Shown here: in pieces, positions 1-64,000 of the stretch | Layout of the letters: each line of letters begins with the position of its first letter | Numbering within the stretch: the first letter of the stretch is position 1 | Source of the DNA: Desulfofustis limnaeus | GTDB lineage: Bacteria; Desulfobacterota; Desulfobulbia; Desulfobulbales; Desulfocapsaceae | Direction of reading: 5' to 3' | DNA: 64,000 bases | Assembly (NCBI RefSeq): GCF_023169885.1 | Contig: NZ_AP025516.1 | Location: 1,116,001-1,180,000 of the forward strand | Program-made: the position numbers and the translations under genes | Notes under the pieces: model-generated | Database searches by the model: none | What the model saw: the letters and a program-made list of their open reading frames with translations, nothing else | What the model was told of the DNA's origin: nothing

Positions 1-794
1 TCTCCTTGATCGGTCTCCTGCAGGATCACCTCGCCGCTTTGCTCGGCCCTGACTCGCTGCAGAACGTCCACCGGTACCTTGGGCAGCAGGATGCCCTGCA
101 ACGCCCGGCTGGCCGTATGCAGATCGACCCGGCTGCCGTCGAACAGCAGGGACAGCGCCGAAGGCACCGTGGCCGGGGCCAGTGCCAGCAGCTCGGTCAG
201 CCCCTCGTTGCCGCCGGCGGTGACCCGGTCCGCGTTCGGACCGACCAGGCGGGCGGCGACCGCGTCACCGGTAATCCTGGCCTGGGTCTGCGACTCCTGG
301 ATGGTGTTTTGCGCCAAGGCCAGTGATTCCTGCAGGGATTGTTCGATGTTCGAGTTGAACCAGTAATCGACGCTCGAGGATATGAACTGCAGGGAGACGA
401 AGAACAACAAAATGGTGGGGAGCAGCGACAGGCTGAGAAAGGAGATCACCAGCTTGCTTCTAAGGCGGCTACCCATGATGTTCATCTGCCGCTCGAAGAT
501 CAGCTCGGCCAGGTAGCGCAGGATGAGAAAGAGGACGAGCAGAATGAGGACGACGTTGAGGTTGATCAGCGCAAAGACGATGATGGTGCTGGAAAAAGGC
601 AGCTCGAAGTCATGCTCGAAAAGCCGCCCCTGCAGCCAGGTGAAGACCGGGATCAGGGCGATACAGACGTAGATGATGCGCCGCACCATCCGTCTCTTCA
701 GCAGCCGCTGTTTCTTGATCTGAGCCGGCACCGGGCTGTGCGGGTCGGAACCGGGGGGAAAGGCCGGTTCATCATGGGCGGCGTGGAGGTTCAT
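1..794 (-). CDS. NtrY-type sensor histidine kinase, N-terminal part (cut by window edge)
   Basis: Only about 264 N-terminal residues are visible, reading leftwards from an ATG at 794 and running off the left edge without a stop. The translation has a hydrophilic start, then three hydrophobic stretches at roughly residues 38-58, 66-95 and 108-132. The last is followed by FISSSVDYWF and a long helical stretch rich in Gln and Glu. This layout and the wording around the third membrane segment (GSRLRSKLVISFLSLSLLP) match the N-terminus of NtrY-family kinases, inner-membrane sensors that phosphorylate an NtrC/NtrX-type sigma-54 activator. HAMP, PAS and kinase domains would lie outside the window. 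The gene starts 26 bases downstream of the DUF4390 gene on the same strand, a pairing common in related bacteria. No good ribosome binding site is visible before 794, so the start is provisional. Confidence 0.78.
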   Translation of the reverse strand, partial: MNLHAAHDEPAFPPGSDPHSPVPAQIKKQRLLKRRMVRRIIYVCIALIPVFTWLQGRLFEHDFELPFSSTIIVFALINLNVVLILLVLFLILRYLAELIFERQMNIMGSRLRSKLVISFLSLSLLPTILLFFVSLQFISSSVDYWFNSNIEQSLQESLALAQNTIQESQTQARITGDAVAARLVGPNADRVTAGGNEGLTELLALAPATVPSALSLLFDGSRVDLHTASRALQGILLPKVPVDVLQRVRAEQSGEVILQETDQG

Positions 795-820
795 CGCAAG
801 CGTTGTCGGTTAATGCGTGG

Positions 821-1402
821 TTAGTACATGAATTCTACCGTATACCAATCGGTGTCCAGATCCCACCAGGAGATGAAGGGGACGACCGTATGGAGAGCGA
901 GGGGCAGCGTTTTCTTGTGCAGGTCGGCCTTGATCCGCAATCGGTATTTGGTGTCCGGAGCCAGCTCCGCCAGGGCGATGATCCGCATGCCGTTAATCTC
1001 GTTGAGCAGCTGCAGCGCTTCGGGATAGGAGTGAACGGTCTGGCGTCGTCCACCGTTCTCCTCGGTCTCGACCACGTAGGTTTCCTTGAGTGTATCAAAG
1101 GAAAGCGTATGAGAAAAGTTCAGTGAGGCCAGCTCCTCGTCGAACCAGCCGGACTGGCTCTTTTCCAGGCTGACGAAAAAGGTGAAGCGGATCGGGATAC
1201 CGCTGTACAGACCTTCCTCCATGGCGGAGGTGACACTGTTGCGCAGCTCCCCGAAAAGGAGTAAATCGCTTTCCGAGGTGGTGAGGATAATGTCGGTGAG
1301 GTGCGGGCCGGACGGCTCCGGTGGTGTCGAGAAGGCCCGGCCGGCACAGCAGACGGCGACAAGCAATAAGACGGCGCAACTGAAAGAACGTATCGACATC
1401 AA
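821..1402 (-). CDS. DUF4390 family secreted protein
   Basis: A 193-residue protein whose first ~25 residues form a signal peptide (hydrophobic run SFSCAVLLLVAVCCAG). The mature part is a single beta-rich domain with motifs typical of DUF4390: an early LLLFGELRNSVTSAMEEGLYSGIPIRFTFF-like stretch and a C-terminal PFISWWDLDTDWYTVEF ending. The biochemical role of DUF4390 is not known. It lies directly upstream of the NtrY-like kinase on the same strand (26 bases between them), so the two are probably co-transcribed, and a periplasmic accessory role for the sensor is a reasonable inference. Transcription would come from the intergenic region to the right. Confidence 0.8.
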   Translation of the reverse strand: MMSIRSFSCAVLLLVAVCCAGRAFSTPPEPSGPHLTDIILTTSESDLLLFGELRNSVTSAMEEGLYSGIPIRFTFFVSLEKSQSGWFDEELASLNFSHTLSFDTLKETYVVETEENGGRRQTVHSYPEALQLLNEINGMRIIALAELAPDTKYRLRIKADLHKKTLPLALHTVVPFISWWDLDTDWYTVEFMY

Positions 1403-1469
1403 TGTAATCTATCCTTAGGCGCTCGATCCCCACGGATCGGCAGACCGGAAAAAGCTCGGTTAAGAGAAG

Positions 1470-1484
1470 CGGGCGAGTCGCCCG
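1470..1484. promoter_or_regulatory. 15-base palindrome, possible operator
   Basis: CGGGCGAGTCGCCCG reads the same on both strands apart from the centre base. It has no loop large enough for an RNA hairpin, so a protein-binding site is more likely than a terminator. It lies 68 bases upstream of the DUF4390 start. The bound protein is unknown. Confidence 0.3.
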
Positions 1485-1642
1485 ATCGCGCTTTGGCTTG
1501 GGCCTAATCTACCTGAAAACAATAGATATGTCCATTGGTTGTTGGTCGGTTTCAAGGTGCCGTCGGGCCGCTGCGCCAGGGTAGCCGGGTGCGCTACCGC
1601 TCCGGTCGACGGGGCTCGGGAGGCCGGATGAGTTCGAGACCG

Positions 1643-1671
1643 TTGCATTTTTGCCGTTATGCCGGTATATA
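1643..1671 (+). promoter_or_regulatory. Possible sigma-70 promoter for the DUF134 gene
   Basis: TTGCAT at 1643-1648 and TATATA at 1666-1671 are 17 bases apart, with a second -10-like register (TATAAG) two bases further on. The start codon at 1733 lies about 55 bases downstream. The -35 match is only three of six. Confidence 0.35.
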
Positions 1672-1732
1672 AGTGAGTCTTACCGGCTGCCGGCGGGTGT
1701 CGGGCTCAGCTGTAATCAGGAAGACGGTTCTT

Positions 1733-2020
1733 ATGTCACCACGACCGAAAAAGATGCGGCGCTGTGAAGGTTCGTTCTGCGGCCGGGCCTTCAAGCCGAC
1801 CGGGACGCCGCTCAACGAACTGACGCCGATCGCTCTCCATCGCGATGAACTGGAGGCTCTGCGGCTCTGCGACGTGGAGGGGCTGACCCAGGAGGAGGCC
1901 GGCCTGCGCATGGGGGTCTCCCGCGGCACCGTCCAGCGCATCATCACCGGCGCCCGGAAGAAGACGGCAACGGCGCTCACCGAAGGACAGGCCCTGGTCT
2001 TTATCGACAGCGAGAGCTGA
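1733..2020 (+). CDS. DUF134 (UPF0251) family helix-turn-helix protein
   Basis: A 95-residue protein beginning MSPRPKKMRRC, as is usual for the DUF134 family. It has an N-terminal Cys-containing basic stretch followed by a sigma-70 region-4-like helix-turn-helix (LTQEEAGLRMGVSRGTVQRII, residues about 49-69). DUF134 proteins are presumed DNA-binding regulators, often linked to metal or iron-sulphur genes; the target here is unknown. An upstream TTG at 1673 in the same frame is open, but the ATG at 1733 is preceded by AGGAAGA at suitable spacing and gives the normal family N-terminus. Its stop codon abuts the stop codon of the convergent prfC gene with no bases between. Confidence 0.85.
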   Translation: MSPRPKKMRRCEGSFCGRAFKPTGTPLNELTPIALHRDELEALRLCDVEGLTQEEAGLRMGVSRGTVQRIITGARKKTATALTEGQALVFIDSES

Positions 2021-3607
2021 TCAGGTGATTTCCCTGGTCTTGCGGAACTCGATGTCGGGCCATTTCTCCATGAAGAATCTCAGCATCCATTCGCTTTCCG
2101 CCAGATAGGTGAGAAACCCCTCGGCATCGTAGGCCAGCACGTGCTGGTTGGCCTGTTCGAAGCGGGCCAGCTTCTTCTTGTCCGGGCAGTCCACCCAGCG
2201 CGCCGCCCCGAAACGGACCGGTTCGTAAATGGCGTCCACGCCGTACTCGTTTTTCAGCCGGGCCATGGTCACCTCGAACTGCAGCACGCCCACCGCGCCC
2301 ATCACGTAATCGGAACCCACCAGCGGTCTGAAGACCTGGATCGCCCCCTCTTCGGCCAATTGTACCAGCCCTTTCTGCAGCTGCTTCAGCTTCAGCGGGT
2401 TTTTCAGCAGGACCCGGCGAAAGTGTTCCGGCGCGAAGTTGGGGATGCCGGTGAACTTGAGCGGCTCCTTGGTGCTGAAGGTGTCGCCGATCTTGATCGT
2501 GCCGTGGTTGGGCAGGCCGATGATGTCGCCGGGCCAGGCCTCTTCCACATGCTCCCGGTCCTGGGCCATGAAGATGATCGCTCCGGCCAGCGTGATATCC
2601 TTGTTCAAGCGGTGGTGCCTGACCTTCATGCCCTTGGTGAAGGAGCCTGAACAGACGCGCAAAAACGCGATACGGTCGCGATGAGCCGGGTTCATGTTGG
2701 CCTGGATCTTGAAGACGAAACCGGAGAACTGTTCCTCGTTCGGCGTCACGACCCGCGTCTCGCTCTGGCGCGGACCGGGCGGCGGGGCCATCTCGACGAA
2801 GGTGTCGAGCATCTCCTGGACGCCGAAGTTGTTGATCGCCGAGCCGAAAAAGACCGGGGTCTGGGAGGCCTTCAGATACTGCTGGTAGGTGAACGGGCTG
2901 GCGGCGCCCTCGAGCAGCTCCAGGTCCTCGCGCAGGTCGTCGGCCTGGGCGCCGAGCAGCCGGTCCAGCTGCGGGTCGTCCAGGCTGTCGATGGTGATCA
3001 CCTGCTGGTCGCGGGTCTCGGCGCCGGGGGTGAAGAGCCGCAGATTCTTTCGGTAGAGGTTGTAGACGCCCCTGAACCGCTTGCCCATGCCGATCGGCCA
3101 GGACAGCGGAGCGCATTCGATCTGCAACTTGTCCTCGATCTCGTCGAGCAACTCCAGCGGCGAGCGGCCCTCCCGGTCCAGCTTGTTGATGAAGGTGATC
3201 AACGGCGTGTTGCGCATCCGGCAGACCTCCATCAACTTTTCGGTCTGGGTCTCAACCCCTTTGGCGCTGTCGATGACCATCACCGCGGAGTCGACGGCGG
3301 TCAATACCCGGTAGGTGTCTTCCGAGAAGTCCTGGTGGCCGGGGGTGTCGAGCAGGTTTACTTCATAATCGCGATAGGTGAACTTCATCACCGAGGTGGT
3401 CACCGAGATACCGCGTTCCTGCTCCACCTTCATCCAGTCGCTGGTCGCGTGCCGCTCCGCCTTGCGCGACTTGACGGCGCCGGCGAGGTTGATGGCGCCG
3501 CCGAAGAGCAGCAGCTTTTCGGTCAAGGTGGTCTTGCCGGCATCGGGATGACTGATGATGCCAAAGGTGCGCCGGCGGCTGATTTCTCTGTCCAGGGTAC
3601 TGCTCAT
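2021..3607 (-). CDS. prfC: Peptide chain release factor 3 (RF3)
   Basis: A 528-residue translational GTPase. The P-loop [14 protein letters not shown] lies near residues 19-32, the G3 motif DTPGHQDF near 87-94 and the G4 motif NKLDRE near 141-146. The EF-Tu-like domain II and the RF3-specific C-terminal domain follow. The total length is normal for RF3. RF3 speeds the release of RF1 or RF2 from the ribosome after peptide hydrolysis, using GTP. The short spacing between GTPase motifs and the YRKNLRLF region distinguish it from EF-G and from tetracycline-resistance proteins. The gene stands alone on the minus strand, divergent from rfbB and convergent with the DUF134 gene. Confidence 0.96.
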
Positions 3608-3623
3608 CGGGGAAAATTTGTCC

Positions 3624-3652
3624 TTTGCTATTTACCGGGGAGTGGGTATAAC
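3624..3652 (+). promoter_or_regulatory. Possible sigma-70 promoter for rfbB-rfbC
   Basis: TTTGCT at 3624-3629 and TATAAC at 3647-3652 are separated by 17 bases. The -10 matches five of six consensus bases and the -35 three of six. It lies in the divergent prfC/rfbB gap, about 60 bases upstream of the chosen rfbB start. Confidence 0.45.
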
Positions 3653-3714
3653 CATGCCTTGGAAAAAAACATGAACAATAGGCCCTTTCCCATAGATTGC
3701 AAGAGAAATGCGAA

Positions 3715-4812
3715 ATGAACGATGAAAAAAGAACCCTGCTGGTGACCGGCGGCTGCGGCTTCATCGGCTGCAATTTCGTACGCCTGGTCAACCGGGAGCT
3801 GCCGCACTGGCGGCTGATCAACCTGGATAAGCTCACCTACGCGGGCAACCTGCAGAGCCTCGCCGGTGTCGAGGAAAATGAGCGGTACCGTTTTGTCTGC
3901 GGCGACATCGGTGACGCTGAGTTGGTGGAGCGGTTGTTTGGCGAGGAGCAGATCGACACCGTCGTCCATTTTGCCGCCGAGTCTCACGTGGATCGCTCCA
4001 TCGTCGGGCCCGGCGAATTCATCCGCACCAATATCGTCGGCACCTTCACGCTGCTCGAGGCGGCCCGCCGCCACTGGCCGGGGCAGAACGGCGGCGAGGC
4101 CCGCCGCTTTCTGCATATCAGCACCGACGAGGTGTATGGATCGCTCGGCGCCACCGGGCTGTTCAGCGAGACCACCCCGTACGATCCCCGCTCGCCCTAT
4201 TCCGCCTCGAAGGCCTCGTCCGATCATCTTGTTTCCGCCTATTTCCATACCTACGGGCTGCCCGCGGTGATCACCAACTGCTCCAACAACTACGGGCCCT
4301 ACCAGTTCCCGGAAAAGCTGATCCCGCTGGTCTGCAACAACGCGCTGCAGGGCCTGACCTTGCCGGTCTACGGGGACGGCAAGAACATCCGTGACTGGCT
4401 CCATGTGGAGGATCATTGCCGGGCGCTGGTGGCCGTGCTGCAGCGGGGGCGGCCGGGACACCATTACAACGTCGGCGGCAACAGCGAGATGGCCAACATC
4501 GACGTGGTCCGGATGATCTGCGATCTTCTCGACCAGCGGGTCGGCCTGTTGCCCGACGGCCGGCAGCACCGGGAGCTGATCACCTTCGTGCGCGATCGCC
4601 TGGGCCATGACCGGCGCTACGCCATCGACGCCAGCAAGATCAAGGCGGAGATCGGCTGGCAGCCCGCCATCCGCTTCGCCGACGGGCTGGCTGCCACCAT
4701 CGATTGGTACCTGGAGCACCGGGCCTGGCTGGAGGCGGTGCTTGACGGTTCCTATCAGGACTACTACCGCACCATGTACGGCCACGCCGAAGGCGCAGCA
4801 GATCTGGGGTGA
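3715..4812 (+). CDS. rfbB: dTDP-glucose 4,6-dehydratase
   Basis: A 365-residue short-chain dehydrogenase/reductase of the extended type. The Rossmann glycine motif TGGCGFIG lies at residues 9-16, the TDE catalytic group in STDEVYG near 140-146, and the YSASK pair (catalytic Tyr and Lys) near 162-166. It converts dTDP-glucose to dTDP-4-keto-6-deoxyglucose, the second step towards dTDP-L-rhamnose and other deoxysugars for cell-surface polysaccharides. A TTG at 3697 is in frame, but the ATG at 3715 gives the usual short N-terminus before the nucleotide-binding motif. rfbC follows after four bases. The pathway partners rfbA and rfbD are not in this window, so the final sugar cannot be deduced. 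Confidence 0.95.
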   Translation: MNDEKRTLLVTGGCGFIGCNFVRLVNRELPHWRLINLDKLTYAGNLQSLAGVEENERYRFVCGDIGDAELVERLFGEEQIDTVVHFAAESHVDRSIVGPGEFIRTNIVGTFTLLEAARRHWPGQNGGEARRFLHISTDEVYGSLGATGLFSETTPYDPRSPYSASKASSDHLVSAYFHTYGLPAVITNCSNNYGPYQFPEKLIPLVCNNALQGLTLPVYGDGKNIRDWLHVEDHCRALVAVLQRGRPGHHYNVGGNSEMANIDVVRMICDLLDQRVGLLPDGRQHRELITFVRDRLGHDRRYAIDASKIKAEIGWQPAIRFADGLAATIDWYLEHRAWLEAVLDGSYQDYYRTMYGHAEGAADLG

Positions 4813-4816
4813 GCGC

Positions 4817-5362
4817 ATGCAGATCGTGAAAACCGCCATCCCCGAGGTGCTGATTGTCGAGCCGAAGGTATTCGGCGACGACCGGGGGTTTTTCATGGAG
4901 AGCTACAATCGCCGCACCTGGCGGGAGTTGACCGGACTCGATACGGAGTTCGTGCAGGACAACCATTCCCGATCGTCGCGTGGGGTGCTGCGCGGCATCC
5001 ATTACCAGATCCGGCAGCCGCAGGGTAAACTGGTGCGGGTGGTGGCCGGGGAGGTCTTCGATGTGGCCGTCGATCTGCGGCGCTCGTCGCCGACGTTCGG
5101 CCGGTGGGCCGGCGTCGTGCTGAGCGCGGAGAACAAGCGGCAATTCTGGGTGCCGCCCGGATTCGGCCACGCCTTTCTGGTCCTTTCCGCGGCCGCCGAT
5201 TTTCTCTACAAGGCGACTCATTATTACGCCCCTCAGCATGAGCGGGCGATCATCTGGGACGATCCCGATCTGGCCATCGACTGGCCCGGCGGTCTGTCCC
5301 CGGTGCTTTCCGCCAAGGATGCGGCCGCCCCCCGTTTTGCCGCGGCCGAGGTCTACGACTAA
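4817..5362 (+). CDS. rfbC: dTDP-4-dehydrorhamnose 3,5-epimerase
   Basis: A 181-residue cupin-fold epimerase of the RmlC family. It has the characteristic DDRGFFMESYN start, the RGIHYQ motif with the catalytic His (near residues 58-63), and the YKATHYYAP motif (near 131-139) with the active-site Tyr. It acts on the product of rfbB. The ATG at 4817 follows the rfbB stop by four bases, so the two genes are almost certainly one transcript. Its TAA overlaps the stop codon of the leftward kinase gene, making a tight tail-to-tail junction with no room for a shared terminator. Confidence 0.94.
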   Translation: MQIVKTAIPEVLIVEPKVFGDDRGFFMESYNRRTWRELTGLDTEFVQDNHSRSSRGVLRGIHYQIRQPQGKLVRVVAGEVFDVAVDLRRSSPTFGRWAGVVLSAENKRQFWVPPGFGHAFLVLSAAADFLYKATHYYAPQHERAIIWDDPDLAIDWPGGLSPVLSAKDAAAPRFAAAEVYD

Positions 5363-6684
5363 TCGCCCCGCGGTGCCAGGCTGCGCACGGCGCGCACTGA
5401 AAATCGGCAATCCTTGTCCTGCGGGGCGGCGTAGCCCATCTCCCCATTCACATACCAGCATTCCGTTTTCCCATGGTGGTCGCAGGTCCAGAACCAGCGG
5501 CCGGTCCGGGGAAAGATCGGGTGCAGGTGCGGGATGGCGGCGTGGTCGAGGAGCGACAGTAATTCGTTGACGGTCGGCAACCGCCAGGGAGTGCGGAGAT
5601 CGTCGGCTGCCAGAGCGGCGCACCAGGATGCGGCGTCCTGCCAGCTGAGCGGGTAGGGGCTTGGATCCCGGCGCCAGGCTAGACCGGTGGCATGGTCGAT
5701 GATGGTGTCGCCGGCGTGTTCGAAGCTGTTGACGATCGGAACTGCCGGTCGATCCAGCCGATTCAGGCCGAACCGCTCCCGGGCCCGCTGACCGCACTGG
5801 TTGTCGGGGCTGCTGCGTAATCGATATCTTTCGTGACGCTCGAGCTGGTCGTTCACGTCAGCGCTGGGTACCGGTTGCAACGGTAGCGCCGCCAGCGCCC
5901 GGCGCATGGCGTCGGCGCTCGGGAAGCGCCGTTGCGGGTCCCATTGCAGGCCGGTGTGAAAGAAGTCGTCCCAGCTGGCATCGTAGGTCGCATCGATCAG
6001 GGACAGCGGGAAACTCTGCATGCCGGGCAGGGTGCCGGTCAGCAGCCGGTAGAGCAGGACGGCGCTACCGTAGAGGTCGGCCCGGCCATCCACCCGATGC
6101 GGGTCTTTCCGCTGTTCCGGCGGGGTATAGTAGGGTGAGCCGATCTGCATGTTGTCGGGCCCGGAGAAGGAGAGGGAGTCGGCCAGGGCCATCCCGAAAT
6201 CACAGAGTTTCACCGTGTCGTCATCGGTCACCAGGATGTTGTGCGGTTTGATGTCCCGGTGCACAATGCGCTGGTGATGCAGATAGGCCAGTGCGTCGAG
6301 AATCTGGAGGCCGTAGCGGACCAAGGTCTCCGGTCGGATCGGGCGGGACGGCTGTTCGATCTGAAACTGCTCGCCGATCATTATGCCCAGGTTGTTGCAA
6401 TAATACTCCATGACCAGGTAGGGCCGCCCCTGCTGGTCCCGATCGTAATCCCAGACGGCGGCCAGGTTGGGGTGTTGCAGGCTGGCGAGGATGCGGGCCT
6501 CGGCGGTGAAGATCTCCTCCAGCCGGTCGTTGCCGAGCGTGATCTCGAGCGCTTCCGACGGCTGCAGGACCTTCAGGGCGACGATCTTGTCGATCTCCGG
6601 GTGGATGGCCTTGTAGACCACACCCATGCCGCCTTTGCCCAGCCGTTTGAGCACCAGATATTTACCGACGCTGAACGGTTTCAT
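5359..6684 (-). CDS. Ser/Thr protein kinase with C-terminal DUF1566 domain
   Basis: A 441-residue protein. The Hanks-type kinase domain fills about residues 1-290: glycine loop GKGGMGVVYK (17-25), Lys38 in ALKVL, catalytic HRDIKPHN (142-149), DFG (162-164) and a GSPYYTPPEQ activation-segment end. After a short basic linker, residues about 330-440 form a DUF1566 (Lcl-type) domain, with GLAWRRDPSPYPLSWQDAASWC and the tryptophan-rich WRLPTVNELLSLLD signature. No membrane segment is seen, which is unusual for bacterial kinases with a sensor-like C-terminus. The start at 6684 (MKPFSVGKYLV) is chosen because it lies two bases after the phosphoesterase stop; the longer frame to 6786 would run into that gene. 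Substrates are unknown. Confidence 0.88.
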   Translation of the reverse strand: MKPFSVGKYLVLKRLGKGGMGVVYKAIHPEIDKIVALKVLQPSEALEITLGNDRLEEIFTAEARILASLQHPNLAAVWDYDRDQQGRPYLVMEYYCNNLGIMIGEQFQIEQPSRPIRPETLVRYGLQILDALAYLHHQRIVHRDIKPHNILVTDDDTVKLCDFGMALADSLSFSGPDNMQIGSPYYTPPEQRKDPHRVDGRADLYGSAVLLYRLLTGTLPGMQSFPLSLIDATYDASWDDFFHTGLQWDPQRRFPSADAMRRALAALPLQPVPSADVNDQLERHERYRLRSSPDNQCGQRARERFGLNRLDRPAVPIVNSFEHAGDTIIDHATGLAWRRDPSPYPLSWQDAASWCAALAADDLRTPWRLPTVNELLSLLDHAAIPHLHPIFPRTGRWFWTCDHHGKTECWYVNGEMGYAAPQDKDCRFSVRAVRSLAPRGD

Positions 6685-6686
6685 AC

Positions 6687-7418
6687 TCAGTGCAGCCGAC
6701 GGGCGTTGATCTCGGGAAACCCTTTGAGGTGCAGCAACCGCACGGTGGTCTCCACGTCGTAGGCGACGGCCCGGACCTCCAGACACGAGCGCTCATCGTC
6801 CCAGATGCCGTATTTCGCCCGGTTGTCCTGATCGTCCCGCGGTTGTCCGACGCTACCGCAGACCAGCAGATGACGGCAGCCGGCGTTAAGACTGGTGCAG
6901 CCGATGGCCAGCGGCGTTGTCGATAGGTCTCCGGCCGGGGACAGGGCGAAATGGTTCAGCAGATGGGTATGGCCGGCGAAACAGAGCGGTTCGGGGTAGC
7001 TGGCAAAGATACGGCGGAGCCGCGGCGGTGAAGGTTCGAACAGGTATTCGGTGGGGGAGGCCGGCGGGCAGCCATGCAAGAACCGGATGGTGTCGCGGAC
7101 CAGGACCGGCGGTAGCTCGGCCAGCCACTCACGGCTGGCCGCTGACAGCAGTTCTTTGGTCAAGGCCAGGGAATGGCGACAGGTGGGGTTGAGCAGCCGG
7201 AAATAGCCATCATGGGTCAGGGCCAGTTCGTGATTGCCGCAGACGGAGATGATGTTGCGGGCGATCAGAGTCCTGACCACCCGTTCCGGTTCCGGGCCGT
7301 AGCCGACATTATCACCGAGGCTGACGGTGGCGTCGATGGACTGCTCGTCCAGATCCACCAGCACCGCATCCAGGGCTTGGCTGTTGCCGTGAATATCGGC
7401 GATGACCGCGATCCTCAT
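6687..7418 (-). CDS. Calcineurin-like metallophosphoesterase
   Basis: A 243-residue protein with all the metal-binding motifs of the family: DIHGN (D8, H10), LGDNVGYG (near 38-45), CGNHE (near 64-68) and the C-terminal AGHTH (near 155-159). The fold includes both protein phosphatases and nucleotide or phosphodiester hydrolases, so the substrate cannot be read from sequence. It sits upstream of the Ser/Thr kinase on the same strand with two bases between, which suggests, without proof, that it could reverse the kinase's action. The ATG at 7418 is chosen because the first metal motif then starts at residue 8, the normal position; the upstream open frame overlaps the DUF2231 gene. Confidence 0.87.
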   Translation of the reverse strand: MRIAVIADIHGNSQALDAVLVDLDEQSIDATVSLGDNVGYGPEPERVVRTLIARNIISVCGNHELALTHDGYFRLLNPTCRHSLALTKELLSAASREWLAELPPVLVRDTIRFLHGCPPASPTEYLFEPSPPRLRRIFASYPEPLCFAGHTHLLNHFALSPAGDLSTTPLAIGCTSLNAGCRHLLVCGSVGQPRDDQDNRAKYGIWDDERSCLEVRAVAYDVETTVRLLHLKGFPEINARRLH

Positions 7419-7440
7419 GGTTGCCGGGGCTCGAGCGCTT

Positions 7441-7866
7441 TCAGCCGCCCCAGACCAATTCGCCGCCGCTGTAACCGAGGCCGCCGCAGATTGCCAGGCT
7501 GAGCAGATAGAAGCGGAACAGGACCGCCTGTGAAGCGCCACGGCGCTGGTAGACAACCGTGGTGGCCAATACCCCGGTCAGCACCACGCCGAGGATCAAC
7601 TTGATGACGATCCAGCGGTTGACGTCGCCGGCGAAGACATGCTGCCAATCGAGCAGCCCGGCGATATAGGTGGGGATGACGAAGACCAGGGCGAGAACGA
7701 TACAGTGGAAGGCCGTCCGATCCAGGTTGAGATCGGGCCTTTTCCAATGGACCAGCGAGAAGAGCACCGCCCCCACGACCATACCCATGGGCAGATGGAC
7801 GACAATCGGGTGAATGGGGTGGGAAAAGCCCATTACCGCCAGCAGATTATAAAATCCCTCGATCAT
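7441..7866 (-). CDS. DUF2231 family integral membrane protein
   Basis: A 141-residue protein with four predicted membrane helices, at about residues 22-42, 54-72, 84-103 and 114-132. Near the start is the family signature HPIHPIVVHLPMG. Its several membrane-proximal His residues could bind haem or metal, as has been suggested for related DUF2231 proteins, but this is not shown. It precedes the phosphoesterase and kinase genes on the same strand with 22 bases between, so the three probably form one operon read leftwards from the gap at 7867-8137. Confidence 0.8.
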   Translation of the reverse strand: MIEGFYNLLAVMGFSHPIHPIVVHLPMGMVVGAVLFSLVHWKRPDLNLDRTAFHCIVLALVFVIPTYIAGLLDWQHVFAGDVNRWIVIKLILGVVLTGVLATTVVYQRRGASQAVLFRFYLLSLAICGGLGYSGGELVWGG

Positions 7867-8137
7867 AGGAAACCTCCGTTAGAGCGTTTATGGATACGTT
7901 CTCTGACGTGGGTGACGCAGCCGGTTGTCTCTCCACCCAGCACGACCGTCAGGTAAGGCCGCTGTTGCGGCCTTTGCTGAAAATGATAACCATTGATCGT
8001 GGAAAAAACACGGACCCGTGCGGCGCCGGGCATATTTTTGGTTCATCAGGCGCACACGTACCCATCTCGGACCAGGCAGGCGAAGGGCAGTGCCGGAAAT
8101 CGCCTTGCGAAGGCAGAAGCTGGATGCCTTCTGGCGG

Positions 8138-9325
8138 CTAACGGGATGAGCTGGTGTCGATATCAAGCCCCAGGGCTGCCGCCCGTTCCTTCCACAGCCG
8201 ACGGGCCAGGACCCGCATGTCTTCGACCTTGTCCAACTCGTCGGTGATTTCCGCGCCGATCAGTGTCTCGACCAAGTCCTCGAGCGTCACCAAGCCCTCG
8301 GTTCCCCCATACTCGTTGACCACGATGGCGATATGCTGCCGCTGTTCGAGCAGGGCGTCGAACAGCAGGGAAAGCGGCATGGTGTTGGGGACGACGGGGA
8401 TGGATCGTTTCAGCGAGGCCAGGGAGTCTCCCCCCTGTCCCTGGGAATTTTTGAGCAATACATCGTCTCGCAGCACAAAGCCGGTGATATCGTCGATGGT
8501 TTCCTTGTAGACGGGGATGCGCGAGAACTGGATGTTGTGCAGGAAGCCGATGGCCTCTTGCAGCGGTAGTTTTTCCGACAGGGTGGCCAGCACGGTGCGC
8601 GGCGTCATCACGTCTTCGGCCTTCAGGACGTTGAACCGGAAGAGGTTCTGGATGATCCGTGACTCCCTGTCGTTGAGGTGGCCCGCTTGCTCGCCGATAC
8701 GGGTCATGGCCAGAAGCTCGTCACGACTGAAGATGTGGACCTTGGCGTCGCGCGCGATGAGCTTGGTCAGTCGTTCGGATACCCAGACCAGCGGATAGAG
8801 CAGGGTGATGATCAGACGGACGAAGAGGCTCATGGGGCCGACCAGTTTCATCCAGTACACGGCGCCGATGGTTTTGGGCACGATCTCCGAGAGGTAGAGG
8901 ATCAGCAACGTCATTATCGCGGAAAACAGGCCGAACCAGGTGCTGCCGAAGACCACCGAGGCCTTGGCGCCGGCACCGATGGCCCCGGCGGTGTGGGCAA
9001 CGGTGTTGAGGGTCAGAATGGCGGCCAGGGAGCGATCGATGTCGTCTTGCTTCAACCGCTTCAGGAGTTTGGCCCGCTTCGGGTGTTTGGACTTTTCGTT
9101 CTCGATGAAGGATGGTGTGATGCTCAGCAGCACCGCTTCGGCGATGGAACAGAGAAACGAGACGGCCAACGCCACAAACACGTAGAAAACGAGCAGAAAA
9201 CGATCGGCGGAGGTGGCGTGGCCGGCTGACGATCCGGGATCGGTGGCGGCCAGGGCCAGTGTTGCCGGCAAGAGCAGGCATCCCGCCAGCAGAGGAAACG
9301 ACGCCTTGACAAGGGTTCTGGGCAT
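8138..9325 (-). CDS. CNNM/CBS-pair transporter-like protein (CorC/HlyC family)
   Basis: A 395-residue inner-membrane protein. After a signal-like hydrophobic N-terminus comes a second hydrophobic stretch (LLVFYVFVALAVSFLCSIAEAVLLS, about 43-67). The rest of the CNNM transmembrane domain runs to about residue 190 with the conserved NTVAHTAGAIGAGA and LSEIVPKT motifs. Two CBS domains follow at about 225-345 (EDVMTPRTVLATLSEKLPL; IVVNEYGGTEGLVTLEDLVETLIG). The CorC_HlyC C-terminal domain of longer family members is missing; the protein ends about 40 residues after the second CBS domain. CNNM proteins are linked to magnesium or cobalt efflux, with the CBS pair sensing nucleotide. The neighbours do not narrow the substrate. 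Confidence 0.9.
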   Translation of the reverse strand: MPRTLVKASFPLLAGCLLLPATLALAATDPGSSAGHATSADRFLLVFYVFVALAVSFLCSIAEAVLLSITPSFIENEKSKHPKRAKLLKRLKQDDIDRSLAAILTLNTVAHTAGAIGAGAKASVVFGSTWFGLFSAIMTLLILYLSEIVPKTIGAVYWMKLVGPMSLFVRLIITLLYPLVWVSERLTKLIARDAKVHIFSRDELLAMTRIGEQAGHLNDRESRIIQNLFRFNVLKAEDVMTPRTVLATLSEKLPLQEAIGFLHNIQFSRIPVYKETIDDITGFVLRDDVLLKNSQGQGGDSLASLKRSIPVVPNTMPLSLLFDALLEQRQHIAIVVNEYGGTEGLVTLEDLVETLIGAEITDELDKVEDMRVLARRLWKERAAALGLDIDTSSSR

Positions 9326-9397
9326 GGGATCAGTGTGCCTCGCCGGCGGAGCGGCCGTGTGCTCGGCAGCCGTTGCGGCTGGCTGAAGGTTGGGAGG

Positions 9398-9718
9398 CTA
9401 TTTGCTGGTCAGCCAGGCGTAGATGTCGGCCACGTCCTGATCGGAGATCTTTTCCGCCGCGTAGGTGGGCATGATCGGAGAGCCGGCGTCTCTGACGGTG
9501 GCCAGGAACTGTCGGTAGCTCATGTCCAGCGGGCGGACTTCCGGCGCCTTGCCGTTGTCGCCGTTGGTTCCGTGGCAGGCAAAGCAGTTGTGCATGGTGT
9601 ACCAACGCTGTCCTTGAGCGGCATCTCCGGACGGAGTCGAACAGCCGCTCAGCAGAGCGAACAGAGCAGTCGCCAGGAAGACGGCGGGAAGATAACGGGT
9701 GACCGGTGTCGACAACAT
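9398..9718 (-). CDS. Class I c-type cytochrome lipoprotein
   Basis: A 106-residue protein with a signal sequence ending in the lipobox LSGC (Cys26), so it is probably a lipid-anchored periplasmic protein. A single haem-binding motif CFACH lies about residue 45-50. The C-terminal SPIMPTY supplies a likely axial Met ligand, followed by the ISDQDVADIYAWL helix of small class I cytochromes. It would carry one electron at a time in the periplasm. The ATG at 9718 has a GAGGAG ribosome site seven bases upstream; the in-frame TTG at 9736 is less likely. It follows the PBP4-type gene on the same strand after about 130 bases and ends 72 bases before the CNNM gene. Confidence 0.85.
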   Translation of the reverse strand: MLSTPVTRYLPAVFLATALFALLSGCSTPSGDAAQGQRWYTMHNCFACHGTNGDNGKAPEVRPLDMSYRQFLATVRDAGSPIMPTYAAEKISDQDVADIYAWLTSK

Positions 9719-9846
9719 CTGTTTTCTCCTCGGCAAGGGACTTTGTCTGCGGATCAGCTCCGGCTTTGTTGATTGTTTTTGCTAACGTAGCTGATACGGT
9801 GTCGATCTGCAAGGCTTTGTTGAATGCTGACCGTCGGGCCTGCCGC

Positions 9847-11136
9847 TCACCGCGGACCAGGCGCACTATGGGCGGAGATGGCCGACAGGGCCGGGGTCTT
9901 GGCGTCACGGTGATGGCGGTGGAGCAGATCGAGCAGTTGACGCCGGGTGTTGTGCGTCTGGTTGAGCAGGATGACAAAGGGGTCGAACCGGTCAGCCGTA
10001 GTGAAGTATCCGGCGTAGCAGTAGATATGCCGCATGGTCCCGGATTTGAGGGGGATGCCCTGCACGGTTGAAAGCAGCGCGGCATGCGGCTTGAACGCCT
10101 CCAGCAGGTTGATCATGAACGACGCGGTCACCCGGTTGCGCCGGGACAGCCCGGACCCTTCAACCATCAGGAATTGGTCGGCGGGCAGGCGGTGGCGGCG
10201 GACGAGGACCTCTTCGGCGGCGGCCATGCCTTTCTGCCAAGTGGCCGGGTGACCATGGAGTCGGGCACCGGAGGCGAGGAAGAGTTGGTTGGCGATGAAA
10301 TTGCTGGAGTGCTTCAGGCAGGCCCGGATCACCTGGGCGACGGTTTTTGGGCTCTCATGCCTGAACAGCAGCCGATCCTCGGTGCCGGCTGGACCCATCT
10401 CGATGGCCCCGGTGACGGCGATGCCGTGCAGGGGAAGTACGGCCTGAAACAGCTCGCCCGTATAGCGCAAGGGATTGCTCAAACCGGCAGCGGCGGCAAA
10501 ACTATCGACGTTGACCCGGTGCTGGCCGGCCGGCAACTGGGCGCCGATATCCCGTGCCAGCGGCAGTAGCGGCAATTGCGGCTCCGGGCTGGTGAGCTTT
10601 CCCGTCTGCGCGTCTTTGAGCAGGGGCAAGGCGTTGAAGTTGACGGCCAGCGCGCCGTTTGGGGCATCGTAGGGATTGGCCGAGCGTTCGCTACCGTCGA
10701 CGAGGGACTCGAGGGCGAAAGAGGAATCGTCGAGAACCACTCCGGTGATTCGGCGCAGGCCCCGTTCATGCAGGGCGGTGGCGATCTGGTGCACCCGTTC
10801 GGAGGTGAGAAAAGGGTCGCCGTAGCCTCTGATGCAGAGCTTGCCGTTCGGACGCAGCAAGAGGTCGGTGGGAAACCGGTAGTCGGGGCCGAGCATCTCC
10901 AGGGCGATCAGGGCGGTGGCGATCTTGATGGTCGAGGCCGGCACGAACGGTTCGTCGCTGCGGGAGCGGAGGAGCGGACGACCGTTGGCGGTGACGAGCA
11001 GAGCGCCGCTGCTGATCAACTGCTCGATGGCCGGGTCGAGCAGCTGCCCGTTCTCCCCGGCGCCGGCTGCTCCTGGTCGGACGAGCAGGAGCAGGCAGAG
11101 CAGCAGGAGCAGATAGGAGCGAGCCGGCGAGCGCAT
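9847..11136 (-). CDS. dacB: D-Ala-D-Ala carboxypeptidase/endopeptidase, PBP4 (S13) type
   Basis: A 429-residue penicillin-binding protein with a signal peptide (about residues 1-25). The three active-site motifs of the class are present: SxxK as STIK at 68-71, SxN as SSN in KHSSNFIAN (near 285-290), and the KTG-equivalent KSGTM near 370. The characteristic insertion between the first and second motifs is present. The protein would trim or cleave peptidoglycan peptides in the periplasm. Ser replacing Thr in the KTG box occurs in family members. The TrpB2 gene lies upstream on the same strand after nine bases, so the two may be co-transcribed although their functions are unrelated. Confidence 0.9.
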   Translation of the reverse strand: MRSPARSYLLLLLCLLLLVRPGAAGAGENGQLLDPAIEQLISSGALLVTANGRPLLRSRSDEPFVPASTIKIATALIALEMLGPDYRFPTDLLLRPNGKLCIRGYGDPFLTSERVHQIATALHERGLRRITGVVLDDSSFALESLVDGSERSANPYDAPNGALAVNFNALPLLKDAQTGKLTSPEPQLPLLPLARDIGAQLPAGQHRVNVDSFAAAAGLSNPLRYTGELFQAVLPLHGIAVTGAIEMGPAGTEDRLLFRHESPKTVAQVIRACLKHSSNFIANQLFLASGARLHGHPATWQKGMAAAEEVLVRRHRLPADQFLMVEGSGLSRRNRVTASFMINLLEAFKPHAALLSTVQGIPLKSGTMRHIYCYAGYFTTADRFDPFVILLNQTHNTRRQLLDLLHRHHRDAKTPALSAISAHSAPGPR

Positions 11137-11145
11137 GAGCGGGGT

Positions 11146-12486
11146 TCAGACCGTGGGGAGCGTGGCCAGCGAGGCGGCGATCTCCTCCTCCGGGTAGTCG
11201 TAATCGTGCAGTTCTCCGGCGAAATACCGGTCATAGGCGGCCATGTCGATGAGGCCGTGGCCGGAGAGGTTGAACAGGATGGTCTGGGGCTTGTCCGGCT
11301 CGCGCATGGCCTCGATAATGGCCCCGCGAATGGCGTGGCAGGTCTCCGGGGCGGGAATGATGCCCTCGGTTCGAGCGAACAGGACGCCGGCTTCGAAACA
11401 CTCGAGCTGATGGAGCCGCATCGGCTCGACGATCTTGTCGCGGATCAGGGCCGAGACGATGGGCGCCATACCGTGGTAGCGTAGCCCCCCGGCATGGATT
11501 CCCGGCGGAATGAAATCATGCCCCAGGGTATGCATGTAAAGCAGCGGCGTCGTCTGGGCGGTGTCGCCGAAATCGTAGGCCAGCGCCCCGGCGGTCATGG
11601 AGGGGCAGGAGGCCGGTTCGGTGCCGACGAAACGGATCTTTTTGCCGTCCAGATAGTCAGGGACGAAGGGTACGGCCAGGCCGGCGAAGTTTGAGCCGCC
11701 GCCGCAGCAGCCGATGACCACGTCCGGGAACTCGCCGGCGATCTTCATCTGCTTCTTGGCCTCCAGGCCGATGATCGACTGGTGCAGCACCACGTGGTTG
11801 AGCACCGAGCCCAGCGCATATTTGGTGTCCTCCCGGCTGGCCGCATCTTCCAGCGCCTCGGAGATGGCCATGCCGAGGGAGCCGGGCGTATCCGGGAACT
11901 TGGCCCGGATGGCCCGCCCGGAGTTGGTTTCCGAGCTGGGGCTGGCGATCACTTTGGCGCCAAAGGTCTGCATGACCGACTTGCGATACGGCTTCTGCTC
12001 GAACGAGACGCGGACCATATAGACAACGCACTCCAGGCCAAAGGTGTTGGTGGCCAGGGACAGGGCGCTGCCCCATTGGCCGGCGCCGGTCTCGGTGGTC
12101 AGCCGCTTGACGCCTTCGCGCTTGTTGTAATAGGCCTGGGCCACGGCCGAGTTGGGCTTGTGGGAGCCGACCGGGGAGACGCTTTCGTTCTTGAAGAAGA
12201 TCTTTGCCTTGGTGCCGAGCGCTTGTTCCAGCTTCGTGGCCCGGACCAGCGGCGACGGCCGCCAGATCTTCAGGACTTCGGAAACCGGTTCGGGAATATC
12301 GATGAAACGCTGGTCGGACATTTCCTGCTCCAGCAGGCCCATGGGGAAGACGGCGGCCAGTTTTTCCGGCCCCATCGGCTGCTTGGTCTCAGGGTCGAGC
12401 GGGGGACGAAGGCCACCGGGCAGATCGGAAACCACGTTGTACCACTGAGTAGGCATCTCATCGTCACGCAGAACGATTTTTTTCAT
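11146..12486 (-). CDS. trpB2: Tryptophan synthase beta-like enzyme, TrpB2 type
   Basis: A 446-residue PLP enzyme. The Schiff-base Lys lies in GSHKPNSA (near residue 112), the phosphate-binding glycines in [11 protein letters not shown], and a Ser near the C-terminus in LSGHGLIDM. The longer N-terminus ([22 protein letters not shown]) and missing TrpA-contact features place it in the TrpB2 branch rather than TrpB1. TrpB2 makes tryptophan from indole and serine, possibly in indole salvage. No trpA or other trp gene is present in the window. Two consecutive ATGs (12489, 12486) follow a GGAG; spacing favours the second. The gene follows the radical SAM gene on the same strand. Confidence 0.9.
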
Positions 12487-12596
12487 CATCCGTCTCCTTG
12501 TCTGATTCTTACTGCTCCGGCAGGTCCGGGCATGGGGATGCGGCCGGGTCGGCCATCCCCTGTTTACCACGCTCGTTGCATGTCGGGCAACAACGA

Positions 12597-15125
12597 TCAG
12601 GGATCGAGCGGCTGCCAGGCCGTTTTTAGAACCCTGCTGCACAGCAGCGAATGGGGCTCGCGCTGCAGCACCTGGGCCAGCAGCTCCAGCGGCTTGCAGC
12701 CTGGTTGCCCGCTGTGATAGGCGATCACCGCCGTGACCGTCTGCCGGTCGATGATGGCCAGTTCGTGGACCAGCGGCCGCAGATCGAGCCGGGAGGTCTT
12801 GTTTTTGCGGCTGCGGTCGATGTCAAACCGCTCCGCAACCAGAAAGGCCTCGATCAGGCCGGAGTCACGCTCTTCAAGGGGAAAGGGCAGATCGATGCGG
12901 TAGCTGCAAGCGATCGATTGCGGCAGCCTGCCCCGGTACGGGCGGATGGCGGTCACGCGGACCCCCGGCGGCAGGGATTGGTTCAGCCGCTCTATCCAGG
13001 AGTCGCTCTCGTTGATTGGGTCGCGGTGTTCCAGCAGCAGAAACTCGCAGAGGCTCTCGGTGCCGACGGGCAGAGCCGGGCCGAAGGAGAGTTTCGGGGT
13101 GGGGTTGAAACCTTGGGAGAAAAGGGGCGTCAGGCCGGCCCGGCGGATTGAACGGACCATCGCCTGCATGAACTCCAGGTGTCCGAGAAAACAGATGGGA
13201 CCGATTCGCTCATAGGTGATGAAGGAGAGCTGGCCGCGGCTCGGAGCCGCCTCGGTACGGGGCGCGGCGGGGGTCGTGCCGGGTGGCGGGACCTGGCGGT
13301 GCGGATCCTGCACCAGCGGGCGGATCGTCTTGAAATCGCACAGGCCACATTTCTGGCAGCCGTGATAGCGGCAGTCCGGCGTGTAGAGCTGCTGTTCGGC
13401 GGCCTGCCGTTCCCGTTTGAGGAATTCCGGATCGACCCCGGTATCCAGGTGGTGCCAGGGGAGCACCTCATCGAGGGATCGTCGACGCAGATAAGCGTCG
13501 AGGTCAATGCCACAGCGGTTGGCAGCGGCCAGCCACCGTTCCAGGTTGAAGTAGTCGCTCCAGCTGTCGAGGCGGGCCCCGTCGCGCCAGGCACCAATGA
13601 GCAACTCGGTGAGACGGCGGTCGCCGCGGGAAAAGACGCCTTCCAGGTAGCTCTGCTCAGGGGTGTGGTATTTCACGTGCACGCCGCTGCGGTCTAAGGC
13701 GGCCCGCAGCCGACCGATCCGTTCTCGGCTCTGCTCGATGCTCAGTTGCGGTTCCCATTGAAACGGGGTGTGCGGTTTGGGGATGAAGGTGCCGACGCTG
13801 ACGTTGACCCGGCGCCGGCCGCGCTGACTCACCTTGCCGGCCCGCCCGGTCTTTCTGGCCAGCTCGGCGATGGCATCGATGTCCTCCAGCGTCTCACCGG
13901 GCAGGCCGATCATGAAGTAGAGCTTGATCAGGTTCCAGCCGAGGGCGAAGGCGTTTTCCACCGATGCGAGCAGATCCTCTTCGGTGATCCCCTTGTTGAT
14001 CGCCCGGCGCAGCCGTTCACTGCCGGCCTCCGGGGCCAGGGTGAAACCGGTCTTGCGCACCCGCTTGATCTGCTCCATCAGGTCGGCCCCCAGCGTGCCC
14101 ACCCGCATCGACGGCATGGACAGTGACACCCGCTGTTCGGCGAACCGATTCATCAACCGCGGCAGCAGCTGGGGCAGGCAGCTGTAGTCGCCGGTCGACA
14201 GGGAGAGCAGGGCGATTTCGTCGAACCCGGAACGGGCGATACCCTCCTCGGCCAGGGCGCAGATCTGCTCGACGCTGCGTTCCCGTACCGGGCGGTAGGT
14301 GATGCCGGCCTGGCAGAAACGGCAGCCGCGGGTGCAGCCCCGGGCGATCTCGACGCCGAGTCGGTCGTGCACGATTTTGGCGTTGGGTACCAGCGGGTGC
14401 GTCAGGTGGTCGAGTCGGTCCAGATCGGGCAGGACCCGGCGCCGAACGCGCTCGGCTTTGCCCGGTTGGACCTCGATCGCCATCAGGCGGCCAGCTTCGT
14501 CGTAGCGTGGTTGATAGTGATGCGGCAGATAGACGCCCGGGATGTCGGCCAGCGCTTCGACCAGGTCCCGGCGCGCGGTTCCGGCCCGCTTGTGGTGGCG
14601 GACCAGGTCGCTGATGGCGAAGATCGCCTCCTCCCCGTCGCCGAGCAGGATGGCGTCAAACAATTCGGCCACCGGTTCGGCATTGAAGGCGCAGGCGCCG
14701 CCGCCGATAACCAGCGGCTGATCGTCGACGCGGTCGGCGGCACGGAAGGGCAGGCCGGCCAGATCGAGGATGGTCAGGATATTGGTGTAACAGAGTTCAT
14801 GGGGCAGGGTGATGCCGAGTAGATCGAACGATCCCAGCGGTCTTCCGGACTCCAGAGCGGTCAGCGGTCGGTGCTGCGCCCGCAGCAGCTCCTCGGCGTC
14901 GGGGGCCGGGCAGTAGCTCCGTTCCGCCTGGACCTGGGGATGACTGTTGAGCAGGTGGTAGAGGATGTGCAGTCCCTGGTGGGACATGCCGATCTCGTAC
15001 AGATCGGGGAAAACGAGCGCCCAGTGGAGGAGATCATCGCCGGTGTGCGGCGTTATACTGTGGTACTCGCAGCCCAGGTAACGGCCCGGGCGGCTGACAA
15101 AGGGCAGAATAGCGGTATCGGTCAT
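12597..15125 (-). CDS. B12-binding-type radical SAM protein fused to DUF2344 (TIGR03960/TIGR03936)
   Basis: An 842-residue two-part protein. Residues about 1-230 resemble a cobalamin-binding-like N-terminal region ([36 protein letters not shown]). Residues about 255-500 hold the radical SAM core with the 4Fe-4S motif CTRGCRFC. After a Cys-rich linker ([14 protein letters not shown]), residues about 625-842 are the DUF2344 (TIGR03936) domain beginning [21 protein letters not shown]. Family members often sit beside RNase G or ribosomal L21/L27 genes and are thought to modify RNA or a ribosomal component, but the reaction is not known to me. Here it is the first gene of a leftward set and is divergent from the AMIN-domain gene. 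Confidence 0.9.
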
Positions 15126-15324
15126 GGGTACAGGGGTGAATGACGGCGCGGATCGGCCGGTCGCTGCTGGTTGATGGGCGGTGGAGCATCATGCGGCTCC
15201 GGACAAAGGGGCGAGGTATCACATTTACCGAAAATGAGTTGACTTTTCAAGAACGGATAAGGTAAGGAGAAGTTTGGTTCATAAGTTTTGGAAAAATAAT
15301 GAGTTACATGATAGGTTCCAGGTC

Positions 15325-16434
15325 ATGAAACGATTTTTGGTTTCACTGGCGTTCATCTCCTCCCTGTTTCTCTGTGCTCCCGTCAGTGGTGAACCGCCCC
15401 TGCCGGAGGCCATCATCGAGTCGATAACGTATGAGAAAGACGATGATAATCGGGAAAAGATCGTTTTCAAACTAAACGGCGCTCATATTCCCAAGGTGTT
15501 CAAGATCCAGGGTGAGCGGCCGCGCGTGGTCTTCGATTTTATCGATACCCGCTATTCCGATTTGATCAACCGTATCGCCGATACGCAGGGACGGCTGATC
15601 AAGGGCGTGCGCATCGGCATCCACGACAACCCGCCAAAGACCCGGGTGGTGGTCGATCTCAAGGCGGAGGAAGAGTACCAGTTCGAACAGGATTTTCAGA
15701 TCCAGGAGAACACCCTTTCCATCACCTTTTATCCGAGCGGCTCCGACGAACAGGAACCGATGGGGCCGGAGCCTGCCGAACCGCCCGCCAAACCGGCGCA
15801 GGCCGCCGCGTTGTCGGCCCCGGACGGACCACAACCGCCGGATGAGCAGCCGCCGTTGCCACCGGGTCCTCCTGCCGAAGAGGAACCGGACCAGCCGGTC
15901 GCCGCGGCCCCAGCCGTCGAGGCTGCCGAAGACCAACCGGCCGCCCCGGTGGCAAGCACACCGGCGCTGCCGGCCGCTGCGGCCGAACCTGCCAAAGATC
16001 TTGAGGAATTGCTTGCCGACGCCGGATCTCAGCCCAAGGCCGTGGTCGATCCGATCTTGAGCGATGTGTCGTTCAACCGGACGGAGGACAACACCGAGAT
16101 GGTGCTCTTCAAGCTCAACGATTTCTATCCACCCATCGTGTTCGCCATCGAGAAGGGGACCCCCCGGGTAGTCTGTGACTTCCTCGACACCAAGCTCGAC
16201 CGGGCGGTGCGTCCGATGATCGGTGCCAATGGGGAATTTGTCAGCAGGATCAGGGTGGCGCGGCACGACAACCCGGAGAAGGTTCGGGTGGTCCTCGACC
16301 TGGTTCCCAACCGCAATTACGATCTGCAGCAGGTCTTCTTCAAGGAAGACAATCTCTTTATTATCGTCATCAACGAATTCGAGCACGAGCCGGCGGCGGC
16401 ACCGGCGGCGGTGGACGTGCCGGTCACCCGTTGA
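15325..16434 (+). CDS. Secreted protein with two AMIN domains
   Basis: A 369-residue protein with a clear signal peptide (KRFLVSLAFISSLFLCAPVSG). Two related AMIN domains lie at about 25-135 and 240-355. Each carries the same pattern: an R/E-N-x-E-K/M-V-x-F-K-L start, PRVVFDFIDT or PRVVCDFLDT, then RIGIHDNPPKTRVVVDL or RVARHDNPEKVRVVLDL. A ~100-residue linker rich in Pro, Ala and Glu separates them. AMIN domains bind peptidoglycan and localise amidases or secretin complexes; no catalytic domain follows here. The ATG at 15325 starts the signal peptide directly but has a poor ribosome site. A TTG at 15274 behind a good AAGGAG is an alternative that would add 17 residues. Confidence 0.85.
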   Translation: MKRFLVSLAFISSLFLCAPVSGEPPLPEAIIESITYEKDDDNREKIVFKLNGAHIPKVFKIQGERPRVVFDFIDTRYSDLINRIADTQGRLIKGVRIGIHDNPPKTRVVVDLKAEEEYQFEQDFQIQENTLSITFYPSGSDEQEPMGPEPAEPPAKPAQAAALSAPDGPQPPDEQPPLPPGPPAEEEPDQPVAAAPAVEAAEDQPAAPVASTPALPAAAAEPAKDLEELLADAGSQPKAVVDPILSDVSFNRTEDNTEMVLFKLNDFYPPIVFAIEKGTPRVVCDFLDTKLDRAVRPMIGANGEFVSRIRVARHDNPEKVRVVLDLVPNRNYDLQQVFFKEDNLFIIVINEFEHEPAAAPAAVDVPVTR

Positions 16435-16440
16435 CCGGGG

Positions 16441-17283
16441 CTACGGGCTCAACTGACGGAGATACCCGGCCGGCGCGCGCAGCTTGAAATCGCTCGCCTG
16501 CAGGCTGGCCGGTTGCACGTCGGAGAAGGTGATCCTCGCATCTGCCCAGAAGGAGAGACCGGCCACGGTAACCTGCAGCGGCTGCAGGCACGGTCCGATC
16601 GGTTGCCAGTCGGCGTAAGTGACCCGGGCGTGCATCTCCCCGTCCTCGCCGACGACGATCCGTTCGACCACCCCACCGCCGTCCGGTTCCAACAGGAGGT
16701 GTTCCACCGGGAACGACGGTTCTTTGTCGGTCACCAGGGAGAACCAGACTCCTCGGCCGCTTCTGTCGTCATTGACCGCTTCGATGCGCACCCCGCCTCC
16801 GATGGGACGGCCGGTCAGTCGGTCGAACCAGGGGCCGACCAGCATCGGCAGCGGCAACTGGTGTCGCAGCGCGTAGGAGCGCAGACTGCCGGAGTAGAAG
16901 GTGCGCCTGGGGATGTGCAGGACCTGGTAGTCGATGCCGTTGGAAGCAACCGCCAGCAAGGGTTGCCCGAGCGGATTGGCGACGGTGAGGCGGAGCGAGG
17001 AAGGCCGCTGGATCTGGTAATAGCCGGCCAACGAGACCGAGTCCAGGCTGGTTTCCCAATGCAAAACCATATCGCCGTCGAAGCCATCGCCGCACCGTCG
17101 CCCCTGTTCGCGCTGCTGTTCATAGACGGCGACCAGGTGTTGATGGCGCTGTTCGTCCACCGGTTCCGTCCACGGTGGCCGGGCACAGCCGGTCAGCACC
17201 AGGACCCACAGCAGGGTGGCAACGGACGGCAGAAAAGGAAGCGACTTAGCGCGGTTCGAGATTCTCGAGTTTGTTGGTGACAT
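16441..17283 (-). CDS. LolB-like outer-membrane lipoprotein
   Basis: A 280-residue protein with a lipoprotein signal ending in LTGC (near residue 33). The mature part is a single beta-rich domain: FDGDMVLHWETSLDSVSLAGYYQIQRPSSLRL followed by strands that fit the LolA/LolB or DUF4292-type convex fold. Members of this group sit in the outer membrane and bind lipid or lipoprotein acyl chains, but sequence alone does not show whether this one inserts lipoproteins. Its start overlaps the 3' end of the TPR lipoprotein gene by 38 bases, so the two are translationally linked. It is the last gene of the long leftward operon. Confidence is good for a LolB-fold lipoprotein and low for exact function. 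Confidence 0.65.
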   Translation of the reverse strand: MSPTNSRISNRAKSLPFLPSVATLLWVLVLTGCARPPWTEPVDEQRHQHLVAVYEQQREQGRRCGDGFDGDMVLHWETSLDSVSLAGYYQIQRPSSLRLTVANPLGQPLLAVASNGIDYQVLHIPRRTFYSGSLRSYALRHQLPLPMLVGPWFDRLTGRPIGGGVRIEAVNDDRSGRGVWFSLVTDKEPSFPVEHLLLEPDGGGVVERIVVGEDGEMHARVTYADWQPIGPCLQPLQVTVAGLSFWADARITFSDVQPASLQASDFKLRAPAGYLRQLSP

Positions 17284-18964
17284 CTTCTATCTTCTTCTCG
17301 TCGGTGAATCGTTCAAGGGCATTGAGGTAATAGGACCGGGCCTTCTCCTGGTCCCCCATGGCCCGATACAGATCCCCGAGATGTTCGTGGACGTGCGGGT
17401 CCTCGGGAAGCAGTTGCAGAGCCTCGAGCAGTTCCCGTTCGGCCCGTTGCAGGTTGCCGAGTCGGAAATGGGCCCATCCCAGGGAATCCTGAATGTAGCC
17501 GTTGCCTGGTTTCAACAGCATGGCCCGGTTAATGTAGTCCAAAGCCTGTTCCAGGTTGCGGTTGGCATCGGCCCAGGAATAGCCGACGAAGTTGAGCGCC
17601 TCGGCATGGTCGGGATTGAGGGCGATAATCGATTCCATGACCTCGATGGCCTCGTCCAGCCGATCACTGCTTTCCAGTTGCAGACCGTAGGAGAAGAGCA
17701 ATTGCTCATCCGTGGGAAAGCGTTCGACCCCTTCTTCCAACAAGGCGAGACTGCGTTCCTCGTTGCCCAGATCGCGGTTCAGTGAGGCGGCCAGCATGAT
17801 GAACATCGGCTTGTCGGTCTGTTGCCCGGCCAGGAACGCTTCCAGCAAGCGTAGCGCCTCGTCGCTGCGGCCGGTGTCATGCAGGATCTTGGTCTTCAGA
17901 AAGAGAGCGTCGGCGAACTGGTCGTCGGTCTCGTCAATCCCGTTGAGCAGGGTGAGGGCCTCCTCGAACGTCTCCTGTTCGGCGTAGATGATGGCCAGCA
18001 GATAGCGGGCCTCGCTGTTGTCGCTCCCATCGAGAATCGCCTGCAGGTTGTCGATGGCCTTGTTCTGATCGCCGATCCGAAGGTAGAGGCGGCTGAGCAC
18101 CAGAGAGATCCGTTCCGGCGAGTTGCTGTACTGCCTGGCCAGCCCCAACTCGGCTATGGCCTCTTCCTCGCGGTTCAGGGCCAACAGAGCCTGCACGATG
18201 CCCAGCCGGGCCTGCTCGTCCGTCTCGTTTTCGGCCAGCACCCGGCGCAGCAGCTCGATGGCCTTTTCGTACTGATCGGTCCGCTGATAAAAATCAGCGA
18301 ATTCATAAGCCAGTTCCGCCGACCAGTTGAGGGCCAGCGCCGCCTTGTACTGTTCTTCCGCACCGTCGGTCTCGTCCAGTTGAACGGCCAGGCGAGCCAG
18401 ATAGAGCCTGGCCAGATAGGCCTCCTGATCGATCGTCACCAGATCGAGCAATACCTGTTTCGCTTCAGCATAATTGCCGGTCTGACTGAGCAGGGCCCCG
18501 AGTCGCAGCAGGACCTCCGGGTTTTTCGGGTCGTAAGCGATTACCGCCCGGTATTGTTCAATGGCCTGGCTCCGCTTTTGCTGCTGAATATAGATGCTTG
18601 CCAGCAGTGAGCGGCTGACGGTGTCCCGGGGGTCTTGCTTGATGTTGTTTTCCAGCAGTTCCCGAGCCTGTTCGCTGTCGCCCATTTTGATCATCAGCAG
18701 CGGCAGTTTCTGGGCGATGTAGGCGGCGGTCGGGTCGCAGATCAAGGCCTTCTGGTAGGCCTCCAGGGCCTCTTCCAATCGATTGCCCAATTCCGCATGG
18801 CTGCCCCAGAGAAAGTAAAAATAGGCGCAGGACAGGTCCCGGTTTTCCGCCTGTTCGGTTACCGGTTCCTGCCGTTCGGCAGTAACTCCACCGATGGTGG
18901 AACAGGCGGCAACCAGCAGGGCCGACAGGATACTGAGAACCAACGGGCGGAAGGTGAGCAGCAC
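17246..18964 (-). CDS. TPR-repeat lipoprotein
   Basis: A 572-residue protein with a lipoprotein signal (LVAACS, Cys21). From about residue 45 to the end it is a near-continuous array of tetratricopeptide repeats, for example NRLEEALEAYQKALICDPTAAY, KAIELLRRVLAENETDEQARL and RLDEAIEVMESIIALNPDHAEALN. Such proteins are scaffolds for other envelope proteins; the partner is unknown. The tight coupling with the LolB-like lipoprotein gene (38-base overlap) suggests they act together at the outer membrane. The tmk gene lies upstream on the same strand. Confidence 0.85.
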   Translation of the reverse strand: MLLTFRPLVLSILSALLVAACSTIGGVTAERQEPVTEQAENRDLSCAYFYFLWGSHAELGNRLEEALEAYQKALICDPTAAYIAQKLPLLMIKMGDSEQARELLENNIKQDPRDTVSRSLLASIYIQQQKRSQAIEQYRAVIAYDPKNPEVLLRLGALLSQTGNYAEAKQVLLDLVTIDQEAYLARLYLARLAVQLDETDGAEEQYKAALALNWSAELAYEFADFYQRTDQYEKAIELLRRVLAENETDEQARLGIVQALLALNREEEAIAELGLARQYSNSPERISLVLSRLYLRIGDQNKAIDNLQAILDGSDNSEARYLLAIIYAEQETFEEALTLLNGIDETDDQFADALFLKTKILHDTGRSDEALRLLEAFLAGQQTDKPMFIMLAASLNRDLGNEERSLALLEEGVERFPTDEQLLFSYGLQLESSDRLDEAIEVMESIIALNPDHAEALNFVGYSWADANRNLEQALDYINRAMLLKPGNGYIQDSLGWAHFRLGNLQRAERELLEALQLLPEDPHVHEHLGDLYRAMGDQEKARSYYLNALERFTDEKKIEDVTNKLENLEPR

Positions 18965-18998
18965 GGCGAACTCCGTTTGTTACGGTTTTTCTGGTCGC

Positions 18999-19610
18999 CT
19001 AACGAAGCCCGAGAAGCTCGTCGACCAGGGAACGCACGTCGCGGTGGATGTGGTCCGGGGCGCGAGAGGCATCCAGGCGACGGATATAAGGTAACCGCAT
19101 CTGCCGGAAAACGGTATCGACTTTTTGCAGATACGCGAATTGTTCGAAGTCGTTGGGATGCTCACCCCGTTTCTCGGTGATTCGTCGGATCGCTTCCGCC
19201 ACTTCCAGTTCGAACAAGAGGGCCAGGTCCGGATCGGGGGCAAATCGGTTGTTGGCCTCGATGATCGCCTGGGGGTCGAGGCCGAGGGCGCCCTGGTAGG
19301 CGGCCGTGGAGAGGAAGTAGCGGTCGCACAGGACCACCTGCCCGGCGTTGAGGGCGGGCCCGATAAGGGTGGTCACATGATCGTTGCGATCGGCCAGAAA
19401 CAGTGAGAGTTCCTCTTCCCGGGAAACGGTTTGCCGGTTCCGGTAGAGGGCCCGTATCCTCTGGCCGAAGTGACCGTCGGTCGGTTCCCTGGTGGTGACA
19501 CTGGGAATGTTCCGCTGCTGCAATGAGTGGTGGAGGAGCTGAATCTGGGTGCTTTTGCCGGTGCCGTCAATACCTTCGAAGACGATGAGTCGGCCGCTGC
19601 GCTTTTCCAT
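18999..19610 (-). CDS. tmk: Thymidylate kinase
   Basis: A 203-residue P-loop kinase. It has the P-loop FEGIDGTGKSTQ (residues 12-23), the substrate-binding TREPTDGHFG, the DRY motif in LCDRYFLST (near 92-100), and the lid region after it. It phosphorylates dTMP to dTDP for DNA synthesis. Length and motif order are typical. It lies eight bases downstream of pdxA and 34 bases upstream of the TPR gene, all on the minus strand, consistent with one long transcript. Confidence 0.95.
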   Translation of the reverse strand: MEKRSGRLIVFEGIDGTGKSTQIQLLHHSLQQRNIPSVTTREPTDGHFGQRIRALYRNRQTVSREEELSLFLADRNDHVTTLIGPALNAGQVVLCDRYFLSTAAYQGALGLDPQAIIEANNRFAPDPDLALLFELEVAEAIRRITEKRGEHPNDFEQFAYLQKVDTVFRQMRLPYIRRLDASRAPDHIHRDVRSLVDELLGLR

Positions 19611-19618
19611 GGCAGGTG

Positions 19619-20695
19619 TTAGAGCTGGGTGGGTTCGGTGCCGGAGCGGTTGCCGCCGTGTCGATTGGCGGCGCAGCGGACGGCACAGGTGACGGCGCTT
19701 TGCAGGCTGCGAAAATCGGCACTACCGCGGCCGGCGATGTCGTAGGCCGTGCCGTGGTCGACAGAGGTCCTGACGATGGGCAGGCCGAGCGTGACGTTCA
19801 CCCCGTCGGCAAAATGCAGGAGCTTGAACGGAATCAAGCCCTGGTCGTGGTACATGCAGACCACCACGTCGAAGCGACCGGCGGCGGCCTGGTAAAAGAT
19901 CGTGTCGGGCGGGTGGGGGCCGCTGATGTCCAGCCCGAGTTCCCGGCATTGTTGTACCGCCGGTGCGATGATGTCGATCTCTTCGCGACCGAACATGGCG
20001 TCTTCGCCTCCGTGGGGATTGAGGCCGGCGACGCCGATGCGCGGCGCCCTGAGGCCGAAATCGGTACGCAAGGCCCGGTCGGTGAGCCGGACGAGATCGA
20101 CGAGCGCCGGTTGGTTGAGGAGAGAGGCCACTTCTCGAAAAGGGCAGTGAATGGTGGCCAGCACCACCCGCAACCGATCTCCGGCGAGCATCATGGCCAC
20201 CTGCTTGGCCCCGGTGCGGGCTGCAAGCATCTCGGTATGGCCGGGAAACCGGTAGCCGGCCAGGTTGAGTGCGGCTTTGGAAATGGGGCAGGTGACCAAT
20301 GCCGCCAGGTGGCCGGCCAGGCAGAGGGAAATACCGGTGTCGATGGCAACCGCCATGGCCGTGCCGGTCTCCTGGGTCGGCCGGCCGGGTATGAGGGTGG
20401 TCGGGTCGAGGTGGGAAACGCCGAGCAGGTTCAACCGGTCGGGAACCGTCGGTTCGCCGGGGTGCCAGAGGTGCAGCGGCAGCGACAGACCGAGGGCGGT
20501 GCCGGTGGCGGCCAGGACCGCAGCGTCGCCGATGATCACCGGCGGAGCGGCGGGTTTGGCGGCGGTGCTGTGCAGGTATTTCAGAATGATTTCCGGACCG
20601 ATGCCGACTGGACACCCCATGGTGATGCCAACCGGCGCCGATGGTGGTGCCGGTTGGCCGCGGTCCGGGTGCGGTGGTGGGGGATCAGGGCGCAT
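19619..20695 (-). CDS. pdxA: 4-hydroxythreonine-4-phosphate dehydrogenase
   Basis: A 358-residue NAD-dependent dehydrogenase of the PdxA family, in the DXP-dependent route to pyridoxal phosphate. The GITMGCPVGIGPEI start is conserved, as are metal-binding His residues in FPGHTEML, NPHGGEDAMFG and MYHDQGLIPFK. The N-terminus carries a Pro-rich extension of about 20 residues before the conserved core, which is unusual. The ATG at 20695 overlaps the end of yraN by 11 bases; an upstream ATG at 20737 lies deeper inside yraN and is less likely. Confidence 0.93.
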   Translation of the reverse strand: MRPDPPPPHPDRGQPAPPSAPVGITMGCPVGIGPEIILKYLHSTAAKPAAPPVIIGDAAVLAATGTALGLSLPLHLWHPGEPTVPDRLNLLGVSHLDPTTLIPGRPTQETGTAMAVAIDTGISLCLAGHLAALVTCPISKAALNLAGYRFPGHTEMLAARTGAKQVAMMLAGDRLRVVLATIHCPFREVASLLNQPALVDLVRLTDRALRTDFGLRAPRIGVAGLNPHGGEDAMFGREEIDIIAPAVQQCRELGLDISGPHPPDTIFYQAAAGRFDVVVCMYHDQGLIPFKLLHFADGVNVTLGLPIVRTSVDHGTAYDIAGRGSADFRSLQSAVTCAVRCAANRHGGNRSGTEPTQL

Positions 20696-21056
20696 CGGCG
20701 GTGAAGGCGTCTTTGAGGTGGGTGATGAGTGGTGCATCCGATTTGAATTCCACGCCGACCACGTCGAATCGGGCCGGTTCGTCGAGCAGGCCGTGCCGAC
20801 TCAGGTAGAGCAGTGCGGTTCGCTGGATCTGCTGTTGTTTGTGGGCGGTGATCGCTTCGAAGGGATGACCGAAGCGGTCTCCTTGCCGGGTCTTGACCTC
20901 GACAAAGACGTGGGTGGCGCCGTCCCGGGCAATGATGTCTATCTCTCCGCATTTTTCCCGGTAGTTCCGGGCGATGATCCGATACCCGGAGGCGCTGAGG
21001 AAGTCGGCCGCCACTTGTTCCCCGCGGTGGCCCAGTTTAGCGCGCTGCTGAGACAA
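20685..21056 (-). CDS. yraN: UPF0102 (YraN) endonuclease-fold protein
   Basis: A 123-residue protein of the YraN family, with the restriction-endonuclease-like core RNYREKCGEIDIIARDGATHVFVEVKTR. The E-x-D and E-V-K residues match the metal site of that fold. Its cellular role is not established, although genetic linkage to rnhB and rplS is widespread. The frame is open far upstream into rnhB. The TTG at 21056 (residues LSQQRAKLGHRGE) is chosen because it gives the normal family length, overlaps rnhB by only 20 bases and has AAGGA or GGAG just upstream. Confidence 0.85.
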   Translation of the reverse strand: MSQQRAKLGHRGEQVAADFLSASGYRIIARNYREKCGEIDIIARDGATHVFVEVKTRQGDRFGHPFEAITAHKQQQIQRTALLYLSRHGLLDEPARFDVVGVEFKSDAPLITHLKDAFTADAP

Positions 21057-21729
21057 ATTCCTTGACTCCGCTGAAACTGAGACGATGCACCGGGCTTGGT
21101 CCGAACTGTCGGATGGCCTGTCGGTGGTGCCTGGTCGGGTAGCCCTTGTTGCCGGCAAAATCATAGCCGGGATAGCGCTCGTGTAGATCGGCCATGATCT
21201 CATCCCGGGTGATTTTGGCGATAATGGAGGCGGCGCTGATGGAGGCGCTGCGGCTGTCACCTTTGACCAGCGATTGCTGGTCGATCGTTTTGGGGATCAA
21301 AAAGGTGCCGTCCACCAGCACGAAATCCGGGGCTGCCCCCTGATCGGCGAGATCGTCGATGCTGGCCGCCATGGCCTGCAAAGACGCCTGGAGGATGTTG
21401 ATGCGATCGATGGTCGCGGCGTCGACGATACCGATCCCGACGGCGGCGCCGATCTGCAGCAGGTGTTCACGAAGCCGGCCGCGCTGGAGCGCCGAGGTCT
21501 TTTTGGAATCGCGGAAGAGGCGGTAGTCGCAGTCCGTCGGCAGGATGACGGCAGCGGCGACTACCGGTCCGGCCAAGGGGCCGCGCCCGGCCTCGTCGGT
21601 GCCGGCAATTCGATGAAACCCCCGGCTGCCCAGCAGCCGCTCAAACGAAAACGTGTCGTCGTCGCGGTCGGTAACCGGCGCCAACAGCGGAGCCGTACTC
21701 CTGCCGGCGCGGCCGGTCCCGGAAATCAT
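21037..21729 (-). CDS. rnhB: Ribonuclease HII
   Basis: A 230-residue enzyme that removes RNA from RNA-DNA hybrids. The core begins at GTDEAGRGPLAGPVVAAAV (near residues 43-61) with the catalytic Asp-Glu pair. Further acidic residues lie in FVLVDGT and in KGDSRSASISAASIIAKITRD. About 30 residues precede the conserved core, so an internal start is possible, but no better one is seen. It lies between rplS and yraN, the common bacterial order. Confidence 0.95.
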   Translation of the reverse strand: MISGTGRAGRSTAPLLAPVTDRDDDTFSFERLLGSRGFHRIAGTDEAGRGPLAGPVVAAAVILPTDCDYRLFRDSKKTSALQRGRLREHLLQIGAAVGIGIVDAATIDRINILQASLQAMAASIDDLADQGAAPDFVLVDGTFLIPKTIDQQSLVKGDSRSASISAASIIAKITRDEIMADLHERYPGYDFAGNKGYPTRHHRQAIRQFGPSPVHRLSFSGVKEFVSAAR

Positions 21730-21765
21730 GGGGCCGGCCTGGTGCCGGGGGGACTGACCTTTGTC

Positions 21766-22119
21766 TCAGACGATGCCGCGTTCACGGATACGGGCCGCTT
21801 TGCCACGACGTTCACGCAGGTAATACAAGCGGGACCGACGGACACGGCCGGAGGACACGTGTTCAACCTTTTCGATACGCGGGTTGTGCAGGGCGAAGGT
21901 CTTTTCTACCCCGACGCCGTGCGAGATTTTGCGTACCGTATAGGAGGCGTCCATCATGCCGCGCTTGCGCCTGATGACCACACCCTGGAAAATCTGGATA
22001 CGCTCCTTGTTACCCTCGATGATGCGGATGTGGACTTTGACCGTGTCTCCCGGGCGGAAGGCCGGGTGGTCGAAACGCATCTGTTCCCGGTCGATTTTAT
22101 CAATGATTTGATGTTTCAT
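21766..22119 (-). CDS. rplS: 50S ribosomal protein L19
   Basis: A 117-residue protein with the whole L19 pattern: [55 protein letters not shown] and [21 protein letters not shown]19 lies at the 30S-50S interface of the ribosome. It is preceded by the SPOUT methyltransferase gene and followed by rnhB. Confidence 0.97.
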
Positions 22120-22185
22120 GTCGATGACTCTTGTGGTTGTTTCTCTTTCTGCTGTGATTACGTCCTGGGTTTCTCAACCCCCCCT

Positions 22186-22758
22186 CTACTCGCAACCGAG
22201 GAGCCGATCGAGGATGATCGATACGGCCGACCTCACCGAGAGGTGGTTGTATTCCGTGTTGCCGCGAATCGGCGCCAAAACGCTGTCGGCCTGCGCCAAT
22301 ACCTCGTCGGCCAGGCCGTGGGCGGTACCGAAGAGCAGCAGGATCGGCTGAGCGTCCTCTTCCAGCTGCTGTCGCATGTGCCGGCAGCTCACGGCGCCTG
22401 GCTGCAGCCGGGCAGTGGTGGCCACCACCAGCGGGCGTCGGCCGTGCCGGGCACTGCTGTCGGCGACGACGTCGTCGAGACGGTAGCAGGGCCGGATAAT
22501 CCCCAGCGCCTCTTTGCGGGCCGGATTGTACGTGGCGCCGTGCCCGGCCAGCCAATGGTCGACGATCTCACCAATCAGTTGGTGCTGGTCTTGGTAGGGC
22601 GTGACCAGGTAATAGCAGCCGACCCCGAAAGTCCGGGCCGCCCGGGCCAGGTCGTGCAGGTCCAGGTTGGTCACCGCCGAACCGATCGTCTCTCCGCCCT
22701 TGTTGATCACCGGGTGGTGCAGCAAGGCGATATCTACCCGTCCGCTCACCCCGCTCAT
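22186..22758 (-). CDS. SPOUT-class RNA methyltransferase (COG4752-like)
   Basis: A 190-residue protein starting MSGVSGRVDIALLHHPVINKGGETIGSAVTNLDLHDLARAARTFGV. Near the end are the knot motifs ILLLFGTAHGLADEVL and NHLSVRSAVSIILDRLLG, as in SpoU/TrmD-type (SPOUT) methyltransferases. It matches the small stand-alone family found between trmD and rplS in some bacteria, Thermotoga being one as I recall. The RNA target is not known to me. The ATG at 22758 overlaps the trmD stop by four bases (ATGA), which fixes the start and implies coupled translation. Confidence 0.82.
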   Translation of the reverse strand: MSGVSGRVDIALLHHPVINKGGETIGSAVTNLDLHDLARAARTFGVGCYYLVTPYQDQHQLIGEIVDHWLAGHGATYNPARKEALGIIRPCYRLDDVVADSSARHGRRPLVVATTARLQPGAVSCRHMRQQLEEDAQPILLLFGTAHGLADEVLAQADSVLAPIRGNTEYNHLSVRSAVSIILDRLLGCE

Positions 22759-23537
22759 GGTTTCTTGTGCCTCTTGGCTGCCGCCTCGATCTCGTGCCAC
22801 AGCCCATGCCGCTGCAGGAGGACGATTTCGTCCCGGCTGAAATGGGCCTCCGGCAGCAGGTCAGCCCGACGCTCCAGGGTTCGGCGTGCCGAGGCAAGGA
22901 GCCGATGCTCCCTGATCTTCTCATGGTCGCCGCTGAGCAGCACCGCCGGAACCTCCAGTCCCTCAAAGCGGGGCGGCCGCGTGTACTGCGGGTGCTTCAG
23001 CAGGTTGCGGCTGAACGTTTCGTTGCTGGCCGAATCGCTGCAGCCCAGTACCCCAGGGATCAGTCGGGTCAGGACGTCGATGATCACCAGGGCGGCCAAT
23101 TCGCCTCCGGACAGCACGTAGTCGCCAAGGGACAGTTCATCATCCACATAGCGTTGCCGAAAACGTTCATCGACTCCTTCATAACGTCCGCAGACCAGCG
23201 CCAAGCTGGGTTTATGCACCAGCTCCGCGGCCACCTCCTGAGTGAAGCGGCGGCCCTGCGGGCTGAGCAGTATCACCCGTGGCACGGCGGTTGCCTGACG
23301 GCGGGCCTGCTGCACGGCCAAGGCCAACGGTTCCGGCTTCATGACCATCCCTTCGCCGCCGCCGTAGGGTCGATCATCGGTGGTGGCATGCCGATCCCGG
23401 GCAAAGTCGCGGAGGTTGATCACCTGCACCGCGGCGATGCCGTCGTTCAATGCCTTACCGACCACCCCCTGGCGCAACGGGGTGCCGAACATCTCCGGGA
23501 AGATGGTCAGCACGAAGACCTGCAACTGCGCGGTCAT
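22755..23537 (-). CDS. trmD: tRNA (guanine-37-N1)-methyltransferase
   Basis: A 260-residue SPOUT enzyme that makes m1G37 in tRNAs, preventing +1 frameshifting. The start LQVFVLTIFPEMFGTPLRQGVVGKAL and the trefoil-knot motifs ILLSPQGRRFTQ, LVCGRYEGVDERF and LSLGDYVLSGGELA are all present. The C-terminal tRNA-binding domain follows. It overlaps rimM by four bases and the downstream methyltransferase by four bases. Confidence 0.97.
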   Translation of the reverse strand: MTAQLQVFVLTIFPEMFGTPLRQGVVGKALNDGIAAVQVINLRDFARDRHATTDDRPYGGGEGMVMKPEPLALAVQQARRQATAVPRVILLSPQGRRFTQEVAAELVHKPSLALVCGRYEGVDERFRQRYVDDELSLGDYVLSGGELAALVIIDVLTRLIPGVLGCSDSASNETFSRNLLKHPQYTRPPRFEGLEVPAVLLSGDHEKIREHRLLASARRTLERRADLLPEAHFSRDEIVLLQRHGLWHEIEAAAKRHKKP

Positions 23538-24094
23538 CGGCCCTCATCCGCTGCCGCTTCGTCCAGTTCCAGCAGACCGTCGGGAGGATCGATGAGAAGG
23601 CCGTGAGCGGTGGCTTCGACCACGATGTCCGGTACCAACGGGATCAGTATCTCCCGTGCATCGGCCTGAACCACCAGCACCTGGTGGGCCCCGTTGTCGA
23701 AACTGCCGACAACCGTGCCGACCAATTGCCCGCTCTGGCTGATTCGCACCGGCAGGCCGGGCAGGCGGTAGTGTTCCAAGCGGTCTGGATCGACGGCTGG
23801 ACCGTCGGCGGCGATCACCACATCCATACCGGCGGTTAATTCGGCCTCGTTTCTATTGTCAATGGTCGCAAGCTTCAGGATCACCTGCTTTCCCTGACCC
23901 CGGATCGACGTGATGGGGAGGAACTCGGTCATCCTGCCGTCGGCCGCTGCGAGGGCGACCCGGTAAAAGTGCCTGAACTGGTCGGGGGTAGCCGCCAGGC
24001 AGACGATTTTCAGTTCACCCTTGAGCCCATGGGCCCGGAGCACCTTTCCGACACGACAGCACCCGTCAGCGGGAAGCGAGTTCGGTACGACCAT
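23534..24094 (-). CDS. rimM: 16S rRNA processing factor RimM
   Basis: A 186-residue ribosome-maturation protein. The N-terminal barrel begins CRVGKVLRAHGLKGELKIV, and the PRC-barrel half contains LPGLPVRISQSGQLVGTVVGSFDNGAHQVLVV and ILIPLVPDIVVEA. It binds S19 and assists 30S head assembly. It overlaps trmD by four bases and starts 13 bases after the KH-domain gene. Confidence 0.95.
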   Translation of the reverse strand: MVVPNSLPADGCCRVGKVLRAHGLKGELKIVCLAATPDQFRHFYRVALAAADGRMTEFLPITSIRGQGKQVILKLATIDNRNEAELTAGMDVVIAADGPAVDPDRLEHYRLPGLPVRISQSGQLVGTVVGSFDNGAHQVLVVQADAREILIPLVPDIVVEATAHGLLIDPPDGLLELDEAAADEGR

Positions 24095-24107
24095 GACCTC
24101 GCGGGTG

Positions 24108-24332
24108 TTACTCCATGATGTCCAGTCGGGTCTTCTTGCCCTGGCCGGCGGCGGCCAACAATGAGCGCATGGCCCGGGCGGTGCGACCCTGTTTGCCGAT
24201 GACCTTGCCGAGATCTTCCTGCGCCACCGTCAATTCGATGGTTAGCGCATCCTCCGTTTCCTGCTCGGTGACGACGATCTGTTCGGGATGGTCGACGAGC
24301 GAGGAGGCGATATGGCCAATCAACGCTTTCAT
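24108..24332 (-). CDS. khpA: KH-domain RNA-binding protein (KhpA/YlqC type)
   Basis: A 74-residue single KH domain with the RNA-binding loop GKVIGKQGRTARAMRSLL near residues 43-60. The N-terminus MKALIGHIASSLVDHPEQI is typical. KhpA proteins bind RNA broadly, often with a KhpB partner. The start at 24332 gives the normal length and lies eight bases after the rpsP stop; longer in-frame starts would sit inside rpsP. Confidence 0.93.
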   Translation of the reverse strand: MKALIGHIASSLVDHPEQIVVTEQETEDALTIELTVAQEDLGKVIGKQGRTARAMRSLLAAAGQGKKTRLDIME

Positions 24333-24340
24333 GGGGGTGC

Positions 24341-24586
24341 TCAACCGGCGACGGCAGCCTTTTTGATCAGACTCTTCACCGTGGTGGTCGGCAGGGCGCC
24401 CTTGATCAACCATTCCTGCAGCTTATCGCTGTTGATGGTGATCGCGGCGGGATCCTGAAGCGGATCGTAGGTGCCGACCACATCAAGGAATTTGCCATCA
24501 CGGGAGCTTTCGCTGTCGGCGACGACGATGCGGTAAAACGGTTTCTTCTTCCTGCCCAACCTGGTCAAACGGATTCTTACTGCCAT
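24341..24586 (-). CDS. rpsP: 30S ribosomal protein S16
   Basis: An 81-residue S16 with the conserved MAVRIRLTRLGRKKKPFYRIVVADSESSRDGKF start and the Gly-Tyr-Asp-Pro motif (VGTYDPLQDP). It is a primary-binding 30S assembly protein. An AGGAGG ribosome site precedes the start, with spacing of about 11 bases, a little long. It is the second gene of the ffh operon. Confidence 0.97.
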   Translation of the reverse strand: MAVRIRLTRLGRKKKPFYRIVVADSESSRDGKFLDVVGTYDPLQDPAAITINSDKLQEWLIKGALPTTTVKSLIKKAAVAG

Positions 24587-24658
24587 GGGTGGTTATTCCT
24601 CCTCTGTGGGAAAGCGCCGTGGCGGCGCCCGGTCAGCCTGGTCACAGCGGTGCTGTGA

Positions 24659-26011
24659 TTATCGTCTCATTCCTTTCGGAACCTTTCTGCGTTTCATGCC
24701 GGATATGGCGCCCGGCTTGCCGCGCATCTTCTTCAACATCTTCAACATTTCCGAGTAACTCTTCAGCACTCGGTTGACCTCGGCCACCGAGGTGCCGGAA
24801 CCGGCGGCGATCCGCTGTCGGCGCCCGGCGTCGATGATGCGGTGATTGTTCCGCTCCTTGCGGGTCATGGAGCGGATGATGGCCTCGGTCTTGACCAGCT
24901 CCTTTTCATTGGGCTGGGGTGCGTCCTTGAGTTGCCGCAGCTTGTTGATGCCGGGCACCATGGACAGAATCTGCTCGAGTGACCCCATCTTCTTGATCTG
25001 CTGGATCTGATCGAGAAAATCCTCCAGAGTGAACTCGTTGCGTTTGAGTTTTTTGGCGATTCGATCCGCTTCCTGCCGGTCGACCACCGCTTCGGCCTTC
25101 TCGATCAGGGTCAGGACATCGCCCATGCCGAGGATGCGTGAGGCGGTTCGATCCGGATGGAAGACCTCCAGGGCGTCCAACGCCTCGCCGATACCGACGA
25201 ATTTGATCGGCTTGCCGGTGACCCGTTTGATGGACAGAGCGGCGCCGCCGCGGGCGTCGCCTTCCATCTTGGTCAGGACAATACCGGTGATCTCCAGGTT
25301 CTTGTTGAAGGTGTCGGCGACGGTGACGGCGTCCTGGCCGGTCATGGCGTCGGCGACGAAAAGGATCTCGGAGAGCTTGACGGCGCGCTGGATGTCCTGC
25401 AACTCGCCCATCAACCGCTCGTCGATGTGGAGACGACCGGCGGTGTCGATGATCAGTGTGTCGTAGTGCTTGTCCTGGGCCTCGGCAAGGGCCTGGCGGC
25501 AGATGTCGACCGGTTTGCTGTCGGTGGTGGAAGGATGCACCGGGACATCGAGCCGGCTGCCGAGTACCTGCAGTTGCTCGATGGCGGCCGGCCGATAGAC
25601 GTCGGCGGGCACCAGATACGGTTTTCGCCCCTTGCTCTTGAGTTGGGCGGCAAGCTTGCCGGCGGTGGTGGTCTTACCGGAACCCTGCAGGCCGGCGAGC
25701 ATGATGGTCACCGGCTGCGGGCCGTCGAGCCGGATCTGTTCGGCACTGCCGCCGAGCAGATCGACCAGTTCCTCGTGGACGATCTTGATGACCTGCTGGC
25801 CCGGGGAGAGTTTCTGCGAGACTTCCCGACCAAGCGCCTTGGCGGAGACGGCGTCGACGAATTCGCGCGCTACCTGATAGTTGACATCGGCCTCGAGCAG
25901 CGCCATGCGTACTTCGCGCATGGCCTCGGCGATATGCTCCTCGGTAAGCACGCCGTGGCCGCGCAGTTTCTTGAATACGCCCTCGAGTCGGTCTGTCAGG
26001 TTCTCAAACAT
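24659..26011 (-). CDS. ffh: Signal recognition particle protein Ffh
   Basis: A 450-residue SRP54-type GTPase. The helical N domain occupies about residues 1-90. The G domain carries the P-loop GLQGSGKTTTAGKLA, DTAGRLHID and the closing TKMEGDARGG. The methionine-rich M domain runs from about 300 to the end (IRSMTRKERNNHRIIDAGRRQRIAAGSGTSVAEVN, then MLKMLKKMRG). It delivers nascent membrane proteins to the translocon with 4.5S RNA. No 4.5S RNA gene is seen in the window. It heads the long leftward operon. Confidence 0.97.
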   Translation of the reverse strand: MFENLTDRLEGVFKKLRGHGVLTEEHIAEAMREVRMALLEADVNYQVAREFVDAVSAKALGREVSQKLSPGQQVIKIVHEELVDLLGGSAEQIRLDGPQPVTIMLAGLQGSGKTTTAGKLAAQLKSKGRKPYLVPADVYRPAAIEQLQVLGSRLDVPVHPSTTDSKPVDICRQALAEAQDKHYDTLIIDTAGRLHIDERLMGELQDIQRAVKLSEILFVADAMTGQDAVTVADTFNKNLEITGIVLTKMEGDARGGAALSIKRVTGKPIKFVGIGEALDALEVFHPDRTASRILGMGDVLTLIEKAEAVVDRQEADRIAKKLKRNEFTLEDFLDQIQQIKKMGSLEQILSMVPGINKLRQLKDAPQPNEKELVKTEAIIRSMTRKERNNHRIIDAGRRQRIAAGSGTSVAEVNRVLKSYSEMLKMLKKMRGKPGAISGMKRRKVPKGMRR

Positions 26012-26282
26012 GGTCGCTGGACATACCTCTGCGCCTCTTTTGCTGTGGCGCTAAGAGTCTGTTTCTCCGTAATTTTTGTGATGATGCCCGAAGTTTGGGG
26101 CTCAAAAGAGAACAAAAATACTGCGAAAATCCAGATAAGTCAAGAAAGGATCGGCGCCAGGGACTTTTGCTGAGCGGATACCGGTACGTTTCGAGCGCAA
26201 CGCGCCGGCAACCGCCCCTCTTGCCTGACGCCGGAGGAACTCTTAGTGTTTCTGATAATAAATCTCAGCAAAGGTGGATTCC

Positions 26283-27095
26283 ATGTCCTATCAGCAGCAC
26301 TCGTTCGAACACCAGCGCATCACCGAGGAGCCTTTTTATCTGCCGACCGGCGATGAGATCACGGTCGGCCTGGCCGCCGCCGCCAATCAACTGCCCTTGC
26401 TGCTCAAGGGGCCGACCGGGTGCGGCAAGACCCGGTTCATGCGTTATCTTGCCTGGCGACTGCAGCGGCCGCTGATCACCGTATCCTGTCACGACGATCT
26501 GTCCACCGCCGATCTGGTCGGCCGCTATCTGATCCGGGGCAACGATACCGTCTGGCTGGACGGGCCGTTGACCACGGCGGTGCGCATCGGCGGTATCTGC
26601 TATCTGGACGAGATTGTCGAGGCGCGCAAGGACACCACGGTGGTCATCCACCCCCTGGCCGACGATCGACGGGAACTTCCCCTGGAAAAACGCGGCGAAC
26701 TGATCACGGCGCCCGCCGGGTTCATGCTGGCGGTTTCTTACAATCCCGGCTATCAGAGTGTTCTCAAGGACTTGAAACCATCCACCCGCCAGCGGTTCGT
26801 GTCGCTTTCCTTTCGATATCCCGCCGCCGCCCAGGAGAGCCACATCGTTGCCGCGGAGGCCGGAATCGACAAGGCCTTGGCCGGTCGCCTGGTTCGCCTC
26901 GGGGAACTCACCCGCGGCCTCAAGGAATCGGGCTTGCCGGAAGGGGCTTCAACCCGCTTGCTCATCCAGGCCGGGCAATTGATCGTCTCCGGCATCGAGG
27001 TGCGCACCGCTTGCATGGTGGGTATCGTCGAGAGCCTCACCGATGATCCGGACCTGCTTGAGGCGCTGCGCGAGATGGTGTCGGCGGTCTTTTGA
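26283..27095 (+). CDS. MoxR-type AAA+ ATPase, CbbQ/NirQ/NorQ family
   Basis: A 270-residue AAA+ ATPase. Walker A is GPTGCGKTR (near 43-51), Walker B is CYLDEIVEAR (near 108-117), and a sensor region is AVSYNPGYQS. The C-terminal CbbQ-type domain follows. CbbQ and NorQ act with a vWA partner as remodelling motors, for example reactivating Rubisco or inserting metal in nitric-oxide reductase. Neither target enzyme is encoded in this window. The ATG at 26283 has AAGGTGG five bases upstream; a GTG at 26274 overlaps that site. The vWA gene follows after 37 bases. Confidence 0.9.
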   Translation: MSYQQHSFEHQRITEEPFYLPTGDEITVGLAAAANQLPLLLKGPTGCGKTRFMRYLAWRLQRPLITVSCHDDLSTADLVGRYLIRGNDTVWLDGPLTTAVRIGGICYLDEIVEARKDTTVVIHPLADDRRELPLEKRGELITAPAGFMLAVSYNPGYQSVLKDLKPSTRQRFVSLSFRYPAAAQESHIVAAEAGIDKALAGRLVRLGELTRGLKESGLPEGASTRLLIQAGQLIVSGIEVRTACMVGIVESLTDDPDLLEALREMVSAVF

Positions 27096-27132
27096 GCGGG
27101 TCGGCAGAGTACCTCACAGAGGGTGGTTCACC

Positions 27133-29394
27133 ATGAATGCAGAGCAGTGTAAGGAGCTGCTGTATGAGCTTGTCTATCCCTCCCACCCCAACGAGTGGGA
27201 GATTGACGGCCTGATCCAGGGTTTGGCCGGATTGGACGATGACCGTCAGCAGTTGCTCTTCGGTCAGGTCCAGGCCATCTGGCCAATCAGCCATTCCCTG
27301 TGCCTGGCTTTTCTCGACCAGGCAAGCCGCCAGACAGTGGTTCCCGAGCACTTGATGGGAGAGTGGATCCGGGCGTTGCTGGCGGTCTACGAGAGCCGTG
27401 GGCTCGCCGCGGCACAGGGGCTGTTGACGCAGGGCGGCGCCGCCTTTCTCGCCGATCGAAAGCCGACGGGCCGGGTCTCTCTGGAGCGGGTCTCGCCCTG
27501 GCTGCTCCTTTTTCTGCACGGCTTGGCCGGCACCCCGATGGATCTGGCGCCGGGGGCGACGGCAGTCAGCGACGGGGCAACCGTCTTTCTTCCGTCGTAC
27601 CTGGACGTCTTTGACGAGGAGCGGGACAACAAGACCCTCTACAAATTCCTGACGGCCCTTCATTGGGCGCTGTATCGGCAGCGCCTCCATGAGGTGGTTC
27701 CCGAACCATCGGCGATCGCGGCCGCCTGCTCCCTTTCCGGCCACCGACCGCCGGTCGGCGGGACTCCCACCGTGGTGGAATTTTTCGCTCTGTTCCCGAT
27801 GCCGCTGCTGGCGGCCGACCTGTTCTTCATCGAGGGCTGCCGGCGAGCCGGGCGTTGGCTTGTCGCCGAATTACCCGGTCTCGCCCGGCAATGGCGGGAG
27901 GTATCGGTACGGTTGGCTTTACGATTGCTGCCTGAGTCGGACGACGTGGGCCGGGCCGTGCATCGCCTGGCGCTGGCAGCCGTCACCGCGGCGGCCGCCG
28001 AGCCAGGTGAGCAAACCGACTGCGTCGCCCTCGCCGACGAGGGCGGCAGCGCGTTCGGTTCCGATCTGGTGGCGTCCTACCGGCGGCTTGCTGACGGGCT
28101 GGGCGCCTATACCCGTCCGCAACTGCTTGACATCCTGGGGAAGATCGATTTCTCGGCGCTTGCCGCGCAACGGCAGCGGCGCCGTGTCGAGGTGCGGGAG
28201 GCCTTTGTCCTGCAGGTGGCCCAACTGCTGTCCCGGCAGCGCCAGGGGGCCGGGGAGACGAAGGGCGCCATAGGTGACAAAGCAGACGGCGCCCGGATCA
28301 TAGCCGTGGACCGGGAAGAGGGGAGTCAGGGGCGATTGGCGCTGCAGATCGACAACCACCGGTGCGAACTGCCGGAGGAGGTGCAGCAACTGGCCGCCGA
28401 GATCAGCCAGGATCTGGGCGGGGTACCGGACAGTTACCTGGCGGCGGCGGTCGGCATCGCCGGTGGGTCGCTCAGCCGGGAGACCGGCCCGGCGGCGACA
28501 ACCGGCGAGGTGGTGCCGGGGACCATGGCCATCCGTTACGATGAATGGGACTACCGTCGCCGCGGTTACCGGAAAGACTGGTGCACCGTCTATGAAAAGG
28601 AGGTGCTGCCGGTCCAATCGACGTTTGTGGCGGCCACCCGCACGGCCTACCGGGGCGAGTTGACACGTTTACGGCATCAGTTCGAGATGATGCGGATCAA
28701 CGAATGTTTTGTCGGGCGGCAGAAGGAAGGCGACGAACTGGACCTCGATGCGGTGGTGGAGGCCCGGGCCGACCGGCGGGCCGGAACGGCGGCCAGCGAC
28801 AACCTGTTCGTGCGGTTGGTGCGCAACGAGCGGGATCTGGTCACTCTCTTTCTGGTGGATATGTCCAACTCGACCCAGGGCTGGGTGGGCAAAGTGATCA
28901 AGGCGGCCCTGGTGCTGCTCTGCGAGGCCATGGAAGCGGCCGGGGATCGCTACGGCATGTATGGCTTTTCCGGCATGCGTCGTAGCCGCTGCGAGGTGTT
29001 TCCCATCAAGCGGCTCGATGAACCTTACCGGGAAGCGGTGGCGCGCCGGATCGGCTCGATCGCTCCGCGGGACTATACCCGGATCGGCCCGGCGATCCGT
29101 TTCGGCATCGATCGGCTGCGCCGCTGCGAGGCGCGGACCCGGCTGCTCGTCACCATTACCGACGGCAAGCCTGAGGATTACGACGATTACAAGGGGGATT
29201 ATGCCATCGAGGATACCCGCAAGGCCCTGCTCGAGGCCCGCGGCTCCGGGCTGCACGCCTTCGGGGTGGCGGTTGATCGTCAGGCCAGGGACTACCTGCC
29301 GCGGATCTTCGGTCGGTCCAACTACCTGGTCATCGATCAGGTGGAGCAATTACCGATGCGCCTGACGGAATTGTATCGACAGTTGACTTCGTAA
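27133..29394 (+). CDS. vWA-domain protein, CbbO/NorD family
   Basis: A 753-residue partner of the preceding AAA+ ATPase. The N-terminal ~480 residues are helical and poorly conserved. The C-terminal ~230 residues form a von Willebrand A domain with an intact metal site: DMSNS, the Thr in DYTRIGPAIRFG, and TDGKPED. In CbbO-type proteins this domain anchors the complex on its target. The ATG at 27133 follows GAGGGTGG at about seven bases; the open frame reaching back to 27043 overlaps the ATPase gene. The pair has the usual Q-then-O order but no known target beside it. Confidence 0.88.
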   Translation: MNAEQCKELLYELVYPSHPNEWEIDGLIQGLAGLDDDRQQLLFGQVQAIWPISHSLCLAFLDQASRQTVVPEHLMGEWIRALLAVYESRGLAAAQGLLTQGGAAFLADRKPTGRVSLERVSPWLLLFLHGLAGTPMDLAPGATAVSDGATVFLPSYLDVFDEERDNKTLYKFLTALHWALYRQRLHEVVPEPSAIAAACSLSGHRPPVGGTPTVVEFFALFPMPLLAADLFFIEGCRRAGRWLVAELPGLARQWREVSVRLALRLLPESDDVGRAVHRLALAAVTAAAAEPGEQTDCVALADEGGSAFGSDLVASYRRLADGLGAYTRPQLLDILGKIDFSALAAQRQRRRVEVREAFVLQVAQLLSRQRQGAGETKGAIGDKADGARIIAVDREEGSQGRLALQIDNHRCELPEEVQQLAAEISQDLGGVPDSYLAAAVGIAGGSLSRETGPAATTGEVVPGTMAIRYDEWDYRRRGYRKDWCTVYEKEVLPVQSTFVAATRTAYRGELTRLRHQFEMMRINECFVGRQKEGDELDLDAVVEARADRRAGTAASDNLFVRLVRNERDLVTLFLVDMSNSTQGWVGKVIKAALVLLCEAMEAAGDRYGMYGFSGMRRSRCEVFPIKRLDEPYREAVARRIGSIAPRDYTRIGPAIRFGIDRLRRCEARTRLLVTITDGKPEDYDDYKGDYAIEDTRKALLEARGSGLHAFGVAVDRQARDYLPRIFGRSNYLVIDQVEQLPMRLTELYRQLTS

Positions 29395-29437
29395 CCGGAT
29401 GCACCATAGTGATCTGCAGAGCACGTTGAAAAGAGAC

Positions 29438-29532
29438 TCATCCGGCTCAAGCGGCGATGTTTACGGCTGGGGAAGCGATGCCCTTCGTTGGCTTCTCTGC
29501 CGAACCTCTCGAGGATACGCTTATCCGGATGG
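29438..29532. repeat. Short MITE-like repeat (element C)
   Basis: A 95-base unit between the vWA and thioredoxin genes. Its ends are inverted: TCATCCGGCTCAAGC at 29438-29452 and GCTTATCCGGATGG at 29519-29532. The left end also matches, as a direct copy with one change, the left end of the element at 31163-31420. Its centre (29471-29487) is a perfect 17-base reverse copy of 31201-31217. It holds no open frame, and no target-site duplication could be assigned. Confidence 0.55.
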
Positions 29533-29591
29533 GCCTGAAATGAGGTGACCGCGCCGTACCGGTGTGGCTGAACAGAAGCGGGAGTACCGAG

Positions 29592-30035
29592 ATGGAATCG
29601 CTCATCGTTCCCTGTCGTTCATGCGGCAAGAATAATCGAATTCCCGATAAAAAACAGCATCTTCGTCCCAGGTGCGGCAGCTGTAAGCAACCGCTGGATC
29701 TGCGCTCGGCGGCGGTGCCGGTGCGCCTGGGCGACGACGACTTTCAGACCTTCGTGGACAGCGCCGGACTGCCGGTGGTGGTGGATATGTTTTCTCCCGG
29801 GTGCGGCCCCTGCCGTTCCCTGGCACCGGTGATCGCCCGTTGTGCTTCGCGCTTTCTTGGCCGGGTGATCGTTGCCGTGTACGACACCAGCCGCCATCAG
29901 CGAATCGCGGCGCGCTACCATATCAAAGGGGTGCCGACCCTGCTGTTTTTTCGTCAGGGCCGGGAGGTGGATCGGATCGTCGGGGCCCCGTCCGAGCAGA
30001 GCCTGATCGGTGCCCTTGAGGCGTTGGCTCGCTGA
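29592..30035 (+). CDS. trxC: Thioredoxin 2-like protein with N-terminal zinc ribbon
   Basis: A 147-residue protein. The N-terminal ~30 residues carry two Cys pairs (CRSCGKN and CGSCKQP), as in the zinc-binding region of TrxC. The thioredoxin fold follows, with the redox motif CGPC in FSPGCGPCRSLAP (near residue 75) and the cis-Pro in GVPTLLFF. It reduces disulphides in the cytoplasm and is often linked to oxidative stress. The ATG at 29592 has GGGAG upstream. Its stop abuts the stop of the convergent rnd gene with no gap. Confidence 0.9.
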   Translation: MESLIVPCRSCGKNNRIPDKKQHLRPRCGSCKQPLDLRSAAVPVRLGDDDFQTFVDSAGLPVVVDMFSPGCGPCRSLAPVIARCASRFLGRVIVAVYDTSRHQRIAARYHIKGVPTLLFFRQGREVDRIVGAPSEQSLIGALEALAR

Positions 30036-31142
30036 TCAACCCGGCTGCACCAGATACTCCTCGAGAAACGTTCGGCGCCAGCCTTGTCTGAACTTGGCCG
30101 GCAGACGGTTGTCGGGGGCGTCGGCGTGTCGAACCACGAGCCGCAATTCGGCGGCCGAGCCGACCAACTGCGGATCAATCGCCAGCGCTTCGCAACGGTG
30201 CCGGATCTCTTCCAGCAAACGTTCGTATCTCATTTTCTCCCGTTTGTTCAGACGAGTCGGTGCTTCGATCCGGGGAACCTGGTGTGGCGGGACGCTTCTG
30301 CCGGCACGGATGAGCGCGAGGATCGTCTCGCCGTAGCGCTGCAGTTTTTTCGGGGACAGCAGGCCTGCCGCTTTCAGCTCATCCCTGTTCGTGCAGGCAG
30401 TCTTTGCCAAATCGATCAGCTGCGCGTCGGTGAGGAGATGGCCTCGGGGGCGGTCGAGCCGTCGTGCCTCCCGTTCCCGCCAGGCCGTCAGCTCCCGCAA
30501 CACCGCCACTTCCTTGCCGTGCAAGGTGACCGCACCCTTGACCTTGCGGTATCGCTGCTGATCGTCATTGCCGGTCAGGGGCGTCGGCTGGTGTACCATG
30601 TCCAGCTCCTCGTGCAGCCAGTTTCGGATCACGCCTGCCGTGATCCGGTCCAGCAGCGCAGCACGCACTGCCCCAAGATAGCGGACGTCGTCCAGGGCGT
30701 ATGCCATTTGTTGCGGTGCCAGCGGCCGTTTCAGCCAATCGGTCCTGGTCTGGCTCTTTTCCAGCTCGATGCCGAGCAGGGTGGTGATCAGTTCCGCCAG
30801 ACCGATGGTCGAGGAAAGGCCGGCGAATCCGGCGGCCACCCTGGTGTCGAAGATGGCGCTTGGCATCGACCCGGTGGCCCGGGACAAAATGGCCAGATCC
30901 TGCGGGGCGTCGTGGAGGATTTTCACCACGTTGCTGTCGGCCAGTAGCGTGCCCAGCGACGACAGATCGTCGATGGCCAGCGGGTCGATCAGATAGCATT
31001 GGTCAGCGGCAAGAGCCAGCTGGATGAGGCCCAGCTGCGGGTAATAGGTGCGTTCCCAGACAAACTCGGTATCCAGCGCAACGTATGGTACAGAGCGGGC
31101 CTGGTCGATCAGCTGGCTGAGTTCTTGCGTATCGGCGATCAT
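30036..31142 (-). CDS. rnd: Ribonuclease D
   Basis: A 368-residue 3'-5' exoribonuclease with the four DEDD residues: DTEFVWE near the start, LHDAPQDLAIL, and YALDDVRYL with the Tyr of the DEDDy subclass. A C-terminal HRDC domain contains LTAWREREARRLDRPRG. It trims tRNA and other stable RNA 3' ends. Several starts are possible. The ATG at 31142 has AGAGA upstream and gives the usual N-terminus; the alternatives at 31166 and 31175 lie inside the left end of the repeat at 31163-31420. Confidence 0.92.
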   Translation of the reverse strand: MIADTQELSQLIDQARSVPYVALDTEFVWERTYYPQLGLIQLALAADQCYLIDPLAIDDLSSLGTLLADSNVVKILHDAPQDLAILSRATGSMPSAIFDTRVAAGFAGLSSTIGLAELITTLLGIELEKSQTRTDWLKRPLAPQQMAYALDDVRYLGAVRAALLDRITAGVIRNWLHEELDMVHQPTPLTGNDDQQRYRKVKGAVTLHGKEVAVLRELTAWREREARRLDRPRGHLLTDAQLIDLAKTACTNRDELKAAGLLSPKKLQRYGETILALIRAGRSVPPHQVPRIEAPTRLNKREKMRYERLLEEIRHRCEALAIDPQLVGSAAELRLVVRHADAPDNRLPAKFRQGWRRTFLEEYLVQPG

Positions 31143-31635
31143 CGACGTCTCTTTTTTTTGTTTCATCCGACTCAAGCATACGTCTCTGCAACCGGGGAGG
31201 CGAAGGGCATCGCTTCCAAATGCTGCTCTTCGTCCCCATCGCCGTCACGCCACGGCTGACAGACAGGCCATCCGTGGCCTGCTGTCAGTTGCGGACGTCC
31301 TGTCCGCAACTCTGCGGGCCTGCTGTGTCGCGCCGGCGGGCCTCCGCGAACCGTTTTCCAGCGATGCCCGTCACCGGGTTCTTCGCCGCTAACTCAAAAA
31401 AGTACGCTCAATCCGGATGAACCCTTTTTTTTCTCGATCAAAGGTGATGAGATAAAAGGCGGTAAGCGGTCGGGTCTTCTTTTACCGTACTCGGGGCCGA
31501 TAGACCATGAAAATAACGGCCCGCTCGGCCGATGGCTCTTTTGCCTGGCCGACTGGCCTCGTTCCGGGCTATAGTGAAGGCCGGCAGTTACCACCACGAT
31601 GACACCCCGCAGGGGGCAGACGCCACACCGGTCCG
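31143..31635. other. Divergent intergenic region with repeat element A (493 bases)
   Basis: No gene is supported here. About half is taken up by the repeat at 31163-31420. The rest, 31421-31635, begins with a T-run at 31423-31432 and contains no promoter I can place with confidence for the rightward permease genes. A TATAGT at about 31570 lacks a matching -35. Confidence 0.6.
31163..31420. repeat. MITE-like intergenic repeat with hairpins (element A)
   Basis: A ~258-base unit. The left end TCATCCGACTCAAGCATACG (31163-31182) and the right end at 31401-31420 are imperfect inverted copies, matching at 14 of 20 positions. Inside are two adjacent strong hairpins. One has outer stem CTGACAG/CTGTCAG (31256-31262 with 31282-31288) and inner stem AGGCCA/TGGCCT. 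The other is GTTGCGGAC/GTCCGCAAC (31288-31296 with 31302-31310). Positions 31223-31262 match 50279-50318 at 36 of 40 bases. No transposase frame is present. Confidence 0.6.
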
Positions 31636-32691
31636 ATGCTTATATATATAGTCAAGCGCATCATGCTGATGGTCCCGACCCTGTTCGGCATCATGCTCAT
31701 TACCTTCGTGGTCACCCAGTTCGTCCCCGGTGGGCCGGTCGACCAGATGATCGCCCTGCTCGAGGGCCACGGCGGGCCCGGTTCCGAAGTGGCGGGCTCG
31801 TCGATGTATCGCGGGGCGACCGGGCTCGATGCGGAACGGCTGGACGAACTGAAGCGGCTCTACGGCTTCGATCGGCCCCCGATAGAGCGGTTTCTGGGGA
31901 TGATGGCCGACTATCTGCGTTTCGATTTAGGCACTTCCTACTATTATCAACAGGACGTGGTCGACCTGGTCATTGCCCGACTGCCGGTCTCCATGTCACT
32001 GGGGCTGTGGACCTTTATCATCGTCTATGGGGTTTGTGTGCCGCTCGGCATCACCAAGGCGGTGCGGGACGGTTCCACTTTCGATGTGGTGAGCAGCACC
32101 CTCATCCTGGTGGGCTATGCCATTCCCGGCTTCGTGCTCGGCATCGCCCTGATCGTCTTGTTCGGCGGCGGCAGCTTCTGGAATATCTTCCCGCTGCGCG
32201 GTCTGGTGTCCGATGACTGGGCCGAGTTGGGGGTGGTCGCCAAGGTGCTCGACTATCTCTGGCACATGGTTCTGCCCATCACCTCCAGCGCCATCGGCAG
32301 CCTGGCGGTGATGACGATGCTGACCAAAAACTCGTTTCTCGAGGAGATCTCCAAACAATACGTGCTGACCGCCCGGGCCAAGGGGTTGGACGAACGTACG
32401 GTCATGTACAAGCATGTCTTTCGCAACGCCATCATCCCCATCATCACCGGGTTCCCCGGTTATTTCATCGCCTCGTTTTTCACCGGCAGCCTGCTGATCG
32501 AGACCATTTTCTCCCTGGAGGGCATGGGATTGCTCGCTTACCAGTCGGTGCTCAATCGAGATTATCCGGTGGTTCTCGGTACCCTCTATTTCTTTTCGAT
32601 CATCGGTCTGGTCAGCAGGTTGCTGTCTGACCTGAGCTATGTGCTGGTCGATCCGCGCATCCATTTCAGCTCCGTGGACCGGCATGGTTGA
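31636..32691 (+). CDS. ABC transporter permease, YejB-like (peptide/microcin type)
   Basis: A 351-residue inner-membrane permease with about six helices. The N-terminal helix is IVKRIMLMVPTLFGIMLITFVVTQFVPGGP. The EAA-type coupling loop lies near residues 250-275 (YVLTARAKGLDERTVMYKHVFRNAIIPI). It resembles YejB of the Yej oligopeptide and microcin C importer more than DppB, owing to the insertion after PGGP. No ribosome site is obvious before the ATG at 31636. It overlaps the next permease gene by eight bases. No substrate-binding protein or ATPase gene is adjacent. Confidence 0.88.
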   Translation: MLIYIVKRIMLMVPTLFGIMLITFVVTQFVPGGPVDQMIALLEGHGGPGSEVAGSSMYRGATGLDAERLDELKRLYGFDRPPIERFLGMMADYLRFDLGTSYYYQQDVVDLVIARLPVSMSLGLWTFIIVYGVCVPLGITKAVRDGSTFDVVSSTLILVGYAIPGFVLGIALIVLFGGGSFWNIFPLRGLVSDDWAELGVVAKVLDYLWHMVLPITSSAIGSLAVMTMLTKNSFLEEISKQYVLTARAKGLDERTVMYKHVFRNAIIPIITGFPGYFIASFFTGSLLIETIFSLEGMGLLAYQSVLNRDYPVVLGTLYFFSIIGLVSRLLSDLSYVLVDPRIHFSSVDRHG

Positions 32692-33727
32692 AACGGTCCC
32701 CACCCATCGGCCGCTGACACCGGCGCGGCGGCGCTGGTTGCGTTTCAAGCGCAGTCGCCGCGGGTATTACAGCCTGATCATTTTTTCGGTGTTGTTTGTC
32801 GTCAGCCTCGGGGCCGAGTTGATCAGCAACGACAAACCGCTGCTGGTGCGCTACCAGGGGGCCTGGCATCTGCCGCTGCTGTTCGAGTACCCGGAAACGA
32901 CGTTTGGCGGGTTTTTCGAGACCGAGACCGCGTATCGTGATCCGTTTTTCCTGGCGCAGATGGAGCAACCGGGCAACCGGGCCATCTTCCCGCTCAATCG
33001 ACACGATTTCGACTCCATCAATTTTCAGATCGACGGGCCGGTCCCGTCACCGCCGACCGGCGACAATCTGCTCGGTACCGACGATCGCGGCCGCGACGTG
33101 CTGGCCCGGCTGCTCTACGGGTTTCGGCTCAGCGTGCTGTTCGGATTGGCCTTGACGGTACTGGGTACGGCGGTGGGGATCCTGGTCGGCGCCATCCAGG
33201 GCTACCTGGGCGGCCGCATCGACCTCTTCGGGCAGCGGTTCATCGAAATCTGGGGGGCGATGCCGGAACTCTATCTACTGATCATCTTCGCTTCGATCTT
33301 CGAGCCGAGCGCCCTGCTGCTCTTGATCCTGCTGTCCCTGTTCAGTTGGATGGGCCTGTCCGACTACGTTCGGGCTGAATTTCTCAAAGGGCGTAATCTC
33401 GATTACGTGCGCTCGGCTCAGGCGCTCGGGGTCAGCGGACCGGTCATCATGTTTCGTCACCTGCTGCCCAACGGCATGACGCCGGTCATCACCTTTTTAC
33501 CGTTTCGCATGTCGGCCTCCATACTGGCGCTTACTAGCCTCGATTTCCTCGGGCTCGGAGTGCCGCCCTCGACGCCGAGCCTCGGTGAACTCCTGGCCCA
33601 GGGCAAGGCCAACATCGACGCTTGGTGGCTGTCGCTTTCGACGTTTCTGGTGCTGGTCGGTATGCTCGTCCTGTTGATCTTTATCGGCGAGGCCCTGCGC
33701 GAGGCCTTCGACCCCCGAAAACCGTGA
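32684..33727 (+). CDS. ABC transporter permease, YejE-like (peptide/microcin type)
   Basis: A 347-residue permease partner. One N-terminal helix (YYSLIIFSVLFVVSLGAELIS) is followed by a long periplasmic loop rich in aromatic residues, as in YejE. DDRGRDVLARLLYGFRLSVLFGLALT comes next, then the coupling loop DYVRSAQALGVSGPVIMFRHLLPNGMTPV. It forms a heterodimer with the preceding permease. The ATG at 32684 overlaps that gene by eight bases; the longer frame from 32639 is unnecessary. The system would need an ATPase and a binding protein from elsewhere. Confidence 0.88.
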   Translation: MVETVPTHRPLTPARRRWLRFKRSRRGYYSLIIFSVLFVVSLGAELISNDKPLLVRYQGAWHLPLLFEYPETTFGGFFETETAYRDPFFLAQMEQPGNRAIFPLNRHDFDSINFQIDGPVPSPPTGDNLLGTDDRGRDVLARLLYGFRLSVLFGLALTVLGTAVGILVGAIQGYLGGRIDLFGQRFIEIWGAMPELYLLIIFASIFEPSALLLLILLSLFSWMGLSDYVRAEFLKGRNLDYVRSAQALGVSGPVIMFRHLLPNGMTPVITFLPFRMSASILALTSLDFLGLGVPPSTPSLGELLAQGKANIDAWWLSLSTFLVLVGMLVLLIFIGEALREAFDPRKP

Positions 33728-33767
33728 GGGGAAGAGGCGGTCGTTGGAGCGGCCCGGTGGTCGCTTG

Positions 33768-33795
33768 TTGACTTTCACCATAGATGTCGTATTAT
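33768..33795 (+). promoter_or_regulatory. Sigma-70 promoter for the mla operon
   Basis: TTGACT at 33768-33773 and TATTAT at 33790-33795 are separated by 16 bases. Each hexamer matches five of six consensus bases. Transcription would begin near 33802, about 85 bases before the chosen mlaE start. That also argues against the upstream in-frame start at 33784. Confidence 0.65.
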
Positions 33796-33888
33796 TGCAC
33801 GGTGTCAACAAGGGTCGTTTCAACTGCGTTACGCGATCGTTTCATCTATCTCGGATCTCACCTTTTAGCAGCCACCTGTAGGCAGAGT

Positions 33889-34692
33889 ATGGGAAAACCT
33901 TCCGGTAAAAACCCGATAGCCGCCCTCGGCGACGCGGGTCTCTATATTGTGTCGGATCTCGGCCGGATGGCGTTGTTCCTGCTACAGGCCATGCACGGGA
34001 TATTCCGTACTCCCTTTCGCTTTCGCGAGTGCATCAAGCAGATCCACTTCATCGGCACTGGATCGGTACTGGTCATCTTTTTCACCGCCCTGACCACCGG
34101 TATGGTGCTCGGCCTGCAGGGCTACTATTCATTGAACAAGTTCGGCGCCGAAGGGGCGCTCGGATCGGCGGTGTCGCTCAGCCTGATCATGGAACTGGGG
34201 CCGGTCCTCACTGCCTTGATGGTGGCCGGCCGCGCCGGCTCGGCCATGTGCGCCGAACTCGGTATCATGCGGATCACCGAGCAGATCGACGCGCTGGAGT
34301 GTATGGCGATTGATCCGTTTCGCTTTTTCATCTCCCCGAAATTCGTTGCCGCCATCATCTCCGTGCCGTTATTGACCGCCCTGTTCGACGTCATCGGCAT
34401 TGCCGGCGGTTATCTGTCCGGAGTGCTGCTGATGGGTGTGAATCCCGGCAGCTACGTGGAGGGAATGCGGTCCAGTGTGACCAACCACGACATCAACCTG
34501 GGCATCATCAAGTCGTTTGTCTTCGCCCTCCTGGTGGTCTGGATATCCACCGGCCGCGGCTACCTGGTGCGGGAGATTCGCGGGGCCGGCTTCGGGGCCG
34601 AGAGTGTCAGCCGGGTCACCACGCAGGCGGTGGTGATGGCTTCCATCTCGGTATTGATTTTCGACTATCTGCTGACGGCGATAATCCTATGA
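33889..34692 (+). CDS. mlaE: Phospholipid transport permease MlaE
   Basis: A 267-residue inner-membrane permease of the Mla retrograde lipid transport system. About five helices are seen. Conserved stretches are TGMVLGLQGYYSLNKFGAEGALGSAVSLSLIMELGPVLTALMVAGRAGSAMCAELG and MRITEQIDALECMAIDP. The ATG at 33889 follows AGGCAGAG and gives the usual length. The open frame reaches back to 33784, but that lies upstream of the predicted transcription start. mlaF follows with a four-base overlap. Confidence 0.93.
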   Translation: MGKPSGKNPIAALGDAGLYIVSDLGRMALFLLQAMHGIFRTPFRFRECIKQIHFIGTGSVLVIFFTALTTGMVLGLQGYYSLNKFGAEGALGSAVSLSLIMELGPVLTALMVAGRAGSAMCAELGIMRITEQIDALECMAIDPFRFFISPKFVAAIISVPLLTALFDVIGIAGGYLSGVLLMGVNPGSYVEGMRSSVTNHDINLGIIKSFVFALLVVWISTGRGYLVREIRGAGFGAESVSRVTTQAVVMASISVLIFDYLLTAIIL

Positions 34693-35474
34693 ACCCTGCC
34701 GCCGCCATATCCTTTGCAGAGGTATCCAAGAGTTTCATCAGCCGGGATGGCCGGCGCCAGGTGATTCTCGATCGGGTGAGCTTTACCGTCCCGGCGGGCA
34801 AGACCACGGTCATCGCCGGCGGCAGCGGCCAGGGCAAAAGCGTGACGTTGAAACTGATTCTACGGTTGCTCGATGTCGACAGCGGCACCATCCTGGTTGG
34901 CGATCAGGATATCACCAGGATCAAGGGTGCCAAGCTGGAAGCGGTACGAACCAGGTTCGGCGTACTGTTCCAGGGCGGCGCGCTGTTTGATTCGCTGTCC
35001 GTTTATGACAACGTGGCCTTACCGTTGCGCGAGCGGACCGAGAAACGGGAGCCGGAGATTCGGGAGCGGGTCATGGAGACCTTGTCGGTGCTCGATCTGC
35101 AGGGCCACGAGGAGAAATACCCGGCCCAGCTAAGCGGCGGTATGCGCAAGCGGGTGGCCTTGGCACGGGCCCTGCAACTCGATCCCGAGATCATGCTCTT
35201 CGATGAGCCGACCACCGGCCTGGATCCGGTCATGACCCATGAGATCTATGAGCTGTTCGCGCGTACCCAAGCGCAGCTGGGGTATACGGCAATCATCGTC
35301 AGTCACGATATACCCACGGTCTTCAATCTCGCCGACCAGGTCATCATCCTGCACCAGGGGGCCATGGACGTGTTTGCCAGTCCCGATGAAATTCAGTGGT
35401 CAACGAAGCCGCACATCCGTGAATTCGTTCGTACCACGATGGGAGAAATCTACCAGAGTCAGCTAGTGGAATAG
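34689..35474 (+). CDS. mlaF: Phospholipid transport ATPase MlaF
   Basis: A 261-residue ABC ATPase. Walker A is GGSGQGKSV (near 41-49), the signature is LSGGMRKRVALARAL, Walker B is IMLFDEPTTGLDP, and the His switch is IVSHD. It powers MlaE. Its start overlaps mlaE by four bases, and mlaD follows after three bases. No mlaB (STAS) gene is found in the operon. Confidence 0.95.
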   Translation: MNPAAAISFAEVSKSFISRDGRRQVILDRVSFTVPAGKTTVIAGGSGQGKSVTLKLILRLLDVDSGTILVGDQDITRIKGAKLEAVRTRFGVLFQGGALFDSLSVYDNVALPLRERTEKREPEIRERVMETLSVLDLQGHEEKYPAQLSGGMRKRVALARALQLDPEIMLFDEPTTGLDPVMTHEIYELFARTQAQLGYTAIIVSHDIPTVFNLADQVIILHQGAMDVFASPDEIQWSTKPHIREFVRTTMGEIYQSQLVE

Positions 35475-35477
35475 GAT

Positions 35478-35927
35478 ATGCAAAGCAAAACGGTGGAACT
35501 CGCAGTCGGTTTGTTCATGGTGGCCGGTTTTCTGGCCCTGGTCTATCTGGCGCTCAATCTCGGTGAGGTGGGGGTGTTCGATCGAGGCCGCACCTACACG
35601 GTGCAGGCCGAGTTCGATAACGTCTCGGGAGTGAAGAAGGGGGCCGTGGTGCAGGTGGCCGGGGTGGTGGTCGGCGAGGTCAGCGAGATCACCCTCAACC
35701 AGGACCAGTTGGCCCAGTTGACCCTGAAGGTGGACAAGGGGTTGCAGATTCCCACCGATTCGATCGTGTCGGTGAAATCGCAAGGCATCATCGGCGACAA
35801 GGTCATTCAGATCACCCTAGGCGGGGCTCTGGATTATTTTCAGGAGAACGATCTGATCGTCGATACCGAATCGGCCATCGACATCGAGTCGTTGATCAGC
35901 AAATTTGCCTTCGGCAGTGCTCAGTGA
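35478..35927 (+). CDS. mlaD: MCE-domain lipid-binding protein MlaD
   Basis: A 149-residue protein with one N-terminal membrane helix (ELAVGLFMVAGFLALVYLALNLG) and one MCE domain (TYTVQAEFDNVSGVKKGAVVQVAGVVVGEV). The central LTLKVDKGLQIPTDSIVSVKSQGIIGDKVIQI stretch is typical. It forms the hexameric periplasmic lipid channel on MlaFE. The length and three-gene order E-F-D are standard. Confidence 0.94.
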   Translation: MQSKTVELAVGLFMVAGFLALVYLALNLGEVGVFDRGRTYTVQAEFDNVSGVKKGAVVQVAGVVVGEVSEITLNQDQLAQLTLKVDKGLQIPTDSIVSVKSQGIIGDKVIQITLGGALDYFQENDLIVDTESAIDIESLISKFAFGSAQ

Positions 35928-35945
35928 GCTACGGGCGGACAGGTG

Positions 35946-36800
35946 ATGAAGATGCTTCGTCTCATCCTTGGGTTGTTCATCGTCTTGCAGTGTGGAGCAG
36001 AGCCGGTTCGTGGAGCTGAGTTTGCTCCGGGGCCGGAACAGACCTTTCCTGACCTGCTCAGCGACGAACCGGAAGAGGGGGTTGGTGGTCCCGACCTGCT
36101 GCGAGATGAACCGTTTATCATCGACCCCTCCCGGATCATGGGCGACCCGCTGTTCGAGGACGACTATACGTTAAGCCCGCCACCCCTGCTGGTCAGGGAT
36201 CCGCTTGAACCGTTCAATCGGTTTGTCTTCGAGGTGAACGACCGGCTCTATTTCTGGGTCTTCAAGCCGGTGAAAAACGTCTATGCGGACCTCTTGCCGG
36301 AAGACATCAGGCAGTGTCTCGGTAATTTTTTCGCCAACCTCACCGCACCGATCCACTTTGTCAACAACGTCTTGCAGGGCGAGATGGAAGATGCCGGGAT
36401 CGTACTCGGACGCTTTTTCATCAATACCACGATTGGGGTATTCGGGCTCGGCGATCCCGCCGGAGATGAATTCGGCATCAAGGAACGCGATGCCGATTTC
36501 GGACAGACTCTTGGTAAATGGGGGGTCGGTGAGGGTATTTATATCTGCTGGCCGGGATTGGGGCCGTCCACGGCCAGGGACTCAGTCGGATTTCTGGGTG
36601 ATTTTTATCTGCACCCGGTATTTTACTACTCGGCGGGAGATACCGTGTTTAATGTTTCCTATGTCTCCCTGGAACGGGTCAATATCTTGTCCACGTCCCC
36701 GGATGTCTACGAAGAGCTGAAGAGAATCTCTCTTGATCCCTATGTGGCGGCGCGACAGGCGTATTATGAATATCGCCGCAAGGTGATCAATGAGCGTTAA
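35946..36800 (+). CDS. mlaA: Outer-membrane lipid asymmetry protein MlaA (VacJ)
   Basis: A 284-residue MlaA. After a signal peptide there is an ~65-residue acidic spacer, then the family core DPLEPFNRFVFEVNDRLYFWVFKPV, FFINTTIGVFGLGDPA, ERDADFGQTLGKWGVGEG and YICWPGLGPSTARDSVG. MlaA removes misplaced phospholipid from the outer leaflet. The usual lipobox is not clear (VLQC is non-canonical), so it may be cut by signal peptidase I instead. GTG 35943, ATG 35946 and ATG 35952 are all possible starts. In E. coli mlaA is unlinked; here it lies between mlaD and mlaC. Confidence 0.9.
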   Translation: MKMLRLILGLFIVLQCGAEPVRGAEFAPGPEQTFPDLLSDEPEEGVGGPDLLRDEPFIIDPSRIMGDPLFEDDYTLSPPPLLVRDPLEPFNRFVFEVNDRLYFWVFKPVKNVYADLLPEDIRQCLGNFFANLTAPIHFVNNVLQGEMEDAGIVLGRFFINTTIGVFGLGDPAGDEFGIKERDADFGQTLGKWGVGEGIYICWPGLGPSTARDSVGFLGDFYLHPVFYYSAGDTVFNVSYVSLERVNILSTSPDVYEELKRISLDPYVAARQAYYEYRRKVINER

Positions 36801-36839
36801 ACCAGACAATCGGCGATCATGCCGCCCAAGGAGTTGTCA

Positions 36840-37466
36840 ATGAAGCTGTCGGTTTTGTGCATAATGCTGTTGCTCGCTGTTCTTCTGCTCGGTTTTTCCG
36901 TGCCCGTCCGGGCCGAAGATCCCGGTCCGACGGAGCAACTGCGGCCAACCATCGACCAGGTTATCACCATTCTCCTGGATGAATCGCTCAAGGGGAGCGC
37001 CAACAAACCGGAGCGACGCCGGTTGATCATGGAGACGGTTTCCGCGGGGTTCGATTTTCGCGAGATGTCGAGACGGGTTCTGGGGGCGACCTGGCACGAG
37101 ATCTCGGCCGAGCAGCAGGAGTATTTCGTCAAACAGATGACGAAGCTGCTGGAAAACGTCTATATCGGCAAGCTGGAGGAGTACAGCGGCCAGGCGGTGC
37201 AATATGTGGGTGAGCGAGTCAAGGGCAAGCGGGCCCAGGTGACGACGGCCGTCGAACACCAGGGACAGTCCTTCCCCATTCACTATATCATGCAGAAGGA
37301 ACAGGATCGGTGGATGGTCTACGACATCAACATCGAAGGGGTCAGTTTGATCCGCAATTACATGGAGCAGTTCCGCTCGATCCTCAGGCAGGAGAGCTTT
37401 GACGGCCTGATCAAGATCATCGAGGACAAGAACCGCTCGTTTAACGGAAATGATGTCGCCGCCTGA
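36840..37466 (+). CDS. mlaC: Periplasmic phospholipid shuttle MlaC
   Basis: A 208-residue protein with a signal peptide (LSVLCIMLLLAVLLLGFSVPVRA) and the MlaC (Ttg2D) fold: RRRLIMETVSAGFDFREMSRRVLGATWHEISAEQQEYFVKQMTKLLENVY, then the YDINIEGVSLIRNYMEQFRSIL end. It carries phospholipid between MlaA and MlaFED. AAGGAG lies seven bases before the ATG at 36840. The next gene overlaps its 3' end by 17 bases. Confidence 0.93.
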   Translation: MKLSVLCIMLLLAVLLLGFSVPVRAEDPGPTEQLRPTIDQVITILLDESLKGSANKPERRRLIMETVSAGFDFREMSRRVLGATWHEISAEQQEYFVKQMTKLLENVYIGKLEEYSGQAVQYVGERVKGKRAQVTTAVEHQGQSFPIHYIMQKEQDRWMVYDINIEGVSLIRNYMEQFRSILRQESFDGLIKIIEDKNRSFNGNDVAA

Positions 37467-37920
37467 TTCGCCCTGGCGTCCTGGGCGGGAACAGATTGAC
37501 CGCGCCTTTTCCTGGCTGTCGCCGGCCCAGCGGCAGGAATTAAGCGGGTTGCTCAGCCTGCGCCGGTTGACGCCGGGAGAGCAGCTCTTTGCCATCGGCG
37601 ATCCGGCCGATACCCTCTATGTGCTCGTCGAGGGTCGGGTGGCCGTCAAAAAACAGACCGGATGGGGACGAAACAGTCAAGTGATCGCTCTGCTGTCGCC
37701 GCCGGCGCCGATTGGTGAGGCGTCTCTGGTCGGGGCGGCACAGCGGAAGACTACGGTGGAGGCGGTGGAGGAGACGCTGCTCCTTTGTCTGCCGGGCGAT
37801 AGCCTGCGGTTGCTCGCTGCCGATCAACCGGCACTGGCCCTGACCCTGGTCAATTACCTCCTGCGAATCACCTGCCTGCGCTTGGAACAATGTTCGTCGA
37901 GACTGGCGCGAATCCTGTGA
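37450..37920 (+). CDS. Cyclic-nucleotide-binding domain protein
   Basis: A 156-residue protein that is essentially one cNMP-binding (Crp-type) domain: LRRLTPGEQLFAIGDPADTLYVLVEGRVAVKK, then PPAPIGEASLVGAAQRKTTVEAVEETLLLCLPGDSL. The GEAS-LVG region corresponds to the phosphate-binding cassette, but the usual Arg-Ser/Thr-Ala end is altered (QRKTTV), so cAMP binding is uncertain. There is no DNA-binding domain. It overlaps mlaC by 17 bases, so it is very probably translated with the lipid-transport operon. A regulatory role in lipid transport is only an inference. Confidence 0.82.
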   Translation: MMSPPDSPWRPGREQIDRAFSWLSPAQRQELSGLLSLRRLTPGEQLFAIGDPADTLYVLVEGRVAVKKQTGWGRNSQVIALLSPPAPIGEASLVGAAQRKTTVEAVEETLLLCLPGDSLRLLAADQPALALTLVNYLLRITCLRLEQCSSRLARIL

Positions 37921-38120
37921 GTTTCGGTCCTTCCGGATTGTGCGTACGTGCCTGAGGGTGCGGGTTCATCTGCCGGCGATGGGCGTCGTTTGCTCGCGCT
38001 GCTCTTCGGCCGGATCGAGAGCGTGGCGCCCTCTCGTCGCCTTCACTTTTTTCTGGCGAAGACAAGGGAAATAGATTAGTTTGCCACGTTTGACCCTTGG
38101 CTTGATGGACGGATGTATCG

Positions 38121-38651
38121 GTGCAGGTCGCATTTCATGACATCGTCGGCAACCAGTGTGTGCGCCGCATAACCGATGACGGATGGTTCCCCGGCGAGGA
38201 CGTGAAAAGCGCCGGCCCGGTGGAAGGGACGGCAGTCTTGCGCCGGACGGCAGTCGACCAGGTCGACGTGACCGGCACCCTCTCGGTACCGGTGGAAGCA
38301 CCGTGCGGGCGTTGTTGTCGTGACGTGCGGCTGGTTCTAGACATCGAGTTCTTCTATCGCTGCATTGTCGGCGAGGATGAGGCTGGTACTCTGCAGGAGA
38401 TGGAGTGCCGGGAGGAAGATAGTCAGACGCAGTTTTTAACCGAACCGGTTGTCGACCTGGGGGCCCTGTGCCGTGAACAGGTGCTTCTGGCCTTGCCGGC
38501 GCGGATATTGTGTAGTTCGGAGTGCAAGGGATTGTGTCAACAGTGCGGTGCCGATTTGAACCAGGGCTCGTGCTCGTGTCAACCGTCGACCGATACGGGA
38601 CCATTCGCCGCACTCAAGCGACTGAAGGATAACAAGGACCGGAACCACTGA
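38121..38651 (+). CDS. YceD family (DUF177) metal-binding protein
   Basis: A 176-residue protein upstream of rpmF, the usual location of YceD. The family parts are VTGTLSVPVEAPCGRCCRDVRLVLDIEF, DLGALCREQVLLALPARILCSSECKGLC and a Cys-rich end (CQQCGADLNQGSC). YceD is linked to 23S rRNA accumulation. The start is a GTG at 38121. The 200 bases before it carry no gene and no clear promoter. Confidence 0.88.
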   Translation: MQVAFHDIVGNQCVRRITDDGWFPGEDVKSAGPVEGTAVLRRTAVDQVDVTGTLSVPVEAPCGRCCRDVRLVLDIEFFYRCIVGEDEAGTLQEMECREEDSQTQFLTEPVVDLGALCREQVLLALPARILCSSECKGLCQQCGADLNQGSCSCQPSTDTGPFAALKRLKDNKDRNH

Positions 38652-38672
38652 GCCGGACGAACGGAGGAAGAT

Positions 38673-38858
38673 ATGGCCTTACCAAAAAGAAGACATTCAC
38701 ATGCGCGGACCCATAAGCGTCGTGCCCATGATGCCCTCAACAAACCGGGATTGAATCTCTGTCAGGACTGCGGCGAGCCGAAGCAGCCGCATCGCCTGTG
38801 CGGCAGCTGTGGCAAATACAAAAGTCGGGTCGTTTACGTCCTGGACTCCGAAGTCTAG
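38673..38858 (+). CDS. rpmF: 50S ribosomal protein L32
   Basis: A 61-residue L32 (MALPKRRHSHARTHKRRAHDALNK) with an intact zinc ribbon: CQDCG and CGSCG. It therefore belongs to the zinc-containing (C+) form rather than the zinc-free paralogue. It lies between the YceD gene and plsX, the standard order for the start of the fatty-acid cluster. Confidence 0.97.
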   Translation: MALPKRRHSHARTHKRRAHDALNKPGLNLCQDCGEPKQPHRLCGSCGKYKSRVVYVLDSEV

Positions 38859-38870
38859 CAGGAGCCTCCG

Positions 38871-39890
38871 GTGCACATTGCCCTGGATGCCATGGGTGGC
38901 GATCATGGCCCGCGGGAGTTGATAGCTGGGGCATTGGCGGCCGCCGAACAGGCTGACCTTGACGTTCTGCTGGTGGGCAACGAAACCGTTCTGGCCAGGC
39001 ATGTGCAAGAATTGGCCGCCGGTCGGGATGGCGGTCGGCGCTTGGAAATCGTGCACGCCCCGACCACCGTCGGCATGGATGAAAACCCGGTCGATGCCAT
39101 CCGCAAGAAACGTGATTCCTCGATCATGGTCGCCTTTGAGCTGGTCAAGTCCGGACGTGCCGCGGCGGCGGTCAGCGCCGGCAACTCCGGAGCGACCTTG
39201 GCCGCCGCCGTGCGGATTCTTGGCCGCTTGAAAAATGTCGCCCGCCCCGGTCTCGCCTCGATTTTTCCCACCCTGAAAGGGCCGGTGGTGATCATGGACG
39301 TCGGCGCCAATGTGGAGTGCCGTCCGATCCATCTGTATCAGTTCGCGGTCATGGCATCCGCTTTTTCCCGTCTCTATCATGTCGAAAAGCCGCGAGTCGG
39401 GCTGCTGACCATCGGTGAGGAATCGGGCAAGGGCAACAGCCTAGTCAAGGAGACCTACGCACTGCTACAGAAGAGTGCCTTGAACTTCATCGGTAACGTG
39501 GAGGGGCGAGACGTCTTCAAGGGTGACGTGGATGTCATCGTCTGTGACGGTTTTGTCGGCAACATCTGCCTCAAGATCAGTGAAGGCCTGGCCGAATCGG
39601 CCATGAAGATGCTGCGCGACGAGATCGTCAAATCACCCCTGGCTAAGCTCGGCTATCTCTTGGCTCGGCCGGCTTTCAAGAAATTCCAGAAACGGGTCGA
39701 TTATGCCGAATATGGCGGTGCCCCGTTGCTCGGCATCAAGGGCTCGGGCATTATCTGCCACGGCAAGTCGAGCGCTTATGCGATAAAAAACGCTCTCATC
39801 GAGGCCATGGAGATGGAACGGTTGAAAATTAACGACTTTATATCCCGTGAGCTGGAAGGCGGGGTGACCGTGCAGCCAGAGGTGGCCTGA
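38871..39890 (+). CDS. plsX: Phosphate acyltransferase PlsX
   Basis: A 339-residue enzyme that turns acyl-ACP into acyl-phosphate for phospholipid synthesis. The start HIALDAMGGDHGPRELIAGAL is conserved, as are SAGNSGATLAAAV, GLLTIGEESGKGN and VVCDGFVGNICLKISEG-like segments. The start is a GTG at 38871 with AGGAG upstream. Its stop shares one base with the fabH start (TGATG), indicating coupled translation. Confidence 0.96.
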   Translation: MHIALDAMGGDHGPRELIAGALAAAEQADLDVLLVGNETVLARHVQELAAGRDGGRRLEIVHAPTTVGMDENPVDAIRKKRDSSIMVAFELVKSGRAAAAVSAGNSGATLAAAVRILGRLKNVARPGLASIFPTLKGPVVIMDVGANVECRPIHLYQFAVMASAFSRLYHVEKPRVGLLTIGEESGKGNSLVKETYALLQKSALNFIGNVEGRDVFKGDVDVIVCDGFVGNICLKISEGLAESAMKMLRDEIVKSPLAKLGYLLARPAFKKFQKRVDYAEYGGAPLLGIKGSGIICHGKSSAYAIKNALIEAMEMERLKINDFISRELEGGVTVQPEVA

Positions 39891-40867
39891 TGGGGACGGC
39901 TATCCTGGGCACCGGTTCCTGTCTGCCCGAGAGAGTCCTCAGTAACGTCGAGCTGGAACAGATCGTCGACACCAACGACGAGTGGATCAGAACCAGAACC
40001 GGCATCGAAAACCGCCGTATCGGCGCATCCGGTGAGTTCACCTACCAGATCGCCGCACAAGCGGCCCGCCGGGCTCTGGAGATGGCCGGCGTGGGCGCCG
40101 AGCAGATCCGGCTGCTGGTGGTCGGCACTATCAGTTCACATATGTTGATGCCGTCCTGTGCTTGTTTTGTGCAACAGGAGATCGGCGCCCATAACGCCTT
40201 CGCTTACGATATCAACGCTGCTTGCTCCGGCTTTCTTTATGGAATGGATATCGCCGATAAGCATATCCGTGCCGACCGCGATGCCAAGGTTCTGGTCATT
40301 GGGGCGGAGACTCTTTCCTCTCGACTCAACTGGCAGGACCGCAACACCTGCATCCTCTTCGGCGACGGTGCCGGGGCCGCGGTCTTCGGCCATGTGGATG
40401 CGGCTGAGCGCCTCGTTCTGGGCACCAATCACTATTCGGACGGCCGCCTCTGGCAGCTGCTCTACATGCATCAGGCGCCCAGCACCAACCCAGACCTGCT
40501 GGTGCCGGACAACCCCGGTGTGCATATCATCATGGAAGGCCGTGAAGTTTTCAAACATGCGGTCAAGGCCATGGAAGAGGCGGTCGGCGGCCTGCTGGAC
40601 CGGGTCGGCATGACCATTGCCGACGTGGATCTGATGATCCCCCATCAGGCCAATATCAGGATTCTGAAAAAATTGATGGAACGGCTGGAGATACCGGAAG
40701 AGAAGGTGGTGCTCAATGTGATGCATTACGGCAATACGTCGGCAGCATCCATCCCCATCGCTCTGGACGAGACCAATCGTGCCGGCCGCTTGCGGCCCGG
40801 GACGACGGTTTTGTTCTGCTCTTTCGGCGGCGGCTTTACCTGGGGTGCAACCCTGTTGAAGTGGTAA
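39890..40867 (+). CDS. fabH: Beta-ketoacyl-ACP synthase III
   Basis: A 325-residue initiating condensing enzyme. The catalytic Cys is in INAACSGFLYG (near 113), His in LMIPHQANIRIL and Asn in NVMHYGNTSAASIP. It joins acetyl-CoA (or another primer) to malonyl-ACP. The next gene is not fabD as in many bacteria but an acyl-CoA dehydrogenase, 15 bases downstream. Confidence 0.96.
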   Translation: MGTAILGTGSCLPERVLSNVELEQIVDTNDEWIRTRTGIENRRIGASGEFTYQIAAQAARRALEMAGVGAEQIRLLVVGTISSHMLMPSCACFVQQEIGAHNAFAYDINAACSGFLYGMDIADKHIRADRDAKVLVIGAETLSSRLNWQDRNTCILFGDGAGAAVFGHVDAAERLVLGTNHYSDGRLWQLLYMHQAPSTNPDLLVPDNPGVHIIMEGREVFKHAVKAMEEAVGGLLDRVGMTIADVDLMIPHQANIRILKKLMERLEIPEEKVVLNVMHYGNTSAASIPIALDETNRAGRLRPGTTVLFCSFGGGFTWGATLLKW

Positions 40868-40882
40868 CAAGGAGAGTGGAGA

Positions 40883-42037
40883 ATGATGGAAAGGTTCTTG
40901 ACCGAGGAACAGCAGATGATCGTCGACACCGCTCGGCAGATCACCGATAAACTGATTATCCCACGACGGGCGGAGCTTGACGAAAAGCATGAGTTCCCTC
41001 GCGACATCCTCAAGGCCATGGCCCAGGCCGATTTGTTCGGCATCCCTATTCCCGAGGAGTTTGGCGGTTTCGGCGGCAGCTGTTTCGATATCGTCCTGGC
41101 TTTGGAAGAAATCGGCCGCGGCTGCATCGGCGTCGGCACTGCCTTTGCTGCCAGCGCCCTGGGCATTTACCCGATTATGATCAGCGGTTCCCAGGAGATG
41201 AAGGAGAAATATCTGCCTGACGTGGCCTCAGGCAAGAAATTTGCCGCTTTTGGTCTGACCGAGGCCAATGCCGGGTCGGATGCCTCGGGGATCCGCACCA
41301 CGGCCGTGCTGGACGACGACCACTGGGTCCTGAACGGCACCAAACAATGGATTACCAACGGCGGCGAAGCCCAGATTTACACGGTGGTGGCCATCACCGA
41401 CAAGAGCAAGGGCGCCCGGGGCGCTTCGATGTTCGTGGTGGAGGAAGGCGACCCCGGTTTTTCCTGCGGTCCGAAGGAGATCAAGATGGGCATCCGGGCC
41501 TCTTCAACCACCGAGCTGATCTTCAAGGACTGCCGGATTCCCAAGGACCGGCTCATCGGCCGGCAAGGGACCGGTTTCATCACCGTGATGAAGACGCTCG
41601 ATTCGAGCCGCCCGGGCATTGCCGCCCTTGGTGTCGGACTGGCCCAGGGGGCAGTGGACATGGCTGTCACCTACGCTAAACAACGGGAGCAATTCGGCAA
41701 GCCGATCATCAGTTTCCAGGCCATCCAGCACCTGCTGGCCGATATGGCCACCGGCGTTGAAGCGGCGCGGGCACTCACCTACACCGCGGCACGCCATATC
41801 GACGCCCATCCGAAAGACATGTCCAAGGCCTCATCCATGTGCAAGGTTTTTGCCACCGACATGGCCATGAAGGTGACCACCGACGCCGTGCAGGTGATGG
41901 GTGGTTACGGCTATATGTGCCATTATCCGGCGGAAAAGATGATGCGTGATGCCAAGATCCTGCAGATCTACGAGGGAACCAACCAGGTGCAGCGCAACGT
42001 CATCGGCCAGGAACTCAACAAAGAATACAATAAGTAG
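40883..42037 (+). CDS. Acyl-CoA dehydrogenase
   Basis: A 384-residue flavoprotein. Motifs are FGLTEANAGSDASGI (FAD and substrate contacts), NGTKQWITNGGEA, and the C-terminal MGGYGYMCHYPAEKMMRDAKILQIYEGTNQVQRNVI. The Glu of YEGT is at the position of the catalytic base in short- and medium-chain enzymes. It passes electrons to the ETF encoded next. Its placement inside the fatty-acid synthesis cluster is unexpected for a degradative enzyme. It could work in the saturating direction or on short-chain CoA esters that prime FabH. Chain length cannot be read from the sequence. Confidence 0.93.
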   Translation: MMERFLTEEQQMIVDTARQITDKLIIPRRAELDEKHEFPRDILKAMAQADLFGIPIPEEFGGFGGSCFDIVLALEEIGRGCIGVGTAFAASALGIYPIMISGSQEMKEKYLPDVASGKKFAAFGLTEANAGSDASGIRTTAVLDDDHWVLNGTKQWITNGGEAQIYTVVAITDKSKGARGASMFVVEEGDPGFSCGPKEIKMGIRASSTTELIFKDCRIPKDRLIGRQGTGFITVMKTLDSSRPGIAALGVGLAQGAVDMAVTYAKQREQFGKPIISFQAIQHLLADMATGVEAARALTYTAARHIDAHPKDMSKASSMCKVFATDMAMKVTTDAVQVMGGYGYMCHYPAEKMMRDAKILQIYEGTNQVQRNVIGQELNKEYNK

Positions 42038-42092
42038 CCGTAGTCGCGCCCGACGAACCGGGCGCACGGTGACAGACTTCGACGAGCAGGAC

Positions 42093-42875
42093 ATGAGAAT
42101 AATTGTTTGTGTCAAACAGGTGCCGGACACCAAGGATGTTCGCCTCGACCCGGAGACCAATACCCTGGCCCGGGAAGGGGTCGAATCCATCATGAACCCC
42201 TACGACCAACACGCTCTGGAGGCCGCGGTCGCGCTCAAGGAGGCGCAGGGCGGTGAGGTGGTGGTGCTGACCATGGGTCCGCCCCAGGCCGAGGACGTGT
42301 TGCGCCAAGCCATCGCCTGCGGGGCCGATCGCGCCGTGCTGGTCTCGGACCGAGCCTTTGCCGGTTCGGATACCTGGGCCACCTCGTACACGCTGGCCAA
42401 GGCGGTAGCACGGCAAGCGCCGTACGACCTGGTTATTTGCGGCAAACAGGCGATTGACGGCGATACCGCCCAGGTCGGCCCGGGCTTGGCCATGCGGCTG
42501 AACATCCCGTATGCCACCTGCATTCAGAAAATATGCTCGGCCGCTGCGGATGGACTGGTGGTGGAGCGGATGATGGATGACGGGTACGATGTGTTGTCCG
42601 TCGGTTTTCCGGCCCTGCTGACGGTCGTCAAAGATATCAATGAGCCGCGGGTGCCGTCATTGAAAGGCAAGATGAAGGCGAAGAAGGCGGAGATCACGGT
42701 CCTGCGGGCCGCAGATATCGATGCCGAGCCGAGTTCCATCGGGCTTGCCGGCTCGCCGACGCAGGTGGTCAAGGTGTTTCCTCCGGAACCCCGCGGTCAG
42801 CGTGCCGTTCTGACCGGGACGGTCGACGAGCAGGTGGCTCAGTTGGTGGATCGACTCAAGCCCTATCTGGCATAG
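42093..42875 (+). CDS. etfB: Electron transfer flavoprotein, beta subunit
   Basis: A 260-residue protein with the EtfB start MRIIVCVKQVPDTKDVRLDPETNTLAREGVESIMNPYDQHALEAAV and the AMP-binding DLVICGKQAIDGDTAQVGPGLA motif. The signature VERMMDDGYDVLSVGFPALLTV follows. It accepts electrons from the acyl-CoA dehydrogenase. The ATG at 42093 is chosen from the conserved N-terminus; the open frame continues upstream over the dehydrogenase 3' end. etfA begins 13 bases later. Confidence 0.94.
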   Translation: MRIIVCVKQVPDTKDVRLDPETNTLAREGVESIMNPYDQHALEAAVALKEAQGGEVVVLTMGPPQAEDVLRQAIACGADRAVLVSDRAFAGSDTWATSYTLAKAVARQAPYDLVICGKQAIDGDTAQVGPGLAMRLNIPYATCIQKICSAAADGLVVERMMDDGYDVLSVGFPALLTVVKDINEPRVPSLKGKMKAKKAEITVLRAADIDAEPSSIGLAGSPTQVVKVFPPEPRGQRAVLTGTVDEQVAQLVDRLKPYLA

Positions 42876-42888
42876 CGCAGGTGACGAT

Positions 42889-44082
42889 ATGTTGAAAATC
42901 GACGAAACGCTCTGTATCGGTTGCGGCTTGTGCGAAGAGGCCTGTCCTTTCGGAGCCATCAAGGTGGAAGGCGGCACGGCCGTGGTGGGTGACAACTGCA
43001 CCCTGTGCGGCGCCTGTGTGGACGTGTGCGAGGTTGAGGCCTTACGTTTTGAAGGAGTTGAACGCCGGGTCGGTAAGGATCTGGCCGATTGGTCGGGGGT
43101 ATGGGTCTTTGCCGAGTTCTCGCGGGGCCGGTTAGCGCCCGTTGCCCTGGAGTTGCTCGGCATCGGCCGACGGCTCGCCGATGCCCGGGGGGTCAAGCTC
43201 ACCGCGGTGCTGTTTGGTCACATGACCGGGAACAGCGCTGAGCAATTGATCGGCCATGGTGCCGACCAGGTCTATCGGGTGGACAACCCCGGCCTGGAAC
43301 TCTTCTCCGACGAGGTCTACGAGAAAATTCTCTTGGATCTGATCAGCACCCATCAGCCGGAAATTGTGTTAGCCGGAGCTACTGCCATTGGCCGTTCCTT
43401 TATCCCCGGGGTGGCCACCACTGTCGATGCCGGCTTGACCGCCGATTGCACCGGCCTCGAGATCCGGGCCGAGGATGGCGTGCTGCTGCAGACCAGGCCG
43501 GCCTTCGGCGGCAATATCATGGCCACCATCGTCTGCCCGCATACCCGGCCGCAAATGGCCACGGTACGCCCGAAGGTCATGAAGGAGCTGCCGTACTCCG
43601 CCGATCGCCGAGGTGAGATCATCGACATCATGCCGACGCCGCGGCAGCTGACGAGTCGCATCAAGGTGCTTGAATCGGTGCAGGAAGCGCAATCCAAGGT
43701 CAACATCCAGGAGTCCGACATCTTGGTGTCCGGCGGACGGGGGCTGGACAACGAGAAGGGATTCGAACTGATTGGCCGGCTGGCCGAGGTCCTCGGGGCC
43801 AAAGTCTCCGCCTCGCGTGCCGCCGTTGACGCCGGTTGGATTCCGTACCCCCACCAGGTGGGTCAGACGGGTAAAACGGTGGCGCCGAAACTCTATATCG
43901 CCTGCGGCATCTCCGGGGCCATTCAACATGTGGCCGGGATGCAATCCTCCGAGACCATCGTCGCCATCAACCGCGATGCCGACGCCCCGATCTTCACGGT
44001 AGCCGACTACGGCATCGTCGGGGATCTCTATGAAGTCCTGCCAAAACTCATCGAGGCCATCGAAAGGAGACGAGGATCATGA
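42889..44082 (+). CDS. etfA: Electron transfer flavoprotein alpha subunit with N-terminal ferredoxin domain
   Basis: A 397-residue protein. Residues 1-55 are a two-cluster 4Fe-4S ferredoxin: CIGCGLCEEACPFGA and CTLCGACVDVCEVEA, eight Cys in total. The EtfA N-terminal domain follows, then the FAD domain with ESDILVSGGRGLDNEKGFELIGRLAEVLGAKVSASRAAVDAGWIP and QVGQTGKTVAPKLYIACGISGAIQH. The added ferredoxin gives a direct route for one-electron transfer, as in ETFs of anaerobes that couple to other iron-sulphur proteins. It overlaps fabG by four bases. Confidence 0.94.
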   Translation: MLKIDETLCIGCGLCEEACPFGAIKVEGGTAVVGDNCTLCGACVDVCEVEALRFEGVERRVGKDLADWSGVWVFAEFSRGRLAPVALELLGIGRRLADARGVKLTAVLFGHMTGNSAEQLIGHGADQVYRVDNPGLELFSDEVYEKILLDLISTHQPEIVLAGATAIGRSFIPGVATTVDAGLTADCTGLEIRAEDGVLLQTRPAFGGNIMATIVCPHTRPQMATVRPKVMKELPYSADRRGEIIDIMPTPRQLTSRIKVLESVQEAQSKVNIQESDILVSGGRGLDNEKGFELIGRLAEVLGAKVSASRAAVDAGWIPYPHQVGQTGKTVAPKLYIACGISGAIQHVAGMQSSETIVAINRDADAPIFTVADYGIVGDLYEVLPKLIEAIERRRGS

Positions 44083-44822
44083 TACTGCAAGGGAAAACGG
44101 CAGTGGTCACCGGCGGCAGTCGCGGTATCGGCCGCACCATCGCCCTGGAACTGGCCGGCCTGGGGGCCTTTGTCTACGTAAATTATGTCAATCGGGCCGA
44201 TGCCGCCGAGCAGACCATCGAGCAGGTTCGCCAGGCGGGTGGTGACGGTGCCGCCATTGGTTGCGACGTTGCCGATTTCATCGCCACCCAGGAAGCGTTC
44301 AAGGAGATGATCGGCAGATCGGGCTCGGTAGATATCCTGGTCAACAATGCCGGTATCACCCGTGACGGGTTGTTGCCGTTGATGAAAGAGACGGACTGGG
44401 ATCAGGTACTCGACACCAATTTGAAGGGGGCGTTCAACTGCTCCAAGGCCGCCGTGCGGTCGATGATGAAAAAAAAATGGGGACGTATCGTCAACATCAG
44501 TTCGGTGGTCGGCTTTTCCGGTAATGCCGGGCAGGCTAATTATGCGGCGGCCAAGGCCGGCATGATCGGGTTGACCAAATCGCTGGCCAGGGAGTTTGCC
44601 TCGCGCTCGATCACGGTGAACGGGGTGGCCCCCGGCTATATCGTCACTGAAATGACTGAGGCCCTGCCGGCCGCGACACAGGAAAAATTGATTGCCGAGA
44701 TCCCGCTGGGGACGCTGGGGGCCGCCGCCGATGTGGCCGCCGCCGTCGTCTATCTGGTGGGCCCCGGAGGCAATTACATTACCGGCCAGACGATACACGT
44801 CAATGGCGGGATGTATATGTAG
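44079..44822 (+). CDS. fabG: 3-oxoacyl-ACP reductase
   Basis: A 247-residue short-chain dehydrogenase. It has the NADPH motif GGSRGIG (near 11-17), NNAG, catalytic Ser in NISSVVGFSGNAG, and Tyr-x3-Lys in YAAAKAG. It ends NYITGQTIHVNGGMYM as FabG usually does. It reduces beta-ketoacyl-ACP in each elongation cycle. The four-base overlap with etfA ties the ETF genes and the fab genes into one transcript. Confidence 0.95.
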   Translation: MILQGKTAVVTGGSRGIGRTIALELAGLGAFVYVNYVNRADAAEQTIEQVRQAGGDGAAIGCDVADFIATQEAFKEMIGRSGSVDILVNNAGITRDGLLPLMKETDWDQVLDTNLKGAFNCSKAAVRSMMKKKWGRIVNISSVVGFSGNAGQANYAAAKAGMIGLTKSLAREFASRSITVNGVAPGYIVTEMTEALPAATQEKLIAEIPLGTLGAAADVAAAVVYLVGPGGNYITGQTIHVNGGMYM

Positions 44823-44996
44823 CGAACGTGCGTCATTGCACGTGGGCGATGCATGTTATTTATTGGTTGCAAATTGGGCGGATTTGTTAAAAAGTGGGCT
44901 TTTCGACGTCATCCGCTCCCACGCTGTTCTCATCAACGGCGCGATGACGGCTAACTGGTAGCAAACAGCTGAAAAACGTTTTCAAGGAGAAATACA

Positions 44997-45227
44997 ATGG
45001 CGATCGATCAGGAAATGATTGACATCATCGTAGAACAACTGAGTGTTGAGAAAGAGAAAGTGGTTCCGCAGGCTTCCTTTGTTGACGATCTGGGCGCCGA
45101 TTCGCTTGATCTGGTGGAATTGATCATGGCGATGGAGGAAAAGTTCGATATCGAAATCCCGGACGAGGATGCCGAGAAGATCGTTACCGTTCAGGATGCC
45201 ATCAACTACGTCGGCAAGCTTAAGTAG
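44997..45227 (+). CDS. acpP: Acyl carrier protein
   Basis: A 76-residue acidic protein with the phosphopantetheine site [16 protein letters not shown] (Ser about 36-38). AAGGAG precedes the ATG. The 174-base gap to fabG is the largest in this cluster. It contains an ACGTGC/GCACGT inverted repeat at 44826-44843 without a T-run. The acpP gene may therefore have its own promoter there, as its high expression in other bacteria would need, but I could not place one. Confidence 0.97.
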
Positions 45228-45277
45228 CACATGGCTTATTTTCCCTGATCAAGGCCTCAACCGAAGGAGACTGAATC

Positions 45278-46519
45278 GTGAACCGCAGAGTAGTGGTGAC
45301 CGGAACCGGCCTCGTCACACCATTGGGCACCGGGGTTGATAAGACCTGGAGAAATCTGTGCAATGGTGTGAGCGGTATTGATCGGATTACCAGGTTTGAC
45401 GTATCCGATTTTGCGGTACAGATCGCCGCAGAGGTCAAGGATTTCGTCACCGAGGACCATTTCGACAAAAAAGAGGCCAAACATCTGGATCTGTTCGTTC
45501 AGTACGCACTGGTGGCAACGCGCATGGCGGTGGCTCAGAGCGGCCTGTCGATCAGCGAGGAAAATTGTGGCAAGGTCGGGGTCATTACCGGGTGCGGCAT
45601 GGGCGGTTTGCCGACCATCACCGAACAGCATGCTATGGTCCTGGAAAAAGGGTATCGCCGTTTGACCCCGTTTTTTATTCCGACGGTCATTCCCAATATG
45701 CCGTCCGGCCATATTTCCATGATGTTGGGCTGCAAGGGCCCGAATCTGACCCTGACCACGGCCTGTGCCGCTGGCACGCACGCGATTGGCGAGGCCTATC
45801 GCCACATCAAATACGGCATGAACGACGCCATGATCACCGGCGGTACCGAGGCAGTGATTTGTCCCCTGGGGGTCAGCGGCTTTTCGGCGATGAAGGCTCT
45901 CTCCAAACGCAATGATGCACCGACCGAGGCTTCGCGTCCGTTCGACGAGGAACGGGATGGGTTCATCATGTCGGAGGGTTCCGGTATCCTCGTTCTCGAA
46001 GAACTGGAACATGCCCGGGCCCGGGGTGCCGAGATTATCGCTGAAGTGGTCGGCTACGGCCTGAGCAGCGATGCCTACCATATCGCCGCGCCTCCCGAAG
46101 ACGGCGAGGGAGCGGCCCGCTGCATGCGGTTCGCCCTACAGGACGCCGGGCTGTCTCCGGACCAGGTGGATTACATCAACGCCCACGGGACCTCGACGCC
46201 GCTCAACGATCGCTGTGAGACCGTGGCCATCAAGGCCGTTTTCGGCGAGCATGCTCGCCGACTGGCCATCAGCTCGACCAAGTCGATGGTTGGCCACATG
46301 CTTGGGGCAGCCGGCGGCATCGAGGCGGTTTTTACCGCCCTGAGCATCTGGGACCAGGTGGTGCCGCCGACGATCAATCTGTATCGGCCCAGCCCGGAAT
46401 GTGATCTGGATTATGTTCCCCTGACGGCGCGCCAGATGTCAATCGACGTGGCGATGTCCAACTCGTTCGGCTTCGGCGGTACCAACGGTGTGGTCGTGCT
46501 GCGCCGTTTTTCCGGTTAA
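45278..46519 (+). CDS. fabF: Beta-ketoacyl-ACP synthase II
   Basis: A 413-residue condensing enzyme with the Cys-His-His triad: TTACAAGTHAIGEAY (Cys near 163), NAHGTSTPLND and SMVGHMLGAAGGIE. It extends acyl-ACP with malonyl-ACP. It follows acpP after 50 bases, as is standard, and precedes rpiB by 21 bases. Confidence 0.97.
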   Translation: MNRRVVVTGTGLVTPLGTGVDKTWRNLCNGVSGIDRITRFDVSDFAVQIAAEVKDFVTEDHFDKKEAKHLDLFVQYALVATRMAVAQSGLSISEENCGKVGVITGCGMGGLPTITEQHAMVLEKGYRRLTPFFIPTVIPNMPSGHISMMLGCKGPNLTLTTACAAGTHAIGEAYRHIKYGMNDAMITGGTEAVICPLGVSGFSAMKALSKRNDAPTEASRPFDEERDGFIMSEGSGILVLEELEHARARGAEIIAEVVGYGLSSDAYHIAAPPEDGEGAARCMRFALQDAGLSPDQVDYINAHGTSTPLNDRCETVAIKAVFGEHARRLAISSTKSMVGHMLGAAGGIEAVFTALSIWDQVVPPTINLYRPSPECDLDYVPLTARQMSIDVAMSNSFGFGGTNGVVVLRRFSG

Positions 46520-46540
46520 TCGACCCGACTCAGAGAAGAC

Positions 46541-46969
46541 ATGAACATTGCAATCGGTTCAGATCATGGCGGTTTTGCCCTGAAGGAACTGCTCATCAAA
46601 GTCCTGACGGAACGGGGTGAGACGGTTGCGGATGTCGGCTGCTTCTCTGCCGTGTCATCCGACTACCCTGATTTTGCCGAAGCGGTTTGCCGGGCCGTCC
46701 TTGACGGCACGGCGGAACGGGGCATACTGATCTGCGGCACCGGGATCGGTATGGCCATGGCGGCCAACCGGCATCGTGGCATCCGGGCCGCGCTTTGTCA
46801 CGACGAGTACACGGCACGGTTGAGCCGGGAACACAACAATGCCAACGTCCTCTGTCTCGGGGCGCGAGTCATCGGTCCAGGCGTTGCCGAAGGCATTGTC
46901 ACGGTCTGGTTGCGCGCCGGTTTCGACGGAGGACGGCATTGCCTGAGGGTAGCCAAGTTCAGTAATTGA
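46541..46969 (+). CDS. rpiB: Ribose-5-phosphate isomerase B
   Basis: A 142-residue RpiB. The sugar-phosphate residues are in IAIGSDHGGFALKE, the catalytic Cys region is GILICGTGIGMAMAANRHRGIRAALCHDEYTARLSREHNNANVLCLG. It interconverts ribose-5-phosphate and ribulose-5-phosphate. It is followed by a strong terminator and appears to be the last gene of the fab transcript. Confidence 0.95.
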   Translation: MNIAIGSDHGGFALKELLIKVLTERGETVADVGCFSAVSSDYPDFAEAVCRAVLDGTAERGILICGTGIGMAMAANRHRGIRAALCHDEYTARLSREHNNANVLCLGARVIGPGVAEGIVTVWLRAGFDGGRHCLRVAKFSN

Positions 46970-46994
46970 ACGAATGGTCTGGACGGGATACAAT

Positions 46995-47034
46995 GGCCGG
47001 TATCGACACCCACGTCGATACCGGCCTTTTTTTT
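46995..47034 (+). terminator. Intrinsic terminator after rpiB
   Basis: A perfect 13-base-pair stem GGCCGGTATCGAC/GTCGATACCGGCC with a short loop is followed at once by eight T residues (47027-47034). It closes the fatty-acid/rpiB transcript. Confidence 0.92.
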
Positions 47035-47147
47035 CGGTTCTCGGCGGCGATAAACCCAGATGACCGAACTCCGGGCCAATGGTGCTCAACACGTAATACC
47101 TGCCGGTTTGTGCTGTCCGACCGGACCAGACAGCGAGGAGGGTCCCG

Positions 47148-47624
47148 ATGAAATGCCCCTATTGCGGTAACCTGGACAATAAGGTGATCGATTCCCGGTT
47201 GAACAAGGATGCGACCATTACCCGTCGACGTCGATCCTGTCTGGCCTGTGACCAGCGCTTCACTACCTATGAACGCCTTGAGGTCATGATGCCGGTGTTG
47301 GTGAAAAAGGACGGTCGACGTGAACCCTGGGATCGGCAGAAAATCGTCGTCGGTCTCGAGAAGGCTTGCGAAAAGCGGCCAGTCAGCCGGGATGCCATCG
47401 ATCAGTTTGTTGATGAAATCGAACACAAACTCCAGGACCTTGGGGTCAAGGAGGTGTCGTCGAAAACCATCGGCGAATGGGTCATGGAGCATTTGTCGGC
47501 CCTCGATGAGGTGGCCTATGTCCGCTTTGCCTCGGTCTACCGCCAGTTCAAGGATGTCAACGAATTCATGGATGAATTGAAACTGTTGCTGGAGAGCAGG
47601 GAACGGGAACAGCCACAGGAGTGA
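47148..47624 (+). CDS. nrdR: Transcriptional repressor NrdR
   Basis: A 158-residue protein. The N-terminal zinc ribbon is MKCPYCGNLDNKVIDSR and CLACDQRF; the ATP-cone follows (VLVKKDGRREPWDRQKIVVGLEKACEKRPV). It represses ribonucleotide reductase genes in response to ATP and dATP. GAGGAGGG lies just before the ATG. ribD follows, separated by only 11 bases with the chosen start, a common nrdR-ribD arrangement. Confidence 0.95.
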   Translation: MKCPYCGNLDNKVIDSRLNKDATITRRRRSCLACDQRFTTYERLEVMMPVLVKKDGRREPWDRQKIVVGLEKACEKRPVSRDAIDQFVDEIEHKLQDLGVKEVSSKTIGEWVMEHLSALDEVAYVRFASVYRQFKDVNEFMDELKLLLESREREQPQE

Positions 47625-47635
47625 GGAGGGGCCAG

Positions 47636-48757
47636 GTGGAACGCAGCGATGATGAACATGGCCGCTACATGCGGTTGGCTCTGCGGGAGGCGCGTAAAGG
47701 GTTGGGCCGGACATCGCCGAACCCGTGTGTGGGGGCGGTGGTTGTCAAGGACGGGAAGATCATCGCCACCGGCTATCACCGGCAGGCCGGTACTCCCCAC
47801 GCTGAGATCCACGCACTACAGGCTGCCGGTACCGGTGCCCGGGGCGCCACCTTGTATGTGACACTGGAGCCGTGCAACCATTTCGGTCGAACGCCGCCGT
47901 GTAGCCACGCCATCGCAGCTGCCGGGATTGCCACGGTGGTCATCGGCATGCTCGATCCGAACCCGCTGGTTGACGGGAGCGGCGCCGATTATCTGCGCAG
48001 CCGGGGCATTAACGTGCTCTCAGGGATCTTGGATGAGCGGTGCCGCGAGCTGAACCGGGGATTTATCAAGCACATCACCACCTCCGTGCCGTGGGTGGTG
48101 ATGAAGGCCGGGATGAGTCTCGACGGGCGTATCGGTTTTTGCCGCGGCCAGCGAGCCGCCATAACCGGGCCGGAGTCCCATCGGCAGGTGCATCGGCTGC
48201 GAGATCGTTTCGATGCGATCCTGGTGGGCAGCGGCACCGTGCAGGTGGACGACCCCTCCCTGACCACCAGGTTGCCCAGCGGCAAAGGGCACGATCCGGT
48301 GCGGGTCGTTCTTGACAGCCGGTTGTCGATTGACCCACGGGCTACCGTACTGAGTCAGGCGTCGACAGCCCCGACCCTGATTTTTTGTACCCCACAGGCC
48401 CCTGAGCCGAAGCGTGAAACGCTCGCCGGGATGGCGCGGGTGGAGGTTGTTGAAGCCGCCAGCGATGGAAGCGGGCGACTGAGTTTGCCTGCGGTCTTAC
48501 AGGAGCTCGGCCGTCGGGGCATCGTCTCGGTCATGGTGGAGGGCGGTGCCGCGGTGCATGGCGCTTTCCTGGCAGAAGAGCTGGTTGATCATGCGGTGCT
48601 GTTTATGGCACCGATTTTCACCGGTGGTGAGGTACCGGTTCTGGCTGGTCCTCCCCTGGCCCTGGGGCGAGAGGGGGCCCCCTACCTCCGTTCAGTTTCG
48701 CTGAGGCGGTGTGGCGCCGACATCATGCTCAGTGGTGACGTGGTTTACCCGGACTGA
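47636..48757 (+). CDS. ribD: Bifunctional riboflavin deaminase/reductase
   Basis: A 373-residue fusion. The deaminase half has the zinc ligands TPHAEIHAL and EPCNHFGRTPPC. The reductase half has VVMKAGMSLDGRI and the NADPH region DAILVGSGTVQVDDPSLTTR. It carries out steps two and three of riboflavin synthesis. The GTG at 47636 sits just after AGGAGGGG; a GTG at 47621 overlapping the nrdR stop is also open. No FMN riboswitch is seen upstream, and no further rib genes follow before the convergent ParB-like gene. Confidence 0.93.
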   Translation: MERSDDEHGRYMRLALREARKGLGRTSPNPCVGAVVVKDGKIIATGYHRQAGTPHAEIHALQAAGTGARGATLYVTLEPCNHFGRTPPCSHAIAAAGIATVVIGMLDPNPLVDGSGADYLRSRGINVLSGILDERCRELNRGFIKHITTSVPWVVMKAGMSLDGRIGFCRGQRAAITGPESHRQVHRLRDRFDAILVGSGTVQVDDPSLTTRLPSGKGHDPVRVVLDSRLSIDPRATVLSQASTAPTLIFCTPQAPEPKRETLAGMARVEVVEAASDGSGRLSLPAVLQELGRRGIVSVMVEGGAAVHGAFLAEELVDHAVLFMAPIFTGGEVPVLAGPPLALGREGAPYLRSVSLRRCGADIMLSGDVVYPD

Positions 48758-48784
48758 TCGGGGTGGCTGTCGCCCCCCTGTGCT

Positions 48785-49717
48785 TCATGGGTGCAGAAGC
48801 GATTGCAGGGACGGCCAGAGCGCTTCCAGTCGATCAAGTGACGGAAGGTCCACGGAGAGGGTGACCCGGTCGCTCTCGAAGGAGGTCCCCGGTGTGACCC
48901 GGCAGTGGTGCGGCAGGTGCAGCGCCGTCAATCGTTCTTCGAATTCCCGCTGCGCCCGGCTCAACCGCGGATGGCTGTGTCGCTGCAAGTCCTGCAGTAG
49001 TCGTTGCACGATCTGGGGTCGATTGGCTGACGAATCGAGCGCCACACAATAACCGTAACGGTCCGTAAATAATTCCCTGAATGATCGGTTTTCAGTGGTG
49101 GCGATGATCCGGACCCAGTCGATCACCCGTTGCTGCTTGTTATCGTTTATTTCCAGTTGTTCGAAAAGTTCCCCGAGAAACAGCCGGTCATCGCTGGCCA
49201 GTGACGTGAGAAGGAGCCCGGTTCGTGCCGAGATGACGCCCCGGTGTATCTGTTCGCGGAGGTGAGGCTCGAGTTTCAGTAAGTGGGGGAGCCGCATCAG
49301 GTGGCCGCGATTGGCAACGCCGGTCACCCTGTGCCACAGCTCCGCATCGTCAGTGGTGTTCTCGCGAGACATGAGGATCAGACGGGCCGCTTCGATCGGG
49401 GTCAACAGACCTCGGTCGGCCTGGTCCCGGGCCACAATATCAAGCAACTGGGAGAAGCTCAAAGAAGGGGCAAGCACCAGGCAGGTGGTTTCGCGCCGGT
49501 CAAGCAGCTCGAGGGCCTTCAGACGAAGGGACCCGCAGACCAGCTGATATCGGTGTTGATCCAGTTGTTGCACCAGCGGCGGGCGGAGAATACCATATGT
49601 CTTGACTCGAGCAAGGAACTGTCCGTCTGGTGATTGCGTTAGATCCTGGTGCAGGCTCCAGCGGCGGTCAGGATCGATGGCGGTCAGCGGCAGGGTGCGC
49701 GGTCTAGTCTCGTTCAT
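48785..49717 (-). CDS. Orphan ParB-like nuclease/HTH protein
   Basis: A 310-residue protein. A ParB N-terminal-like domain lies at about residues 10-80 (LPLTAIDPDRRWSL; GILRPPLVQQLDQHRYQLVCGSLRLKALELL), in which the classical GERR motif is replaced by GSLR. A KorB/ParB-type helix-turn-helix region follows (LTPIEAARLIL; GHLMRLPHLLKLEPHLREQIHRGVISARTGLLL). There is no ParA gene and no parS-like repeat nearby. It may be a regulator rather than a partition protein. The start at 49717 is chosen because the upstream ATG at 49771 lies beyond the terminator stem of the preceding gene. Confidence 0.75.
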   Translation of the reverse strand: MNETRPRTLPLTAIDPDRRWSLHQDLTQSPDGQFLARVKTYGILRPPLVQQLDQHRYQLVCGSLRLKALELLDRRETTCLVLAPSLSFSQLLDIVARDQADRGLLTPIEAARLILMSRENTTDDAELWHRVTGVANRGHLMRLPHLLKLEPHLREQIHRGVISARTGLLLTSLASDDRLFLGELFEQLEINDNKQQRVIDWVRIIATTENRSFRELFTDRYGYCVALDSSANRPQIVQRLLQDLQRHSHPRLSRAQREFEERLTALHLPHHCRVTPGTSFESDRVTLSVDLPSLDRLEALWPSLQSLLHP

Positions 49718-49722
49718 GGAGT

Positions 49723-49765
49723 AAAACGATTCGTGCCCGACCGGTGGTATGGCCGATCGGGCACG
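49723..49765 (-). terminator. Terminator-like hairpin after the IHF/HU gene
   Basis: Read leftwards, a 13-base stem (49753-49765 pairing with 49732-49744, one mismatch) is followed after a few bases by TTTT at 49723-49726. It lies between the IHF/HU gene and the ParB-like gene and probably reduces read-through. Confidence 0.65.
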
Positions 49766-49813
49766 GAGCATGACGGCAGGAGGTGGGTGGCGCTGAGACC
49801 TGCCGAAACGGGG

Positions 49814-50098
49814 TTATTTATTGATCTTATCCCGCAGTATGCCAGATGGTTTGAAGGTGACCACCCGGCGTGCCTCCAGGGTCAGCTCCTGGCCGGTTTG
49901 CGGGTTTCTCCCGCGCCGGGCATTTTTATCTTTAACGTTGAACTTCCCGAATCCACTCAATAAAAGATCGGATCCGTTGATCAGTGATTGTTTGGAAATA
50001 CGCAGAAACGCTTCGACCGACGCGGTCGCCTGGGCCTTGGTGAGCCCTTCATGATTCTTATAGACCTGCTGCACCAGGTCTGCTTTGGTCAATGTCAT
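49814..50098 (-). CDS. IHF/HU family DNA-bending protein, IHF-alpha-like
   Basis: A 94-residue protein: MTLTKADLVQQVYKN, then SGFGKFNVKDKNARRGRNPQTGQELTLEARRVVTFKPSGILRDKIN. The arm sequence (FGKFNVKDKNARRGRNP, ARRVVTF) is closer to IHF-alpha than to HU. It bends DNA in the nucleoid. GGGAGG precedes the ATG and a near-consensus promoter lies upstream. Confidence 0.92.
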   Translation of the reverse strand: MTLTKADLVQQVYKNHEGLTKAQATASVEAFLRISKQSLINGSDLLLSGFGKFNVKDKNARRGRNPQTGQELTLEARRVVTFKPSGILRDKINK

Positions 50099-50144
50099 GG
50101 TTTCCTCCCGATGGATAAGACCTGTCGTATATCGCCGTTGTACT

Positions 50145-50172
50145 ATTGTATTCCTGAGCGCGATTATGTCAA
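50145..50172 (-). promoter_or_regulatory. Sigma-70 promoter for the IHF/HU gene
   Basis: On the minus strand TTGACA (50172-50167) and TACAAT (50150-50145) are 16 bases apart: a perfect -35 and a five-of-six -10. Transcription would start near 50138, giving a leader of about 40 bases. Confidence 0.75.
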
Positions 50173-50278
50173 TGGTATCAGGCTATTATTTTTTTACGCT
50201 CAGGCAGATTTTGCACACGTGAGAGAACCGTGAGTACCGTTGCGGCTTCCTGTCGGCTACATCCAACGCATCCACCGG

Positions 50279-50452
50279 CTGATCTTCGGCCCCATCGCCG
50301 TTACACCACGGCTGACAGAGGGACGGTCCCCTTAACCTGGTTGTCAGGTGCCGATCTCCTGTCCGTAATCCTGCGGGCCCGAGGTGTTTTGCGGACGACC
50401 GTCGCCAGACCGTTTTCCAGCGCTACCCGTTGCCTTCTTGGTCAGATGTGAG
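50279..50452. repeat. Diverged copy of the intergenic repeat (element B)
   Basis: Positions 50279-50318 match 31223-31262 at 36 of 40 bases, and 50409-50422 repeat a 14-base block of 31350-31363 exactly. The spacing between blocks is nearly the same (130 against 127 bases). The hairpin with outer stem CTGACA/TGTCAG (50312-50317 with 50342-50347) is kept, but its inner stem is AGGG/CCCT instead of AGGCCA/TGGCCT. Terminal inverted repeats are not clear in this copy. Confidence 0.6.
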
Positions 50453-50540
50453 CGCGTGCGCCGGATATCCTCGTTTCTATCGGGGATGCTTTTTCGAGTC
50501 CTTCGGCGTTGGGTTGCATCTGGTTCACGATCGGGCTCGG

Positions 50541-51749
50541 CTAGATATGCCCGGCCATCTCGAAGATCGGCAGATACATCGAGACCACCAAAGCGCCGAT
50601 GAGGCCACCGAGAAAGACCATCATGAACGGTTCGATCATGGCCGTCAGGTTGGCCACCGCCTGGTCGACCTCCTCATCGTAGAAGTCAGCTATCTTTTCC
50701 AGCATGGCATCCAGGGCGCCCACCGATTCACCGACGTTGATCATCTGTACCACCATGTTGGGAAAAACCCCGCTCTCCTCGAGCGGTTCGGCGATGGGAC
50801 GACCTTCGGCAATGGAATCGGCAACCCGAAATACCGCCCGTTCGATGATCTTGTTGCCGGAGGTCTTCGCCACCACCTGCAAGGCTTCGAGGATAGGCAC
50901 GCCGCTCTGCAACATGGTGCTCAGGGTGCGGGTGAATTTGGCGACCGCGACTTTTCTGATGAGCATGCCGACCACCGGCATGTGGAGCAGGGCCTGATCG
51001 ATGCGCAGTCGTCCTTTCTCGGTATTGTAGATCTTGCGGAAGAGGTAGACGATGGCGATCACCGGCAGGAGGATCCAGAGAAAGTTGTTTTTGAAGGCGT
51101 TACTCAGCCCCACGACGATTTGTGTCGGGACCGGCAGCGTTGCGTTGTTCATCTGGGCGAACATCTCTTCAAAAACGGGGATAACAAAGACCAGGATGAC
51201 GACCAGGATGAGGATGGATATGGCCAGGCAGATGGCTGGGTAGGTCATCGCACCTTTGACCTTTTTTTTCAGGGCCATGGCCTTTTCCATGAAAACGGCC
51301 AACCGGTTCAAGATGGTGTCGAGGATACCGCCGGTCTCTCCGGCTTCGATCATGTTGCTGTAAAGACTGTCGAATACCTTGGGATGCTTGCGCATGGAGT
51401 CGGCGAACGTCGTTCCCGCCTCCACGTCTGCCTGAATGGTTGCCAGCGTCTTTTTGAAGGTCGAGTTTTCTTGTTGTTTGCTGAGAATTTCCAGACATTG
51501 AACGAGCGGCAGGCCGGCATCAATCATGGTCGCCAGCTGACGGGTGAAGACAACCACATCCTTGCCCGTTACCTTTGGTTTGAAGAAGGAAATGTTTTCC
51601 AGGAGATCCTTCGGTTTTTCCTTGATAACCGGATCGGTAATTCTGAGCCTTTTGACATGGGCCAGTGCTGCCACCTGGTCGGGCGCTTCCACCTCGCCTT
51701 TTCTTTTTTCTCCGTACTGGTTTTTACCTTTCCAAACGTAGACAGGCAT
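50541..51749 (-). CDS. pilC: Type IV pilus inner-membrane platform protein PilC
   Basis: A 402-residue type II secretion F (GspF/PilC) protein. Two homologous cytoplasmic domains begin VFTRQLATMIDAGLPLVQCLEIL and KFTRTLSTMLQSGVPILEALQVV. Three membrane segments lie at about 168-190 (YPAICLAISILILVVILVFVIPVF), 218-240 and 370-395 (MIEPFMMVFLGGLIGALVVSMYLPIF). It couples the PilB/PilT motors to pilin assembly. GGAG lies seven bases before the ATG at 51749. No other pilus gene is in the window, so it is detached from the usual pilB-pilT-pilC group. Confidence 0.94.
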   Translation of the reverse strand: MPVYVWKGKNQYGEKRKGEVEAPDQVAALAHVKRLRITDPVIKEKPKDLLENISFFKPKVTGKDVVVFTRQLATMIDAGLPLVQCLEILSKQQENSTFKKTLATIQADVEAGTTFADSMRKHPKVFDSLYSNMIEAGETGGILDTILNRLAVFMEKAMALKKKVKGAMTYPAICLAISILILVVILVFVIPVFEEMFAQMNNATLPVPTQIVVGLSNAFKNNFLWILLPVIAIVYLFRKIYNTEKGRLRIDQALLHMPVVGMLIRKVAVAKFTRTLSTMLQSGVPILEALQVVAKTSGNKIIERAVFRVADSIAEGRPIAEPLEESGVFPNMVVQMINVGESVGALDAMLEKIADFYDEEVDQAVANLTAMIEPFMMVFLGGLIGALVVSMYLPIFEMAGHI

Positions 51750-51829
51750 GACGGTCTCCAAAAAAGCAAATGTTGTTTTCAGCCGTGTGAATGGGTGGTG
51801 CGCCGTATGTCTGAGTTATCACGGAATTA

Positions 51830-51858
51830 ATTATATTCCATGAGGTGGTATAAAACAA
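51830..51858 (-). promoter_or_regulatory. Promoter for pilC with overlapping inverted repeat
   Basis: On the minus strand TTGTTT (51858-51853) and a perfect TATAAT (51835-51830) are 17 bases apart. A GGAAT/ATTCC inverted repeat (51823-51827 and 51835-51839) overlaps the -10 and could be an operator. Confidence 0.55.
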
Positions 51859-52037
51859 GAACCCTTTGAAAAGAGTACCTTTTTTTTGTCTTGATAGATT
51901 TATGTTACTGATATCAGGTATAATGTTTTATGAGTGTACGGACCAATGCCGATGTCCGCCAGGAAGTCGAGGAGGTATGGGGCGGCAGCCCGCAGGGGTG
52001 AGGCGCCGGTCCCGGAATCGAATCCTGCATATAGTTC

Positions 52038-52066
52038 TTGATTGAAGCGAGAAATATTGATACAAT
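52038..52066 (+). promoter_or_regulatory. Promoter for the PxxKW gene
   Basis: TTGATT at 52038-52043 and TACAAT at 52061-52066 are separated by 17 bases. The -10 matches five of six consensus bases. The gene starts about 130 bases downstream, leaving a long leader. Confidence 0.5.
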
Positions 52067-52195
52067 TAAAAGTTCTGAGCAGAGGTTGTTCTGGTGGTTG
52101 ATCGGGGGGAGGCCTCCCGTGCCGGAACCATCTGATGGGAATCATGCACCTCGTTTCGGTTGGATCACCGACCATGAATAGTCTGGGAGGACGTT

Positions 52196-52438
52196 ATGTC
52201 TGAAGCTGCTGCCGCCATGCCCGCGATGTTCAAGCCGATCATCGATAAATGTGAAGGATGTGAACGGATTGTCGAACAGGATGGGGTCCGTTATTGCAGA
52301 ACGTATGCCAACCCCGAGGCGAAATGGCGTTTGGGCATCTGCAACTTTGCCACGCACCAGAAACCGGAGATCGTCGTTGCCAAGGTACGCATCAATCCGT
52401 TGAAGGCCTCGAAACGGGCCTCGAAGCGGAAGCGCTAA
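52196..52438 (+). CDS. PxxKW family cysteine-rich protein
   Basis: An 80-residue basic protein with CEGCERI, YCRTYANPEAKWRLGICNFATH and a Lys/Arg-rich tail. The PEAKW sequence and the four Cys match the PxxKW family known mainly from sulphate-reducing and related anaerobes. The Cys spacing could bind a metal or iron-sulphur centre. The function is unknown. GGGAGGA precedes the ATG. It stands alone between divergent pilC and convergent ugd. Confidence 0.85.
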   Translation: MSEAAAAMPAMFKPIIDKCEGCERIVEQDGVRYCRTYANPEAKWRLGICNFATHQKPEIVVAKVRINPLKASKRASKRKR

Positions 52439-52508
52439 CGAGCGTGCCGGACCCCTCGCTTGTGTATGGGGGGCCGGGCTAACGGCAGTCGCCTCTTTTT
52501 CTGTTCCT

Positions 52509-52539
52509 ATCCCCGCACCAGATCAGTGGTGGCGGGGAT
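52509..52539. terminator. Terminator-like hairpin between the PxxKW gene and ugd
   Basis: A 13-14 base-pair stem with one bulged base (TATCCCCGC-ACCA pairing with TGGTGGCGGGGATA) lies between the convergent genes. The T-run after it on the plus strand is weak (GTTGTTTTCC). Confidence 0.5.
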
Positions 52540-52562
52540 AGTTGTTTTCCCGCCCCTTACGA

Positions 52563-53873
52563 CTACGACCGGCCCACGCCGCAATAGACAAAACCGGCGG
52601 CCTTCACCCGCTCCGGTTGGTACACGTTTCTCAGGTCGATAAAAACTCTCTGCCGCATCAGCTCACTGAGTCGTTCAAGGTCGAGGGCTCGATACTGGTT
52701 CCATTCCGTCATCAGGACTACCGCATCAGCCCCTTGACAGGCGTCGTAGGCGTTTTCCGCATAGATCACCCCGTTTGGCAACAGCTGACGGGCCTCCTCC
52801 ATCCCCTGTGGATCGTGGGCCCGAATGACGGCGCCTTTCTCAAGCAGCGCCGGGACGATGGTCAATGACGGCGAGTCTCGCATGTCATCGGTCTCCGGTT
52901 TGAACGTGAGCCCGAGAACGGCAATGGTCTTGCCGGCTTCTGTCCCTTCAAGCATGTCTCTGATCTTCTTGACCATTTTCGCTTTCTGTGCGGCGTTTGC
53001 CTCTACCGCCGCCTCGACGATACGCAGGCTTTGGCCGTTCTCCTGGGCAATGCGCATCAGGGCCAAGGTGTCTTTTGGAAAACAGGAACCGCCATATCCG
53101 GGCCCAGGGTGAAGAAATTTTCCGCCTATCCTGCCATCCATGCCGATACCTTTGGCCAGAGCGACCACGTCTGCCCCGATCGCTTCGCAAAGGACTGCCA
53201 TTTCGTTAATGAAGCTGATCTTGGTGGCGAGAAAGGCATTAGCCGCGTACTTGGTCAGCTCGGCGGTCTCGATGGAGGTTTTGACGATGGGGGTTTCCCT
53301 GAGAAAAAGCGGTTGGTAGATTTCCCGCAAGACGGTCTCTGCCCGTTCGGTGGAAACGCCGATCACTACCCGGTCAGGACGCATGAAGTCGGTGATTGCC
53401 GCGCCTTCCCGAAGAAATTCCGGGTTGGAGGCCACGTCGAAATCGGCGGCTGGGTTCACCTCGTGGATGATCCGGGCCACTTGTCGGGCGGTGCCGACCG
53501 GTACCGTGCTTTTGTCGATGATGACCGTATAGCCGTTGAGATGCGGGGCGATTTCCCGCGATGCGTCATAAATGTAACTCAGGTCGGCATAACCGTCGCC
53601 GCGGCGGCTGCTGGGGGTGCCGACAGCGATAAAGACGGCTTCGGCCGAGGCCACGGCGGACGGTAGATCAGACGAGAAAAAGAGATGCTGCTCTTGGACG
53701 TTTTTGGCCACCATGGCCTCGAGGCCGGGCTCGTAGATCGGGATAACCCCCCGGTTCAATTTGTCTATTTTTGCCGTATCCTTGTCGATACAGATGACAT
53801 GATGGCCAAATTCGGCGAGGCAGGTGCCGGTTACCAAGCCGACGTAACCGGTTCCTATCATCGTGATGTTCAT
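52563..53873 (-). CDS. ugd: UDP-glucose 6-dehydrogenase
   Basis: A 436-residue enzyme that oxidises UDP-glucose to UDP-glucuronate for surface polysaccharides. The NAD motif GTGYVGLVTGTCLAEFGH lies at residues 7-24, and the catalytic Cys is in GPGYGGSCFPKDTLAL (near 258-272). SNPEFLREG and GLTFKPETDDMRDSPS are also conserved. The YggS-like gene lies downstream of tatD and upstream of ugd on the same strand, 37 bases before the ugd start. Confidence 0.95.
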   Translation of the reverse strand: MNITMIGTGYVGLVTGTCLAEFGHHVICIDKDTAKIDKLNRGVIPIYEPGLEAMVAKNVQEQHLFFSSDLPSAVASAEAVFIAVGTPSSRRGDGYADLSYIYDASREIAPHLNGYTVIIDKSTVPVGTARQVARIIHEVNPAADFDVASNPEFLREGAAITDFMRPDRVVIGVSTERAETVLREIYQPLFLRETPIVKTSIETAELTKYAANAFLATKISFINEMAVLCEAIGADVVALAKGIGMDGRIGGKFLHPGPGYGGSCFPKDTLALMRIAQENGQSLRIVEAAVEANAAQKAKMVKKIRDMLEGTEAGKTIAVLGLTFKPETDDMRDSPSLTIVPALLEKGAVIRAHDPQGMEEARQLLPNGVIYAENAYDACQGADAVVLMTEWNQYRALDLERLSELMRQRVFIDLRNVYQPERVKAAGFVYCGVGRS

Positions 53874-53910
53874 GGAGCAAGGTCCTTGTTGTGGTGGTTA
53901 ACGGGGATTC

Positions 53911-54600
53911 TCACGCGGGGCGCTCCCCGAAGATGGCGGTACCGACCCTGATGATGGTAGCCCCTTCTTCGATGGCTACCGTGAAATCGTGCGACATGCC
54001 CATGGACAGTTCGTAATCTCCCGGGCCGGTGAACAATCCCTTCTGCTGCAGGTGCTCGGCGAGCCGCCGCAGGTCTCGGAAAAACGGGCGAGAGTCTTCA
54101 GGATCTTCGCACCAGGGGGGGATGGTCATCAAGCCCTTGATCTGCAGGTGGGAAAGATCCTGCAGGGCACGGAGCAGATCTTCGGCCGCTTCCGGCAGTA
54201 CCCCGGCCTTGTTGGCATCACGGCCGATATTCACCTGGACCAGGATTGCCATTCTTCGCTGCTGGTCTTGGAGGTGGCGGTTCAAGGCCTGGGCGATCTT
54301 CAACCGGTCGATGGTCTCGATCATGGCGAATAGTGCCGCCGCCGTCTTCGCCTTGTTGCTCTGTAAATGACCGATGAGATGCAGCTCTGCTGAAGCGGGC
54401 AGCCTGGCGTGTTTCGCGGCGGCTTCCTGCAGGTAGTTTTCGCCGAACAAGCGTTGTCCGGCAGCATAGGCTTCCAGGATGGCTTCGACGGGAAAACGTT
54501 TGGCGACGGCGACCAGTTTGATGCGACTGGGATCCCGACCGCACTGAACGGCGGTCGCCTCGATTTGCCGGTGAAGCGCTAGGAGACGAGCGGCGATCAT
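53911..54600 (-). CDS. YggS-family PLP homeostasis protein
   Basis: A 229-residue single-domain PLP-binding protein. The Schiff-base Lys is in KLVAVAKRFP (near 36), and GENYLQEAAAKH, LHLIGHLQSNK and ELSMGMSHDFTVAIEEGATIIRVGTAIFG are the family motifs. It buffers PLP and affects amino-acid metabolism. The ATG at 54600 overlaps the tatD stop by four bases, which fixes the start. Confidence 0.93.
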   Translation of the reverse strand: MIAARLLALHRQIEATAVQCGRDPSRIKLVAVAKRFPVEAILEAYAAGQRLFGENYLQEAAAKHARLPASAELHLIGHLQSNKAKTAAALFAMIETIDRLKIAQALNRHLQDQQRRMAILVQVNIGRDANKAGVLPEAAEDLLRALQDLSHLQIKGLMTIPPWCEDPEDSRPFFRDLRRLAEHLQQKGLFTGPGDYELSMGMSHDFTVAIEEGATIIRVGTAIFGERPA

Positions 54601-55424
54601 GGCGAAGGGGTTCCCGCTCGGGAAAAATCGTAACCGAACAGCTGGCGGCAATTATCGGTGGTCTGCCGGGCTATCTCCTCCAGGTCCTGGTCCCTCAGTC
54701 GGGCAACGGCTTGGGCCGTATGGATCAGGTAGAGCGGCTCGTTGCGCTTGCCGCGAAAGGGGACCGGGGCCAAAAAGGGACCATCGGTCTCCAGCAGCAG
54801 TCTGTCCAATGGTAGTCGGGCCGCAACGTCATGGAGGTTCACGGCGTTTTTGAAGGTGACAATGCCGGGAAGAGAGAGGTGCAGATTCAGATCGATGGCC
54901 CGTCGGGCCAGCTCCATGTCCCCGGAGAAGCAGTGCATGACCCCGCCATGGTCGAGCGGGCCCTGATCCTGCAGGATCTGCAGGCACTCTTCATGAGCAT
55001 CCCGGTCGTGAATGATCACCGGTAGCGCGAGTTCCTTGGCCACCTGTATCTGTCTGGCAAAGAGTGCGTGTTGGTTGGCTATGGAGGCGTAACGTTTGGC
55101 GAAATCGAGACCGATTTCGCCAAAACCGACGACGAGATCGCGATGACCTTCAATCAGTGCGGCAAGGTCTTCAAGATCACGGGGCCCGACCTGGTCGGCA
55201 TGATGCGGATGCACACCCACGCAAGCACGAATGCACCGATGGGAGCGAGCCAACTCCAGCGCCGCCAGAGAGCTGTCTCTGTCGATGCCGATGGTGATAA
55301 TACCCGTGACCCCGTGGGCGAGTGCCCGTTCCAGGACGGCTGACAGATCAGCAGCATACTCGCCCATGTCGAGATGGCAGTGGCTATCCACCAAGTGGAT
55401 GCCGGCCGGCAGCACCGGAGTCAT
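54597..55424 (-). CDS. tatD: TatD family metal-dependent hydrolase
   Basis: A 275-residue TIM-barrel hydrolase. The metal site is DSHCHLD near the start, with GEIGLDF, VIIHDRDAHEE, MHCFSGD and LLLETDGPFL. Members have 3'-5' exonuclease or D-aminoacyl-tRNA deacylase activity. The ATG at 55424 lacks a ribosome site; a GTG at 55442 with GGAG upstream, though at long spacing, is a real alternative. It is the first gene of the leftward tatD-yggS-ugd set. Confidence 0.9.
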   Translation of the reverse strand: MTPVLPAGIHLVDSHCHLDMGEYAADLSAVLERALAHGVTGIITIGIDRDSSLAALELARSHRCIRACVGVHPHHADQVGPRDLEDLAALIEGHRDLVVGFGEIGLDFAKRYASIANQHALFARQIQVAKELALPVIIHDRDAHEECLQILQDQGPLDHGGVMHCFSGDMELARRAIDLNLHLSLPGIVTFKNAVNLHDVAARLPLDRLLLETDGPFLAPVPFRGKRNEPLYLIHTAQAVARLRDQDLEEIARQTTDNCRQLFGYDFSRAGTPSP

Positions 55425-55777
55425 TGGCCGTGCGGGGCGCACAATCGTTCTTTCTCCACGGATCGTCGCGTACTTGTTTCGAGTAAAACCGTTCGACCGC
55501 AGCCTTGCAGCAGGAAAGGTGTTGAAGATACAGGGCGGAAATGATCGCTTCAGGGGTTTTACGAATGGTCTTTTCTTTAGCAAATTCGGCACGGGTGTGC
55601 AACGGCAAAGATGGCAGGTGGCCAGGGGGTGGCAGGAATTCGAAAAGGAACGGAACTATTTTTGCTGCATGTGTATAAATACACGAAAATAATTAATATA
55701 TTTCGTCGGTTCCGATTCGAATTCGGGGATTGTTTTGATATGCAGCTGATTTTCATTGTGAAAATTAAAAAAACAGC

Positions 55778-55806
55778 TTCAACTGCTGAAAAAACTATCG
55801 TATAGT
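55778..55806 (+). promoter_or_regulatory. Possible promoter for the RNA leader of the roadblock-MglA operon
   Basis: TTCAAC at 55778-55783 and TATAGT at 55801-55806 are 17 bases apart, at the end of the AT-rich tract. The -10 matches five of six bases and the -35 only three. Transcription would begin near 55813, just before the long-range stem. Confidence 0.4.
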
Positions 55807-55811
55807 GGTAA

Positions 55812-56034
55812 GGATAGCAGCAGGATACGGCCACTTTTTCAACTATGACGGGTGGTTGTTGACGTGTGAATCGGTTCGCTACGGTCGGTTTCAGTGACTG
55901 CAGTGCGCGCCGAGCGGGCGGGGGGACGCTGATGTGCCGGAGCACAGACGGCAGCACGTAAAATGGCGTATCCCGGTCACCATCAGACAGTGGAAGATAA
56001 CTGGACCGGGCTTTTCTACCCGGTGCGTTTTTTT
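55812..56034 (+). ncRNA. Candidate structured RNA or attenuated leader
   Basis: GGATACG-g-CCA at 55823-55833 can pair with TGGCGTATCC at 55964-55973: ten base pairs with one bulge closing a loop of about 130 bases. Inside are smaller stems, such as TGCCG/CGGCA (55935-55939 with 55949-55953). A terminator hairpin follows at 56005-56034. No rightward protein gene lies upstream, so the terminator must serve either a small RNA or a leader that controls the roadblock gene 86 bases downstream. It does not match any riboswitch class I can recall. Confidence 0.4.
56005..56034 (+). terminator. Intrinsic terminator/attenuator upstream of the roadblock gene
   Basis: Stem ACCGGG/CCCGGT (56005-56010 with 56019-56024) with an eight-base loop, then GCG and seven T residues (56028-56034). 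It lies between the possible promoter and the roadblock start codon at 56120. Confidence 0.6.
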
Positions 56035-56119
56035 GTTGAACCGTTCAGGGATCGATAACAGGCTGTTAACATTTAAGTGAAGCCGTGCGCAGGGCTCAAA
56101 ACAACAAGAGGTAACCGGG

Positions 56120-56518
56120 ATGAATTACGGAATTGTCAGTCAGGAACAGCTTGAGCAGATCGATACGATTCTCACTGACAAGCTGATTAAACTGGGTGTT
56201 GACTGTGTGATCATCATTGATATGGCGGGCAACATCATAACCGCCAAAGACAATGGTGAGAGCAAGTATGACGTCTACTCCTTCGCCGCGCTGGCTGCCG
56301 GTAACTTCGCAACGGTTGACGCCATGGCCAAGTTGGTCGGGGAGCAGGAATTTTCCCTGCTCTTTCATAAGGGTCAGGAATCGAACATTCATTTTTCCAA
56401 AATAGATGATGAACTCCTGCTCATATCAATGTTTGGCAAAGACATCTCCTTAGGGTTCCTGCGCCTCAACGTGGTAGATGTCATAGAAAAAATCCGCCAA
56501 TTGTGGAAGCGCAAATAG
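56120..56518 (+). CDS. Roadblock/LC7-domain protein (possible MglB-like partner)
   Basis: A 132-residue protein that is a single roadblock/LC7 domain at about residues 10-125: LIKLGVDCVIIIDMAGNIITAKDNG, then AALAAGNFATVDAMAKLVGEQEFSLLFHKGQESNIHFSKIDDELLLISMFG. In Myxococcus the roadblock protein MglB is the GTPase-activating partner of MglA. Here a roadblock gene directly precedes an MglA-like GTPase gene, so the same partnership is a strong inference. AAGAGGT precedes the ATG. Confidence 0.88.
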   Translation: MNYGIVSQEQLEQIDTILTDKLIKLGVDCVIIIDMAGNIITAKDNGESKYDVYSFAALAAGNFATVDAMAKLVGEQEFSLLFHKGQESNIHFSKIDDELLLISMFGKDISLGFLRLNVVDVIEKIRQLWKRK

Positions 56519-56597
56519 TAGGTCGGCGAGAGGCGGTCAGAAGTGTCAGGTTCGTGGCAACCATGAATCTTGATCATCTGCAGAGGAGGAGAGTGAG

Positions 56598-57203
56598 TTG
56601 AGCTTCATCAACCTGAAAGAAAAAGTCGTCCAGGTCAAAATCGTCTACTACGGACCCGGTCGATGCGGCAAGACGACCAACCTCGAGTATATCAACAAGA
56701 CGTATCGCAACCAGATCGTCTCAGAAATGGTCAGCTTGAAAACACATGGCGATCGGACGTTGTTTTTCGATTTTTTGCCTTTTGATATGGGCAAGATAAA
56801 GGGCTATGACATAAAAATTCAGCTCTACACGGTTCCCGGCCAGGTCAAGTATAACGCCACGAGAAAGCTGGTTCTCAGAGGTGTTGACGGTATCGTCTTT
56901 GTCGCCGATGCCATGGTCAAGCAGCGGGAGAAAAATATCCGGTCGTTGAATCAGTTGCATGAGAATCTGCTTTCCTACAAAGAGAGTATTTTTAAAATTC
57001 CGTTGGTAATGCAGTATAATAAGGTTGATCTCAAAGAGCATGGGATCCCGATTTTACCGACGGAAGTCCTGCAGAAGGACCTCAACAGCAAATTAAAAGT
57101 TCCCTATTTTGAAGCGAGTGCCATAACCGGTTATAATGTTGCTGCGACATTGAAGAAAATCATATCTTCAACCGTTATTTCTATTCAGAAAAAACTACTC
57201 TAG
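56598..57203 (+). CDS. mglA: MglA-like small Ras-family GTPase
   Basis: A 201-residue GTPase. P-loop GPGRCGKTTN lies near 19-28, followed by DRTLFFDFLPFDMG, the switch II region YTVPGQVKYNATRKL near 79-93, and NKVDL near 140-144. The sequence clearly follows Myxococcus MglA, including TVPGQ and GVDGIVFVADA. MglA switches between GTP and GDP forms to set cell polarity and motility. The start is a TTG at 56598 with GAGGAGAG upstream. It ends 12 bases before the giant acidic protein gene. Confidence 0.92.
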   Translation: MSFINLKEKVVQVKIVYYGPGRCGKTTNLEYINKTYRNQIVSEMVSLKTHGDRTLFFDFLPFDMGKIKGYDIKIQLYTVPGQVKYNATRKLVLRGVDGIVFVADAMVKQREKNIRSLNQLHENLLSYKESIFKIPLVMQYNKVDLKEHGIPILPTEVLQKDLNSKLKVPYFEASAITGYNVAATLKKIISSTVISIQKKLL

Positions 57204-57215
57204 AGAGAAGGCACG

Positions 57216-60200
57216 GTGCAACGACAAGCGGACAGCCAATACGACGACGACCTTACTGTTGGAATCGGCGGTGACCATGACGATGGACCCATCGATGCCG
57301 GATATGTGGATTTGTTCGAGTATTCGGGAGAGGAAGAATCTCCCATAGCTCGACTGAAAACGATCGTTTTGTCGATTGACTGGGAGATTACCGATGAAGT
57401 CCTCACCCAATTCAATGAAGAGTTACTCGATCTTCAAGACATATGGGCCGACGATCCGATAAAACTCGTCTATGTTCAGGCCCTGCAGAAGATAAGCAAG
57501 TATATCTTTCAGCAAAAAGCGAACGCTCATCCCAGTGCGATCAGGCTGCTGCTGACCTTGTACTATGACCTGGAGAAGATCGTCCTCGATCAAAATCTCA
57601 GCGAAGATGAAAAAAAGGAGATCCTGCGAGTCGACGTTAAAAAGTTTGAACAATTGAAGCGGCAAATCGAGGCGGAGGCGGGAAAGGGCAAGAAAGCGAT
57701 GGAGCCGGCGCCGAGCAGCGCGCCTCTCTCCCTGTCGGAAGAAGGTGCCGCGCATCCGGTCCTGTTCAACCTGAAAGCGTGCATCCTGGGCATGGACTGG
57801 GAGATCACCGAACGCGAATTGAGTGAGTTGAGTCGGGAAGTTCGACGGCTGGAAATCGAATTCGCCGGAAACAAGCCGCGCATGCTTTTTCTGCAGGGTA
57901 TCGAGGCGCTGGGTGGTTATATCAAATTGAAACGGAGCGATGCCCATGCCGACGCTTTCAAGCTCCTCTACTCTTTCTACGAGGGGCTCGAAAAGATTGT
58001 TGTCAACGATATGACCCTGGAAGAAGAGAAAGCGGTCCTTCTACCGGAGGTTGAGAAGTTCGAACAGTTCAAGAAAATCATATCGCCGACGTTGGTGAGA
58101 TCGGACGAGCCGGACACCGAGGTGGATCGGGGAGAGGCCGAGGAACAGGAAGAGCGGGGAGAAGGCGAGGTGGCGCCTGCCTTTGCCGACCTGCCGGAGG
58201 AAGTACAGGGATTCCAGGCAGAGCGAGAGGCCGCTGAGCTTGGCGAGTCGTTGCCCGACGATGTGGAGAGCCGGCTTGACGCCTTCTTCTCTGAACCCGG
58301 TGAGACGGAGGAACCGGCACCGGCTGAGAAGCAAGCACCGGTCTTGGAAGAAGCGGCATCTCACGACACCTTTTCCCAGGAGGCGGCTGAACAGGTTGCC
58401 TCGTTCTTCGATGATGCGGAGAGCAAGGGTGCCGGCGATTATGCGCCAAGTGTCAGTACCGAAGAAGCTCTTCGTGGGGTCGATGTGGAAACAGAGGCGG
58501 ATGATGATTCCGACGAGGACGCCCTGCCTACCGAGGCGGATGGTAAACTGGCGCCGGCTCTGGCGGATACCGGAGAAGAACTCACCGATCTCTTTGCAGA
58601 AGAACCAGGATTGGTCAGCGGCCCCGTTGCCGATACGGCGACCGAGGAACTCGAGGCGCGTCTCGACGGATTCTTTGCTGAGTCCGAGGAGTCACCGGCG
58701 CCAGAAGCGGCGACGAAAAGTGACATCGATGCCGATACGATCGCTGCGATGCTTGCCGAGGACGAAGACGTCGCTCCAGCGCTCTCGTTTGCCGGGGACG
58801 ACCTGGATGAAGGTGCGCCCATAGCCTCGGAGACGGTTGAAGGTGATCTCGAAGATCAGCTTGACAACCTTTTTGCCGATCACGCCAGTGAAGTGCCAGC
58901 TGCCCTGGAAGGATCGGATTTTTCTGAAGATGCTCAAAAAGTAGCTGCGTCCGAAGAGGAAACCTTTGCTTGGTCTGATGAAACCGAACCGGCGCTGTTC
59001 GCCAGCGAAGAATCCGTAGAGATGGAGGAACGGCTGGCCTCGTTTTTCGAAGAACCGCAAGAAGGAGACGAACAACCGCGGACAGCGCTCGATTCTGAGC
59101 AGGAGGTGGAGGAGCAGGTATCGGCATTTTTCGAGGAGCCCGAACAAGAGACCGACGTTCAAGAGATGGCTGAGGACGTGGTCTTCGCCCCGGCGGAAGA
59201 AGCGGAAATCAGCGGGGATGAAGAACTTCCCGCAGCGATCCTCGAGGAGGAACCGAAGTTCAGCACCTTCGCCAGTGAATCGGACGAAGAGGAATTTTTT
59301 GCCGCCATTGATGAGCGGGTGGATGAGCCGGGTGAATTCCAGATGGAGTTGCTGGACGAAAAAGAGGATATCGATACCCGTGCCGTTTTTGCGTTGGAAG
59401 AAGCGCCGAGCGAGGAGATGCTCGAGCAGCCTGCGGCGGAACTACCGGCCGCCGGTTTGACGGCCGATGTGGCAGCAGATGAGGAAGAGACGTATCACTT
59501 TGGGAGCGATGACGATCTCAACGATCTGCGTGCAGGAATCGCTTCGCTCGGAGTTGAAATCAGCGACACCATCATTGAAGGTATTCTCAAGGCGGTGAAC
59601 AGTCTGCGGCATCACTTTGCCAACCGCCCGGCCGAGAAGACCTTTTTGCAGCTCATTTCCACCATTGTTCAGCATATCGGCCAGTATCGATACGAAGCGA
59701 GTGCCGAGGCGCATGGGTTGTTGCTTTCTGTTTTTGATAAGCTTGAATTGATTCAGAATCCCGAGTTGCCGCCCGATCAGGCTTTGGAGGTGCTCCTGAC
59801 AGAGACCACGAAAATTCTGCAGTGGCAGCAGACCATGCTCGATCGCCAGGCAATTCGCAAAGGTGATGAATTGACCTTCCTGTCTCCGGTTCGTTCCGAG
59901 CAGGAGCCTGATTCCGAGGAGCCGGTAAGGGGAGCGGAGGGCGAGGGGCTCGGCGCTGTCGATGTTCAGGAAACGGTGGCGCCGACCGGTGAGCAACCTG
60001 ATCTGAACTCCGATTTCTCCGCCGTTTTTGAGCCGGTTCCCGAAGAGGAACCGATGACGGAGGAAGGACCGGATGATGTGGCGGTAGCCGCTGACCCGGC
60101 CTTCTTGAGCCTCGATGAACAACCGGATTTCTTTGCCGGAGCGGGTGGTGATGGTGCTGTTGAAGAGACAGGTGCCGGCGGGTTTCCTGCCGAAGAATGG

Positions 60201-60497
60201 GACACCGATGAGGACATCGTGAAGACCGAAGAGCTGGTTCCGCCTGATGAGCCACCTTTTCTGAGTCTGGATGATGACCCCGATTTTGTTGTCGCTGCAG
60301 ACGAACTCATTGCGGCAGACATTGAATCAGCAGGCGTTGGTGAGGATCAGGGAGAGAGCGAAACGGCACCGTCGACGAGGATGGCTCCCGAGGAGGCCAT
60401 CGCTGAGTATGTGAAAAAGGAACTGGAGGCATTGCGCGTCTCTCTTCAGGAAGAGCTTGCGGAACTTCGCAAGCGCCTGGATTCCCGGGAGGAGTAA
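57216..60497 (+). CDS. Giant acidic repeat protein, unknown family, third gene of the roadblock-MglA operon
   Basis: A 1093-residue, strongly acidic, soluble protein; I do not recognise the family. Three copies of an ~108-residue helical domain lie at about 43-150, 183-290 and 768-875. The first two share a W-E-I-T motif, an I/L-x-x-x-x-Y-I core and an ending like KKFEQLKRQI. Residues 300-760 are Glu/Asp-rich, probably disordered, and contain about seven short motifs of the form E-x-x-L/V-x-x-F/L-F near 356, 397, 459, 486, 552, 609 and 638. The last ~35 residues form a basic-acidic coiled coil (EYVKKELEALRVSLQEELAELRKRL). The start is a GTG at 57216 behind GAGAAGG. The 12-base gap after mglA implies one transcript. 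A scaffold or effector for the GTPase is the most plausible role, by context only. Confidence 0.8.
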   Translation: MQRQADSQYDDDLTVGIGGDHDDGPIDAGYVDLFEYSGEEESPIARLKTIVLSIDWEITDEVLTQFNEELLDLQDIWADDPIKLVYVQALQKISKYIFQQKANAHPSAIRLLLTLYYDLEKIVLDQNLSEDEKKEILRVDVKKFEQLKRQIEAEAGKGKKAMEPAPSSAPLSLSEEGAAHPVLFNLKACILGMDWEITERELSELSREVRRLEIEFAGNKPRMLFLQGIEALGGYIKLKRSDAHADAFKLLYSFYEGLEKIVVNDMTLEEEKAVLLPEVEKFEQFKKIISPTLVRSDEPDTEVDRGEAEEQEERGEGEVAPAFADLPEEVQGFQAEREAAELGESLPDDVESRLDAFFSEPGETEEPAPAEKQAPVLEEAASHDTFSQEAAEQVASFFDDAESKGAGDYAPSVSTEEALRGVDVETEADDDSDEDALPTEADGKLAPALADTGEELTDLFAEEPGLVSGPVADTATEELEARLDGFFAESEESPAPEAATKSDIDADTIAAMLAEDEDVAPALSFAGDDLDEGAPIASETVEGDLEDQLDNLFADHASEVPAALEGSDFSEDAQKVAASEEETFAWSDETEPALFASEESVEMEERLASFFEEPQEGDEQPRTALDSEQEVEEQVSAFFEEPEQETDVQEMAEDVVFAPAEEAEISGDEELPAAILEEEPKFSTFASESDEEEFFAAIDERVDEPGEFQMELLDEKEDIDTRAVFALEEAPSEEMLEQPAAELPAAGLTADVAADEEETYHFGSDDDLNDLRAGIASLGVEISDTIIEGILKAVNSLRHHFANRPAEKTFLQLISTIVQHIGQYRYEASAEAHGLLLSVFDKLELIQNPELPPDQALEVLLTETTKILQWQQTMLDRQAIRKGDELTFLSPVRSEQEPDSEEPVRGAEGEGLGAVDVQETVAPTGEQPDLNSDFSAVFEPVPEEEPMTEEGPDDVAVAADPAFLSLDEQPDFFAGAGGDGAVEETGAGGFPAEEWDTDEDIVKTEELVPPDEPPFLSLDDDPDFVVAADELIAADIESAGVGEDQGESETAPSTRMAPEEAIAEYVKKELEALRVSLQEELAELRKRLDSREE

Positions 60498-60539
60498 AGA
60501 GACCCGCTACCTTTCTCCTCGTAGATCGTGCAGCGTCAG

Positions 60540-60583
60540 GGCCGGTGTTGCCGCATGTGCAGGCAGCACCGGCCTTGTTGTTT
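60540..60583 (+). terminator. Intrinsic terminator after the roadblock-MglA operon
   Basis: A 13-base-pair stem GGCCGGTGTTGCC/GGCAGCACCGGCC (one G-T pair, 60540-60552 with 60562-60574) is followed by TTGTTGTTT. It closes the operon before the convergent cytochrome b gene. Confidence 0.85.
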
Positions 60584-60677
60584 CTGATCATCACAGATCG
60601 GTTGGTACGAACAATACCCGGAATCGGCTCAAGCGGTCGAGAGGGAAGATCGTGCGGCTGGGCTTGTTCCAGGTCGA

Positions 60678-61530
60678 TCAGCCATGAAGGGTGAGGGCGA
60701 AAAGGGAGAAGAGAAGGTATAGGGCCAGCCAGCCGCAGACAAATACCAGCACCAGCGAGAAATAGGGGTTGTTCTGACGCAGCATCAGCAAACCACCGAG
60801 AAAAGACAGCGGTATCAGCACGCCGGCTACGAGTGGGTGCAGATACCGCAACAACTCCTGGAGCCCGAGAAAAAACCAGGGGCCGGTGATGTAGGTGATG
60901 CCAAGTGTTTCCGGATCGAGCGGGGCGCTGACCAGAAAGCAAACGCCGAGGACCACGGCCAAAAAGGGAAGATGCTGCGAAATCCGAACCGGGTAGCGAC
61001 GCAGGTGTTCCCAGGCGAGCATAAAGAATATCAGATTGAAGGAACAGACGTGATGCAGATAGACGCGCTGTAAGCCATGGTCGGAAATGGAAAAAAGCAG
61101 CCGGTTGAGCAAGGAACCGACGAGCGGAATGGCCTCGATGATATGTTCGGCGATCATGCCTGCGGCGAAACCGGTGGTATCGTAACGCAATACATAGCCG
61201 GTAAAGAGCAGTAACAGAATAACCGGCAGGCAGATGACCAGCATCACGAACTGACCGGTTGTCGTAATGCTCGGACTTCTTGAATACGACCAGATAGTGG
61301 ATAATGGCGAAGAACAGGAAGAGCTGACTGGTGTAAAAATGCAGGGAGCGAAACCAGGCACCAAAAGGAACGAGGATATCGATTGCCGACGTTGAATAAA
61401 ACGGTTCGTGCAGATCGTACTGAATCCCGACCACGATCCCTGAGATCAGGGAGAGGTACAGGCAGAGCAAGCTCCAAGCCCCCCATTTGATGGTCTGCAG
61501 GAACCCCTGAGGTGCCTCGGCCGGTTTCAT
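60678..61530 (-). pseudogene. Cytochrome b (b6-type N-terminal domain), frameshifted
   Basis: The reading frame starts well (MKPAEAPQGFLQTIKWGAWSLLCLYLSLISGIVVGIQYD) and runs through the first haem helix RSLHFYTSQLFLFFAIIHYLVVFKKSEH, with two His 14 positions apart. Near 61255-61265 the family sequence continues in another frame: GQFVMLVICLPVILLLLFTGYVLRYDTTGFAAGMIAEHIIEAIPLVG, then YLHHVCSFNLIFFMLAWEHLRRYP with the other haem ligands, stopping at 60678. Skipping one base (or restoring two) rejoins the two parts into a protein of about 283 residues. This is either a true inactivating indel, a sequencing error, or programmed frameshifting. It lies six bases after the Rieske gene, its expected electron-transfer partner in a quinol-oxidising complex. 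Confidence 0.82.
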
Positions 61531-61536
61531 GGCGAG

Positions 61537-61944
61537 CTACTGGATGGTTATGAGAAGGGCCGGGGGAGAGGCTTGGTGCCGTACTGGGTGCAATGCCAGG
61601 TTCCGCTCGGCAGGACCGCGAATAACCTCACCGTAAAGAGAGAAACGGCTCTGGTGGCAGGGACACTCCAGGACCCCTTCCTGTTCCTTGAAGTTGACCC
61701 GACACCCCAGATGCGTGCAGACCCGGCTGACCGCCCACAATTCCTCCTGTCGTGAAAAGAGGATGAACTCGTCGCGGGCCAGATATCCGTCTTGCTTGAT
61801 TGAACCGCTGATTTCCACGATCTTCGGCTTTTTCGGCAGCCGGAAACGCACGAAACGAAACAGGGGATAGACAAGCAGCAATGAACCGAGGAATAGCAGG
61901 GTCCGGCGCAGGATCAGCCTGTTGTGGGGTGGGCGGTGGCTCAT
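61537..61944 (-). CDS. Rieske [2Fe-2S] protein
   Basis: A 135-residue protein with one N-terminal membrane helix (LILRRTLLFLGSLLLVYPLFRFV). Its Rieske domain carries the cluster ligands CTHLGC and CPCHQSRF. The pair of Cys and pair of His are intact, and GEVIRGPAERNLALHPV follows as in ubiquinol or menaquinol oxidoreductases. The ATG at 61944 overlaps the coaD stop by four bases; the longer frame to 62082 is inside coaD. With the frameshifted cytochrome b it would form a minimal Rieske/cytochrome b unit, but no cytochrome c1 or f follows. Confidence 0.9.
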   Translation of the reverse strand: MSHRPPHNRLILRRTLLFLGSLLLVYPLFRFVRFRLPKKPKIVEISGSIKQDGYLARDEFILFSRQEELWAVSRVCTHLGCRVNFKEQEGVLECPCHQSRFSLYGEVIRGPAERNLALHPVRHQASPPALLITIQ

Positions 61945-62468
61945 GGTACCGGGCCGCCGGAAGCGGTGGGCTGGCTGAATTTTTCGCGGAGCTTGGGAAA
62001 GACATGCTCCGGTACGAGATCCCGGACGTCGCCGCCGTGCCTCGCAGCATCCTTGACGATTGATGAAGAGATGAAAATCCAACGAAAACCGGGCATCAAA
62101 AAGACAGACTCCACCGATCGTTCCAACTTACGGTTCATGAGCGCCAACTGAAATTCATAATCAAAGTCGGATACCGCCCGTAATCCTCTGATAATGGCTC
62201 TGGCTTGGCGCCGAGCCGCGTATTCCACCAGCAGTCCGGATACGGAATCCACCTCGATGCGATCGTTGCCCTGGAAGCAGTCGAGGATCATGGAGCACCG
62301 TTCCTCCAAACTGAACAGCGGCGCCTTTCCGGGATTGATGGCAATAGCCACGATAATTCTGTCAAAGAGGTTGAGGCCGCGATTGATCAAATCCAGGTGG
62401 CCGTTGGTGATGGGGTCGAAGGTGCCGGGATAGATGGCGGTGGTCGGTTGGTGGGGCGCTGGGTTCAT
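61941..62468 (-). CDS. coaD: Phosphopantetheine adenylyltransferase
   Basis: A 175-residue nucleotidyltransferase of coenzyme A synthesis. The TAIYPGTFDPITNGHLDLINRG start contains the T/HxGH-type motif (NGHL), and AIIRGLRAVSDFDYEFQLALMNRKL and the C-terminal FISSSIVKDAARHGGDV are typical. It transfers AMP to 4'-phosphopantetheine. It lies 21 bases after rsmD, the common rsmD-coaD order, and overlaps the Rieske gene by four bases. Confidence 0.96.
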   Translation of the reverse strand: MNPAPHQPTTAIYPGTFDPITNGHLDLINRGLNLFDRIIVAIAINPGKAPLFSLEERCSMILDCFQGNDRIEVDSVSGLLVEYAARRQARAIIRGLRAVSDFDYEFQLALMNRKLERSVESVFLMPGFRWIFISSSIVKDAARHGGDVRDLVPEHVFPKLREKFSQPTASGGPVP

Positions 62469-62489
62469 GGAATCGTCACGTGATGGGTT

Positions 62490-63065
62490 TTAGCTGTCGG
62501 ACCTGATACGAAAAAAGGTGAAAAGTGCAGCTCCGTAACGCCTGCGGTCCACCGGGGTCAGTCGGACCAGATCGGTCGGCGGGACGTAGCTGCTCTGCTC
62601 CTCGACAATGATCAATGTCTGCTCATGGCACCGGCTGCTCGTGTCGAGGTCCTTGAGCACGGTATCGGCCAGCCTTTTGCCATAGGGGGGATCGATGAAT
62701 ACGACATCAAAGGATAGCTGCTTGCAGGAGTCAAGCAGGCTCCGCCCTCCCCTGGCAAGATCGGCCTGCCGCACTGAGGAGCGTTGTGGCCCGTTGTTGA
62801 TCAGCGCGATATTTTTTGCGATCAGGCGCAGTGCCGCTCGGTGGTTGTCGATGAACAGGACATGAGCGGCCCCCCGGCTCAGAGCTTCGCAGCCAAAAGC
62901 CCCGGTTCCGGCGAAGAGATCGACAACGGTGCTGCCGATGATCGATGGACCGATAATGCTGAACAACGCCTCCCGCGCCCGATCGGCCGTTGGCCTGATG
63001 GTCTGCCGACCGTCGGCAGGAGCGAACAGACGCCGGCCCCGGGCCGTACCGCTGATGATTCTCAT
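62490..63065 (-). CDS. rsmD: 16S rRNA (guanine-966-N2)-methyltransferase
   Basis: A 191-residue SAM-dependent methyltransferase. The N-terminus MRIISGTARGRRLFAPADGRQTIRPTADRAREALFSIIG is diagnostic. The SAM motif VVDLFAGTGAFGCEALSRGA lies at about 47-66, and the catalytic N/D-PPY-type motif is FIDPPYGKRLA (near 129-139). It modifies the 30S head. It is downstream of the asd gene after about 97 bases, and coaD follows. Confidence 0.95.
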   Translation of the reverse strand: MRIISGTARGRRLFAPADGRQTIRPTADRAREALFSIIGPSIIGSTVVDLFAGTGAFGCEALSRGAAHVLFIDNHRAALRLIAKNIALINNGPQRSSVRQADLARGGRSLLDSCKQLSFDVVFIDPPYGKRLADTVLKDLDTSSRCHEQTLIIVEEQSSYVPPTDLVRLTPVDRRRYGAALFTFFRIRSDS

Positions 63066-63162
63066 CGTTGCTCATGTCTCGGTCTGAACCAGATCCAGCG
63101 GAGGAGCCGCCCCTTTTTGGCCAGGATCCGGCCTGCCGGCTGGTTCAGCACAGCCGGCGCAT

Positions 63163-64000
<838 letters not shown>

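Follow-up and report, generated by a model that had tools for sequence, protein, structure and literature searches.

The DNA ahead of the roadblock-mglA operon of Desulfofustis limnaeus, previously proposed to hold a new structured RNA or riboswitch-like leader, probably (with a probability of about 0.8) comprises that operon's promoter together with its long untranslated leader. A promoter-like block on the plus strand at positions 55739-55812 is conserved at the same locus in relatives from two families, and most of the sequence between this block and the start codon has no counterpart among the matches listed for the family genomes. A likely false lead, the new riboswitch, is thereby removed, and a testable operon-specific promoter-like signal replaces it. 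This signal, mostly present once per genome, yields a predicted transcription start for the roadblock-GTPase operon in 108 of the searched genomes, and the reason for the tight retention of such a signal by one operon is a testable question.

The locus

The window, i.e. the whole stretch of DNA analysed, comprises 64,000 nucleotides of the 4.23-Mb D. limnaeus genome. The region of interest separates a minus-strand TatD-family gene (54597-55592 as its longest frame) from three plus-strand genes: a roadblock/LC7-like protein of 132 amino acids (56120-56518; Robl_LC7, E 8.7e-05, with a score of 22.6 bits, slightly below the curated cut-off of 23), an MglA-like small GTPase of the Ras-like kind with 201 amino acids (56598-57203; Ras PF00071, E 2e-11), and a protein of 1093 amino acids that is next in the operon (57216-60497) and has no Pfam match at E <= 0.001. 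A roadblock protein and a Ras-like GTPase also make up the MglB-MglA pair of Myxococcus xanthus. As had been pointed out before, no rightward gene lies upstream that could be served by the terminator-like hairpin described below, the neighbouring TatD-family gene being on the minus strand. Comparison within the genus depends on a single genome (G001), taken to be that of Desulfofustis glycolicus DSM 9705; its stretch L002 recurs without a single difference inside stretch L015.

A conserved promoter-like block

The block consists of an A-rich upstream part, CTTCAACT, ten nucleotides, CTATCGTATAGT and GGTAAG. It is 76-86% identical to the same locus of six relatives, with matches that span 55739-55806 or more. 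Across the relatives the core reads CTTCATAT or CTTCAACT, then ten nucleotides, then CTATCGTATAGT, with an A-rich block ahead of it; at Desulfobulbus-type loci, the weaker profile matches have mostly the same core but with CTNNCGTATACT. Within the core are a -35-like hexamer, TTCAAC (55778-55783; TTCATA in most relatives), and a -10-like hexamer, TATAGT (55801-55806), 17 bp apart. Promoters of the sigma70 type have -10 and -35 hexamers 16-18 bp apart and a transcription start about 6-8 nucleotides downstream of the -10 hexamer. TATAGT agrees with the sigma70 consensus in five of six letters and TTCAAC in only three (the -35-like hexamer of most relatives in four), and a strict promoter scan that required at least 4/6 letters per hexamer and at least 9/12 in total did not report the element.

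Because both hexamers, their 17-bp spacing and the upstream A-rich block occur together, a promoter is the simplest reading, with which the direction of the block and its link to roadblock-mglA agree. In these same features the block resembles a sigma70-type promoter with an A-rich UP-like element, from which it differs by having TTCATA or TTCAAC in place of TTGACA, by additional conserved letters outside the hexamers (CTTCA.T and CT..CG), and by being mostly single-copy and bound to one operon. On this reading, the A-rich block and the two hexamers would be bound by RNA polymerase, the housekeeping sigma factor being its simplest partner. From the presence of the block ahead of roadblock-mglA in relatives, and from its position, we infer that transcription probably starts near 55813, giving the mRNA a 5' leader of about 307 nucleotides (55813-56119, plus strand) that is mostly unconserved; the distance from the -10-like hexamer to the ATG is 313 nucleotides. 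A search by titles and the opening lines of abstracts found, among the papers listed, nothing on this element and no published promoter for a roadblock-mglA-type operon in Desulfobulbales, which falls short of proof that none has been published.

Two other functions considered for the block were rejected. A short open reading frame (21 codons from 55740), readable in D. glycolicus and in G017, contains a stop in L004 (G008) and loses its frame in L006 (G011) although the DNA letters persist. The palindrome ACTATCGTATAGT, a candidate operator, is lost (as judged by eye) in relatives that have TATACT.

Distribution of the block among genomes

Of 257 genomes from the order, 111 contain an exact match to CTTCAWMT-N10-CTNNCGTATA, a 28-base pattern in which 16 bases are specified; 108 have a single copy and three have two. 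The same pattern written backwards, which served as the control, is present in one of the 257. Counted by eye, 57 of the 111 genomes belong to the family of D. limnaeus (f1, which we take to be Desulfocapsaceae) and 54 to a second family (f12, presumably Desulfobulbaceae), where the motif letters are identical to those of the Desulfogranum mediterraneum and Desulfobulbus elongatus loci (L068 and L090). Among the 257 genomes the exact pattern had no match in the other families of the order. On the same strand as the roadblock gene and 67-625 nucleotides upstream of it are 109 of the 114 matches, from 108 genomes, and the distance from motif to ATG is below 90 nucleotides in 36 of these 109 cases. 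As for the remaining five matches, the listed roadblock match is on a different contig in G148 and G078, the roadblock place of G174 is not among the matches listed, and those of G196 and G076 are second matches.

The roadblock protein itself had matches in 203 of the 257 genomes, with places listed for 148, and in 40 of these 148 the exact motif is missing before the roadblock gene, some matches being at contig ends. Twenty of the 40 motif-less upstream regions were compared with a 30-letter form of the motif; three differed by one mismatch, two by two, three by three, and twelve by five or more, the last group including genera g2 and g16, part of g5, and families f7 and f3. A profile built from the leaders was run on 79 upstream regions and recovered the element in 49 at E < 1e-3; the profile's seed was 34 rows from the same upstream set, selected on the -10 side only and including one (L058) that is out of register. 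CTTCA stands at the fixed distance in 31 of the 34 seed rows.

The TatD-family gene is an improbable target of the element, because roadblock-mglA is downstream of the motif at 29 of 30 f12 loci (the remaining one, L143, is short and has no roadblock match), and none of the 30 has a TatD match within the stretches examined. In D. limnaeus the exact pattern occurs once, and with up to three mismatches there are 45 matches versus 39 for the control; no genome-wide family of the element was seen in this genome. The only other exact copy of CTATCGTATAGT in the genome (G000:C1:1609305-1609316, L096) is without the CTTCA part, and the gene just after it is, to judge from its start, presumably a single-strand-binding-protein-like one.

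With 55740-56119 (380 bases) as the query, 27 of the 93 genomes of the family, as counted by eye, match at E <= 0.01; in 24 the match is at the roadblock locus, and in three (G060, G019 and G071) it is on a contig other than that of the roadblock gene. The corresponding number for 420 bases before a gene that we take to be HU-like is 6 of 93, a thin comparison, this being the sole usable control region and one that contains a dispersed repeat.

Structure of the predicted leader

No Rfam model matched at its gathering score anywhere in the window, and a permissive search of 55700-56130 yielded only matches with E 0.77 and 4.4, far below the gathering scores. In a search of the 93 family genomes, with about seven candidates scored per genome, D. 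glycolicus is the only genome among the matches listed in which similarity at the locus extends beyond about 55814, reaching 55860 and resuming at 56058-56118; for the middle of the leader (55861-56057) there is no match at the locus among the matches listed.

The structure first proposed for this region was closed by a long-range stem between 55823-55833 and 55964-55973 on the plus strand. Its ten Watson-Crick pairs, with G55830 bulged, can indeed be drawn, but as a meaningful structure the stem is at chance level: of 100 dinucleotide-shuffled versions of 55813-56034, 22 hold a stem of ten or more Watson-Crick pairs interrupted by one bulge at most. The pair probabilities are 0.11-0.21 within 55813-56034 and 0.05-0.10 within 55813-56119, and the stem is missing from the minimum-energy fold of 55813-56034. 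It appears in the minimum-energy fold of an RNA ending at 56004, before the terminator (probabilities 0.29-0.55), and of one ending at 56008, and at no other length tried. The fold z-scores are 0.04 for 55810-56035 and -0.69 for 55778-56119. Four of the ten pairs are kept in the pairwise alignment with D. glycolicus, which is weak in the middle of the leader, so that broken pairs counted there mainly mean that no counterpart was seen. Compensatory change, by which the original prediction had proposed to be judged, was sought in this one sister genome, and the outer stem shows no covariation. With six of ten pairs broken and no match listed for the middle of the leader, an aptamer kept across species by compensatory changes was not found. 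On sequence comparison, the drawn structure is seen only in the D. limnaeus genome, and the analysis does not support a structured RNA or riboswitch that relatives share.

Near the predicted 5' end, a hairpin of 13 pairs with a loop of four (55827-55859, plus strand) excludes the outer stem by using 55827-55833. All 13 pairs are possible in D. glycolicus, six by one-sided and none by two-sided change. The fragment 55823-55866 has a z of -2.42 (4 of 200 shuffles as good) and the D. glycolicus fragment, in a slightly different cut, a z of -0.92 (29 of 200); the support for this hairpin consists of two sequences. In the leaders of two related genomes, L029 and L033, the first 80 nucleotides hold a very stable hairpin near the start (z -6.2 and -4.7).

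A second small hairpin, AGCC/GGCT, precedes the Shine-Dalgarno sequence (56081-56096, plus strand, with arms 56081-56084 and 56093-56096); its four pairs are unchanged in D. glycolicus (4/5 in each). Leaders of the Desulfocapsa type have a five-pair hairpin right before the Shine-Dalgarno sequence with exchanged pairs (GAGTT/AACTC, GAACC/GGTTC and GGGCC/GGCTC). All five pairs, G-T allowed, can form in 18 of 24 rows, which were picked by eye from that leader type and are related to each other, versus a mean of 11.9 for re-dealt arms, with none of 2000 re-deals reaching 18. RNAalifold predicted no pairs for this hairpin from an automatic alignment in which the 5' arm is misaligned, and the last 60 nucleotides of all 49 leaders have a mean fold z of 0.06. 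Both hairpins of the D. limnaeus leader may influence mRNA stability or translation, and apart from them the leader would drift largely freely.

The terminator-like hairpin, correctly recognized in the original prediction, lies at 56005-56034 on the plus strand, with a stem of 56005-56010 and 56019-56024 and seven T residues at 56028, and it ends 85 bases short of the start codon (ATG, 56120). The fragment 55998-56034 has a z of -2.96, and one of 200 shuffles folds equally well. In the alignment with D. glycolicus, two of its six pairs are kept. That terminators are common to the leaders of relatives was considered and rejected: terminator-like sites are found in 7 of 49 leaders versus 7, 5 and 7 in shuffles of two-base blocks, i.e. 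without excess. The hairpin and its T residues may be a species-level addition that would stop some of the transcripts after about 220 nucleotides. As the promoter-like element that two families retain abuts the stretch, a long 5' leader including the terminator is likely in D. limnaeus; to this extent the earlier proposal of a leader is supported, unlike that of a structured RNA or riboswitch common to relatives.

Alternative explanations

The terminator might belong to an attenuator specific to this species. CCCGGTC (55972-55978) can pair with GACCGGG (56004-56010) on the plus strand as a possible antiterminator, and the leader would then toggle between this helix and the terminator stem, with the outer stem blocking the antiterminator and thereby favouring termination. 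The two states are mutually exclusive and 0.4 kcal/mol apart (-75.8 and -75.4), the terminator is still formed when the outer stem is forced (-73.2), and a seven-pair helix of this kind arises in 19 of 1000 shuffles; the terminator's low z and the outer stem in the minimum-energy folds of RNAs ending at 56004 and 56008 also fit. Such an attenuator is nevertheless doubtful. The antiterminator was spotted after the fact, the D. glycolicus alignment, weak as it is, breaks all seven of its pairs along with four of the six terminator pairs and most of the outer stem, and the relatives' leaders are without any excess of terminators. By its sequence signals, the leader has the intrinsic terminator of known attenuators and riboswitches and possibly a competing helix; it differs from them in that no conserved sensor, homologue or antiterminator kept in relatives was found. 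An independent small RNA of about 220 nucleotides, running from the conserved promoter to an end near 56034, is similarly doubtful: the promoter-like element and the terminator do flank the stretch, but 55861-56057 is without a listed match at the locus in the family genomes, the fold z is close to zero, Rfam has no match, and the same element often stands too close to the ATG in relatives. A leader able to shrink to 70 nucleotides cannot carry an essential RNA of 220. A novel riboswitch-like RNA common to related genomes is extremely improbable, being already contradicted by the absence of homologues from the searched genomes. The long leader ahead of the operon would suit it, as would the slightly negative mean fold z of 49 leaders (-0.53, standard error 0.21, with 5 of 49 below -2), but the window's own leader scores +0.28, the negative mean owes much to a few outliers, L059 and L061 among them, and a third of the leaders (the 36 of 109 noted above) are shorter than 90 nucleotides. 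L059 and L061 are both of the Desulfocapsa type; with their greater lengths (387 and 365 nucleotides) and unusually stable folds (z -7.5 and -4.0), they look as though an insertion carrying inverted repeats had landed between the promoter and the gene.

Other explanations concern the block itself. Neither the conserved CTTCA nor the CG preceding the -10-like hexamer is typical of a plain sigma70 promoter, so the block could instead be recognized by an alternative sigma factor or by a dedicated single-target regulator. This is possible, if on the unlikely side: near-single copy, attachment to the operon in nearly all matches (109 of 114) and conserved letters outside the hexamers argue for it, but the 17-bp spacing and TATANT suit sigma70. 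It is rather unlikely that 55739-55812 is recognized by an alternative sigma factor, or by a regulator devoted to it, whose sole target in each genome is the roadblock-MglA operon and that, in addition, a species-level attenuator operates in D. limnaeus, a combination that takes the block to be near-invariant across two families while almost everything up to the start codon drifts.

Other features of the window

The dispersed repeat before the HU-like gene (at about 50230-50466) recurs in six more places of the genome with 72-76% identity over about 154-217 nucleotides. Two further regions were rejected as non-coding controls: 44858-45277, which matches 73 of the 93 family genomes, holds a presumably acyl-carrier-protein-like gene (44997-45227), and 38574-38870, which matches 72 of the 93, holds a presumably L32-like gene (38673-38858), both names being suggested by the translations. 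As both regions contain genes, their broad matches are uninformative on promoters. The two frames, of 76 and 61 amino acids respectively and both on the plus strand, are short conserved genes of the kind easily lost to length cut-offs.
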